Of a DNA stretch of 40,870 nt, positions 1 to 40,870 are shown piece after piece. The notes under the pieces are model-generated. The model made no database searches and was not told the origin of the DNA. It saw only the letters and a program-made list of their open reading frames with translations. The DNA is taken from the IMG/VR virus record IMGVR_UViG_3300042560_002966, positions 1 to 40,870 of that record. One strand, 5' to 3'. Position numbers and translations under genes: made by a program. This stretch comes from a virus. Position 1 is the stretch's first letter; every line of letters starts with the position of its first letter.

Positions 1-127
1 TCCCCCAACAATTTCACCATTTACCCCTCATTTAAAGCCACACACAGCCCATTACAAGCCATTTGCCAGCATTTAAACCAACAAACAAACCCCACCGCCA
101 CCAAAAAAAGCCCATTTATAAAGCAAT
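1..127. repeat. Terminal direct repeat, left copy (circular overlap)
   Basis: These 127 bases are identical to 40744-40870. The repeat shows that the sequence closes on itself, giving a unique length of about 40,743 bp. A length of exactly 127 equals a k-mer size often used by short-read assemblers, so this is more likely an assembly overlap of a circular or circularly permuted genome than a true packaged terminal repeat. The plus strand here is rich in C and A and very poor in G, and I see no gene in it. Confidence 0.95.
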
Positions 128-156
128 AAAAAAGCCCTGCAAAATTTGCAGGGCTT
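128..156 (-). terminator. Intrinsic terminator after the DUF932 gene
   Basis: A perfect 12-bp stem (132-143 with 145-156, core GCCCTGC / GCAGGGC) with a one-base centre is followed in the minus direction by a T tract (A tract at 128-133 on the plus strand). It lies 20 bases past the stop of the DUF932 gene and ends the accessory cassette. Confidence 0.85.
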
Positions 157-176
157 ATAATTCAAGAAAGCTAAAT

Positions 177-1028
177 TTAATTAGCCGCTATTAGGTCAAA
201 CAATCTATTATCAATCGCCTTTTGATTGTCAAAGGTTTTCTTCAATCCATTATGTAAAAGTTCATTAAAGGCATTATATGCAAGCCATTTGTTAGGCTCA
301 ACCTGTAATAATTTACTTTCCTTTTCTATGGTGTCTAAAATTGTGCGGGCGTTCTTACTCGGTGCGGGGTTTTTCTCGCTGCTTTCATAAACAAAAAGTT
401 TTGATTCATCAGCAACAAACTTCACAAAACTTTTAAGGTCCTGCACTGGTGTTTCTGCTAGCACTTCAAATTTTCGGCTTAGGGTGTAAAATTGGTTATC
501 CATCCACAGGGCAACCAATTTTTTAATTTCAGGTAAAACAAGGTTTTGCATATCTCCTTTGTGCTTTAACTTAAATCCTATTTCACTATGTCCCACGTGC
601 AAACCATTTGCGCAAACCTCACGAAAAAAACCAAAGTTGCCAGAAGTGCGAGCGCTCCCATCGTAACTATTAGTAAATCTCATCATAGGTCTAATTTTGT
701 CAACTCCGTTTTTAACCTTAATTACAAAATTTTCATCTTGCAAAATGTAATCAACTGCAAAGCTTCTATCATCACGGTTTATGCTCCGCTTAATAAATTC
801 AATATCATCATTAATTAAACGGCTTTCCACCTCTGTAAAAAAGTTCTCATTAGGTAAAAGGCTGTAATTTTTTGATACAACATTTACAAGTTTATCATTG
901 CTCAAAATGCAATGCTCTAACCCCCTGCGGGGGCTAAAGCCTGTTAATAGTTCGGTGTTCTTAATTTCAACATGAGGATAAACGTTATCCTGTTGTAAAG
1001 GGCTGTTATTTAAAAATATTCTTTCCAT
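177..1028 (-). CDS. DUF932 family protein
   Basis: A 283-aa protein. Residues 112-143 carry the hallmark of the DUF932 (phage/plasmid-like TIGR03299) family: RPMMRFTNSYDGSA followed by FFREVCANGL. The family is widespread on phages and plasmids, and I know of no firmly established biochemical role; in plasmids it often lies in accessory or DNA-maintenance regions. It is the last gene of a three-gene unit with the SymE-like gene and a 52-aa ORF, starting one base after the stop of the latter, and a strong terminator follows. The ATG at 1026-1028 has no Shine-Dalgarno sequence and is preceded by AACTAAA, a weak version of the leader motif seen elsewhere. The family call is confident; function is unknown. 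Confidence 0.85.
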   Translation of the reverse strand: MERIFLNNSPLQQDNVYPHVEIKNTELLTGFSPRRGLEHCILSNDKLVNVVSKNYSLLPNENFFTEVESRLINDDIEFIKRSINRDDRSFAVDYILQDENFVIKVKNGVDKIRPMMRFTNSYDGSARTSGNFGFFREVCANGLHVGHSEIGFKLKHKGDMQNLVLPEIKKLVALWMDNQFYTLSRKFEVLAETPVQDLKSFVKFVADESKLFVYESSEKNPAPSKNARTILDTIEKESKLLQVEPNKWLAYNAFNELLHNGLKKTFDNQKAIDNRLFDLIAAN

Positions 1029-1029
1029 T

Positions 1030-1188
1030 TTAGTTAATTGTTGTGCCTGTATAGGCTGTTAAATATTCGTTTAATAATTGTATAAAATAAGAGGGGTTTT
1101 CCTCTGCTAACTGTTCAGCGTAGCCAGTCCAATAAATGTCATCCATTAGAGCGTTAAACGTGTCAACAAGTGTTAAGGAATTAAGCAT
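1030..1188 (-). CDS. 52-aa hypothetical protein in the SymE/DUF932 unit
   Basis: A small intact ORF of 52 codons, acidic and rich in aromatic and hydrophobic residues (it contains DDIYWTGYAEQLAEENPSYF), ending one base before the DUF932 start. Its ATG (1186-1188) overlaps the end of the SymE-like gene by 8 bases and is preceded by a textbook Shine-Dalgarno sequence, GGAGGTG, five bases upstream and embedded in the last codons of the SymE-like gene. That is unusual in this genome, where other starts lack such a site, and suggests translational coupling. No family is recognised. A small acidic partner such as an antitoxin is possible but is only inference from position. Confidence 0.7.
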   Translation of the reverse strand: MLNSLTLVDTFNALMDDIYWTGYAEQLAEENPSYFIQLLNEYLTAYTGTTIN

Positions 1189-1378
1189 TTGCACCTCCTT
1201 TTTTTGTTATGGTCAGTACACCGTTTAAAACTTCCACTTGTACTGAGGTGTGAACGTCAAAACCTGCCATTTGTAGCCAGTTGCCCTGTAAAACTAATTT
1301 AGGCGTGTTTTTTAGTGGTTTCCCTGCTTTTTGCGGGGTTATGTGGTTACCTATTGAAATAAATCTTATATTTGCCAT
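1181..1378 (-). CDS. SymE-type toxin-like protein
   Basis: A 65-aa protein. Residues 26-58 (PKLVLQGNWLQMAGF then VQVEVLNGVLTI) match the SymE toxin domain, a swapped-hairpin AbrB-like fold first known from the E. coli SOS-induced type I toxin SymE. E. coli SymE is repressed by the antisense RNA SymR and acts on nucleic acid or the nucleoid. Many Bacteroidota mobile elements carry such small proteins. Here it is the first gene after a strong terminator, with a leader ending in AAATAACTACA directly before the ATG, so it probably has its own promoter or relies on read-through. No antisense RNA can be shown from sequence alone. Family call good; toxin activity untested. Confidence 0.75.
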   Translation of the reverse strand: MANIRFISIGNHITPQKAGKPLKNTPKLVLQGNWLQMAGFDVHTSVQVEVLNGVLTITKKGGANA

Positions 1379-1389
1379 TGTAGTTATTT
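1379..1389 (-). promoter_or_regulatory. Start-proximal leader motif, copy 1 (SymE-like gene)
   Basis: On the minus strand AAATAACTACA lies directly against the ATG of the SymE-like gene. The same 11 bases precede five other starts in this genome by 0-4 bases. It sits where a ribosome-binding site would be, so a translation-enhancing role is inferred. Confidence 0.6.
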
Positions 1390-1415
1390 GCTAGTTGTTT
1401 ATAATTAGTGAGTAA

Positions 1416-1453
1416 GAAAAAACCGCCAAGCCCACGAAGCAAGGCGGTTTTTT
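1416..1453 (-). terminator. Intrinsic terminator after the 134-aa gene
   Basis: An 11-bp stem, A-rich plus ACCGCC (1417-1427) pairing with GGCGGT plus T-rich (1443-1453), has a 15-base loop and a T tract on the minus strand. It lies 9 bases past the stop of the 134-aa gene and separates it from the SymE-like gene. Confidence 0.85.
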
Positions 1454-1461
1454 TGTTTGGG

Positions 1462-1866
1462 TTAGATTTGCGCTAACAAAATCTCGTTTTCAATTTCTGA
1501 AATTTTGGCGTCCATCTCCAAATTTAACAAGGCTTTCACCTTATTAATAATTTCACCGTTTGAAAATCTAAACTCCGTTCCGCTGCCATCGCTAATGGTT
1601 AAACGTTCTTTCATGCCATCGGTGGAGGCTTCCCAATTTTCTAAATTGTCGCGGTGTTCTTTCATCTTCCGCAAATTTTCCACTTTTTGGTTCACCTGGT
1701 TCATGGCTTTTAGCCTGTCCGATAAACTCAAAGCTTGTTTAAACTCGGGCGGGGTTTTGGTTTCCGCTTGTTCTGTTTTTGCCACAACTGTTAAAGATGT
1801 GTTTTTGTTCTCTGCGTTGCCCTCTGATTTTTCAGCGGTCGCAACATTTGTTTTTTTGTTACTCAT
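1462..1866 (-). CDS. Hypothetical protein, 134 aa, coiled-coil
   Basis: No family is recognised with confidence. The first 40 residues are low-complexity and polar (Lys, Asn, Glu, Thr), probably disordered. Residues 45-85 (LSLSDRLKAMNQVNQKVENL and on) look helical and coiled-coil, and the C-terminal third has TISDGSGTEFRFSNGEII followed by an acidic helix. It is a monocistronic unit: a Bacteroidota-type promoter about 30 bases upstream, a leader motif two bases before the ATG, and a strong terminator directly after the stop. Its arrangement beside SymE-like and DUF932 genes resembles Bacteroidota plasmid or ICE accessory DNA, suggesting the cassette moved into the phage. Confidence 0.7.
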   Translation of the reverse strand: MSNKKTNVATAEKSEGNAENKNTSLTVVAKTEQAETKTPPEFKQALSLSDRLKAMNQVNQKVENLRKMKEHRDNLENWEASTDGMKERLTISDGSGTEFRFSNGEIINKVKALLNLEMDAKISEIENEILLAQI

Positions 1867-1879
1867 TTTGTAGTTATTT
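1867..1879 (-). promoter_or_regulatory. Start-proximal leader motif, copy 2 (134-aa gene)
   Basis: AAATAACTACA plus AA precedes the ATG of the 134-aa gene on the minus strand. Confidence 0.6.
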
Positions 1880-1897
1880 AATTGATTTATAATACTT

Positions 1898-1930
1898 TAA
1901 AGATACAAAACAACAAGCAAACCACCAAAA
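1898..1930 (-). promoter_or_regulatory. Bacteroidota-type promoter for the accessory cassette
   Basis: On the minus strand TTTG (within 1925-1930) lies 20 bases from TATCTTTA (1898-1905), close to the Bacteroidota consensus TTTG, about 19-21 bases, TAnnTTTG (last base A instead of G). Transcription would start about 20-25 bases before the ATG of the 134-aa gene. The match is by eye. Confidence 0.5.
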
Positions 1931-2407
1931 AAAACAAGTAAAAAAATGCAGAAAAAAGCAAAAAATATTCACTCAAAAAAGCACCACATTTCAATCGTTT
2001 TGGACACAATTTGTCCAAAAGTGGCACAATGCCTTATTTTTTTTATTAAAATCCTTTAAATCAATTTTTTGTTAGCGTTTTTGGGGTGTTTTCCACCCCA
2101 AAACATGCAAAAAATGACGCCCCGCCCTGTGGAAAAATCGTTGATAAATGACCTTGAAAAGTTCGATATATGAAGCAGCCCGCAGCCCGCTCACAGTGCG
2201 GCAAGCAGCCCGCCCGCAGCCCGCACCACACTAAGCCCCCAGCGCGGGGTGCTGCAAATGTGGTACTTAAGAAAGACCTATTGCGGTCATTTAAATCGGA
2301 GGGGTAAAGGACCATTGCAAGCGAAAGCAATAGCCCAGATGGCAGCCCGACAGGGTGCTACCATGTAGCATTCACAACAGCTGGATGAGCTCCAAGCATT
2401 AACATTG
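1931..2407. other. Long intergenic spacer with GC-rich, structured core
   Basis: This is the longest stretch without a convincing gene. 1931-2100 is very AT-rich with A and T runs. 2125-2260 is strikingly GC-rich, with four close copies of GCAGCCCGC (about 2173-2222) and a GC-rich run near 2236-2252. 2270-2380 has several small inverted repeats: GACC/GGTC around 2276-2290, TTGC/GCAA around 2322-2337 enclosing GCGAAAGC, and AGCCC/GGGTGCT around 2344-2360. One 89-codon reading frame exists but looks non-coding. A structured RNA, a packaging signal or imported DNA are all possible. Confidence 0.45.
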
Positions 2408-4084
2408 TTAGCCTATCAGTGTAGGAATGAATCGTTTCTTCTGTATTACTTCTGTAAACATACCTTGCATTAAGGTATCAAAGGCCTCACTAAAGTGGGT
2501 AGCATGCTCAGGCTTAACGAGCTTACTCTTCTCTGAAGCTTTATCCTTAGCAAACTCTTTCTCCTTTTGTTTAACCGGAGCCATCTCCATTGAGATAATC
2601 AGGTCACTACATCGATGAGCATTAAAGGATATATGAGGCATCTGGCTATCACCTATAAACAACTTACCCAAGAAGTTATATAAGTAAGCATGACTCCAAG
2701 CCTGCCCCACATACACCAGCCTCACAATCCAACCATTATCCTTAAACACTTGGGCATACTCTTCAGCAAAGGTTTGTGTACCTATAGCATTCTCAGCAAT
2801 AGCTGTATTGTTATAATAAAACCATATTTCCTTTTTACCATGAGCAGCATAATAGTCACAAAACTTTTTAGCATTATCCTTAATACGATTTGGAGCTGTA
2901 ACGAATATCCCATTCAACACCCTGATAGCATCATCAAATTGTAACTGACCTACCACTAAACTATTAATAGCAGCATTATAATCACATGCCACATGTAAAG
3001 GTTCATTGCGTAACACATCTCCATCAGCTAAAGAGTTCTCAATGGCCTTAACATAGCCCATGTTATAATTATACTTATCCAGGTAAGCATAATCAAAACT
3101 ATCATTGCAATGCTTATCTCTATCAAATGCGGCATAAAAACTACCACTAATTTTCTGCAAGGTTTGGTTAAGTATTTCAATCTTAAACTGTAGATCACTT
3201 AAATCCCTACGATTTGACATTACATACTTCCAACCCAAATTCATAATGTTATCGAAAACAGTAGCTTCTTGATAAAAAATGGATCCTGCACCTTCCTGAT
3301 CAGGACGATGAGTAAAATATTTAATAGCGGCTTTTTGTCTTAAATACTCTTTCCAAAGCTTTTCGCGCTCTGTTCTGGCTTGTGCATCAATAAAAGCCAA
3401 TTGTATATTTACTAAATCTTCATGGCGCTTACTATAGTTCAACCCTAATTCATCATAGTAGCTGCCATAATCTAACAACCATTTGCCCTGAAAGCCTATA
3501 GGCTTGGAGGACAGAAAATGTTTACTTAAAGCTAAAGGGCAATCGTAAATACTTTTGCCTTTATGAATATTGGCCCTTACAGTTGGGCTGATTTCTTCTT
3601 TGTATTGAGATTCTTTTAAAGTAATAGCTTCATCACCTGTAAAGCTATCAAGGTTTAAGCCTCGGCTCATACCTGCCCTATCTTGGCTAATTAAAGGAAA
3701 TATAGCACCAGTGTACCATGATATTACATGATCATACCCAGCTTTACCGACTGGCTTTTGGTAAGGACCTATCCAATTAGGCATTGGATGAGGGCGGCCA
3801 ATAACATAGTGAATACCTTCGAAACAATTTAATTTTTCGAGGGCTGCAATAGTACCAGGTAATGTTCTGGTTTGAAGCTGCATAAATGTACTTCCACCAA
3901 TCCCATTTGCGCTGCGAGGCATTTGCTCTGCCAATGTTTTAATACGCATAGCAAGTGAAGTGGATTTACCAACACCACGACTCCATAAATCCACACTGAT
4001 ATCGGCAGGGTTTAAAAAGCTACGCATTTGCGGAGCATTAGGAACTAATCCTATGGGCTGAAAATTATTGTTCTTTGTCGGCAT
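2408..4084 (-). CDS. terL: Terminase large subunit
   Basis: A 558-aa packaging motor and nuclease that drives DNA into the prohead through the portal. The ATPase half has a Walker A motif SRGVGKST (residues 35-42) and a Walker B segment LDSFTGDEA (145-153). The nuclease half has the expected acidic residues in HVACDYNAA (D368) and HFSEAFDTL (D536) within an RNase H-like region. Length is typical of the family. The start overlaps the end of the upstream candidate small-subunit gene by 20 bases, so the two are translated as a unit. It is the last gene of the first late operon; the portal gene, usually next, lies beyond an inserted accessory cassette and the circular join. Confidence 0.9.
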   Translation of the reverse strand: MPTKNNNFQPIGLVPNAPQMRSFLNPADISVDLWSRGVGKSTSLAMRIKTLAEQMPRSANGIGGSTFMQLQTRTLPGTIAALEKLNCFEGIHYVIGRPHPMPNWIGPYQKPVGKAGYDHVISWYTGAIFPLISQDRAGMSRGLNLDSFTGDEAITLKESQYKEEISPTVRANIHKGKSIYDCPLALSKHFLSSKPIGFQGKWLLDYGSYYDELGLNYSKRHEDLVNIQLAFIDAQARTEREKLWKEYLRQKAAIKYFTHRPDQEGAGSIFYQEATVFDNIMNLGWKYVMSNRRDLSDLQFKIEILNQTLQKISGSFYAAFDRDKHCNDSFDYAYLDKYNYNMGYVKAIENSLADGDVLRNEPLHVACDYNAAINSLVVGQLQFDDAIRVLNGIFVTAPNRIKDNAKKFCDYYAAHGKKEIWFYYNNTAIAENAIGTQTFAEEYAQVFKDNGWIVRLVYVGQAWSHAYLYNFLGKLFIGDSQMPHISFNAHRCSDLIISMEMAPVKQKEKEFAKDKASEKSKLVKPEHATHFSEAFDTLMQGMFTEVIQKKRFIPTLIG

Positions 4085-4673
4085 CTAAAAACGTTCCAGG
4101 TTCATCAATAACATTTGCATCTTCAATTGTTTGAAGCAAGCCCTCTTTAACTGTACCTTTTAATTTCATTAATTCATTTAAATCTACCAGCGGACCATTA
4201 GCCCCTGAGATATTAAGCTGAATATACAATGCAGGAGATACCAATTTATCCCAAGGAATTGAATTATCATCCAACTTATCTAAACCAAGCAATTTCATTT
4301 TTAATGAAAGTGCATTGTTGAACTCGCGTAAATTAACCGGGTGCTTTTGTGCCTCTTCCATGCTCCAGTCAAGATGGCGAATCATACGAATCCTTTCGTA
4401 ATCTTTGTCGATGCGGCTGATGCTCTTATGAATAGTTTTAGCAGCATCAATGTCTTTATAAGCAGTGCGTAAGTTGTAAGCAGGAAACTTTACTTTGAAA
4501 TGCCTGTGCAATTGTTTAGCAATTGAGCCCTCACTTTTAACCAGGGCAGAGCGCAATAAATTATCGGCATAATCTAACCTATCAAATATATCTCTTTGTT
4601 TATCGGAAAGCCTTTCAATGGTAATTTCACCAGTGTAATACTTTTCTATGGTTTCAAGATCGTTATTCATCAT
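4065..4673 (-). CDS. Candidate terminase small subunit
   Basis: A 202-aa protein directly upstream of and overlapping the large terminase, the classic position of the DNA-recognition subunit. Residues 51-79 (IAKQLHRHFKVKFPAYNLRT and on) could form a helix-turn-helix, followed by a long charged helical segment (80-135) suited to oligomerisation and an acidic C-terminal tail that could contact the large subunit. No direct family match is recognised, so the call depends on context and architecture. The 103-aa gene just upstream also has a helix-turn-helix, and either or both could be the small subunit. The two ORFs overlap by 11 bases. Confidence 0.55.
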   Translation of the reverse strand: MMNNDLETIEKYYTGEITIERLSDKQRDIFDRLDYADNLLRSALVKSEGSIAKQLHRHFKVKFPAYNLRTAYKDIDAAKTIHKSISRIDKDYERIRMIRHLDWSMEEAQKHPVNLREFNNALSLKMKLLGLDKLDDNSIPWDKLVSPALYIQLNISGANGPLVDLNELMKLKGTVKEGLLQTIEDANVIDEPGTFLDADKEQ

Positions 4674-4974
4674 TTAAGTTTTTAGCATCATTAATTCTAC
4701 GAGTCATAATATCGATGGCATTTTTATCTCCACTAATAGCATTGCTTTTTATAGCTTGAAAAAAGGTAATTTCAGATTGCAATTGTATTTCACGAATAAA
4801 GTCCATCATCAATTTGTTTTCTAAAAATTTATCTTCATCAATGCTCATGGACTTGGCAATTTGCGCCAAAGTAAAATGCAGCTCACAAAGTTTGTGCACC
4901 ACAATAACTTCATCAGTAGAAAAACCTTCTATTTCTGGAAGTTTTATTTGATCATCTTCTGAGCTGTCTGCCAT
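4663..4974 (-). CDS. Small helix-turn-helix protein, possible terminase component
   Basis: A 103-aa acidic protein with a likely helix-turn-helix at residues 27-50 (HKLCELHFTLAQIAKSM followed by SIDEDKF), resembling the sigma-70-like or TerS-type HTH found in small terminase subunits. The rest is helical, including a QLQSEITFFQAIKSNAISGD region that recalls terminase small-subunit helices. It overlaps the upstream PLD-like gene by 31 bases and the downstream 202-aa gene by 11, so it belongs to the packaging block. It may be the true TerS, with the 202-aa protein a partner, or the reverse. Confidence 0.5.
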   Translation of the reverse strand: MADSSEDDQIKLPEIEGFSTDEVIVVHKLCELHFTLAQIAKSMSIDEDKFLENKLMMDFIREIQLQSEITFFQAIKSNAISGDKNAIDIMTRRINDAKNLNDE

Positions 4975-5522
4975 GTTTGATTAAATGAGTTTGAATAAAA
5001 ATTAAATACTGCAGGCCTTGTTTCAATAACGCCCGCCTCCCATCGTGGGTTACGATTTATATTTGCACTGGATACAATGACTAGGTTAATTTTTGAGTTA
5101 TGAAGCAATACAACTTTTGCATGGCATGATAAAAAAGCCACATCAATATCGATGGCTTTTAGTTGCTGATATTTTTCCTTTTGATTCTTTACACTCTTAT
5201 CGAGTAAGAACTGAACATTGGTCAACTGCCTGATTTCAATTAAGTTTTTGATGTGCACCAAGGCAGGTGATGTAAAGCTGAATGAAGTTAAGCGAAGCGC
5301 ACAAGGACCAAATTGAGTAGTAACATAATCAATCAAATCGGGCATGCTCCATTCTTTTTTAGAAAAGAAATAAATAGACTCATCAGGTTTAATTTCACCA
5401 ATATCGGCCGCTAATGTTTTGCGTGCCATATTGAGTATTTCTTTGCTAGTGCCTGATGGCATTCTTAGCGTAGAATTACTACTCCCTTTTAACCTGTTAT
5501 AAAAGTTAGCACTTAGTACCAT
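4944..5522 (-). CDS. Phospholipase D-like (single HKD) protein, possible nuclease
   Basis: A 192-aa protein whose C-terminal half carries one diverged HKD-type motif: CHAKVVLLHNSKI (H134, K136) followed by SSANINRNPRWEAG (S151-S152, N154, N158, E162). The usual Asp of HxK(x)4D appears replaced. Single-HKD PLD proteins such as Nuc and BfiI act as dimers and are often phosphodiesterases on DNA. The N-terminal half (residues 45-110) has the alternating strand pattern of the PLD fold. The gene overlaps an upstream P-loop kinase by 17 bases and the downstream HTH gene by 31, placing it inside the packaging operon. A role in DNA-end processing or resolution is inference. Confidence 0.65.
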   Translation of the reverse strand: MVLSANFYNRLKGSSNSTLRMPSGTSKEILNMARKTLAADIGEIKPDESIYFFSKKEWSMPDLIDYVTTQFGPCALRLTSFSFTSPALVHIKNLIEIRQLTNVQFLLDKSVKNQKEKYQQLKAIDIDVAFLSCHAKVVLLHNSKINLVIVSSANINRNPRWEAGVIETRPAVFNFYSNSFNQTWQTAQKMIK

Positions 5523-6024
5523 AATAATTTATTAATCTGTCAGCAATAATAGCTGCGTTATAGAGCTCAGTATTAAAAACAATATCACAAGTTAAGCCAC
5601 TAATTTTATTATTAATATGCTCTATTGAAGTTTTGATGTTGCTAGGGTGTGCCATTGGAACCATGGCCGCTGATGTATCAATACGGTTTTGGTAACGATT
5701 ATAGCAAACCAATGGGCTGCATTTAAGGTAAACTTTAATTACTTTAAACCCAGTTGCTGTGAACTGCCTGAGGTAATGTTTGAAAAAGTTACCGGCTCCG
5801 GTACTTTCAAAGATTACCTGTGTGTGTTGGCTAATATGTTCCACCATTAAAGAATACACTTCATTCTCTGAAAGTATCTTACCATCTAAAGAAGATTGCA
5901 CCCTGATATCATCGGCACACAAATGTTTTAATTGTGGAAGTGATTGTGCCAACAATTTTGCAACTGAGGTTTTACCACTGGCAATGTTACCGTAAATGAT
6001 GAAGGCAAACTTAGGCTTAGTCAT
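5506..6024 (-). CDS. P-loop kinase (AAA_33/zeta-like)
   Basis: A 172-aa protein with a Walker A motif GNIASGKTS (residues 12-20), an acidic substrate site ADDIR (37-41), a Walker B-like strand VIFESTGAG (70-78) and a lid-type Arg region CYNRYQNR (107-114). This layout fits the AAA_33 group of small kinases that includes polynucleotide kinase, zeta toxin and nucleoside or shikimate kinase-like enzymes. The substrate cannot be told from sequence. It overlaps the PLD-like gene by 17 bases and the upstream 236-codon frame by 8, so it is co-expressed with terminase genes. A nucleic-acid 5'-kinase acting with the PLD-like nuclease is an attractive but unproven idea. Confidence 0.7.
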   Translation of the reverse strand: MTKPKFAFIIYGNIASGKTSVAKLLAQSLPQLKHLCADDIRVQSSLDGKILSENEVYSLMVEHISQHTQVIFESTGAGNFFKHYLRQFTATGFKVIKVYLKCSPLVCYNRYQNRIDTSAAMVPMAHPSNIKTSIEHINNKISGLTCDIVFNTELYNAAIIADRLINYYGTKC

Positions 6025-6706
6025 AAATTTCTTTTTGAAGTAATTCTATTTTAATATTTAAATCACGAAGCTTATCAATATCAGCAGCTTTTGTGCTTTT
6101 CTTCAATTTACTTCTTTGTGAGCGATAGGATAAAAGCTTACGCATTTTTTCACCATCAGGAATGCGTTCAACTAATCTTTTGTCCTCCTTTTTGATATCA
6201 GACACCACACGCTTTTTTTTATTCTCAATAAAATAATCGATCTCTGACCAGTTAGCCATATTACTTTCGTGCAGCTCTGCAATTTGTTCAACAATGGCCA
6301 ACCTATCTTTTGGAGGCGCACCATGAATAAACCTTTTTAGGTAATTGGCATCTTTAACCAGGGATCCATTCTCAATAAACTTATTGCGTAAATCATCTGG
6401 CAATGCTGTGATATCTATAAAGGGCCTTTTTACCTTAGTTTTATTAGCACCTATTACAATAGTCTGATCATTAAGCACAGGCTGATTTGGCTTTTTAGTT
6501 TTAGCAGAAGGAACTACCTTTTGTTCGGTGTGAACCAGAGCCAATTTTTTAAGCTCTTCAAGAAGTTTTGCCTTCCAAAAGGAGTTATTATACTTAGCAA
6601 AACTTTGCTTAAGCAAATCGCTTGTCCCAAATTGCTTATAAATGGCAACGCCAGTAGCATAGTCTGCACTGTTACGTAAAAATATATGTATATCGTTAAT
6701 TTCCAT
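6017..6706 (-). CDS. Hypothetical protein in packaging operon
   Basis: About 229 aa from the ATG at 6704-6706. A frame extending to 6727 would start inside a terminator hairpin, so the later start is preferred. No family is recognised. The protein is highly charged: a linker around residues 60-85 rich in Lys, Pro and Gln, then a helical segment (KRFIHGAPPKDRLAIVEQI and on) and a strongly basic C-terminus with coiled-coil character (LSYRSQRSKLKKSTKAADID and on). It overlaps the kinase gene by 8 bases. Its place between capsid genes and terminase suggests a head or packaging function, with nucleic-acid binding plausible from the charge. Confidence 0.65.
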   Translation of the reverse strand: MEINDIHIFLRNSADYATGVAIYKQFGTSDLLKQSFAKYNNSFWKAKLLEELKKLALVHTEQKVVPSAKTKKPNQPVLNDQTIVIGANKTKVKRPFIDITALPDDLRNKFIENGSLVKDANYLKRFIHGAPPKDRLAIVEQIAELHESNMANWSEIDYFIENKKKRVVSDIKKEDKRLVERIPDGEKMRKLLSYRSQRSKLKKSTKAADIDKLRDLNIKIELLQKEIYD

Positions 6707-6717
6707 TTTTTGACAAT

Positions 6718-6748
6718 AAAAAATCACTCCAGTAAAGGAGTGATTTTT
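6718..6748. terminator. Bidirectional intrinsic terminator
   Basis: A perfect 12-bp stem, A-tract plus TCACTCC (6719-6730) pairing with GGAGTGA plus T-tract (6737-6748), has a 6-base loop and T runs on both strands. It lies just past the stop of the 128-aa signal-peptide gene and just before the next start, so it would reduce transcription from capsid genes into the packaging genes. Confidence 0.8.
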
Positions 6749-6768
6749 ATTATGAGATATGTTTTATG

Positions 6769-7155
6769 CTAACATCGTTTTTGTGGCAAATTCTTTCTAA
6801 TACTAAAAGGATTGTAGTAGTTAGGAGCGCTTATGTAGTTTGCATAAACATTTATATACCGTAACGGAGGCTTTAGCACATACAAATAACTGTTCTTTAA
6901 AGCAAAAGCACTCACATTTGAAACTGCAAAAACAGCATCAGAAGTTAAAGCAAAAACTACAGGAGCTTGAGCTAAAACTGATACTTCATAATCAAATGCA
7001 TCAACAGATGTAATTGTAAATGAAGCTACCGGATCGTGCACAGCATCAACGGACAATGTTTTGTTATTCGGGTTTACATTCTCAGGAGGAGAATAAGCTT
7101 GGGCTGAACAAGCTAAAAAAAGCCCAATGCAAGCAATCATAAGAAAATTCTTCAT
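6769..7155 (-). CDS. Small protein with signal peptide
   Basis: A 128-aa protein with a clear N-terminal export signal: Lys at position 3, a hydrophobic core (about residues 4-15) and an AQA cleavage site near residue 20. A Cys at 16 makes a lipoprotein possible but the lipobox is poor. The mature part is rich in Val, Ala, Phe and Tyr with short alternating strands, and ends with a basic tail. No family recognised. It is surprising to find an exported protein between capsid and packaging genes; a lysogenic-conversion or infected-cell envelope role is possible. A strong terminator follows its stop, which fits a separately tuned unit. Confidence 0.65.
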   Translation of the reverse strand: MKNFLMIACIGLFLACSAQAYSPPENVNPNNKTLSVDAVHDPVASFTITSVDAFDYEVSVLAQAPVVFALTSDAVFAVSNVSAFALKNSYLYVLKPPLRYINVYANYISAPNYYNPFSIRKNLPQKRC

Positions 7156-7173
7156 GTGATTTGGTTTTAGGGA

Positions 7174-7395
7174 TTATGATTTTTTACTAATGGCCTTCTT
7201 TTCCGCTTCGGCTTTGTCGGTTTTCTTTACCAAAAAGCTTTCAGAATTAGCAAAAATGTAGTTAGCATCATCAATTGACAATGTATCCATATTAATGTTT
7301 CTGCCAGCAATCTGGTGTTTTTTTTGCGGCACCAAGCAGGCGAATAGTTCGCCTGCTGGACCTGCAATATTGTATGTAACTACTTGCTTATCCAT
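7174..7395 (-). CDS. Hypothetical protein, 73 aa, likely virion-associated
   Basis: Start chosen at the ATG at 7393-7395, two bases past the stop of the 179-aa structural gene; an upstream in-frame Met would overlap that gene. The sequence MDKQVVTYNIAGPAGELFAC leads into a short globular domain (residues 1-55) with a Lys/Glu-rich tail. No family is recognised. Tight spacing to its neighbour and location two genes past the capsid gene suggest a small head or connector protein. Confidence 0.55.
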   Translation of the reverse strand: MDKQVVTYNIAGPAGELFACLVPQKKHQIAGRNINMDTLSIDDANYIFANSESFLVKKTDKAEAEKKAISKKS

Positions 7396-7397
7396 GA

Positions 7398-7937
7398 TTA
7401 AGGAGCCATTGTGATAGCGTAAGCAGCTGGGTAGATGCAAACACCTTTACCAAAGGTTTCGATGTCGAACACTAAACCAGTATCACCTTCGCTAATTTTC
7501 TTAGTATCGAAAGTAGATTTGATTTGAGCTTCTAAACCATCAGTACCCATGAAAAAATGTTGACCATTGTTATCGGGCACCAACACTAACACATCTTTAT
7601 TTTCAATTTGGTTTGCAAAGGCAATTGCTGCAGCTGCATTACCTGGATGACGAAACTGAGCAGCAAGCTTTTTACCAGTAGTGTCTCTAACACCAATGGT
7701 TTCTGCTTTAAACATGCTCATGTCAACAGTACCCTCAACTTTTTTCCAACCATCACCAACACCAAAAGTTACCGCCTCATTTAAGTAAGCAGCATCAGGG
7801 TTAGTGGCAATAGTAGTTTTAATTTCCAAGGCGTTAGCGTTGGTAATTTCGGATTTCAAGCAATATAGGAAGAAAGATTTTGTTCCTCCTGAGCTTTTAG
7901 TTCCATCTTTGGTAACATTTCCAAATGAATATGGCAT
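7398..7937 (-). CDS. Putative virion structural protein
   Basis: A 179-aa protein with the strand-rich, Gly/Thr-rich composition of phage structural proteins (for example KKVEGTVDMSMFKAETIGV and GQHFFMGTDGLEAQIKSTF). I do not recognise a specific family. It might be a head decoration protein or a tail-tube-like protein; the lack of another obvious tube gene in the genome makes the second option worth testing. It lies downstream of the capsid gene and a coiled-coil gene and just upstream of a 73-aa ORF. Confidence 0.55.
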   Translation of the reverse strand: MPYSFGNVTKDGTKSSGGTKSFFLYCLKSEITNANALEIKTTIATNPDAAYLNEAVTFGVGDGWKKVEGTVDMSMFKAETIGVRDTTGKKLAAQFRHPGNAAAAIAFANQIENKDVLVLVPDNNGQHFFMGTDGLEAQIKSTFDTKKISEGDTGLVFDIETFGKGVCIYPAAYAITMAP

Positions 7938-7962
7938 TGTATTATAGTATTAAGTGAAACAA

Positions 7963-8430
7963 TTATTTTTCGATTAAACTTAAAAGCCCAGAGCCGATTT
8001 TTACTAACACATCAACAACTTCTGGGTTAGAAGCTAAATCTGCGCTGCTGTATTTCTTACCCTCAACAGTGGTAAAACCAACTTTTAATTTGTAAGAATT
8101 GCCTTTAGTATCTTCAACAATGATGTTTTTAGAGCTTTGATTTCCTTCCAAGCGTTCAATTTTTTTATTAAGCTCATCAATTAGGCCATCCTTTTCGGCA
8201 TCAATTGACTTTTCTAACTTTTTAGTTAGCTCATCAACTTTAGCTTGAAGCTTTTCGTTTAAGGAACCAACTTCATTAGCATTTGAAATCGCATTGCTTA
8301 AATCACCATCAAGCTTAGCATTGATTTCTTTTAACTCTACAATTTCTGCCTTGTTATTTTCAATAACTATAATTGCCTCTTCTAAATTAGCAGGAGCAAC
8401 TTCGGCAACGTTTTTAGTATTTTTTGACAT
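7963..8430 (-). CDS. Coiled-coil protein downstream of the capsid gene
   Basis: A 155-aa protein. Residues about 18-100 form a long heptad-rich, Glu/Lys/Leu coiled coil (for example LNEKLQAKVDELTKKLEKSI), followed by a compact domain (105-155, SYKLKVGFTTVEGKKYSSAD and on). It sits directly after the capsid gene but beyond a terminator hairpin, so it is probably made in lower amounts. A head fibre or trimeric decoration protein, or an assembly factor, is plausible. No family recognised. Confidence 0.55.
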   Translation of the reverse strand: MSKNTKNVAEVAPANLEEAIIVIENNKAEIVELKEINAKLDGDLSNAISNANEVGSLNEKLQAKVDELTKKLEKSIDAEKDGLIDELNKKIERLEGNQSSKNIIVEDTKGNSYKLKVGFTTVEGKKYSSADLASNPEVVDVLVKIGSGLLSLIEK

Positions 8431-8446
8431 GATTTTTAGTATTAGG

Positions 8447-8474
8447 TAAAAAACAAGGGCACTAGGCCCTTGTT
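8447..8474 (-). terminator. Intrinsic terminator after the major capsid gene
   Basis: A 9-bp stem AACAAGGGC (8452-8460) with GCCCTTGTT (8466-8474) and a 5-base loop is followed in the minus direction by six T. It lies 20 bases past the capsid stop and probably acts as a partial terminator that raises capsid mRNA over the downstream genes. Confidence 0.75.
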
Positions 8475-8493
8475 ACAAAATATTTAATATTGA

Positions 8494-9450
8494 TTAAGGA
8501 TTTAATTCAACATCGTTAGTGAAAACGATTTCAGGAATAACGAAACCAACTCCAAACCAGAAATCAGTAAAGATTTTAATTTGACGATCGATTGATTGTA
8601 CCTGCACCATCTTTTCGTTTTGTGTTTTCTTACTTAAACGCACTGTGTTTTCGTAAGGCGTACACCAAATTTTACTACTTCCATTATGAGAAGCCAAACC
8701 AACTACGGTAATGTTTGACTCAGGAATTTTGAAGGTAGTACCTTTAAAATCTTGGTCCTTACCATATTTTTCGCGGTAACCTCTAATGAAGTTACGAGCA
8801 TGAGTTTGTGACATACACAAATTCATGTTTGCTTTCCAATAGCGAGTATCGATATCATCAACAAAAGCTTCAATCTGACCAAGCAAAGTTGCTGGAGTTG
8901 CAGATAAAGCACCAGTAGCAATTGGGGTGATTCTTGTTTCATCAATCCAGTAGTTAAGTAAAAACTTAATACCGTTCATTGCCTTACTTACCAAACCTGC
9001 AGTACCAGGTGTTGGAGGTGCCAAATATACACCAGAATAAATTTCATTCATTTCTTTATCCTCTTGCAACTGTGGCAACAAATGCTCCTCAATAATCCAT
9101 CTTACAAATGGCCATTGCGCACGGTCAATTTCTTCTCCAGCTAAAAAGCCCAACCAAGAAGCTTCTAATTCATCCGGATAATCTTGGTAATCCATTTTCA
9201 TTTTAAACTGATCAATTTCAACTGGCACAAATTCAGCAGTTCCTGTTGGAGACCACGTTTTTTGGAACGGTTGCAATAAACGAGAAATACGCGCCTCAGA
9301 AGCACGGTATTTAGTATCGTCTGTTACTACGGGACGAAACATCATTTCTGTTTCGCTTGGTCTGTAAAGTTGTTTAACAATACGAGACATGTTTTGGCCA
9401 CTATTGATATAGTAAGCACCAAATTCGGTTATGATATCACTAACTGTCAT
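8494..9450 (-). CDS. Major capsid protein
   Basis: A 318-aa protein of the size and composition of an HK97-fold major capsid protein. The N-terminal region contains the aromatic/acidic FVPVEIDQFKMKMDYQDYP segment typical of the E-loop area, and the C-terminal domain has NMNLCMSQTHARNFIRGY, then SNITVVGLASHNGSSKIWC, matching the P-domain pattern seen in Bacteroidota siphophage capsids. It follows the S49 protease-scaffold gene by about 40 bases, the standard order for these genes, and is followed by a terminator. Family call rests on context plus general pattern. Confidence 0.8.
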   Translation of the reverse strand: MTVSDIITEFGAYYINSGQNMSRIVKQLYRPSETEMMFRPVVTDDTKYRASEARISRLLQPFQKTWSPTGTAEFVPVEIDQFKMKMDYQDYPDELEASWLGFLAGEEIDRAQWPFVRWIIEEHLLPQLQEDKEMNEIYSGVYLAPPTPGTAGLVSKAMNGIKFLLNYWIDETRITPIATGALSATPATLLGQIEAFVDDIDTRYWKANMNLCMSQTHARNFIRGYREKYGKDQDFKGTTFKIPESNITVVGLASHNGSSKIWCTPYENTVRLSKKTQNEKMVQVQSIDRQIKIFTDFWFGVGFVIPEIVFTNDVELNP

Positions 9451-9489
9451 GCTATTTTAATTTTAGAATTTATACTAGGTTGATTTTGA

Positions 9490-9909
9490 TTACTTATTGA
9501 ATAAAGGATTACCATCCAAAGCCTTGTTATGTGGCAACTCTGCAATTGCATTCATATCAGCGCCATTGTGAACAGCAGCAGCGCCTGTTTTACCTTGTGC
9601 CACCACTGTGCTAACAGGTTCAAAAGCTTTTAAACGAGTAACTTCTGCCTGAGCAGTAGTTAAGCTGGTATTAGCAGCGGTTAAATCGTTTGAGGCTTTT
9701 GTTAAGGAAGCAGTTAAAGTTTCTTTTTCAGTGTTCAAAGCAGTAATGCTTTGTTCAGCAGTAGAAACCTGACCTTGCAATGCTACCACAGCAGCATTCA
9801 AGTCGTTCATTTGGCTTTCTGTTAGCTCAGCACTTTCTGTTTGCCCTTCGGCAACAGTAATGTTAAGCATAGCAATTAAAGCTGCGTGTGAGGCTGTTTT
9901 TAATTTCAT
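9490..9909 (-). CDS. Candidate internally initiated scaffold protein
   Basis: An in-frame ATG at 9907-9909, right after the Ser/Asn linker of the protease-scaffold gene, would give a 139-residue scaffold protein starting MKLKTASHAALIAM. The bases before it (ACAATAAC then ATG) resemble the A-rich leaders used elsewhere in this genome. Established precedent: phage lambda C/Nu3 and related S49 or ClpP-type protease genes. Production from this site is inference. Confidence 0.4.
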   Translation of the reverse strand: MKLKTASHAALIAMLNITVAEGQTESAELTESQMNDLNAAVVALQGQVSTAEQSITALNTEKETLTASLTKASNDLTAANTSLTTAQAEVTRLKAFEPVSTVVAQGKTGAAAVHNGADMNAIAELPHNKALDGNPLFNK

Positions 9910-10857
9910 GTTATTGTTTGATTGGTTAGAATTAGAATTTGAAGGCTTAGTATTAGCCAATTCAGCAGCGCGAGCCACAACTTGCTCAAAGCTCATAATG
10001 CCATCGATAAGGCCTTGCTCCTGAGCATCTGATGCTTGAAACATAGCGCCTTTATCCCATTTGCCTTTAGCCTTTAATTTATTGCCTCTGCCATTTTTAA
10101 CAGCAGCAACAAATGCTTCCCTGATAGGGTTAAGCATGTTGGTTTTAATTAACTCGTATTTTGAGTCTAAAGCTTCTTTATAAGGAAGGTTTTTTTCTTC
10201 CGATCCATCGGCATAAATTTCGTGGATAACAAAACCCTCTTTTGCATAAGCAGGTTTAACATCTAATAAACGAACAAAAACACCAACACTTCCAACGCTG
10301 GAAGTATCGTGGCTTACATATAACTCTGTAGTTTGTGAAGCAAACCAATAAGCTGCACTGGCAGCCATACCATCTTCAACAAAACCAAGTACCGGCTTTT
10401 TCTTTTTGGCATTATTAATAGCATCGGCAAAAGTTTGAGTGCCATCTACCATTCCACCAGGTGAGTCAAATAATAATACTATAGAAGATATGTTGTCATT
10501 ATTTGACAAGTTGTTAAGTTGGCGTGCTCTGGTCATACTACCCGCATCACCACAATTATCTTCTTTTAAGATTGCACCTTTAACAGGAATAACTGCCACA
10601 ACTCCTGAAGGAATATTAGCAGATCCATTTGATGAAGCAAATAAAGAAGCAGTAGCCTCACTATTTAAAGTAAGAATTTGATTATTGTCTAAAACAACAA
10701 AAGGAAGTTGATTTTTATCAAGCTCATCATTCGCAGCAAAAGCGGCAGGCTTGCCATTAAGCAGGTTATATATTAACGGTAATTGCGCATTAGCATAGCT
10801 TGGATCAACAAGCCAATTGCCTTTTAAAATGCTACTTATTACATGGTTAATTTTCAT
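9490..10857 (-). CDS. S49 prohead protease fused to scaffold domain
   Basis: A 455-aa protein. Residues 85-300 are an S49/SppA-type peptidase (crotonase-like fold): VVAVIPVKGAIL, SIVLLFDSPGGMVDGT, and the catalytic Ser167 in GMAASAAYW, followed by SSVGSVGVF. After a Ser/Asn linker (306-316), residues 317-455 form an Ala/Thr/Leu-rich domain with a coiled coil (345-410), typical of a scaffold. This is the layout of lambda gpC, where an internal start makes the free scaffold Nu3. Here Met317 (ATG at 9907-9909), just after the linker and preceded by AAACAATAAC, is a candidate internal start. It is the first gene after late-promoter motif 1. Confidence 0.9.
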   Translation of the reverse strand: MKINHVISSILKGNWLVDPSYANAQLPLIYNLLNGKPAAFAANDELDKNQLPFVVLDNNQILTLNSEATASLFASSNGSANIPSGVVAVIPVKGAILKEDNCGDAGSMTRARQLNNLSNNDNISSIVLLFDSPGGMVDGTQTFADAINNAKKKKPVLGFVEDGMAASAAYWFASQTTELYVSHDTSSVGSVGVFVRLLDVKPAYAKEGFVIHEIYADGSEEKNLPYKEALDSKYELIKTNMLNPIREAFVAAVKNGRGNKLKAKGKWDKGAMFQASDAQEQGLIDGIMSFEQVVARAAELANTKPSNSNSNQSNNNMKLKTASHAALIAMLNITVAEGQTESAELTESQMNDLNAAVVALQGQVSTAEQSITALNTEKETLTASLTKASNDLTAANTSLTTAQAEVTRLKAFEPVSTVVAQGKTGAAAVHNGADMNAIAELPHNKALDGNPLFNK

Positions 10858-10859
10858 CC

Positions 10860-10891
10860 GCTGCTAATTATTTTTATCAAAAATCAGCAGC
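10860..10891 (-). promoter_or_regulatory. Hairpin directly before the protease start codon
   Basis: GCTGCT (10860-10865) pairs with AGCAGC (10886-10891), with inner ATTTTT/AAAAAT pairing, two bases upstream of the ATG. It would lie in the mRNA leader only if transcription starts upstream of it; with the -7-like box proposed at 10878-10885 the overlap is partial, so it may instead be a DNA-level dyad. Confidence 0.35.
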
Positions 10892-10922
10892 AATAAGTTG
10901 TTAGCGTGGTACAAAAAGTACC
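10878..10922 (-). promoter_or_regulatory. Late promoter candidate 1 (capsid/packaging operon)
   Basis: On the minus strand the 13-mer TGTACCACGCTAA (10901-10913) is followed after exactly 15 bases by GATTTTTG (10878-10885), close to the Bacteroidota -7 box. The 13-mer overlaps a perfect dyad GGTAC-N5-GTACC (10908-10922). The same motif, spacing and near-identical dyad occur before the portal operon. The start of the protease gene is about 20 bases downstream of the -7-like box. Confidence 0.6.
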
Positions 10923-10928
10923 ATTACC

Positions 10929-11435
10929 TTAATCTATAGCAAAGGGAGTAATTTGTTTTTTACGGCAAATTAAATTGAAGTCGGAGTAATTAAGCGTAGC
11001 AATATCGGCACCACTTGTGCGCTGGCCTCTAACAATTACTGCAGGGCAGTTTACCGTGCCAACAATAAGGCGCACTGGTGTGCCATCATCATAATCGTTA
11101 AGGCTATAAACAATAGCAATAAACTGCGAGCCGATTAATGATAGCAAATGTTGTAAAATACTGTTTTGATCCTTTGGAAAAATACCACTTACAATACATT
11201 CTTCTAAATCATCTCCACTTTCGGGCACATTAGTAATCTTATAATTACAATCGCCATTTTTAAAGTTATACGTATGAAAATCAGAAAAAGAAAAGCCAGA
11301 TCTATATCCAATATCATCTATAGAAATGTAACCCTCTGAATCGGGATTAGGCAAATACAACACCTTTTTAACATCAATAATTTTTAGTGTTTTTACACCA
11401 CCAAAATTGGAGCCGTTTAGTCTATTTATATTCAT
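10929..11435 (-). CDS. Hypothetical protein, 168 aa
   Basis: No family recognised. The protein looks globular and strand-rich: KTLKIIDVKKVLYLPNPDSE, then YRSGFSFSDFHTYNF, an acidic Gly segment, and a C-terminal core SQFIAIVYSLNDYDDGTPVR. Similar overall texture occurs in Bacteroidota phage head-completion or tail proteins, but I cannot place it. It ends just before the late-promoter dyad of the capsid operon and starts 32 bases after the 150-aa gene upstream, so the pair is expressed before or independently of the late genes. Confidence 0.6.
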   Translation of the reverse strand: MNINRLNGSNFGGVKTLKIIDVKKVLYLPNPDSEGYISIDDIGYRSGFSFSDFHTYNFKNGDCNYKITNVPESGDDLEECIVSGIFPKDQNSILQHLLSLIGSQFIAIVYSLNDYDDGTPVRLIVGTVNCPAVIVRGQRTSGADIATLNYSDFNLICRKKQITPFAID

Positions 11436-11467
11436 GGGGCAGTTTGTAACAAAGATTTATATATTAA

Positions 11468-11920
11468 TTATGCAGCGTTTTTTTTATTATAACGCTTGTA
11501 GGTAGTTCTAAAATATTCAACATCGGTTTCAGAGTCGGGCATATTATGATCGGCAATAAACTTTTCGATGCAAGCTTTTGTATCGGTACCAGAAAAACGT
11601 CTATAAAAGCTCATCCATTCAAAAAAGTACTCTTTCATTTTATGCTCTACATAATTATTAAAGTCATCAATGGCTCCTGGTAATATAAAACATTTACGGT
11701 CCATATGTTTATATGAACCTAAAGCAACGCTAAAGCATTTGGTAGTATCGTACTTAATAAATTGCGGACATTTGTTTTTAGTTACCAGCAGGCTACCAAT
11801 AAAAACGCCAAGGCTTTGCTTGTGCGAAAGTTTATAGAAACCAACCGGTGCATATTTGGCCCGCAAAAAAGCAAGAACCCTCAAACTCTTTATTGGAATA
11901 TGCACCGTTTGGTTATCCAC
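11468..11920 (-). CDS. Hypothetical protein, 150 aa, GTG start, possible late regulator
   Basis: A 150-aa basic protein with no recognised family. It starts with GTG (11918-11920); no in-frame ATG lies upstream before a stop. The start is overlapped by a perfect DnaA box (TTATCCACA at 11913-11921). The C-terminus (SETDVEYFRTTYKRYNKKNA) is helical and basic and could bind DNA. Being the first gene after the early operon and just upstream of the late operon makes it the best positional candidate for the activator that would recognise the two late motifs, but this is inference only. Confidence 0.55.
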   Translation of the reverse strand: MDNQTVHIPIKSLRVLAFLRAKYAPVGFYKLSHKQSLGVFIGSLLVTKNKCPQFIKYDTTKCFSVALGSYKHMDRKCFILPGAIDDFNNYVEHKMKEYFFEWMSFYRRFSGTDTKACIEKFIADHNMPDSETDVEYFRTTYKRYNKKNAA

Positions 11921-12023
11921 AAATGAAATATTTACTATTACTATGGACTGCTAAAATAGAGTATTGATGTATCGAAAAAACAATGTTGATTGATTTGTGA
12001 ATAGAATTGTAATACATAACTAA

Positions 12024-12053
12024 GTATATGCGCTATTGAAACAGCGCATATAC
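12024..12053. terminator. Perfect inverted repeat after the early operon
   Basis: GTATATGCGCT (12024-12034) and AGCGCATATAC (12043-12053) form a perfect 11-bp stem with an 8-base loop, six bases past the stop of the 114-aa gene. There is no T run on the minus side, so it may be a weak or factor-dependent terminator, an mRNA 3' stabiliser or an operator. Confidence 0.5.
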
Positions 12054-12059
12054 GGATAG

Positions 12060-12404
12060 TTAGCGGTAATGTTGCGACCACCAACGCTGACAATGTTTGC
12101 ATTTAATTGGGTTTGGTATTTCAATAATGTCAAATTCTTTTCCTTCCATTCCAAGCACATTGCTATGATTTCTTTTGCACCAATAGAATTTATTTCCATC
12201 AAACATTATTGCATCTTCTGAACCATCACCAAATCTTATTTTCTTGTTACAAACAATTGTTCCGTCCATTAATTGCATATGTCGCAAAGAAGAAACCGAA
12301 CCATACTGCCAAAAGAAAACACTACCGCTAACACTATATTGCCGCAAGGCAGGGTGAAGTGCTTCGATTGACATTTTGAATAAATTTTGAACTTCCGTTT
12401 CCAT
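12060..12404 (-). CDS. Hypothetical protein, 114 aa, with Cys cluster
   Basis: No family recognised. The N-terminal half is rich in hydrophobic and Ser residues (YSVSGSVFFWQYGSVSSLRH); the second half has a Gly/Asp turn region (RFGDGSEDAIMFDGNKFYWC) and a C-terminal CKHCQRWW, so a metal-binding or small zinc-ribbon fold is possible with the earlier Cys. It is the last gene of the early block, ahead of a perfect inverted repeat. Confidence 0.5.
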   Translation of the reverse strand: METEVQNLFKMSIEALHPALRQYSVSGSVFFWQYGSVSSLRHMQLMDGTIVCNKKIRFGDGSEDAIMFDGNKFYWCKRNHSNVLGMEGKEFDIIEIPNPIKCKHCQRWWSQHYR

Positions 12405-12463
12405 ATCAACTTTTGTGGTTTAATTCCTGCCCTGACGGCAATATTTGAACGTTATATCAAAGT

Positions 12464-12841
12464 TTACTCTATAACTTGGTTTGCGTATTCTAACAATGTT
12501 TGGGTTAAGCATTTATCACATACATATTGGATGATATATCTTTCTTGGCTGCTTAAAGAAGATTTTTTTAGCCAGATGTTTTCAATGTTTTTAATAAAAA
12601 AAACATAGTTTACATTTCCTTGTTCCGACATTCTATCATACCAATCTCGTTTATATTTCTTACCCTTTGGTGCTGCAGGCCTATTATATCTGTTTTTTAT
12701 TAGCTCAGATACGCTCGTTTGTACAAAACCCATAAAAATATGGTCATTAACTATTTCGCTAATTGATTTAAAATGATAGGATAGTACTGCATTTAGTACA
12801 TCTTCTGTTACTGGTTCTGGAGATAAAGTTTCTGTTTTCAT
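12464..12841 (-). CDS. Hypothetical protein, 125 aa
   Basis: No family recognised. The protein appears mostly helical: an acidic N-terminus, a hydrophobic helix pair around residues 14-50, a basic loop (NRPAAPKGKKYKRDWYDRMS) and a C-terminal helix. Its ATG is preceded by AAATAACGACA, one base different from the leader motif of other early genes, which supports it being real and expressed with them. It lies between the replication genes and the late block. Confidence 0.55.
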   Translation of the reverse strand: MKTETLSPEPVTEDVLNAVLSYHFKSISEIVNDHIFMGFVQTSVSELIKNRYNRPAAPKGKKYKRDWYDRMSEQGNVNYVFFIKNIENIWLKKSSLSSQERYIIQYVCDKCLTQTLLEYANQVIE

Positions 12842-12847
12842 ATTTTT

Positions 12848-12858
12848 TGTCGTTATTT
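12848..12858 (-). promoter_or_regulatory. Start-proximal leader motif, degenerate copy 7
   Basis: AAATAACGACA on the minus strand, one mismatch to the AAATAACTACA leader motif, lies six bases before the ATG of the 125-aa gene. Confidence 0.4.
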
Positions 12859-13077
12859 TTTAATTGAATTATAATACTTAATCATTTCATTTTGCTTAGT
12901 ATGCTCCTTTAGCTTTTTATCTTCAATGGCTTTTTTAAATTCCAAAATTGTAGTTTTATGAATCTTCCCTTTTTCGAAATTTTGGAGGGTAATTTCATTT
13001 TTGTCGATAAAAATGATTTGCCAGCTCGATCGAGTTTCAAAACTCCAATACACAAAAAATAGCTCCGGTTCCATCAT
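12853..13077 (-). CDS. Hypothetical protein, 74 aa
   Basis: A 74-aa protein with an aromatic N-terminal half (ELFFVYWSFETRSSWQIIFI) and a Lys-rich helical C-terminal half. No family recognised. Its stop lies 11 bases before the next start. The upstream region is the iteron-bearing spacer after the primase gene. Coding status is supported by clean frame, tight packing and lack of a better alternative. Confidence 0.5.
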   Translation of the reverse strand: MMEPELFFVYWSFETRSSWQIIFIDKNEITLQNFEKGKIHKTTILEFKKAIEDKKLKEHTKQNEMIKYYNSIKK

Positions 13078-13114
13078 AAAATTTTTTTTTGCCTCTTAAT
13101 TCTGTAAAAAATGC

Positions 13115-13241
13115 AGTCCACGAGTCCACATAGTCCTCATTAGTCCACATGAGTCCACATAAGTCCGACCTATTATAACACATTTTAAAAACTTAAAACA
13201 CTGATAATCAGCTTTGAGGACTTTTGAGGACTTTGAGGACT
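13115..13241. repeat. Inverted iteron arrays, candidate replication origin
   Basis: Six AGTCC units on the plus strand start at 13115, 13123, 13132, 13142, 13152 and 13162, mostly as AGTCCAC, spaced 8-10 bases. After a 50-base AT-rich gap, three GGACT units in the opposite orientation lie at 13218, 13228 and 13237, each within GAGGACT. The spacing near one helical turn is typical of initiator-binding iterons. The array lies in the roughly 200-bp gene-free spacer directly after the primase-ATPase gene. Confidence 0.6.
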
Positions 13242-13284
13242 GATTTTTCCACCATTTTAAAACGCAGCGCATAAATTTCATATT

Positions 13285-16200
13285 TTAAAAAGGTTTGTCA
13301 TCTTTACCCTCCATTTCAAGTTCAAGTTCGCCAGATGGATTTGTTTCCAAATCAATCTCAGCATCTTCATAATTTAAAACATAGCAGCTCGTATTTTTAT
13401 CATTAAAATGAAATCTTGGAGACAATCCAATATAATAAGGTTGATCTTGTAGATACTTTAATAATGTACTTTCATCTTGTGCTTGCTTACCAGTTTTTTC
13501 GCGATGGTGTTTAGCATAAATGGCATAAAGCAATCCGAACCTTACAAAAAGCAAACGTGTTGGCTTAGTAAATTGCTTAGTTTCTTCGCTACCATCTAAT
13601 TTAATTCTAACTTCGCTAACTGTTTTAATGGCATACTCAGTTCCAAAGTGAATTTGTTTTCTATCCAAAAGAAACTCTACCCCTTTCCAGAAATTATTGA
13701 GGCTATTGTTTTCCTTAAGCAATGCATTATGAGAAATAACCGTTTCCAAGCAATCATTATAAAATTCATTATAGGCAAAAGGAAAGCGAACATAATCGCT
13801 CATAATTTTGATGGCAGCTAATATGCTGGTATAGTTTTTTACCAAACGAGTTTCAGCATTGCCATGTACGCGCTTAATATTTTCGGTTAATACTTTGTAC
13901 TCTTCCCAAAACACCGTATTGTATTTTTCAGAAAAGGCTTTTCTGTACTTTAAAAGCTCCACAATTAAAGAACTCAATCCTTCCTCTTCCCACTTTTTGA
14001 GTTGTAAATGTTTTTTGCGGCTATCTTCTGTTTGTTCCTGAAGCACCGAAGTTTTAAACTGTCGGGCAATACTTCTACTTAATACAGAACCATCATCCCT
14101 GGTACTTAAATACTGTCCGGCAACAATCAGGGCCGAGTGTGTTTTTTGGATGGTAGTTTTACGAGCTTTGCCGGTAGAGCCATCTCCAACCTCTCGCCCT
14201 TGACCATCATAAAAAGCCTTAAAGCTTCCAAATTTCCAATCCTCAATATTGTTTTCGTCAAACTCATTAAAGTGGATGGCACAATTACGGTACCTAGCTT
14301 GTAAATTAAAAAAGGAGAATGGCGTACCCTGACCAGGATTCAAGTTATAACCTTGGATAAGTTTACCATCAGAGTTTTTACCAGAGAAAAAGAACCAAAG
14401 AATGCTCTCACAAAAATCAGACTTCCCACTTCCTTTAGGACCATAAGCATAAAGAATAGGACACTTTGTTGTGGCCGTTACAATATCCTTAAATAATGAA
14501 AGGATAATGTAAGCAATTCCAAAAGGAGCATTGGCACCATAAGCCCCAACAAAATGCTGTGCCCATGTTTCAAAATCGGTAGGACTATTTTTATAAGCCA
14601 AAAACATATCGTTCTCATAAACATTATCCTCGTTCCTGTGGTCCTTATTAATATTACTACCACCCATACTTATATAATGCTGCCCATCAATTTCAACAAT
14701 ACCCATTTCATTAAAATCAAGTAGGTCAACTTTATTATCAAGCCCAGGTACTGCCACTTTATTACTAAAACTCCAAAATCCCTCACTTTGCCATCCCAAA
14801 GTTTTTAGCTCATAGCATACAGGCATTGCTTCACTTAGCCAGCCAATAACACGCATAAAGTTATGCTTTGTAAACGATGGCTCTACATTAAAAGCACCCT
14901 TTTCAATGCAAGTCATTAAAAAGCCATCCATGCTGATCAGGCTTCGCGATTGCATTTCAACAATTACCTTTTTGCGGCCATTCCATATTTCAATAAGCCT
15001 ACGGTTATTGTTACTTTCGTTAATATGAAACAAAGGTTTGATGGTAAAATTGGTAACCCTACGAATAAACCCATCACCTATTTTAAAATAGATCCCTGGC
15101 TTATATTGTTCAAATTCATTTTCCAATTGAACAAAGCCTTCATTGTTTAATATATCCCTATTTACCCATTGAGGCAATTCATCGGCATGTTTAAACCCAA
15201 TCTTGGCTTGTTTTTCGGCTTCTTTTTCTTTAGCCTCTAAGTCAATTAATTTTAAAGCTTCTTTAACAGCAGTATCAAGCTTTTTTTTAAGTTTATACTT
15301 GGTCGTTAATTCAGCAGTATAAGAAAGGCGTAAAGATTCATCTTTAATCTTAGCCAATAACATAGCGCATTCTTTTACAGCTTCATTTAAAATAAGCAAA
15401 TCGGTAAGATTTGTACTTAAAAAGAACTCGCACTTCCAAGTTACAGCATCCTCTACTTTTTTCATTAAAAAGCTAGAAAAGAAAGCATCCTGTGCCATAT
15501 CATCCGCATCCTTGTCCTTAGGCAAAATAACAATGTAAGTTTTAAAGCCAGCAGAAACTAAAATATCAATATCGCGCTTTGCCGCTTTTAATCCAGCACC
15601 ATCGCCATCACGCATAATTAAAACAGTATCAGTATGCTTGCGTAAAAGTTTTGCCTGATCTTCTGTTAAGGCAGTGCCACAAGTAGCCACTGTGCAATCG
15701 TAGCCATGCACATGCATACTAATTACATCTAAATAGCCCTCGGTAATAATGGCCATGCCATGCTTTTTAAAAGCCTTGGCAGTAATTGCCTGGTGCAAAC
15801 CATAAAGCACATTGCTTTTATTGTAAACAAAGCTATCAGAAGGATTAATGTATTTTGGGTTATCCTTATTAGTATCATCGGCACGTTTGCGTGCACCAAT
15901 ACCAATATAATTACCACGCTGGTTGATGATGGGAAAAGTAATACGGTTATAAAACTTATCTCGCAGTTCCTGATCAACAAACTTTACCAAACCAATATCC
16001 TCGGCAATAGTAGTTTTTTTGGCTTTAATTATTGGCTCAGTAATAAAAGTATTACCAGGAGCATAACCAATTTGCCATTCAATAATATTACTCATTGAAA
16101 GCTTACGCGACACAAGCAAGTACCTAAGTATATCCTTATGGTTTTTAAGGTTTAGATGATAACGGCCGCTAGCCACTTTCCAAAGTTCGTGAGCTTCATC

Positions 16201-16545
16201 AAGTTTTTTCTTTTCGCTTTTAATTTCTTCGGGCGATCTGGTATCGGTTTCATACTCCAACTCAACACCATAAGTATTGGCAAGTTTTTCAATGGCTTCA
16301 TTATAAGGCAAGCTTTCATGCTCCATTACAAAGTAAATAGCATCACCACTTTTGCCACAGCCAAAGCACTTAAATATCCCTTTAGTATCGCTTACTGTAA
16401 AACTCGGGCTTTTCTCATTATGAAAAGGGCAGCATCCTGTATAATTAGCGCCTCTTCTTTTCAGAGACACCACCGGAGCAATAACATCATAAACGCTTAA
16501 CTTATCTTTAAGCAACTGAATGCTGATGTCTTTTATATATGGCAT
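13285..16545 (-). CDS. Primase fused to P-loop ATPase/helicase
   Basis: A 1086-aa replication protein. The N-terminus is a DnaG-type CHC2 zinc finger (C39, H42, C60, C63 in CCPFHNEKSPSF and IFKCFGCGKSGDA). A Toprim catalytic domain follows, with TEGYLDV (E269) and IMRDGDGAG (D313, D315), so it should make RNA primers. After a basic linker and a helical middle, the C-terminal half has a Walker A motif GPKGSGKS (702-709) and a Walker B-like segment IHFNEFDENN near residue 760, resembling the superfamily 3-like or DUF927-type ATPases of replicative primase-helicases. Iteron arrays lie just past its stop. It is the largest protein encoded here. Confidence 0.9.
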   Translation of the reverse strand: MPYIKDISIQLLKDKLSVYDVIAPVVSLKRRGANYTGCCPFHNEKSPSFTVSDTKGIFKCFGCGKSGDAIYFVMEHESLPYNEAIEKLANTYGVELEYETDTRSPEEIKSEKKKLDEAHELWKVASGRYHLNLKNHKDILRYLLVSRKLSMSNIIEWQIGYAPGNTFITEPIIKAKKTTIAEDIGLVKFVDQELRDKFYNRITFPIINQRGNYIGIGARKRADDTNKDNPKYINPSDSFVYNKSNVLYGLHQAITAKAFKKHGMAIITEGYLDVISMHVHGYDCTVATCGTALTEDQAKLLRKHTDTVLIMRDGDGAGLKAAKRDIDILVSAGFKTYIVILPKDKDADDMAQDAFFSSFLMKKVEDAVTWKCEFFLSTNLTDLLILNEAVKECAMLLAKIKDESLRLSYTAELTTKYKLKKKLDTAVKEALKLIDLEAKEKEAEKQAKIGFKHADELPQWVNRDILNNEGFVQLENEFEQYKPGIYFKIGDGFIRRVTNFTIKPLFHINESNNNRRLIEIWNGRKKVIVEMQSRSLISMDGFLMTCIEKGAFNVEPSFTKHNFMRVIGWLSEAMPVCYELKTLGWQSEGFWSFSNKVAVPGLDNKVDLLDFNEMGIVEIDGQHYISMGGSNINKDHRNEDNVYENDMFLAYKNSPTDFETWAQHFVGAYGANAPFGIAYIILSLFKDIVTATTKCPILYAYGPKGSGKSDFCESILWFFFSGKNSDGKLIQGYNLNPGQGTPFSFFNLQARYRNCAIHFNEFDENNIEDWKFGSFKAFYDGQGREVGDGSTGKARKTTIQKTHSALIVAGQYLSTRDDGSVLSRSIARQFKTSVLQEQTEDSRKKHLQLKKWEEEGLSSLIVELLKYRKAFSEKYNTVFWEEYKVLTENIKRVHGNAETRLVKNYTSILAAIKIMSDYVRFPFAYNEFYNDCLETVISHNALLKENNSLNNFWKGVEFLLDRKQIHFGTEYAIKTVSEVRIKLDGSEETKQFTKPTRLLFVRFGLLYAIYAKHHREKTGKQAQDESTLLKYLQDQPYYIGLSPRFHFNDKNTSCYVLNYEDAEIDLETNPSGELELEMEGKDDKPF

Positions 16546-16566
16546 AAAAATATTGTGTATTAAAAA

Positions 16567-16884
16567 TTAAAAAATAGGAAGCGACATTTGATTTAATCTA
16601 ACCAGGTGAGGAGACCTTTTTGAAATAGGGAACGTATTATTATCAAAATGACTTTGAAAAACTTGTTTTACTCCAAAGGTTGATTTAGTATGCCATTTAA
16701 CAATAAGGTAGTCATTTTCAGTAACCCAACTTTCAAGAGCTAAAACAATCCCTTCAATATAGGTATCTGCCCAAGCCTGTTCATCGCTAAAGCCGCAAGA
16801 ATGCGATCTAACACAATCACCTATAAAAAAAGTTAAGTGAGCTGATGGGTACTGTTCCGAAACTAAATAAACGTGCTTTTTCAT
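16567..16884 (-). CDS. Hypothetical protein, 105 aa
   Basis: A 105-aa protein, no family recognised. It contains FIGDCVRSHSCGFSDEQAWA with a CxxxxxC pair and a mixed strand/helix pattern (EGIVLALESWVTENDYLIVK). It lies four bases past the stop of the ASCH gene and 21 bases before the primase start, within the early replication and modification operon. Confidence 0.55.
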   Translation of the reverse strand: MKKHVYLVSEQYPSAHLTFFIGDCVRSHSCGFSDEQAWADTYIEGIVLALESWVTENDYLIVKWHTKSTFGVKQVFQSHFDNNTFPISKRSPHLVRLNQMSLPIF

Positions 16885-16888
16885 AAAA

Positions 16889-17308
16889 TTAAAATCTAAA
16901 TGGTGTCCAGTGGTAAATCATTTTTTTTGCGGACAATGAAATAAATTCAGAAGCCTTTACATTGCCATGAATGCTATTAATCCAGTAATATGCAAAATCA
17001 TACTGATCAATAAAGCCGTCCATAATTACAAACTTGCCAATTTCGCGAGCTGTTAGATTTCTGTCATCAACTTCTATTTCAACATGAATTGATTTCTTAT
17101 TTTTTCTTTGAATTGAAATATTTACGATTTGCGTTCCATTAAACTTAAACTTATCAGTAATAAACTTGGTGTGCTTAGTTCTTAAGCCCGAATACATTTT
17201 TATAGGTTCACCTGGTTTAGGAGTAATTTTGCGCTCAGTGCGCACAGTAAATATTTTGGTACCGTCAAGTATAGAGTCGGCAAATCGTTCTTTAAATCCT
17301 AGTAGCAT
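16889..17308 (-). CDS. ASCH domain protein
   Basis: A 139-aa protein. The start, LLGFKERFADSILDGTKIF, then TVRTERKITPKPGEPIKMYSG, is the ASCH/PUA-like signature (a GxK motif, a strand with TxR, then KPGxxIxxYxG). ASCH proteins bind nucleic acid or modified nucleotides; some, such as YqfB, are N4-acetylcytidine amidohydrolases and others are RNA-processing nucleases. The gene follows the cytosine methyltransferase by 24 bases and has its own leader motif, so a role tied to modified bases is plausible but unproven. Confidence 0.75.
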   Translation of the reverse strand: MLLGFKERFADSILDGTKIFTVRTERKITPKPGEPIKMYSGLRTKHTKFITDKFKFNGTQIVNISIQRKNKKSIHVEIEVDDRNLTAREIGKFVIMDGFIDQYDFAYYWINSIHGNVKASEFISLSAKKMIYHWTPFRF

Positions 17309-17312
17309 TTTT

Positions 17313-17323
17313 TGTAGTTATTT
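17313..17323 (-). promoter_or_regulatory. Start-proximal leader motif, copy 3 (ASCH gene)
   Basis: AAATAACTACA on the minus strand, four bases before the ATG of the ASCH gene. Confidence 0.6.
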
Positions 17324-17332
17324 AGTTAGTAA

Positions 17333-18949
17333 TTAAGCAGCCTTTACTTTTTGTAAAGAGCCAACAATAGCTTTAGCCCACGCATGCATTACATTCGTTT
17401 CTACACTATTGCCAATAAACTTTTTTTGTTGCGTTTGAGTGCCGCAAAGCACATAGGTTTTAGGAAAACCTTGTATTGCTTTTAATTCAGATATTTTAAG
17501 CATACGCATTAAGATATCAGCAATACCATACATGGCCATAAAGTTTTTGATTCTTACCATTACTTCACTATCGGTTTCGTAGATGGCAATGGCAGGAGCT
17601 CCGCTTTCTGTCATTACAATGTAAGGCGGTGTTTTATCCATACGAGCAATCAAAGTAAAGCAAGGATCATCCACACTGTAAGCACTATTATTAAACCATT
17701 GTGGGTTTAATAAAAAAGGAATAGCACTCACCAAATTCATTTTAGGCACATTGGTATTTGTTCCCGCAGGGCTTTCAATACTGCTCACATTAGCACCATT
17801 GCTAAAATCGCGCATAATGTATTGGGGCTGAATTAAAGCGTATTTATCCTTTGTTGGAATTACGGGAGCTGGTGCATTTACAGAATGAACATTTTCACCG
17901 GTACCATAATACCCGCTTAAAAAATCGGCACTAACCAAAGCCAAAGTATCAGAAGTGCGAATAGTTCCTGCAGGCTCATCAACACTATTTACTTTTCCTT
18001 CTGGGCGGCCACTGTAATACTTCGCTAAAAATTCAGTATTTACAATTGCCAATCTTCCTTGGCAGCTCACAGTTGGACATGGTTCGTCTAAAGATGGCGG
18101 CACATACTTGCCAGTTTTGCCATTAATGCTATTGTACTTTAATAGGTAAGCATCTTTACCACCAGCCACAAACTTCACAAGCCCTGCAAAAATCCTTTCT
18201 AGCGATGCATCAACAATGGGAGTTTTACGACCAAAAATAGAAAGCCCTTTATCCTCCAAGTCCAACACCTCGCGCACTGGCTTCCATTTTAGCAATGGAA
18301 ACAAAGTACTTAGTTCAGGATTTTTGCAATGCGTTGGCTCAGGGAAAACAATAGGCAGTCCTAATTTAGCAAAGCAAGCAAAGAAACGTTTGCGTGTGGT
18401 ATATCCTCCAAAGTCGGCAGCGTTTAACTGTCTCCAGTCGTAAGTATAGCCATCACCTACCAACTTCATTTCATTAATCCACTTCACATAATCAGTACCA
18501 TTCAGTTTATTGATGGGCTTACCATTTTCGCATAAAGGCCCCCAGCTCATAAACTCCATTACATTTTCAATAGTAAAGTAATCAGGCTTTAAAGCTTCGG
18601 CATATCGAGGCATATCATCAGCCAAACTTCTACTATCGGCATCGCGCGGTTTACCACCTTTAGCCTTGCTAAAATTAGTACACTCCAAACTTGCATGCAC
18701 CAACAAACTAGCATCAGGATATAACTTACGAGCTGCATTAACTACAGCACGCAATTGGCTCATTTTAACCTTACGGATATCCTCCACAAAATGCACAGCT
18801 TCTGGATGATTCGCCTTATGCGAAGCAATTGCCACAGCATCATGATTGATGCATGCAATTACTCTACAACCAGGAGTTTTGCTAAAAGCAGTGGTTACAC
18901 CACCCGCCCCACAAAAGAGGTCAACAACTATTAATTCTACGGCTTCCAT
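17333..18949 (-). CDS. DNA cytosine-5 methyltransferase
   Basis: A 538-aa enzyme that would transfer a methyl group from S-adenosylmethionine to C5 of cytosine. Motif I is DLFCGAGG (10-17), the catalytic Cys90 lies in SLECTNFSKAKGG, ENV (128-130) is motif VI, and GYTTRKRFF is motif VIII-like. The C-terminal half contains at least four variants of a roughly 40-residue unit (SVDEPAGTI, SVNAPAPVI, SIESPAGTN, SVDDPCFTL) before a final motif region (GNSV). This repeated pattern is common in phage Dcm-type enzymes. With no matching endonuclease next to it, it probably protects phage DNA or acts epigenetically. Confidence 0.88.
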   Translation of the reverse strand: MEAVELIVVDLFCGAGGVTTAFSKTPGCRVIACINHDAVAIASHKANHPEAVHFVEDIRKVKMSQLRAVVNAARKLYPDASLLVHASLECTNFSKAKGGKPRDADSRSLADDMPRYAEALKPDYFTIENVMEFMSWGPLCENGKPINKLNGTDYVKWINEMKLVGDGYTYDWRQLNAADFGGYTTRKRFFACFAKLGLPIVFPEPTHCKNPELSTLFPLLKWKPVREVLDLEDKGLSIFGRKTPIVDASLERIFAGLVKFVAGGKDAYLLKYNSINGKTGKYVPPSLDEPCPTVSCQGRLAIVNTEFLAKYYSGRPEGKVNSVDEPAGTIRTSDTLALVSADFLSGYYGTGENVHSVNAPAPVIPTKDKYALIQPQYIMRDFSNGANVSSIESPAGTNTNVPKMNLVSAIPFLLNPQWFNNSAYSVDDPCFTLIARMDKTPPYIVMTESGAPAIAIYETDSEVMVRIKNFMAMYGIADILMRMLKISELKAIQGFPKTYVLCGTQTQQKKFIGNSVETNVMHAWAKAIVGSLQKVKAA

Positions 18950-18951
18950 AA

Positions 18952-19836
18952 CTATTGCCCTCCTTTATAAGCACGTGGAAACTCATTATACTCTTGCCCA
19001 TCAAGCGTGCGACCAGCTTTCTTTTTGCCAACCTTTAAATAATGCATTCCATCAGCATGTAATGATTTACCTTTCCCATTTAATAAAGCAATTTCAGCAG
19101 AAACTAATGGCCTGTTTAAAGGCATCCAATCACCCCACTGTTTAAAATAAACAGGAATATTATATTCATTGCATTGATGTGTTAAAGCTCTTACAATTTG
19201 TGGATGTAATGGCCTCGCATTATGCCCGCTTTCGCCACCAATAATTATCCAATCAAGGTATTTTGCTAATGGAGCGTATCCACCACCACAATCAAAATGT
19301 TTTCGTAAATCTATATTTCCTAAAAGCGGCTCACAACTTAAAAACCTTACAGCAGCTCCGCACTGCATTAATTCAACAATCCTTTTTTCAAATGTTTCCT
19401 GATCCTCTACACTCACCCCAATCCAAACATTGTTAGATGGAATCCATTCAGCGCCTAATCTTGCAGCTTGCCATTGGTAAAATTCAACCATACGTTCAGG
19501 CCTTTTGGTTAACACCTGGTAAGTATGTCTATCAATATCACTCATTACAGAAAACACTGCAGCAATAAATTCGAAAGAAATATCCTCATGAAATAAATCG
19601 CTCATGCTGTTTACAAAAATGAGTGAGGGCTTTTTCCATTTAGATGGAATAGTTAAAGTATCTAAGTGCGAAACTGCACCATATAAAAAAGGCTTTGCAT
19701 ATTTATCAGGCACAATCTTCATCAATCGTTTATGCATTACTTCTGCATAACAATTTTTGCAGCCCTGGCTAACTTTACTACAGCCAGTTGTTGGGTTCCA
19801 AACCCGCTCTGTCCATTCTATTTTTGATTTTGTCAT
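18952..19836 (-). CDS. DUF5131 (phage Gp37/Gp68) family, Cys-motif protein
   Basis: A 294-aa protein from the ATG at 19834-19836, chosen because the family begins at IEWTERVWNPTTGCSKVS and because the leader motif lies directly before this codon; a longer upstream frame is non-homologous. The motif CSKVSQGCKNCYAE (Cx6Cx2C) suggests an iron-sulfur cluster of radical-SAM type. Further family landmarks are FVNSMSDLFHE, VLTKRPER, NVWIGVSVEDQ, RFLSCEPLLG and IIIGGESGHNARP, then VYFKQWGDW. The family is common in phages; its substrate is not established. It lies two bases from the cytosine methyltransferase gene, suggesting nucleic-acid modification. Confidence 0.88.
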   Translation of the reverse strand: MTKSKIEWTERVWNPTTGCSKVSQGCKNCYAEVMHKRLMKIVPDKYAKPFLYGAVSHLDTLTIPSKWKKPSLIFVNSMSDLFHEDISFEFIAAVFSVMSDIDRHTYQVLTKRPERMVEFYQWQAARLGAEWIPSNNVWIGVSVEDQETFEKRIVELMQCGAAVRFLSCEPLLGNIDLRKHFDCGGGYAPLAKYLDWIIIGGESGHNARPLHPQIVRALTHQCNEYNIPVYFKQWGDWMPLNRPLVSAEIALLNGKGKSLHADGMHYLKVGKKKAGRTLDGQEYNEFPRAYKGGQ

Positions 19837-19838
19837 TT

Positions 19839-19849
19839 TGTAGTTATTT
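19839..19849 (-). promoter_or_regulatory. Start-proximal leader motif, copy 4 (DUF5131 gene)
   Basis: AAATAACTACA two bases before the chosen ATG; its presence decides the start codon for the DUF5131 gene. TTACTCA lies a few bases further upstream, as it does before copies 1 and 5. Confidence 0.6.
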
Positions 19850-19870
19850 AATAATGAGTAATAAAATAGA

Positions 19871-20059
19871 TCAGCAAATAAATATTTCGCTAGAGTCAAG
19901 CATTGGTTTAGCTTTATCATAAACCGTTGCATCATTAACATCAAGTGTTTTGTATAATCTTCTGCGAGCTTCAACCTTTCTTCCATTGGTTAAGTACATC
20001 CAAAAGTTACGCGTAAACCATAAATCAAAGCGGTGTAAGTAGTGTGCAATTTTTTTCAT
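19871..20059 (-). CDS. Hypothetical protein, 62 aa
   Basis: A 62-aa basic protein with an aromatic N-terminus (HYLHRFDLWFTRNFWMYLTN), then GRKVEARRRL. No family recognised. The leader motif directly before its ATG and its location between early genes support it as a real gene. Size and basicity would fit a small nucleic-acid or host-protein binder. Confidence 0.55.
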   Translation of the reverse strand: MKKIAHYLHRFDLWFTRNFWMYLTNGRKVEARRRLYKTLDVNDATVYDKAKPMLDSSEIFIC

Positions 20060-20061
20060 TT

Positions 20062-20072
20062 TGTAGTTATTT
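20062..20072 (-). promoter_or_regulatory. Start-proximal leader motif, copy 5 (62-aa gene)
   Basis: AAATAACTACA two bases before the ATG, with TTACTCA further upstream. Confidence 0.6.
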
Positions 20073-20088
20073 TTAAGTGAGTAAATAA

Positions 20089-20280
20089 TTATGATTTAAT
20101 TTTAATCTTCAGTTTACAAGTTTTGCCACAATCCCTTTTTGTTTCTGCATCTTTATTAATATGGCCTTCTTCAATTTTAATCTTTATGCCAATCAATGCA
20201 TCACTTTTGTTTCTGGCCATTATGGTATTATCTCCAAAATAATGCTTGCAGCTGTAGCTGAATTTAAAAAGTTTTTCCAT
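20089..20280 (-). CDS. Hypothetical protein, 63 aa
   Basis: Start chosen at the ATG at 20278-20280, which overlaps the end of the 115-aa gene by 17 bases, giving 63 aa. Basic, with a strand-like GIKIKIEEGH, a Cys-containing stretch (RDCGKTCKLKIKIK) and another Cys near the start. No family recognised. The tight overlap suggests translational coupling with the 115-aa gene. Confidence 0.5.
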   Translation of the reverse strand: MEKLFKFSYSCKHYFGDNTIMARNKSDALIGIKIKIEEGHINKDAETKRDCGKTCKLKIKIKS

Positions 20281-20611
20281 CTTCTGGCGGATTGCTCTTT
20301 GAAACATCAGGCAAATCTGAAACATGCTTTATAAGTGCATTTATCTTATCAGCATTTTCCCTACACCCATGCAATTTCTTTTGATGCAATTGTAATTCAG
20401 TAATTAATTCTGTTAAGGTTTCAGCAGATACTATTAATCTAGTTTCAGTTAATTTATTCTCCGAAACTATTCCTTCAACTTTTTTCCATTTATAATCTTT
20501 ACCATCAGTAAAAATTATAACGAGCTCCAATTGGGCTTCAAGCGAAAACCCTTTTTTCTGATCGTTCTCAGCAAAATATGCATTTGATCGTACTGCTACT
20601 AATTGTTTCAT
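20264..20611 (-). CDS. Hypothetical protein, 115 aa
   Basis: A 115-aa protein with an N-terminal strand-rich part (VRSNAYFAENDQKKGFSLEA) and a long helix (residues 55-90, SAETLTELITELQLHQKKLH) ending in a Pro/Ser tail. No family recognised. The leader motif lies one base before its ATG. It belongs to the early operon between the DnaA-like and DUF5131 genes. Confidence 0.55.
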   Translation of the reverse strand: MKQLVAVRSNAYFAENDQKKGFSLEAQLELVIIFTDGKDYKWKKVEGIVSENKLTETRLIVSAETLTELITELQLHQKKLHGCRENADKINALIKHVSDLPDVSKSNPPEDGKTF

Positions 20612-20612
20612 G

Positions 20613-20623
20613 TGTAGTTATTT
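20613..20623 (-). promoter_or_regulatory. Start-proximal leader motif, copy 6 (115-aa gene)
   Basis: AAATAACTACA one base before the ATG of the 115-aa gene. Confidence 0.6.
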
Positions 20624-20635
20624 ATTAATTAAAAA

Positions 20636-20953
20636 TTATCCTTCATCACCAACTTTGTAAAGCTTAGCGCCTTTAGAATTAAGCAACTTGCCACGCACAT
20701 CATTAATGCTCTGCTCAGCCTTCCAAAAGTTATTTATTTGGTCATTAATATCTTTCATGCTCTCTAGTAATTCCAGCTTACTTTCAAGTCTAGGAAGTTC
20801 TACTTGCACAATATCAAGCATGGCATTTGCACCTGCATAAAATAACCTCTTGCTGCTTTCTTTTTTATCAGCACTCAAAGCAGTTAAGTCAATGCCAATT
20901 TTGGCCATAAACAATTCGTATTGTTTATTTAAATCAATGTTTTCGTTAGTCAT
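20636..20953 (-). CDS. Hypothetical protein, 105 aa
   Basis: Start chosen at the ATG at 20951-20953 (MTNENIDLN), which overlaps the end of the DnaA-like gene by 8 bases; the frame remains open further upstream. The protein is helical and acidic, with a coiled-coil segment (ELPRLESKLELLESMKDIND). No family recognised. Coupling to the DnaA domain IV protein suggests a replication-related or regulatory partner, but nothing in the sequence proves it. Confidence 0.55.
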   Translation of the reverse strand: MTNENIDLNKQYELFMAKIGIDLTALSADKKESSKRLFYAGANAMLDIVQVELPRLESKLELLESMKDINDQINNFWKAEQSINDVRGKLLNSKGAKLYKVGDEG

Positions 20954-21344
20954 GTTTTGTGGGGTTAAAAACGGTTGTACACTTTTCAAATTCTGCTATG
21001 ATTTGTTCCAGATTATCATTAATGATGCTTTTATAAATAAGGTCTACTTTATTGTAAGTACTTACCACATCGTAATATTTATGTTCAAGGTCATTGCTTA
21101 CTGTCTTTGTTGCATAAATTACAGTTGAATGATCAAAATCTCCCAATATTGCACCAGTATCTACTTGTCCTATTCCAGCCATTCGGTTAAGAAAATACAT
21201 GATTACTTGCCTAGGCCTTACAATAATGCGCTCTCTAGTTTTACTTCTTAAAATTTCTAAAGGCAACTCAAGTTCCTTGCAGCACGATTCAATAAATTTT
21301 GTGCAACGTTCAGGTGTTTGAAAACTTCCATAGCTCTTAATCAT
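20946..21344 (-). CDS. Free-standing DnaA domain IV-like protein
   Basis: A 132-aa protein whose centre (residues 35-85) matches the DNA-binding domain IV of DnaA: SKTRERIIVRPRQVIMYFLN, then GAILGDFDHSTVIYATKTV. The DHSTVIYA motif, which in DnaA contacts the DnaA box, is fully conserved. The AAA+ domain is absent. In phages and plasmids such stand-alone domains probably bind origin DNA or titrate DnaA. A perfect DnaA box lies at 11913-11921 and iteron arrays at 13115-13241 are other possible targets. It overlaps the DUF4406 gene by 4 bases. Confidence 0.85.
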   Translation of the reverse strand: MIKSYGSFQTPERCTKFIESCCKELELPLEILRSKTRERIIVRPRQVIMYFLNRMAGIGQVDTGAILGDFDHSTVIYATKTVSNDLEHKYYDVVSTYNKVDLIYKSIINDNLEQIIAEFEKCTTVFNPTKHD

Positions 21345-21712
21345 AACTTACCTCCTTCGTTAACTAGTACAGTATCTCTATGCGCATATTCAAAAAACTC
21401 ATTCTTTGCAAAAGTTACCTTAACAGCACTTTCAATTGCAGCTTCCATTTCATCTTTACTACCTGGGCTATCTTTCCAGCCATCTAAAAAGCAAGCACAA
21501 TCACATTTCTTTATGGCAGGAATACACACGGCCATGTAATCCTCTTGCTTAAATGCGCTAGTATCAATACCATCAAATAAATCATGTGGTACAACAGTGT
21601 TATAGCCTTTATCCTGTAAAAGCTTTTCTACAAACCTGAACTCATCCAGGTTAAGGTTAGCCATGCCACGTATTGGACCAGCTATGTAAACAGTTAATTT
21701 GTTTTTAGTCAT
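21341..21712 (-). CDS. DUF4406, nucleoside 2-deoxyribosyltransferase-like
   Basis: A 123-aa protein. The N-terminal VYIAGPIRGMANLN and the later CDCACFLDGWKDSPGSKDE are typical of DUF4406 proteins, which belong to the nucleoside 2-deoxyribosyltransferase-like fold that exchanges or cleaves bases on deoxynucleosides or deoxynucleotides. Phages carry such proteins among nucleotide-metabolism and DNA-modification genes. The substrate is unknown. The 4-base overlap with the DnaA-like gene and proximity to the PAPS-reductase-like gene place it in the early operon. Confidence 0.8.
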   Translation of the reverse strand: MTKNKLTVYIAGPIRGMANLNLDEFRFVEKLLQDKGYNTVVPHDLFDGIDTSAFKQEDYMAVCIPAIKKCDCACFLDGWKDSPGSKDEMEAAIESAVKVTFAKNEFFEYAHRDTVLVNEGGKL

Positions 21713-21732
21713 TGGTATTTAAGGTTTGAGGG

Positions 21733-22929
21733 TTATTTAAAAAGAGTTTCCATTTTATATCCATCAGAATAAACCTTATCAAGTATTTTACTTGCATTTG
21801 GTTCTGTGCCATCCCATCCTGATGGCCAAACATTTAATTCATGCATTTCATTAATCCTATCAATCTCAATTTTATTTAATATATCTATATTTGGCTTATT
21901 CTGAATTATAGCATTGTGATTTACTTCGGATTGTATAGCAATCACTTGTTCTAAAAATGACTTTCTAGCTTCAATGGTTAATGGTCCCATTCTCTGTTGA
22001 TTTTTGCTTAATGAGCCATCTTTCTTTATATCTCCACCAGATTTTCTAATTCTATAAATAGGCTTTCTCATTTCAGTGTAAATCAACTTAAGGCCTTTTA
22101 ATGGCTTTAAATAATTCCAATAATCAAGCTTTAAAATTGTATCAAGCGATTTGTCTTTATGAGTAAGCGGACAACCAATGCATCCTGTTCTAGCATTAAT
22201 TTCTTCTGCTTCATCACCACCGTAGGCATCTGCCAACATCGTTGTATTCCATGAGCCATATTTTTTAAGAGGCGCAAAATATTTTAACCAATCCCACACA
22301 TTACAAACTCTCCAATGTAAAATTGGTGCAAGAGTGGCACACATATCACTTTCTAAACCTTTTTGATACCACCCTTGTCCACATTCAGCACCATCTTTCG
22401 AACAGCTCATGCTAATGCGTTGATCTCTTATTGCACTTTCTCCCTGCCTAACACCTGTTAGCATTAATATTTTTTCATCGAACTCTCCTATTAAAGCTTG
22501 CAATGCTTTTTCCATAGGTTCAACTTTAATTTTACCGGTGCACCATCTAAAGGTATTTGATGGTGGAGGAACACCTTTCCCTAAAATGTATACTAAAAAA
22601 CGATCATCTATATCAGCAGTAACAATATGTACTTTAATTCCCCTATCTTCAAGTTGCTTGATAATTAATTGTGCACTTAACCAAAGCGGAGTTAACTCCA
22701 TTCTTGTATCAGCGCACATAACTGTAAAAGTTTCAGGCTTTGGTATTTGACCAGTGTTTATTAATTGAGCAACTAACGTTACTAAAGTAGTAGAATCTTT
22801 TCCCCAACTCCAACTTGCAGCCCAATGTTTATGTTTGCTTCCATACTCAATTAAACTAGCAATAGTTAAATCAATGCTTTCAGCAACAGTAATTTTTTCA
22901 ATTCCAAACAAATTGATTTGATTCTTCAT
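21733..22929 (-). CDS. PAPS reductase/DndC-like ATP-pyrophosphatase
   Basis: A 398-aa protein. The PP-loop SWGKDST (41-47) binds ATP; then FRWCTGKIKVEP (C130) and GVRQGESAIRDQR (159-171) are landmarks of the phosphoadenosine phosphosulfate reductase family and its DndC branch, and C183, C197, C250 and C253 (RTGCIGCPL) could hold an iron-sulfur cluster. DndC activates sulfur chemistry for DNA phosphorothioation; phage relatives may act in DNA sulfur modification, tRNA thiolation or sulfur assimilation. No other dnd genes are here. It overlaps the upstream 86-aa gene by 4 bases. Family is clear, substrate is not. Confidence 0.85.
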   Translation of the reverse strand: MKNQINLFGIEKITVAESIDLTIASLIEYGSKHKHWAASWSWGKDSTTLVTLVAQLINTGQIPKPETFTVMCADTRMELTPLWLSAQLIIKQLEDRGIKVHIVTADIDDRFLVYILGKGVPPPSNTFRWCTGKIKVEPMEKALQALIGEFDEKILMLTGVRQGESAIRDQRISMSCSKDGAECGQGWYQKGLESDMCATLAPILHWRVCNVWDWLKYFAPLKKYGSWNTTMLADAYGGDEAEEINARTGCIGCPLTHKDKSLDTILKLDYWNYLKPLKGLKLIYTEMRKPIYRIRKSGGDIKKDGSLSKNQQRMGPLTIEARKSFLEQVIAIQSEVNHNAIIQNKPNIDILNKIEIDRINEMHELNVWPSGWDGTEPNASKILDKVYSDGYKMETLFK

Positions 22930-23186
22930 TTGGTCAATGTATTAAGTTCTGCAACCAACTTATCTGCCGCCTTGCATGATGGCAGCAACATCATTAAATC
23001 ATTATAATGTTGTTTCATGTAATTAATGCAACCATGCTCAGGAGCATTAGGCCATGCATTAACCCAAATAGCTATTTTATCAAGCTTATTTACCAATTCT
23101 AAATTGCGCTTGCCAATTTTGTTATTCAGCAAATAAGTACGCATGCGCACTATTTTTTTTAGGAGGGTGTAGGCTGGTCTATTCAT
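22926..23186 (-). CDS. Hypothetical protein, 86 aa
   Basis: An 86-aa basic, helical protein (MNRPAYTLLKKIVRMRTYLL at the start, then IAIWVNAWPNAPEHGC). No family recognised. It sits between the Cro-like gene (one base apart) and the PAPS-reductase-like gene (4-base overlap), so it is one of the first proteins made from the early promoter. Early small proteins in this place are often regulators or host-takeover factors; no direct evidence here. Confidence 0.55.
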   Translation of the reverse strand: MNRPAYTLLKKIVRMRTYLLNNKIGKRNLELVNKLDKIAIWVNAWPNAPEHGCINYMKQHYNDLMMLLPSCKAADKLVAELNTLTK

Positions 23187-23187
23187 T

Positions 23188-23424
23188 TTACAATGATTTT
23201 ATAATTGAAGATGCAGCACCATTATTTAATTTAGCCTTATGTTCAGCTGCCAGTTCAGCGGCTCTAACCACTATTCCTTTGTGATCAGTTGATTTTCCAT
23301 TTAAGACTAGGCTAACTAGCATTAAACTACAATTTTTTTCATCGGCAATTTTCGATAATGCACCATGTGGTAAATTGCGTTTTAACTTCGATAATTCACG
23401 TTTTGTTATTTTTGGCACGGACAT
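23188..23424 (-). CDS. Cro-like DNA-binding protein
   Basis: A 78-aa basic protein with a helix-turn-helix pattern at residues 19-42 (PHGALSKIADEKNCSLMLVS then LVLNGKS), similar to lambda-repressor-like folds in Bacteroidota phages. It is the first gene of the leftward early operon and is divergent from the repressor across a 129-bp operator region, the standard place for Cro or an early activator. Family assigned by pattern and position. Confidence 0.65.
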   Translation of the reverse strand: MSVPKITKRELSKLKRNLPHGALSKIADEKNCSLMLVSLVLNGKSTDHKGIVVRAAELAAEHKAKLNNGAASSIIKSL

Positions 23425-23486
23425 TGTTTATTGTTTAAATTTTTATAATGCTTTATAAAATTTTATATTTGTTTATTGATTGCAAA

Positions 23487-23511
23487 GGAAATATATATTA
23501 TATACATTTCC
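23487..23511. promoter_or_regulatory. Operator-like dyad in the lysogeny switch region
   Basis: A 25-bp near-perfect palindrome: GGAAATATATA (left arm) and TATACATTTCC (right arm) about a 3-base centre, one mismatch. It lies in the 23425-23553 intergenic region between the Cro-like gene and the repressor. Further TATACA units follow at about 23512-23526. Likely target of repressor or Cro; a TATATTTG box at about 23464-23471 could serve the rightward promoter. Confidence 0.5.
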
Positions 23512-23553
23512 TATACAATATATACACTTTACTATTAAGTAATTGAATTACAG

Positions 23554-23949
23554 ATGAATAATTTTTCAAAAAGATTAAAAGAAGTTCTAGAATCTTTACG
23601 TATTAATCAAACAGAATTTGCCGAGCCAATTGGCGTAGCCCCTAGTAGAATCTCGCAATGGCTTAATGAAGAGCTAAACCTAAGGCCAAATACTGAGCAA
23701 TACGGTTTAATATATAAAATATACAACGTAAATATAAACTGGCTCATTTTAGGTGAAGGCGAAATGTATCATGCAAAAGAGAATGCAAACCAGGTAAACG
23801 AGCCAATATCAGAGTATAATAAAAACGAAATTCAAGAGCTTAAAAAGCAGCTCCTAGACTGCCGCGAAGAAACAATAAAAATATATCGACAATTAAATAA
23901 AAAGCAAATAAGTAGGCCAAATGTATCACATAAAAAAACTAAAATATAG
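23554..23949 (+). CDS. XRE-family phage repressor
   Basis: A 131-aa protein with an N-terminal Cro/CI helix-turn-helix domain (residues 5-68; MNNFSKRLKEVLESLRINQT, EFAEPIGVAPSRISQWL) ending in NINWLILGEGEMY, the typical end of this domain in Bacteroidota phages. Instead of an S24/LexA-like peptidase, the C-terminal half is a coiled coil (residues 85-120), so it is unlikely to self-cleave in response to RecA. It starts a plus-strand transcript divergent from the early operon. A putative integrase arm site overlaps its last codons, and the attP core lies 28 bases past its stop. Confidence 0.8.
   Translation: MNNFSKRLKEVLESLRINQTEFAEPIGVAPSRISQWLNEELNLRPNTEQYGLIYKIYNVNINWLILGEGEMYHAKENANQVNEPISEYNKNEIQELKKQLLDCREETIKIYRQLNKKQISRPNVSHKKTKI
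23918..23931 (+). repeat. Integrase arm-type site, left of attP
   Basis: CAAATGTATCACAT lies within the 3' end of the repressor gene and recurs exactly at 24092-24105 on the other side of the attP core. GTATCACA is the shared unit (23923-23930). Confidence 0.55.
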
Positions 23950-23977
23950 CAACAGTGCCACGTTAGCATTGCACAAA

Positions 23978-23996
23978 GAGTCCCGTCCGCTCCGCA
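23978..23996 (+). other. attP: attP core: 3' end of a tRNA-Asp gene
   Basis: The 19 bases GAGTCCCGTCCGCTCCGCA read as the end of a tRNA from the T loop: GAGT, T-stem CCCGT, acceptor CCGCTCC, discriminator G73. This matches the 3' end of bacterial tRNA-Asp (E. coli has GAGTCCCGTCCGTTCCGCCA) with a compensable change, and pairs with an expected GGAGCGG 5' end in the host gene. The 5' part of the tRNA is absent, as expected for attP. A terminator follows, then the integrase gene. Confidence 0.7.
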
Positions 23997-24024
23997 AAAA
24001 CCCAGTACGAAAGTACTGGGTTTT
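23996..24024 (+). terminator. Intrinsic terminator beside attP
   Basis: AAAACCCAGTAC and GTACTGGGTTTT form a perfect 12-bp stem with a GAAA tetraloop; T and A runs flank both sides, so it works in both directions. In the free genome it ends the repressor transcript; after integration it would lie right after the restored tRNA gene and insulate the integrase. Confidence 0.85.
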
Positions 24025-24057
24025 ACTATTTTACAGCAATATCAACACTTTCAAAAT

Positions 24058-25326
24058 ATGCGGAAAACCTCAAATAACTCAGAAAGTAGCACAAATGTAT
24101 CACATGTTACTAAATTGTATCACATGGGTAAAAATGTAAAGTATCACAAGAAAATGCTTATGCGCATTACTGATGACAGCCACAATGCTTTAAACTCTAT
24201 TTATTTAAGAGTAACAATTAATAGAGTGCAATTAAGAATAGCCACACCTATAAGAATAAGGCAAACAGAGTTTAACCCTGAAACCGAAGAAATAAGAATA
24301 CCAGGTGATACTAAAAAAAGCCATGATTACACCAGAGTGCTGGCATCATTAATGGCCAAGGCCGAAAACATATTTACAAAATACATGCTCATGGAAACAC
24401 CCCTTACACCCGATAAGTTTAAAACAGAGTGGCACATTTTCGGTAACAGAAATAGCTTTTTAGATTTTATGGAACGCGAAATTGAGCATTTAAAAGAAAC
24501 CACCTCCAGAGCAGGAAGCACCATTACAGTTTACAACACCATACTTGGCAAGTTAAGAGCATTTATGCCAAATTTAAGCTTTGCCGATATGGATGGCACA
24601 TGGCCCGAAAACTTTGATCGTTATTTAAACTCAAAAAACTTGGCCGCCAATACCAGGCACAAAGCCCACAAAACAGTAAAAAAGTTTACCAACATTGCCT
24701 TAGATAAAAACCTGATGTTTACCGATCCTTACACAAAGTTTAAGGTAAAGCGCATAAAAGGCAACAGGCAGCATTTGCATATTGATGAGTTAAAGGCGCT
24801 CATAGAACTAGAGGCAAGCGGCACATTAAGTGCCAGCCATCAATACACCTTAAGAGCCTTTTTGTTTAGTTGTTACACCGGAGTGCGTTTGTCCGATTGC
24901 CGTGTTTTAGATCAGCGAAGCATAATTAATGGTGTGCTCACCTTTAAGCCAGTAAAAACCATAAACGATAGTATTATAGTAAAGTCTCCATTATCTGAGG
25001 CATCAATGGAGCTGGTAAATAAAACAGGCAAGTTGTTAACGTGCATTAGCGATAGTAAAATAAACGCAGCTTTAAAAGTAATAGCCAACAGAGCCAGCAT
25101 ACAAACACCATTAACCTTTCACATAGCAAGGCATACCTTTGGCACGCATTATATATTAAGCGGAGGTAACACTGTAGAGTTAATGCACCTGATGGGCCAT
25201 AGTAAAATTGAAACTACTATGATATACGTGCACATGGCCGAAGAGCAAAAAGCAGCCAAAGCAGGCATAAATCAATTTGATGCCTACCTTAAAAAATCGG
25301 CAAGCCCTTTAAGGGTGGTTTCTTAA
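24058..25326 (+). CDS. int: Tyrosine recombinase (phage integrase)
   Basis: Up to 422 aa. It has an N-terminal arm-binding-type domain (about 46-70, IYLRVTINRVQLRIATPIRI), a SAM-like core-binding domain (about 130-225) and the catalytic domain with R277 (CYTGVRLSDC), H355-x-x-R358 (FHIARHTFGTH), H381 (LMGHS) and nucleophile Y390 (TTMIYVHM). It carries out site-specific integration and excision at attP. The first 22-32 residues are encoded by arm-site repeats and are not family-like, so the ATG at 24124 or 24154 is a likelier start than 24058. It is convergent with the tail operon; a terminator lies between. Confidence 0.92.
   Translation: MRKTSNNSESSTNVSHVTKLYHMGKNVKYHKKMLMRITDDSHNALNSIYLRVTINRVQLRIATPIRIRQTEFNPETEEIRIPGDTKKSHDYTRVLASLMAKAENIFTKYMLMETPLTPDKFKTEWHIFGNRNSFLDFMEREIEHLKETTSRAGSTITVYNTILGKLRAFMPNLSFADMDGTWPENFDRYLNSKNLAANTRHKAHKTVKKFTNIALDKNLMFTDPYTKFKVKRIKGNRQHLHIDELKALIELEASGTLSASHQYTLRAFLFSCYTGVRLSDCRVLDQRSIINGVLTFKPVKTINDSIIVKSPLSEASMELVNKTGKLLTCISDSKINAALKVIANRASIQTPLTFHIARHTFGTHYILSGGNTVELMHLMGHSKIETTMIYVHMAEEQKAAKAGINQFDAYLKKSASPLRVVS
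24092..24148 (+). repeat. Integrase arm-type sites, right of attP
   Basis: Three GTATCACA units at 24097-24104, 24117-24124 and 24141-24148 (spacing 20 and 24 bases, about two helical turns) in the same orientation as the unit left of attP. They overlap the upstream part of the integrase frame and so could also let the integrase autoregulate. Confidence 0.55.
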
Positions 25327-25366
25327 AAAAAAATCCCATTCAGAAACAAACTATCTGAATGGGATT
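25326..25366 (-). terminator. Terminator between integrase and the tail operon
   Basis: AATCCCATTCAG (25332-25343) pairs perfectly with CTGAATGGGATT (25355-25366), loop 11 bases. On the minus strand nine T follow, so it ends the rightmost late operon; for the plus-strand integrase it is a weaker terminator without a U run. Confidence 0.8.
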
Positions 25367-25385
25367 AATACCAATATATTATTAT

Positions 25386-25910
25386 CTACCCTGCCTTATC
25401 AATCAACTCCTGTTTTTGGGCTGCAGTTTCTCTTTCTAGTTTTTCTAGCTGTCCGGTTTGTTTTTCTAAAATGCCTTCAATTTCATCGTGCAGGTCAAAC
25501 ATCAGGTTAATGTAGTTTTTTTGGGGTTCTGCAAAAGCCTCAATGGTTAAATGATCTTCGCTATCGTTAAAGGCGCGGCTTAGGTTTTGGTCTAGTGCCC
25601 TAAAGGCTCTTATACCTTCTGCCACTGGGCTACAAATAATGTTTTTGTAAATTTTTTCTACCAAAACTTCTTTTGGCAATTGGTTTAGCAGCTTGTGTAA
25701 ATCATAAGTTCTGCTGTGAGGGTTTTGTAACATGGTATTCAGTTTTGCGCACGCCCATCCGCTGCAGAAAAATAATAACCAGAGGCCATTAAGGATGAGT
25801 TTCTTAAACTCTCGGATGGGTTTACGGTAAGACTGTTTTTTGGATGAACGCTCATAAGGTAAATTATTTTTCTGCGCTGCAATAATCCAAACTAAATTTG
25901 AATTATCCAA
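25386..25910 (-). CDS. Hypothetical protein, 174 aa, last gene of tail operon
   Basis: No family recognised. It has a hydrophobic, Trp/Cys-rich segment at residues 38-56 (LILNGLWLLFFCSGWACAKL) that could be a membrane segment, then mostly helical sequence with a Glu/Lys/Gln coiled coil at the C-terminus (EGILEKQTGQLEKLERETAA). It is the last gene before the terminator facing the integrase. It could be a moron or a minor tail component; base composition does not stand out. Confidence 0.55.
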   Translation of the reverse strand: MDNSNLVWIIAAQKNNLPYERSSKKQSYRKPIREFKKLILNGLWLLFFCSGWACAKLNTMLQNPHSRTYDLHKLLNQLPKEVLVEKIYKNIICSPVAEGIRAFRALDQNLSRAFNDSEDHLTIEAFAEPQKNYINLMFDLHDEIEGILEKQTGQLEKLERETAAQKQELIDKAG

Positions 25911-25927
25911 ATTTGTGCCAAAAAAGA

Positions 25928-26479
25928 TTATTTCTTGAATCTTTTTAAAGCAACAATATCTTTCCCTGTTAATTTTAATTCTTTGACAAACTCAATAGTT
26001 TTTGCAACAGCAACGATAAATACAACCGTCCCAATCACGATAGGAACTGCAGGCGCGGCACCAACCGAAATAGCAATTATACACATTATTGATCCTCCAA
26101 AAGTAGTGTATTGTGCAAATGCATAGGCCGCCATTGCATTGGATATATGATCTACTTCATCAAAAACATATTCGCCACTTTTGGGAGTATTAATTTCTAC
26201 TTGCTTTTCATACATTTTTTCACGATACTCCTTTGTATAAATATCCACATTAGAATTTTTTTCATAGTTTTTTACTTCTGTTTTCAAGATAAAATCAGGC
26301 GTATTGCTTTTAGTTAAAAAATATTTAAGAGTATCGCCATCATCTTTAGTTAAGGTAATGCCTTTAATGATACCACCTTGCTTTGTGTAAATTACATCTT
26401 GTGCATTACAAGTATTAAATGCAGTAATTAGCAATCCAAAAATTGCAAAAACAATTCCTACTTTAATTTGGGTTTTCAT
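25928..26479 (-). CDS. Exported/membrane protein, possible lysogenic conversion factor
   Basis: 183 aa from the ATG at 26477-26479, preferred over an upstream in-frame Met because it gives a clean signal peptide (hydrophobic residues 7-20, cleavage near CNAQD). The mature region begins VIYTKQGGIIKGITLTKDDG, a strand-rich segment like Bacteroidota periplasmic proteins, followed by two hydrophobic helices near the C-terminus (about residues 120-165). No family recognised. Its place after the tape measure, at the end of a late operon near the attachment site, fits an accessory gene that alters the cell envelope, for instance superinfection exclusion; this is inference. Confidence 0.6.
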   Translation of the reverse strand: MKTQIKVGIVFAIFGLLITAFNTCNAQDVIYTKQGGIIKGITLTKDDGDTLKYFLTKSNTPDFILKTEVKNYEKNSNVDIYTKEYREKMYEKQVEINTPKSGEYVFDEVDHISNAMAAYAFAQYTTFGGSIMCIIAISVGAAPAVPIVIGTVVFIVAVAKTIEFVKELKLTGKDIVALKRFKK

Positions 26480-26516
26480 ATTATTTGGTTTAGGTTTCAT
26501 AAAGCAAATATATTAA

Positions 26517-29393
26517 TTAAAAAGAACCGGCATTTCTTTCAATAATATCCATTTCTTTTTGCTTTTTTCTTAAATCATAAAGCCCTAAGGTAACTGGCTT
26601 ACTATTATTATTATTCAATGCCTGCTCCATTCTCTTAACACTATTAGTTAATTCTTTCATCCCATCTCCTGTAGATGATGATTGATTATTAACAGTGGTA
26701 TTGTTAATTACATTGCTAGATGAATTAGCTGAAAAGCCCCTAACATTTGCAGTACTATTTTTATACAACCAATCCATGCTCAAAGGCTTTCCGTAATTAC
26801 TTAGCATAGCATCAATAATATGTTCATTGGCATCAACAGTTGCACCTGGAATAATTCCCTCGCCTCCCTCTATATTTAAAACAGGTCTGCCAGAGCCATC
26901 AATAACATTCATTCCGCCTTGTGAATGCGAAGGACCTTGCACTCTTTTTTTTCCGTACTTAGCTTCTGGTATCGGTGTACTAGAAACAGCAGCTGCTTGT
27001 GCAATTCCTGTAGATGCAGCCAATGCCATCATTAAATAATTTGGAAATTGAGCAACAACATTCATTGCCGTTTTTATAGCAATTTCAGCTAGTGCAAGTT
27101 TTTTCTCTCTTTTAGCTTGTTCAATTCTTATGCGCTTTGCCGCTTCGCTATTTTCTCCCAGCCTCGCAATTTCAGCATTTTCCTTAACCCTTTTAAAATT
27201 ATCAAAGGCAACAAACAAACCTTGAACGGCTTGTGCGTTATTTAACTCTTTATTTATTTTGTTTTCTTGATGTTTAAACCAGTTCCCAAAAGTTTCAGCC
27301 TGTGCATCTTGTTTATCCTTTTCTAATTTTAAAAATGCTTGCCTTTCTTCTTCTTCTTTGGCTTCTCTTTTCGCTTTGTCAGCAGCATCTTTATCATTTT
27401 GCACATCCGCATCACCTTGTACATTTCCCATTTCGCTTAAAGAACCAAATCCAAACAGATCAATATTATTTTGCCTATCCCTTTCACCTGGTTCGGCAGC
27501 TCTGCTTGCTGCTAATTTATCTTGGTAGGCATTTTCCTTATCCATGGCATCAAAAAACTCTTTTTCAGTTTCGTAGCCGGTCAATTTAAAAAACTCGCTA
27601 TGTAGCTTTTTTATTTTCGAAATATGATCTTCAACTTGTTTTATTTTTTTGCCAGCATCGTCCACAGTGGCTTTAGTTATAGCCTCGCTCTTTTTAGCGG
27701 CTTCAACTTCTGCATCCTGAATTTGTTTTAAATTTTCATAAATAATTGCTTTCTTTTTATGTGATAAAACAAGAGCCTGTCCTAACAAATCATATTCTTG
27801 CCCCTCTTTTAATTCATTTCTTTTTGCAATAATCCCCATAATCATTTTCTGTTCTTCCATTAGTGTATCAGCCAATTCCTTTGCTCCCATATCATTTGCC
27901 TTACTTCTAAATTCATCAGTCGCTTTATTAACGTAGGCAGTACCTTCATTATATCGCCTATCCTTTATTTTGCCAAAATTTGCGCGTGTTAAAATATGGT
28001 CCATTGCCAAAACTGCCTTAGTTGCCCAATTAACAAAGCCTTTTAAAAGCCCATTCAAACCACCATTCTCATCAGTGGTTACAGCATTCCAAGTATTTGT
28101 AAACCTTGTACCAGCACTTGCCAAAGTATCCATATTAGTTGCAGCCTGATCAGCGGCCGTGCTTAACCCATCCTTACCCAAGGCCACACTCAATTCATTT
28201 ACACGGCCAGTATTTTCAAGTATTACCTGAGCGGCAATTTTATTCTCCAAGCCAAAAACGCGAGTTAAGGCAATATCATCGTTTTTAATTTTTGAAAGCT
28301 CTTGTAACCTATCCTGTAAACTTAAATTTTTATTGCTAAGCACATCAAGGTTTACACCCATACGCTCCAAATCAGCAATAGCAGCTTTATCTAACCCCTT
28401 TGGGCTAAACCCTTTAGCTAAAACATTGCGCAATTTGGTGCCAGCCTCGGCACCTTTTACTCCTTTTTCGGCCATGGTTTCAATCAATGCCACACTTTCG
28501 CTAATGCTTACATTGCTACTTTTAGCAGCAACTCCAAATTCAAGTAAAGCACTTGTAATGTCTGGCACTTCGGCAGCACTCAACCTTGCACCTTCTGCCA
28601 ATATGTTTACATATTTTCCAGCTTCGCGGGCGGGCGCACTAAATTGGTTCATGGCATCGGTAAGCCTTGTTGCCGCTTCTGGCAAACTTAAACCACTGGC
28701 ATTAGCCAAGTTTATTGCCTCTTTAGTTACGCTTACTAAAGCCTCTTTTGCGTTTAGCAAATCGGGTTTAGCACTGGCAATAAGTTTAAAAGCTTCAACG
28801 GCATCACTTGCACTGGTGGTAGTAGTTAATCCAATATTCTTAGCAGCTGCAGCATAAAATTGTAAATCCTGAATCCCTACACCTGTAATAGCCTGCAAGT
28901 TTCTAAGGCTTTTTTCAAACTCTACATTTACCTTTATAATATTACTAATGCCAGCATATACAGCAGCGGTTGCACCTGCAACGCCTACAAACATCAATTC
29001 CTTTTTTATACTGTTAATAGCTTGTCCAAACTTACCCAAGCCTGTTTCCAATTCTTTTTTGCGAGCAATTACAGCCTCAATCGCTTTTCTGTTTTCCTTA
29101 AAAGCATCGGTCATAGGATCAATAAACTGTCGCTTATTTTTTAAGGATGATAACTCCTTGTTTAGCTCCTTTAAAGTCATTTGGTTTAAGCCAATTTCCT
29201 TACGCACCTTAGCCATGTTTTGCTCCACATCCTTTAGCTTTTTGCTAGCTTCAATATAAGCCTCAGTACCACGCTTGTTATCGCGCATGGTGTTTTTTAG
29301 CTTTTGGGCTTCCATATCTAACTCGGCCAAGGCCTTTCTGGCAGGATTCCCATTTGCTACAACTTCTAATTGAACTTCATCTTTTCTAATCAT
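26517..29393 (-). CDS. Tail tape measure protein
   Basis: A 958-aa protein that sets tail length and is ejected during infection. Residues about 20-125 are coiled coil; about 150-345 match the TP901-1 minor tail (PhageMin_Tail) core, for example NVEFEKSLRNLQAITGVGIQ, GLTTTTSASDAVEAFKLIAS and SLPEAATRLTDAMNQFSAP. A hydrophobic region near residues 770-810 (AMNVVAQFPNYLMMALAAST) and a Gly/Ser-rich C-terminus follow. Its length implies a tail of roughly 140 nm under the usual 1.5 Angstrom per residue rule. Its position at the end of the tail cluster is unusual, since distal tail genes normally follow it. Confidence 0.9.
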   Translation of the reverse strand: MIRKDEVQLEVVANGNPARKALAELDMEAQKLKNTMRDNKRGTEAYIEASKKLKDVEQNMAKVRKEIGLNQMTLKELNKELSSLKNKRQFIDPMTDAFKENRKAIEAVIARKKELETGLGKFGQAINSIKKELMFVGVAGATAAVYAGISNIIKVNVEFEKSLRNLQAITGVGIQDLQFYAAAAKNIGLTTTTSASDAVEAFKLIASAKPDLLNAKEALVSVTKEAINLANASGLSLPEAATRLTDAMNQFSAPAREAGKYVNILAEGARLSAAEVPDITSALLEFGVAAKSSNVSISESVALIETMAEKGVKGAEAGTKLRNVLAKGFSPKGLDKAAIADLERMGVNLDVLSNKNLSLQDRLQELSKIKNDDIALTRVFGLENKIAAQVILENTGRVNELSVALGKDGLSTAADQAATNMDTLASAGTRFTNTWNAVTTDENGGLNGLLKGFVNWATKAVLAMDHILTRANFGKIKDRRYNEGTAYVNKATDEFRSKANDMGAKELADTLMEEQKMIMGIIAKRNELKEGQEYDLLGQALVLSHKKKAIIYENLKQIQDAEVEAAKKSEAITKATVDDAGKKIKQVEDHISKIKKLHSEFFKLTGYETEKEFFDAMDKENAYQDKLAASRAAEPGERDRQNNIDLFGFGSLSEMGNVQGDADVQNDKDAADKAKREAKEEEERQAFLKLEKDKQDAQAETFGNWFKHQENKINKELNNAQAVQGLFVAFDNFKRVKENAEIARLGENSEAAKRIRIEQAKREKKLALAEIAIKTAMNVVAQFPNYLMMALAASTGIAQAAAVSSTPIPEAKYGKKRVQGPSHSQGGMNVIDGSGRPVLNIEGGEGIIPGATVDANEHIIDAMLSNYGKPLSMDWLYKNSTANVRGFSANSSSNVINNTTVNNQSSSTGDGMKELTNSVKRMEQALNNNNSKPVTLGLYDLRKKQKEMDIIERNAGSF

Positions 29394-29397
29394 AACA

Positions 29398-29823
29398 CTA
29401 TACGTTTAAAGGTTTTTCTAAAACTTCTTTTATGCCAAGGCTTATGGCTTCGCTGTACTTTGCACTAAAATTATACATTAATCGGTTAACACTGCCATAG
29501 GCAGTTTTGCCATACCACTTAATAGGCTTTCTTCGTTCAATGCCCATCAACTTAGCTTTAATATTTTCGGCAGTAGGCACACCTTTACGATATCCCTTTC
29601 CTGCGCCCATATCTACAAACCTACCGGCAGTATCAAATACTAATTGTGCAGCCCCTTCGTGCCCCTGGGCTTTTGCCATTACTTTACCTGCAAGGCTGTT
29701 TATTAAAGTATCAGTAACACGCACATCCTTTTTTTCGAGCTCTACTTTTAATCGCACCTGCACATAGTTGCTCCACCATTCTAATTCACTTTGTATAAAT
29801 ATTAAACGTGCTTCTATGCTCAT
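29398..29823 (-). CDS. Putative minor tail protein, 141 aa
   Basis: A 141-aa basic, mostly helical protein with GKVMAKAQGHEGAAQLVFDT, then AGRFVDMGAGKGYRKGV and KPIKWYGKTAYGSVNRLMYN. No firm family, but the texture fits small tail-completion or tail-assembly proteins found beside tape measure genes in Bacteroidota phages. It starts with a 4-base overlap with the 691-aa tail gene and ends four bases before the tape measure start, so it is translationally linked to both. Confidence 0.6.
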   Translation of the reverse strand: MSIEARLIFIQSELEWWSNYVQVRLKVELEKKDVRVTDTLINSLAGKVMAKAQGHEGAAQLVFDTAGRFVDMGAGKGYRKGVPTAENIKAKLMGIERRKPIKWYGKTAYGSVNRLMYNFSAKYSEAISLGIKEVLEKPLNV

Positions 29824-31895
29824 AGCTGATAAACTTTAATTTCGCAATTTGTAATCCCTTTTTCTTCAACTTCCACAATCATTTCTTCGGCAAAATACTT
29901 TTGATAATTACCTGTTATCAATTTAAACAAGTTAAAATTATTTAAGATGGCAATATTCATTATCAAATTAAATCGTACAGGATTTGCTTTTGCACTTAAA
30001 TACGTAGCCCAGTAAAAAGGAATAATGTAACTTAAAGCCATATCATAAGCGCTAAACTTAGTATCATCGCTAATTAATTTACTTGCGCTGGCATAAGGTG
30101 CTGGGTATAACCCATCAGAACCAACTTGCAAACCTTTATAATGAATGTAAATTAAACCCTCGCTAAAATCTCTTGCTAATTGTTTGCTTGCACCTGTTGT
30201 GCCAAAATGCGGCAGCTTGTAAGTTCCTTGAAACTTGCTTAATAAAGTGCAACCAGGAATATCAAATAAAAACTGTTCAGTGTAAGCGTTCTCTACACCA
30301 ATTTTATGCGTACTTGTATCATAGTTAAATTCTATTTGATTAGCATATATTCCTTTCACAAAAAAATCGCTAATTTCTTTTTCATAACTATCCTTAATCA
30401 TAATGTTGGTCATATCATAACCAGATGAGCCTTGTATACTTTCTTCTATAATATTATAGTAAACAGTTTTGTTGGCAAAATCATATTCTTGCGTACACCC
30501 AAATCTTTTAATGATAGATTTTATAAATTCTCCAACATTAATATCAGGCACATGATTTTTGTATTCAACAGTGGTGTCTAAAACATTACTCCATTCATAG
30601 GAGCCATCTTTGGCGCAAAAATACATAATAGCACTAATAGATTCTAGCACCTGATCAGGAACAGGAATATCTGTGCTTTGTATTCTGTACGAAAATTCTC
30701 TATCAACATTCATTCCGCAGGTAACAGCACCATCTCGGCTTAAAACGCTAACGATTAAAACATTTCCTGAGCCAATTCCTGTCCCAACATAATAATGTGT
30801 GGCAAATATTTCATCATAAAGTTCAATGGTAATGCTTTTGCCTGTTACATCGTTTACAAAATAAAAGTAAACATCCATTTTAACCATAACACTTGGAAAT
30901 GCACCAGAAATAATTACATCGCCAGAAGGAATATTTATTCTATTGGTTGCATTGTTATAATAATTTTTAAACTGGTAGGTGCAATTTAATGGCAATCTTG
31001 CGCCTACAGCTAACGCTGTATTATTCCAATTAAAAAATGCAGATCCTGCGGGTGCGTATCTGTCTATAGCATAGCTATTAATTAAAACATCTCTTAAAAA
31101 ATCTTCATGCTGTATGAGTGTTCCTGCAACTTTCCATCCTTCTATTCTCCATATTTCTTCAAGCAAAAAAGCAGTATAAAGAAATGGAACTATTTTTTGG
31201 TCATTTATTGCTAAAGATGTAAAAAGGGCACTAATATCATGATTAATACCAGAACCTAAATCGTCATAAGAAAGTTCAATGAAATTTCTAACCAAAGCAT
31301 TTGCCACACCGCTAAATAAATTAAGCCTACGTTTCGTATTATCAGTTCCAAATCCGTCAGTCTCAACAACCCCATCAGGCAAATCAACCCAGCTAGGGCA
31401 CTTTACAGGAAATAAACAAAACGTATCAAGTCCCCCAGGCACATAAGCATCTACTTCCTGAACCACATTGTCTAAAAAATCCATATACTCAGTATGAGTT
31501 ACAGGAACACTATTACCCCTCCAAAATTTAGTATTATCATATGAAAGTTCTCTAAGTGGTCTGTTAAAAAATATATTGCTTATAGGTTTATAAATAAAAC
31601 TAAACCTGTAAGCTTTAGCATTAGCACTCAACAACAGCAAATAGCCTCTACTTTGCATATCTCCACCAATAAACAAATCAGCATTTTCAATTACAGGAGT
31701 GCTGTTATCGCTTTCCAATAAGTACTGATGCCCAAAAATCTGTTCATTCTCAAAGCATACAGGCGCTTCCATGGGCATAGTATAACTGCCAAGTACAATT
31801 TCATTCTCAAGTGCAAAGCCACGCTTAACAAGCTGCACTTTTGGGTTAGCCAACACCAAACTTTTACCCCCAACCCTAATATCAATAAATCCCAT
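29820..31895 (-). CDS. Large tail protein, 691 aa (tail tip/baseplate candidate)
   Basis: A 691-aa strand-rich protein. It begins GFIDIRVGGKSLVLANPKVQ with the pattern of distal-tail or baseplate hub proteins, has a central segment with many aromatics and Asp/Asn turns, and a C-terminal part (QKYFAEEMIVEVEEKGITNC). No exact family is recognised. It lies between the 534-aa tail protein (one base apart) and the small tail gene next to the tape measure, so it is very probably part of the tail tip. A tail fibre or receptor-binding role is possible. Confidence 0.6.
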   Translation of the reverse strand: MGFIDIRVGGKSLVLANPKVQLVKRGFALENEIVLGSYTMPMEAPVCFENEQIFGHQYLLESDNSTPVIENADLFIGGDMQSRGYLLLLSANAKAYRFSFIYKPISNIFFNRPLRELSYDNTKFWRGNSVPVTHTEYMDFLDNVVQEVDAYVPGGLDTFCLFPVKCPSWVDLPDGVVETDGFGTDNTKRRLNLFSGVANALVRNFIELSYDDLGSGINHDISALFTSLAINDQKIVPFLYTAFLLEEIWRIEGWKVAGTLIQHEDFLRDVLINSYAIDRYAPAGSAFFNWNNTALAVGARLPLNCTYQFKNYYNNATNRINIPSGDVIISGAFPSVMVKMDVYFYFVNDVTGKSITIELYDEIFATHYYVGTGIGSGNVLIVSVLSRDGAVTCGMNVDREFSYRIQSTDIPVPDQVLESISAIMYFCAKDGSYEWSNVLDTTVEYKNHVPDINVGEFIKSIIKRFGCTQEYDFANKTVYYNIIEESIQGSSGYDMTNIMIKDSYEKEISDFFVKGIYANQIEFNYDTSTHKIGVENAYTEQFLFDIPGCTLLSKFQGTYKLPHFGTTGASKQLARDFSEGLIYIHYKGLQVGSDGLYPAPYASASKLISDDTKFSAYDMALSYIIPFYWATYLSAKANPVRFNLIMNIAILNNFNLFKLITGNYQKYFAEEMIVEVEEKGITNCEIKVYQL

Positions 31896-31896
31896 A

Positions 31897-33501
31897 TTAA
31901 TAAGGTATTAAATCAGTAACATGTTTATCGCGTGTAGTTTCTACATACTGCACATTAAATCCATATTGGTGTACACCGTTATTGCTTTTTTTCTCCAAGG
32001 TCCAACTGCCTTTTAATATTTTAATTTGAACCATTCGCTGATGATGATCATCTTGTTTCCAGATATTTTCACTGTTTAAAAAATCAATAAAGTTGTATAT
32101 ATCTTCAATGTTTAACCAGCCGCTAAAAAACTGCCCTTTAAAAGTATGAACATAAGTTTCGCTCACCATAAACTCCTGAAATACTCTTGAAAGCACCGGA
32201 ACAGTTTTTTCAAATTCATCTTTATCAATTTCCACACCAAGCTCATGTTCTCCCAAAGTGCGTATTGTTTGAAACGATCCTGCACTATTTTCAAAAACAA
32301 AAAACTGTTCGCGGTAATCATTTGGCACAAGCTCTCTGTAATCAACAGTATAGCTTTCAAGCGTAGCAACATTATAAATCCTAATTGTCCAATTCTTAAC
32401 AGCGCCTAAACTTAACGATGCAGCAATGCCGTCAATGTCTAAATCATTGTAGCTGTATTGTACTATTTGTTTCGATTGGTTAGCTAAATCGTAATTGTTA
32501 ATAAGTGCACTATCACTTGCATTAGTTACATCAATAATATCAATATAAACATCATAGTTAATATCCGCGTTAGCAGGCTCAAAATTCATAAAAAAGCAAC
32601 ACCAAATCTTTTGGTTCTTGGTTACCTCTACAAACATTTGAGTATAATTCTTCACCCAATTCATCAATCTCCATACTGGTGAGTCTGTATATCTTCCAAA
32701 ATAATCAGTACGCCAAACAATATAATCAATCTTAGATAATCCACCTCTTAAAACAGTATAAGAATCTACGTTGTAAACACCATCCCAACCCTCACTTTGG
32801 CGTAACCCAAACTTAAACTCTCTGCAACTATCATTAGCCTGCACAATCAAACCGTTTTCACTGTAATCAGTAAAATCCACAAGCTCACAACTTAAATTAC
32901 GGTGTAAAAAATCAGCCAATTCAAAATTAAACTGTTTGCTAACAGAAAGCCCGTTAAATACCAATGCGCTTTTTAATGTGCCTTTAAAATCATAATCAAC
33001 TAAAGTTTTTTGCTTAAAAACATCGCATAAAACAGTAATGTTGTTGTTTAAAACAATATCCTCTCCTAGTGTTTCGCTTAAATATGAAGTTGCAGCTGTG
33101 CTGCTTACAATTGTCAAGTTGTAAGCAACACCCTCTTCTCTTGCCGCAATTGTAACCACTGTGCTAAAAAAATCATTAAAGGTTACTAAAAACTCAAAGT
33201 CGGCATTGAGTTGCGCATTGGCCGATGCAGAAAAATCAAACAAGCTCCCGTCTGTGTCAAACAATGTCCCAAAATCGTCTACAAGTAAAGGATTTACCAA
33301 TGTCATTATAACTTCATTGTCACCCCATGTAAAAGTAAGGGTACTGCCTGCTGTAAATAAACCATTATCAATTAACAAAACAGCATCAAACTTAACACCA
33401 TAAGCACTTACAAAATCTGTACACCGCCCATGTATTTGAAATGATGGGTGAGTAAAATACGCTTTTTTTATATCTCTTAAGTCATAAGGTATTACTGCCA
33501 T
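31897..33501 (-). CDS. Large tail protein, 534 aa
   Basis: A 534-aa protein with repeated strand patterns and few charged runs (for example GSLFDFSASANAQLNADFEF and FFSTVVTIAAREEGVAYNLT). The middle and C-terminal parts contain WRLMNWVKNYTQMFVEVTKN and KGQFFSGWLNIEDIYNFIDF, like carbohydrate-binding or baseplate proteins. No exact family recognised. It overlaps the upstream 157-aa gene by 10 bases and is one base from the 691-aa gene, forming a tail-tip block. It could include the tail tube or the distal tail protein; no shorter tube candidate is obvious here. Confidence 0.55.
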   Translation of the reverse strand: MAVIPYDLRDIKKAYFTHPSFQIHGRCTDFVSAYGVKFDAVLLIDNGLFTAGSTLTFTWGDNEVIMTLVNPLLVDDFGTLFDTDGSLFDFSASANAQLNADFEFLVTFNDFFSTVVTIAAREEGVAYNLTIVSSTAATSYLSETLGEDIVLNNNITVLCDVFKQKTLVDYDFKGTLKSALVFNGLSVSKQFNFELADFLHRNLSCELVDFTDYSENGLIVQANDSCREFKFGLRQSEGWDGVYNVDSYTVLRGGLSKIDYIVWRTDYFGRYTDSPVWRLMNWVKNYTQMFVEVTKNQKIWCCFFMNFEPANADINYDVYIDIIDVTNASDSALINNYDLANQSKQIVQYSYNDLDIDGIAASLSLGAVKNWTIRIYNVATLESYTVDYRELVPNDYREQFFVFENSAGSFQTIRTLGEHELGVEIDKDEFEKTVPVLSRVFQEFMVSETYVHTFKGQFFSGWLNIEDIYNFIDFLNSENIWKQDDHHQRMVQIKILKGSWTLEKKSNNGVHQYGFNVQYVETTRDKHVTDLIPY

Positions 33502-33965
33502 TTTGCTGCATCATAATTAACATCGTTAGTAAAATCAATATCTACATCAAAACCAACAGCCGCAATTTTATCTAATGCGTTGTGAAATTTATAGTAGTCA
33601 ATATTGTAATTCAATTTAGTAAGCTCACCATCTTCATAATCTTTCATCAATTTAGCATGCACCTGTTTAGCCACAGTTAAGCAATCATCTTGCACCTGGT
33701 CTAAATCCTCAAAATCGCCATACGCATAGTTTTTGCAAATAACAATAGTTACTTTTTTGCGGTCATAAAGCTGATCCATGTTAGCGCCAACAATACCACC
33801 TTCGTAGTTAAAATAAAACATACAAAAGTCATTTAGCTCTAAGCCAATATTCCCCTTTAGCTCTTCCATACGGTTGCGCTTAAAAGTAGTATGCGTATCA
33901 TCAACATGAGCAATATCTGTATTGCTTTCTGCAAGTTCTTTTAAGTAAGCGTGTAAATCAGTCAT
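33492..33965 (-). CDS. Putative tail completion protein, 157 aa
   Basis: A 157-aa acidic protein, size and mixed alpha/beta pattern of phage head-tail or tail-completion proteins (gpU/gp10-like): a conserved-looking QLYDRKKVTIVICKNYAYGD and a helix DDCLTVAKQVHAKLMKDYED. No specific family proven. It overlaps the 534-aa tail gene by 10 bases and follows the 274-aa gene by one base, as expected for a connector to the tail genes. Confidence 0.5.
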   Translation of the reverse strand: MTDLHAYLKELAESNTDIAHVDDTHTTFKRNRMEELKGNIGLELNDFCMFYFNYEGGIVGANMDQLYDRKKVTIVICKNYAYGDFEDLDQVQDDCLTVAKQVHAKLMKDYEDGELTKLNYNIDYYKFHNALDKIAAVGFDVDIDFTNDVNYDAAKWQ

Positions 33966-33966
33966 A

Positions 33967-34791
33967 TTATTTTTGTTTTGCTTGCATATCTAAATGCTTA
34001 ATCACATCATAAGCACTTGTGTAATAAAGTTCGTCCAGCGTTCCAAATTTTCCACCTGCTAAACTTAAAGTTACAGCATGCCAGTCAATAGCATCTGCTT
34101 CACCTTTGCTTTCAGAGCTGCTTTTGCTTGGCGCAGGGTATAAATACTCAAACAATTTACTATCAATCATGTGCTTTTTTAACCCCAGATAGTTTAAGTA
34201 AACAGCTTGTTTCACTTTTAAAGGCAAATGAGCGTAACCTTTTTCAAGCCTTGTTTGCTCAGCATCGGCCATGCCTTTTACCCAATCATTAAAGGTAGGA
34301 TGCTCAGGTGTGCAATACAACAAAGCGCACAAGCTATCCAGCAGCTCCATTTTTTTTGAAGATGTAAACTCGTTTACCAAAGTTTCGGCAAGTGCAAATT
34401 GTTTCCAGCACAAACCTTGCATATACTTTTTAGGTCCGTGTTTGCCTAACGTACCTTTTAAGGGTAACTGTTTAATAATAGATTCACTAATTAAAACAGG
34501 CTCTTTAATAAAATCCAAACTAGGTTTCATTAAGCAATAAATATCATCCACCGGTAACAATATCAATTGCCACTTTGTAAGCTTAGTAAACTTCCAAAAT
34601 AAAGCAGCCATAGCATCAGCCTCATTCTTTTCACCAAATAAAACTTCGGCAGCATCAGCCAACTGATCAGCGGTTAAATCTTGCCACTCAGTAGGCAGTT
34701 CCACAGTATCTAAACCTTTAAGCCTCCACTCCCAAACCAGTTGTTTAAACCAGTTGGCATTGTAAGTTTTATGTATAGTAAAGCTGTTCAT
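33967..34791 (-). CDS. Hypothetical protein, 274 aa, possible tail assembly factor
   Basis: A 274-aa, mostly helical, Trp- and Leu-rich protein (WEWRLKGLDTVELPTEWQDL at the start; WHAVTLSLAGGKFGTLDELY near the end). The second pattern recalls tail assembly chaperones, which contact the tape measure, but the match is weak. It lies between the lysis cassette and the tail-completion gene. No slippery frameshift site was identified in it. Confidence 0.5.
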   Translation of the reverse strand: MNSFTIHKTYNANWFKQLVWEWRLKGLDTVELPTEWQDLTADQLADAAEVLFGEKNEADAMAALFWKFTKLTKWQLILLPVDDIYCLMKPSLDFIKEPVLISESIIKQLPLKGTLGKHGPKKYMQGLCWKQFALAETLVNEFTSSKKMELLDSLCALLYCTPEHPTFNDWVKGMADAEQTRLEKGYAHLPLKVKQAVYLNYLGLKKHMIDSKLFEYLYPAPSKSSSESKGEADAIDWHAVTLSLAGGKFGTLDELYYTSAYDVIKHLDMQAKQK

Positions 34792-34792
34792 G

Positions 34793-35380
34793 CTATTTTA
34801 ATAAATTATAGTAAGCACCCGCCTGCAGTTCTTTTTTGTTTGGGTTATAACCTAAATCAAATTGCCATTGGGTTTTGGTTTTAATTCCTACAACAGGTGT
34901 AAATTCAAATGTATTTGCTTGGTGAGCCGTGCGAAACCCAGCGTATATATTAAATCGTTTCGCTGGGGCGTAATTATTAACGATGGTCGTAACAGGTCGC
35001 TTCAACTTATAGCTCATTTTGCTAAAGGGAGAAAATCTATTTTCGGAAACAGTATCAATCATTGTCCAGGATAAAAGCGTATCATCAAAATTGCGCTCAT
35101 ACACATATCTATTGTAATAAGATTTGTAAATAGCTAAACTATCCACCGGAGCATTAAAAGGAACAGCACGTTCAATAATTTTTACAGGATTATTGATGGT
35201 AGTAGTGTTATCAATTACAGCTCTATAAGTATTAGTGTCTTTCACATACTCAGTATGCGTGGTAACTAAATCAAACTGCGCCTTGCTTATTTTTTTACGT
35301 TCAACAAGCAGCCAAAATAGCAAACAACAAATCAATGAGCTCACTATTGAGGCCGCTAATATTTTTGAGAATTCTTTCAT
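34793..35380 (-). CDS. Membrane-anchored protein, spanin-like candidate
   Basis: 195 aa from the ATG at 35378-35380, which overlaps the stop of a 38-aa membrane peptide. Residues 6-28 form one transmembrane segment (KILAASIVSSLICCLLFWLL), followed by a charged, helical periplasmic region and a C-terminal strand-rich part (RFNIYAGFRTAHQANTFEFT and on) resembling an outer-membrane-facing barrel-like segment. Together with its place right after the CHAP endolysin this fits a protein bridging the two membranes (spanin function). No family is proven. Confidence 0.5.
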   Translation of the reverse strand: MKEFSKILAASIVSSLICCLLFWLLVERKKISKAQFDLVTTHTEYVKDTNTYRAVIDNTTTINNPVKIIERAVPFNAPVDSLAIYKSYYNRYVYERNFDDTLLSWTMIDTVSENRFSPFSKMSYKLKRPVTTIVNNYAPAKRFNIYAGFRTAHQANTFEFTPVVGIKTKTQWQFDLGYNPNKKELQAGAYYNLLK

Positions 35381-35493
35381 AAGTTCTTTATTATATAAAT
35401 TATCGATATAATTATTCCTATAATTATTCCATGTAACATTCCCCACACGTATAGAGGTACTGGCTTATCCCAAAAAGATTTTTTACGAGACAT
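35377..35493 (-). CDS. 38-aa single-span membrane peptide in the lysis cassette
   Basis: A small intact frame from the ATG at 35491-35493 to a TGA that shares two bases with the next ATG (overlap TTATGA). The N-terminus is basic (MSRKKSFWDKP) and residues 17-36 are a strongly hydrophobic Ile/Gly-rich helix. The start is preceded by A/T-rich sequence without a Shine-Dalgarno site. Size, topology and position between the endolysin and the spanin-like gene suggest a lysis regulator, holin or antiholin, but function is inferred only. Confidence 0.55.
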   Translation of the reverse strand: MSRKKSFWDKPVPLYVWGMLHGIIIGIIISIIYIIKNL

Positions 35494-35506
35494 ATTTATT
35501 TAATTA

Positions 35507-36352
35507 TTATGAATAAAGTCTACTTATATAATTAGTTACTGCATGCACCTTTCTTCTATCGCGCATATAAGTATGCACACCACTACCCTCACGGCTGCCA
35601 GTTGTGCCAGTATTACCTTCAATTGTGGTATAATACCCATGGCTCACGCCAGTAATAAAACCAACATGCCCTACACGTTTAAGGTTATGATAAAAAAGCG
35701 TAAAGCAATCACCAGGTAAATAATCCTTAACTCTATCGGGCACTTTTGCCCAATCAGGGCTCCATGCGCTCATCGGATTTTTAACACCAAACTGCGAGTA
35801 ATTCCAAGCACAAAAAGCTGCACACCAGCTAGCACCTTTTTTAAAGCCTACATGTGCAAGGTATTTTTCCACTTCCACACCATCGTTATTACCAGTTAGC
35901 TCGCGCACATTTAATTGTGTTTTTAAAGCCACAATTAAATGATGCCGCAATTCTTTTTCAGAGTATTTCTCAATGTAATTGCATTCATTAACATGAGCAG
36001 CTTTAGCGCCATTAAACAAAAATACCAATCCAAAAAAGAAGATGGTGTAAATAATTAACGAAGCGTAAAGTTTATCTTTAAGAGCTATACTTTCAAATCC
36101 ATCATTAAGAATATAAACAATAAACTTGTGAACCTTGGGGAACACAATCCACATCATTAACCAACAAGCCATAGTCATCCATGTAAATTGCCAAATTTTG
36201 ACAAGTCCAGTTTCCAATTCACTCACTGGATCAAACAAAGGAGTTTCAGGAAAATAGTACATCACCAATTGTCTAAATCCCTCTACAATCAGCAACAAAA
36301 TAGGAAAAGCAACCATTTCCTGTTTTAAGTAACCTAAGTTAAATCTTTTCAT
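35507..36352 (-). CDS. Membrane-anchored CHAP endolysin
   Basis: A 281-aa protein. The N-terminal 115 residues contain about three hydrophobic segments (15-35, 55-73, 96-113), then a CHAP/amidase-type cysteine peptidase domain: GASWCAAFCAWNYSQFG (C177), RVGHVGFITG (H229) and TIEGNTG (N247), the expected Cys-His-Asn set that cuts peptidoglycan. Such fusion of multi-span membrane region and CHAP domain is unusual and would let the enzyme be membrane-tethered from synthesis, like SAR endolysins in principle. It is the central gene of the lysis cassette. Confidence 0.75.
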   Translation of the reverse strand: MKRFNLGYLKQEMVAFPILLLIVEGFRQLVMYYFPETPLFDPVSELETGLVKIWQFTWMTMACWLMMWIVFPKVHKFIVYILNDGFESIALKDKLYASLIIYTIFFFGLVFLFNGAKAAHVNECNYIEKYSEKELRHHLIVALKTQLNVRELTGNNDGVEVEKYLAHVGFKKGASWCAAFCAWNYSQFGVKNPMSAWSPDWAKVPDRVKDYLPGDCFTLFYHNLKRVGHVGFITGVSHGYYTTIEGNTGTTGSREGSGVHTYMRDRRKVHAVTNYISRLYS

Positions 36353-36355
36353 AGC

Positions 36356-36841
36356 TTATGATTTTAAAAGTTTTTCAGCATTGTAAATAAAGTACTGCTT
36401 GTTGTCTTTGTCAGCACCAAGGGTAAAGCCCATATCAATAAAAAACTGAGCAGCATTTTCGCTTAAGGCTGCCTCCTGGTCAAATCTAAAAGCAAGGCCC
36501 CAACTTGTGTAAGCAATAGTAGTTTCACTGCCAGGCATTAAAGCAGGTTCGTAGCAAAGTATATCGCCAAGCACTTCATTTTTAAAATCTGTCAGTGATA
36601 GCTTTTGCAAGGCAATAAAAAGAGGCACAACAATGCCGCTATTTACTTTTATTTCAGCACTCAAAATATTATGAGTTACTTCCTGATCACCTTCCTTTTC
36701 CACCGAGGTAAATTTTTCCAATAGAGATGGAATAATCTTTAACGTTCTTAAATGAAAAGTTTCAAATCTTTTCTTCTCAACATTATTGAGTGTATTACCA
36801 AATTTAGTAATCAGTTTTACTTGAAGTTCTAATCGTGTCAT
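36356..36841 (-). CDS. Hypothetical protein, 161 aa, in lysis cassette
   Basis: A 161-aa soluble, mixed alpha/beta protein: helical N-terminus (LELQVKLITKFGNTLNNVEK) and a strand-rich C-terminal half (PGSETTIAYTSWGLAFRFDQ). No membrane segment and no recognised family. It lies three bases from the endolysin start and 26 bases past the upstream holin-like gene, so it belongs to the same transcript. An anti-holin or endolysin regulator is possible from context only. Confidence 0.5.
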   Translation of the reverse strand: MTRLELQVKLITKFGNTLNNVEKKRFETFHLRTLKIIPSLLEKFTSVEKEGDQEVTHNILSAEIKVNSGIVVPLFIALQKLSLTDFKNEVLGDILCYEPALMPGSETTIAYTSWGLAFRFDQEAALSENAAQFFIDMGFTLGADKDNKQYFIYNAEKLLKS

Positions 36842-36867
36842 TTTGGGTTTGGCATTTAATAGTGTTT

Positions 36868-37266
36868 TTAAATTTCTTTATCTGTTTCCTTGTCGCGCAT
36901 GATTTCGTGCCCAACATCATTATTGATACCAGCAGTAGGCGGCTTAACATTTTTACCATGCTTTATTGTTTTTTTTAGCGAGTCAAGCATTTCGTTGGTA
37001 GTCGTTTTATTCTTCCAAGCCGACCAAAGCAAAGACATAATAATAAAAAGTATAGCAATGCCTAAGTATAATGTGCGCATAGCTTCATTCAACTGAGCAT
37101 TACTTATACTCAAAAAAATAGCACTAACCACACCAAAGGTTGGAGCCAAACCTGTTAAGGTAGCTTTAGCTAAAAAAGCCTTTGTCGCTATAATAAAACC
37201 GCCATCATGATTATGATTTTCGGCAGCTTTCTGTAAACTAGTTATAAGATGATCTAAGAATGTCAT
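36868..37266 (-). CDS. Holin-like protein, two membrane spans
   Basis: A 132-aa protein with two hydrophobic segments (about residues 38-54 and 66-84) separated by a short loop (SISNAQLNEAMRTL), and a long charged C-terminal tail (WKNKTTTNEMLDSLKKTIKH), the usual topology of class II holins. It overlaps the upstream 158-aa membrane gene by 29 bases. Several membrane proteins are clustered here, so which one is the holin is uncertain. Confidence 0.5.
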   Translation of the reverse strand: MTFLDHLITSLQKAAENHNHDGGFIIATKAFLAKATLTGLAPTFGVVSAIFLSISNAQLNEAMRTLYLGIAILFIIMSLLWSAWKNKTTTNEMLDSLKKTIKHGKNVKPPTAGINNDVGHEIMRDKETDKEI

Positions 37267-37714
37267 AATGAGTAATAATTATAATTAGAGTACCAATAAA
37301 AAAGAGCACAGCTCTACCAATAAACTTTCTTTGAAAACCAATATGCTTATCAAACCAACTATCATTATCGCCATCAGGCTCATTGGTGAAAAAGCCATTA
37401 GGGTAAGCTTCAGGAATTAACTCGTCAACCGTATCATAATAAGTGCCGGCATGTACAAGGAAGTGTTGCAGCCAAAACCCAAACGTAAAAAGCAGCACAC
37501 TTCTAATTTCATATACATTAGCCAGCACTATTAAAGATGTTAAGTAAACCAAACCTCTTGAGGCTGCCATCACTTTGTGCATCTGTTTTTTGTCGGTATA
37601 TTTCACGACTGCGTGCTTATTTACTTCAATCCAAAAGAAAGCATCTCTGTAGCCTTCTAAAGCATTAAAAGAAATAATCAAAATCATTACTATGTAAGGC
37701 GTAAACAAATACAT
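37238..37714 (-). CDS. Multi-span membrane protein, 158 aa
   Basis: A 158-aa protein with about four hydrophobic segments (3-17, 51-66, 71-89, 133-148), an acidic loop (FFTNEPDGDNDSWFDKHIGF) and aromatic residues. No family recognised. It lies in the cluster of small membrane genes between the connector and endolysin genes and may be a holin partner or an anti-holin. Confidence 0.5.
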   Translation of the reverse strand: MYLFTPYIVMILIISFNALEGYRDAFFWIEVNKHAVVKYTDKKQMHKVMAASRGLVYLTSLIVLANVYEIRSVLLFTFGFWLQHFLVHAGTYYDTVDELIPEAYPNGFFTNEPDGDNDSWFDKHIGFQRKFIGRAVLFFIGTLIIIITHYDILRSSYN

Positions 37715-37715
37715 A

Positions 37716-37958
37716 CTATTTCTTTCTAGGATTCACCCAGTTAATACGATAGTTCTGTGCGGTCATTAATGCAAAAACACTTACGCAAATAATACATGCA
37801 ATAAAAAAAGCATTAGCCGTCAGCATTTCGCCATCAACAATAAGGCTAGCTACAGTTTTAAAACCTTGCCAAATAAATATTGTAATAAATATAAGCCAGC
37901 CTATAAAAAAGCCTATGCCTAAGCCTGTTGTAAATAACCATGTAAAAAAACTTTTCAT
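37716..37958 (-). CDS. Two-span membrane protein, 80 aa
   Basis: An 80-aa protein with two hydrophobic spans (about 8-33 and 44-66, including FTTGLGIGFFIGWLIFITIF), basic C-terminal tail. The size fits a small holin. It is the first gene of the lysis cluster, 20 bases past the 328-aa connector gene. Confidence 0.5.
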   Translation of the reverse strand: MKSFFTWLFTTGLGIGFFIGWLIFITIFIWQGFKTVASLIVDGEMLTANAFFIACIICVSVFALMTAQNYRINWVNPRKK

Positions 37959-37978
37959 TGTATTGGGGTTTTAGGGGT

Positions 37979-38965
37979 TTACATTCTATAAACTTTATCT
38001 GTAATCTTATTAACCATTTGTTTGCCAATAATAGGTACAGTAAACAATGGGTAATCAGCATAATTCTTAATCAAATAATCGTTAAGATCAGCCAGCAATC
38101 TTTTACCTTCGCCAATAGCATTTTCTTCTATAATGGCAAGGTTATTCATTTCAGCAGTTTTCTTGGTGTCAATGTTTTCCTGTCTGCCTGTGCTATCGTA
38201 AGTAGTTACACCAAATTCATCAATAGCAATAGCCATGTGTTTTAATCCAAAGCCATAAGCTAGGTAACTGCAGCAAGGTTCAATGTAAGCAATCAACTTT
38301 TTATTTAATGAAGTATAGGTACCACTTAACAGCTGCGTTTTTAATTCTTCAAATAACGCCACTCCAATAGTATTGCGTACCATATCTTCTGAGGTACGTA
38401 AAAAAGGAACTAGCACTTTATAAACCCTGCGGCTATTTTTAATTAAAGCAATGTGCTTGGTAAGCATATCAGAGTTGTAAACAAATACCTCTTTATAAAC
38501 AGTGTAGCTAGTACTTGCAGTCCACAATGGGTAATTAGCTTTATCGCCTTCCATATAAGCAAGCAAACGATCCACCACACGGTAACCAGCACGCTTATAT
38601 TCTAAAGCAGTAGCTCTAACAGCCCATTGGCTACTAGCCCTTGTTTTTTCATCACCTGGTTGTGTAGCTCCATGAGCACCAATATTAACCAGTCCTTTCT
38701 TTTCTACATATAAAGCAGTGGCAATTTCGGCAACAATACGCTGCGCCATCGGCAAAATAGCAACATACTTTGCAGGCAATGGTGTTCCAGGCGATGCAGC
38801 ATAAGCAGCATCTAAAGCATTATATTGTTCTCTACCAATAGCATCAATCAAAACATCTTCGGTAGCATCATCAATTTCGTTAGCAATTAAGTTACTGCTC
38901 CCATCCCAAAGTGTTTTATACACCTGTCCATACTTTTGTAAATCGGCTACGTTTTTAAACAGCAT
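37979..38965 (-). CDS. Probable head-tail connector or portal-associated protein, 328 aa
   Basis: A 328-aa protein mostly helical, with segments AKYVAILPMAQRIVAEIATA, ALEYKRAGYRVVDRLLAYME and RTSEDMVRNTIGVALFEELK. It overlaps the portal gene by 11 bases, where a connector or head-completion gene is expected, and similar proteins sit next to the portal in other Bacteroidota phages (they resemble the DUF6712-like group, not verified). Function as connector is inferred from place. Confidence 0.55.
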   Translation of the reverse strand: MLFKNVADLQKYGQVYKTLWDGSSNLIANEIDDATEDVLIDAIGREQYNALDAAYAASPGTPLPAKYVAILPMAQRIVAEIATALYVEKKGLVNIGAHGATQPGDEKTRASSQWAVRATALEYKRAGYRVVDRLLAYMEGDKANYPLWTASTSYTVYKEVFVYNSDMLTKHIALIKNSRRVYKVLVPFLRTSEDMVRNTIGVALFEELKTQLLSGTYTSLNKKLIAYIEPCCSYLAYGFGLKHMAIAIDEFGVTTYDSTGRQENIDTKKTAEMNNLAIIEENAIGEGKRLLADLNDYLIKNYADYPLFTVPIIGKQMVNKITDKVYRM

Positions 38966-40337
38966 TGCTATCAGATTTAGAAGGTAAAACAGGTTTCATT
39001 TGGCTACCACTATCAAGCGTAGCAATCATCGTTTGCTTAAAGCGCCATTCAAGTATATTACCATCGGCATACTTATCATTCCATCCATTAAGCGCACTAA
39101 TAACATTCATCGGTTCAAGGATCAGTTCCGCTTTAGGTAAAATATGGCTTATGTATTTATTGTAAGCTACTCTAATATCGCTTCCACTTCCACGTTCACT
39201 ACCTGGAGTTTGTCCAGCTAATGCAGGATCAAAATTTAGGGCATACAATAAATGCTCATTAGCCATCTTACCATCATCAAGGTATTGGCCATCTTTAAAT
39301 TTATTGTCAATAGCAGTAATCTTAATGCCTTTCATTTCATTACCACTTCTATCGTACATAAAGGTGGTAAGTATAGTTTTGCCAGCAGCTTGTGTGCCTG
39401 TAAGCATATCATTAATTTCGTCAAAAGTTTGTTGCATGTAATCCACACGCTTAGCTTCATTCTTATCAAAATCAGGATATTTCCATTTCCAGTACCAGTC
39501 AGCAATTTCAACCATATACTTTACAGCAATTTGGTTATCCATCAACTTGCTTTTAAACTCAGGTATATCTAAACTGTACTTTAACCATTTAGATTTACGG
39601 ACAGCATCCCATTCAGGTATCTGGTAATGTTCACACCCAGGTACACTATAACTTAAAGGATATATATAATTGGTTTTGCGGCTATCAGCCAAAACAAAAC
39701 CAGTAGGATCATAATAAGGATCAAGGCAAGGAATGGCGGTAGAGTTTGAAATGCTTGCAGTTCTGGTAGCTCTGTCCTTGTTTACATAAACTAAATCATA
39801 ACGGCCTGTTTTAGGATTCGGCCAAGCATATCTACAATTTTCAGCACCATGTGTAATAATACCCAAAGCCTGTTTATCTGGTCCCATCATTATCTCAGGA
39901 AACACATGATTAAACCACTCCATATCTTTGCAGGCATCCATCAGGTAACGGTTAAAAGCAGTTTTGCGCTTCCAAGCCTCAATATCTTTATGGTGTACCA
40001 CCTTAAAAGCTTCTTTACCATTATCATCCACAGTGGTATAACCACAATGCACACCAGCAGCGTATAACATACGTGCTTTTTCATCTAACTTTGATGGTAT
40101 AATAGTGCTAGGCTTAACATCTTTAAGCACATCCTGTGGATGGGAGTCATTATCGCCCCAAGGGCACCAAGGATAAGAAGCTTCTTTTTCGGCAACAATA
40201 ACGGTAGGTTTACCAACAATAAGCACACCAGTATTATCTTTAGTACGAGCCAAAGCCATACCTAGTTCTGCGCTATAAGCATATGCAGGGCTATTGCCGG
40301 TTGCTCTTATTTCAATGTGGTTATTACTCGTACTCAT
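38955..40337 (-). CDS. Portal protein
   Basis: 460 aa from the ATG at 40335-40337, which gives a 4-base overlap with the upstream gene. The N-terminus has PWCPWGDNDSHPQDVLKDVK and the helix-rich stem region; the C-terminal part, LLYALNFDPALAGQTPGSER then SGSDIRVAYNKYISHILPKA, is the typical portal ending (Gly-Ser-Gly-Ser loop, then long helix). The portal is the dodecameric channel for DNA packaging and ejection. It is separated from the large terminase gene by an inserted accessory cassette and by the circular join, which is unusual. Confidence 0.75.
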   Translation of the reverse strand: MSTSNNHIEIRATGNSPAYAYSAELGMALARTKDNTGVLIVGKPTVIVAEKEASYPWCPWGDNDSHPQDVLKDVKPSTIIPSKLDEKARMLYAAGVHCGYTTVDDNGKEAFKVVHHKDIEAWKRKTAFNRYLMDACKDMEWFNHVFPEIMMGPDKQALGIITHGAENCRYAWPNPKTGRYDLVYVNKDRATRTASISNSTAIPCLDPYYDPTGFVLADSRKTNYIYPLSYSVPGCEHYQIPEWDAVRKSKWLKYSLDIPEFKSKLMDNQIAVKYMVEIADWYWKWKYPDFDKNEAKRVDYMQQTFDEINDMLTGTQAAGKTILTTFMYDRSGNEMKGIKITAIDNKFKDGQYLDDGKMANEHLLYALNFDPALAGQTPGSERGSGSDIRVAYNKYISHILPKAELILEPMNVISALNGWNDKYADGNILEWRFKQTMIATLDSGSQMKPVLPSKSDSNAV

Positions 40338-40603
40338 AGTATTACCGTGCAATTATTTAAAGTATCAATCAACCAAGTCCTCACCTTTATAGGATGATGG
40401 CTATTCTCTTTATTCACTAAAGAAATAAAACCTTTGTTCCCATCTGTATTACTAACACCAGCTCTCGTACAATTCTTCATCACAATCAGCTCACCACCTT
40501 TTTTACGAGCAGCATCATAAGTCCAAAAACTAACTGTAAAAGCTTCGTCCTTATTCTCCATAATTGCTAGTGCTTCTGATAGTCTTAAAGTAGATCGGCT
40601 CAC
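40334..40603 (-). CDS. Hypothetical protein, 89 aa, first gene of portal operon
   Basis: An 89-aa protein with a GTG start (40601-40603), since no in-frame ATG lies upstream; Met15 is an alternative. Sequence SRSTLRLSEALAIMENKDEA, then FTVSFWTYDAARKKGGELIV; strand-rich, no family recognised. It overlaps the portal start by 4 bases (ATGA), so it is coupled to it. It is the first gene after late-promoter motif 2, which suggests a head or packaging function. Confidence 0.55.
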   Translation of the reverse strand: MSRSTLRLSEALAIMENKDEAFTVSFWTYDAARKKGGELIVMKNCTRAGVSNTDGNKGFISLVNKENSHHPIKVRTWLIDTLNNCTVIL

Positions 40604-40636
40604 ATAATAATTAGTTAGCGTTAGTATTAATTGAAA

Positions 40637-40681
40637 TAAAAGTATATTTAACAGTAGTATTAGCGTGGTACACTTTGCACC
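40637..40681 (-). promoter_or_regulatory. Late promoter candidate 2 (portal/lysis/tail operon)
   Basis: On the minus strand the 13-mer TGTACCACGCTAA (40660-40672) is followed after exactly 15 bases by TACTTTTA (40637-40644), near the Bacteroidota -7 box. The 13-mer overlaps a dyad GGTAC-N5-GCACC (40667-40681), one mismatch from the dyad at the other late promoter. The GTG of the first gene is 33 bases downstream. Confidence 0.6.
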
Positions 40682-40714
40682 AATGTTGATGAGAAAAAGA
40701 AAAGGCGCTTTTTG

Positions 40715-40743
40715 CTACTTTTTGCCGCCCAAGCAAAAAGTAG
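40715..40743. repeat. Perfect inverted repeat at the join
   Basis: CTACTTTTTGC (40715-40725) and GCAAAAAGTAG (40733-40743) form a perfect 11-bp stem with a 7-base loop; GCTTTTTGC-type sequence repeats just before it. It lacks a long T run, so it is a weak terminator at best. CTTTTTGC / GCAAAAAG repeats are common between genes of some Bacteroidota chromosomes, so this may be host-derived DNA at the edge of the cassette (inference). Confidence 0.55.
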
Positions 40744-40870
40744 TCCCCCAACAATTTCACCATTTACCCCTCATTTAAAGCCACACACAGCCCATTACAA
40801 GCCATTTGCCAGCATTTAAACCAACAAACAAACCCCACCGCCACCAAAAAAAGCCCATTTATAAAGCAAT
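40744..40870. repeat. Terminal direct repeat, right copy
   Basis: Identical to 1-127. Removing one copy gives the circular genome. Confidence 0.95.

Follow-up and report, generated by a model that had tools for sequence, protein, structure and literature searches.

Genome organization

The stretch of viral DNA analysed here, referred to as the window, comprises 40,870 nt (positions 1 to 40,870 of IMG/VR record IMGVR_UViG_3300042560_002966) and carries a direct terminal repeat of 127 bp (1-127 and 40744-40870) through which it closes to a circle of 40,743 bp. The repeat marks the window as a complete phage genome, circularly permuted and 40,743 bp in length. The phage is temperate, with a repressor-like helix-turn-helix (HTH) protein and an integrase encoded at 23554-25326. 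Its two late operons, both on the minus strand, are adjacent on the circle in the order protease, capsid, terminase and DUF932, then a terminator-like hairpin, then the second of two putative promoter sites, and then p89, portal and tail. The first operon opens with an S49 head-maturation protease (9490..10857; Pfam PF01343, phrog_53) and includes a major capsid protein homologue (8494..9450; recognised by homology to the annotated Mea-Yong major capsid protein) and the large terminase subunit (2408..4084; aligned with an annotated terminase). The second operon opens with p89 (40334..40603, GTG start), which belongs to a family found in 19 of 26 genomes, and includes the portal protein (38955..40352; identified by tblastn to the Leef_1 portal and by alignment). 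The hairpin between them, which is followed by a T run and resembles an intrinsic terminator, lies at 127..156 on the minus strand and has the same form in the relative IMGVR_UViG_3300035681_000054.

Two further minus-strand genes lie upstream of the protease, encoding a 168-aa protein (10929..11435) and a 150-aa protein, p150 (11468..11920), which is considered below as a candidate late activator. The late region also encodes a small protein of the SymE toxin family (1181-1378; PF08845, E 2.7e-10) adjoining DUF932, and the early operon encodes a PAPS-reductase-domain protein (21733-22929) and a DUF4406 protein (21341-21712) adjoining a DnaA_C-like HTH protein (20946-21344).

Two predicted late promoter sites in the window

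Both late operons are headed by the same 13-mer, TGTACCACGCTAA, at 10901..10913 (site 1, predicted to span -40 to -28) and at 40660..40672 (site 2), both on the minus strand. A preliminary description of this DNA had reported two copies, each followed by an A/T-rich box like the Bacteroidota -7 element and each overlapped by a dyad, and these observations were borne out in full: the window holds exactly two copies and no third when up to one mismatch is allowed, and the boxes GATTTTTG (10878..10885, minus strand, predicted +1 near 10873) and TACTTTTA (40637..40644, minus strand, predicted +1 near 40632) begin exactly 15 nt after the 13-mers. With this gap, the box begins 28 nt from the first T of the element. 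Site 1 overlaps the dyad GGTAC-N5-GTACC (10908..10922, minus strand), centred at about -42, and site 2 an imperfect dyad, GGTGC-N5-GTACC with one mismatch (40667..40681, minus strand). The -7 element recognised by sigma-ABfr, TAnnTTTG, is matched at 5/6 positions at both sites, and the -33 element TTTG is absent from both, its position being taken by the 13-mer. Promoters of Flavobacterium johnsoniae have their -7 element between -12 and -5, with transcription beginning 4-5 nt beyond it (PMC6847099); by this geometry the phage element extends from -40 to about -30, covering the position of the -33 contact, and the predicted +1 falls at offset 40 from the first base of the element. The predicted leaders of the two late mRNAs of the window are short, at about 16 and 29 nt.

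Taken alone, the 13-mer repeat is only moderately improbable. When one of the two 150-bp upstream regions was dinucleotide-shuffled 20,000 times, 71 of the shuffles had some 13-mer in common with the second region (p about 0.004), and the window has 204 distinct 13-mers that recur on the same strand. The shared 13-mer is secure because both sites are intact in a relative and because, throughout the group, another motif occupies this register. The nearest relative, IMGVR_UViG_3300035681_000054, has ~88% protein identity and the same operon arrangement without a break, and it contains exactly two intact 13-mers at the same places as the window. Its site 1 lies in a region that is nearly identical throughout and keeps the dyad; at its site 2 the element and box are unchanged and the flanks have drifted. 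Beyond the window and this relative, no contig in IMG/VR matched a search with TGGTRC-N5-GTACCACGCTAA. The suggestion that the 13-mer would be found at the corresponding places in related phages thus held for one close relative, and elsewhere the group consensus TGTCC(T/A)TTTT is found instead.

A predicted late promoter class shared by a group of Bacteroidota phages

A TerL profile was used to collect loci from Bacteroidota, 50 of them genomic and 80 viral. A motif common to the regions upstream of the protease and of the portal operon was present in 31 of 81 loci (p<=0.01). Most TerL relatives carry the element TGTCC(T/A)TTTT rather than TGTACCACGCTAA, and in the aligned sites TAnnTTTG always begins at offset 28, counted from the first base of TGTCC. 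At this offset TAnnTTTG was matched at >=5/6 positions in 185 sense and 4 antisense sites, as compared with 0-9 sense sites (typically about 4) at each other offset. Tallied by -7 score, sense composites at offset 28 outnumbered antisense ones by 210 to 4 at >=5/6 and by 46 to 0 at 6/6.

These composites precede the protease in 63 of 105 loci and p89, the head of the portal operon, in 42 of 80, and across all loci none precedes mcp, terL or the adaptor gene. The other 42 protease loci have no recognisable TGTCC site, which may reflect start-codon errors, motif variants or real absence. Near-complete genomes (Leef_1, Ingeline_1, Mea-Yong and 20 from IMG/VR) contain several composites each, at the heads of protease, p89/portal, tail and tape-measure genes. 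A strict version of the composite was found in 97 IMG/VR stretches with the right spacer, against 16 with a spacer 4 nt shorter, and 40 of 104 true-register sites led directly into a gene family of the group, against 0 of 16 controls. When 17 host genomes were scanned with one strict pattern, the composite occurred twice, and in both cases the contig carries a p150 gene about 10-12 kb upstream of it. As far as this strict pattern can show, the restriction to the neighbourhood of prophages makes the element a feature of phages rather than a promoter motif of their hosts.

The window sites share this definition and location: their element starts with TGT-C, the -7 box lies exactly 28 nt downstream of its first base, and both sites are on the sense strand at the heads of the protease and portal operons. 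They do not match the group consensus TGTCC(T/A)TTTT, TGTACCACGCTAA being a variant. In the window, TGTACC followed at 28 nt by the box is the same architecture as that of the TGTCC class, with a diverged element. Comparison across the group supports the assignment of the two window sites as predicted late promoters of one class, common to a large group of Bacteroidota siphophages that includes Leefvirus (Helgolandviridae), Ingelinevirus (Duneviridae) and many prophages. The dyads of the window do not extend to this class. No GGACA half-site was found upstream of TGTCC at gaps of 0-8, and the dyad was rejected as a general class feature.

The element also varies elsewhere in the group. A Dyadobacter prophage carries TGTCCCAT. 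Spirosoma and Fibrisoma phages (L032, L135, L025, L024) have a third element type, TGTCGCGGCTG, which heads both late operons and keeps the 28-nt register, and some gut Bacteroidales phages (L123, L127, L128, L141) have CGTCC 27-29 nt before the -7 box upstream of the protease, perhaps a fourth type. Flavobacterium phage laban6-1 (L011), which encodes a p150 homologue and the same late genes, lacks a TGTCC composite and may use an unrecognised late-promoter element. Microcystis phage Mea-Yong924-1 (L010, MZ447863) has late promoters of the Bacteroidota type, with a promoter sequence nearly identical to that of a prophage in a Sphingobacteriaceae MAG (L021), and the bacterium that it truly infects is probably a member of the Bacteroidota that lives alongside Microcystis.

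The register also provides predicted start sites. Among 285 unique composite sites, an ATG lies exactly at offset 40, the predicted +1, in 97, and no other offset holds more than 16; a leaderless form is therefore predicted for about a third of the late mRNAs of the group. Among host transcripts leaders are the rule, 87% having one of >10 nt (PMC6847099). An apparent start at offset 33 was discarded as an artefact of TTG within the -7 box being read as a start codon.

The candidate activator p150

Iterative HMM searches placed the p150 family upstream of the protease in most loci. It was found in 26 of 26 near-complete genomes, in 39 of 40 IMG/VR records and in 17 of 17 host genomes examined. 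The single record without a detectable p150, a 42-kb IMG/VR contig (L138, G038), also has no TGTCC site at its portal head. Among the genes of the window, p150 is the only one universal in the 26 genomes for which neither annotation nor position indicates a role in head, tail or packaging. A late promoter precedes the p150 gene in only 1 of 67 cases, as expected of a factor made before the late genes, and in some phages the gene lies in the early region (in Mea-Yong it adjoins the primase). Against p150 as the activator, its homologues lie inside the late block in Ingeline_1 and laban6-1, and laban6-1 has p150 but no visible composite.

The AF2 model of p150 is confident (pLDDT 87.6; 87.9 for a second family member) and has two helices at its end; one arginine, R143, does not vary across 48 members of the family. 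No relatives were found in sequence searches of Pfam, PHROGs, NCBIfam or the PDB, and Foldseek searches of the two models against the PDB gave no significant match and no known DNA-binding fold; the charge of the last helix is not basic on average, and both points speak against the proposed role. The sole significant fold match was Leef1_39 of Leef_1. Direct BLASTP between the window protein and Leef1_39 was not significant, and their homology, together with that of further relatives, emerged from profile and fold searches (iterative HMM; Foldseek E 1.3e-4, TM 0.72 to A0A8E5EBJ1). The further p150 proteins have diverged, the more their motifs differ as well (rho 0.41, partial r 0.21, p=0.006); motif divergence tracks terL equally, so that this co-variation does not single out p150. 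Position 139 is T in the window and its relative only and K or R in 41 of 48 members, which is suggestive only.

The preliminary description had named the 150-aa protein as the best positional candidate for a late activator, a choice strengthened here by its universality and by the lack of any assignment to head, tail or packaging, with activation and DNA binding as its putative functions. The 168-aa protein, also named there, occurs in 2 of 26 genomes with no conservation beyond the close relative, and it was rejected as a general candidate. By genome comparison, p150 is the best candidate late activator.

Proposed mechanism and alternative explanations

The earlier proposal of one dedicated late-promoter architecture, in which an upstream element replaces the -33 contact and points to an activator, is well supported by comparison: the 28-nt register is fixed in hundreds of sense sites, these are confined to late gene heads, strict sites in hosts lie only near prophage genes, and p150 is universal. 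Our preferred reading, which we consider probable though well short of certain, is that the late promoters form one class in which a phage element stands in rigid 28-nt register with a host-type -7 box and is switched on by the phage activator p150. Host RNA polymerase with sigma-ABfr would open the -7 box, and the phage activator, bound at -40 to -30, would make up for a -33 contact that is weak or missing. Early transcription would produce p150, which would then turn on all late promoters together.

Of the alternatives, the one that fares best accepts the promoter class as real and assigns the trans-acting role to another phage protein, such as an early LuxR-type or DnaA_C-type regulator, differing between phages. 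LuxR-like genes are indeed found early in Leef_1, Ingeline_1, laban6-1 and Mea-Yong, the window encodes the DnaA_C-like HTH protein at 20946-21344, and p150 itself has no recognised HTH fold. Yet LuxR-like proteins are present in 7 of 26 genomes and DnaA_C-like proteins in 4 of 26, though the promoter class is common and p150 universal, and the fact that the whole group has one register and one motif core speaks for a single homologous factor. The patchy occurrence of both protein types led us to reject them as general regulators, and we regard this alternative as unlikely, if the most serious of those considered.

A host-encoded activator or alternative sigma factor could also read the element and make a phage factor unnecessary. 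This idea draws on the host type of the -7 box and on the unproven DNA binding of p150, but the one strict pattern scanned in 17 host genomes gave only the two composites near prophage genes, leaving no visible host regulon, and the motif differs between phages of related hosts; we consider it improbable. Slightly more doubtful still is a repressor operator at -40 that silences the late operons in the lysogen. The phage is temperate, with a repressor-like HTH protein and integrase, and the window site overlaps a dyad, as is often the case for repressor sites; a repressor operator, however, would work without strict phasing to the -7 box, whereas the observed register is exact to a single base, and the sites occur in one orientation only and lack the dyad in their TGTCC form. 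Fixed phase and single orientation together argue for contact with an activator or polymerase rather than for a repressor operator. Finally, the reading of the shared 13-mer as a chance repeat, for which the number of repeated 13-mers in the window and the 0.4% rate among shuffles might speak, is rejected as extremely improbable given that the 13-mer and both boxes are conserved in the relative and that the late motif of the group occupies the same positions and register.

Comparison with known systems

Activation by p150 at the -40 to -30 element would resemble two known phage systems. The Mu Mor protein (129 aa) is a phage-encoded activator that works with the host primary-sigma holoenzyme at Pm, a promoter that lacks the normal upstream hexamer; there, a 16-bp element with two 5-bp inverted repeats, its centre at -43.5, takes the place of the -35 element, and Mor binds as a dimer (PMC4390567). 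The window is similar in having 5-bp repeats within 15 bp and a centre near -42. It differs in that neither the sequence nor the fold of p150 matches a solved structure, in that most relatives carry a non-palindromic TGTCC-T-tract element, and in that both the sigma factor of the host and the -7 box belong to the Bacteroidota type; searches of Pfam, PHROGs, NCBIfam and PDB sequences and by Foldseek were all negative for membership of p150 in the Mor/C family. At T4 middle promoters, where AsiA and MotA appropriate sigma, the MotA box has its centre at -30 and stands in for the -35 element, with the downstream element retained (PMC6755090). The phage sites likewise have a phage-specific box in place of the upstream element at fixed spacing, although the genes here are late rather than middle and the sigma factor is different, and no MotA or AsiA homologue was found by family or structure search. 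By analogy, the system would work like the Mor and MotA designs, with membership of either family not implied. Its kind is that of a phage activator element replacing the upstream promoter element, as in Mu Mor and T4 MotA, and what would be new is the protein, the motif and the phylum.

Host sigma-ABfr promoters (-33 TTTG / -7 TAnnTTTG) share the -7 element and the distance from box to predicted start (PMC6847099), whereas the phage sites add a long conserved element at -40 to -30 that the strict scan did not find at host promoters. A further comparison is with Leefvirus (Helgolandviridae) and Ingelinevirus (Duneviridae), which order their late genes in the same way, have homologues of terL, portal, protease and p150, and share the promoter register, but carry the element TGTCCTTTT where the window and its relative have TGTACCACGCTAA. 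The paper describing these flavophages (PMC8776804) contains no description of late promoters and no occurrence of the word 'promoter'.

Significance

We found no description in the open-access literature of late transcription control or late promoters in Bacteroidota phages, including this group. Bacteroidota are a phylum with their own sigma factor and promoter code, and the class presented here can be recognised by eye and has a named candidate regulator in every near-complete genome examined. It is an evenly balanced question, in our estimate, whether p150 is the first known member of a new structural class of phage transcription activators, present throughout a large group of Bacteroidota phages, that takes over the sigma-ABfr holoenzyme at the -40/-30 element and fires coordinated late promoters, many of which yield leaderless mRNAs. 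Exact predicted start sites, 40 nt from the first T of the element, can now be given for the cultured phages Leef_1 (30678) and Ingeline_1 (188, 4600, 22952, 33442 and 38872); those at 188 and 22952 in Ingeline_1 coincide with the annotated ATG, so that leaderless late mRNAs are predicted there. The pattern TGTCC...28...TAnnTTTG provides an annotation handle for late operons and for prophage state, and these promoters may offer inducible parts for Bacteroidota genetics.
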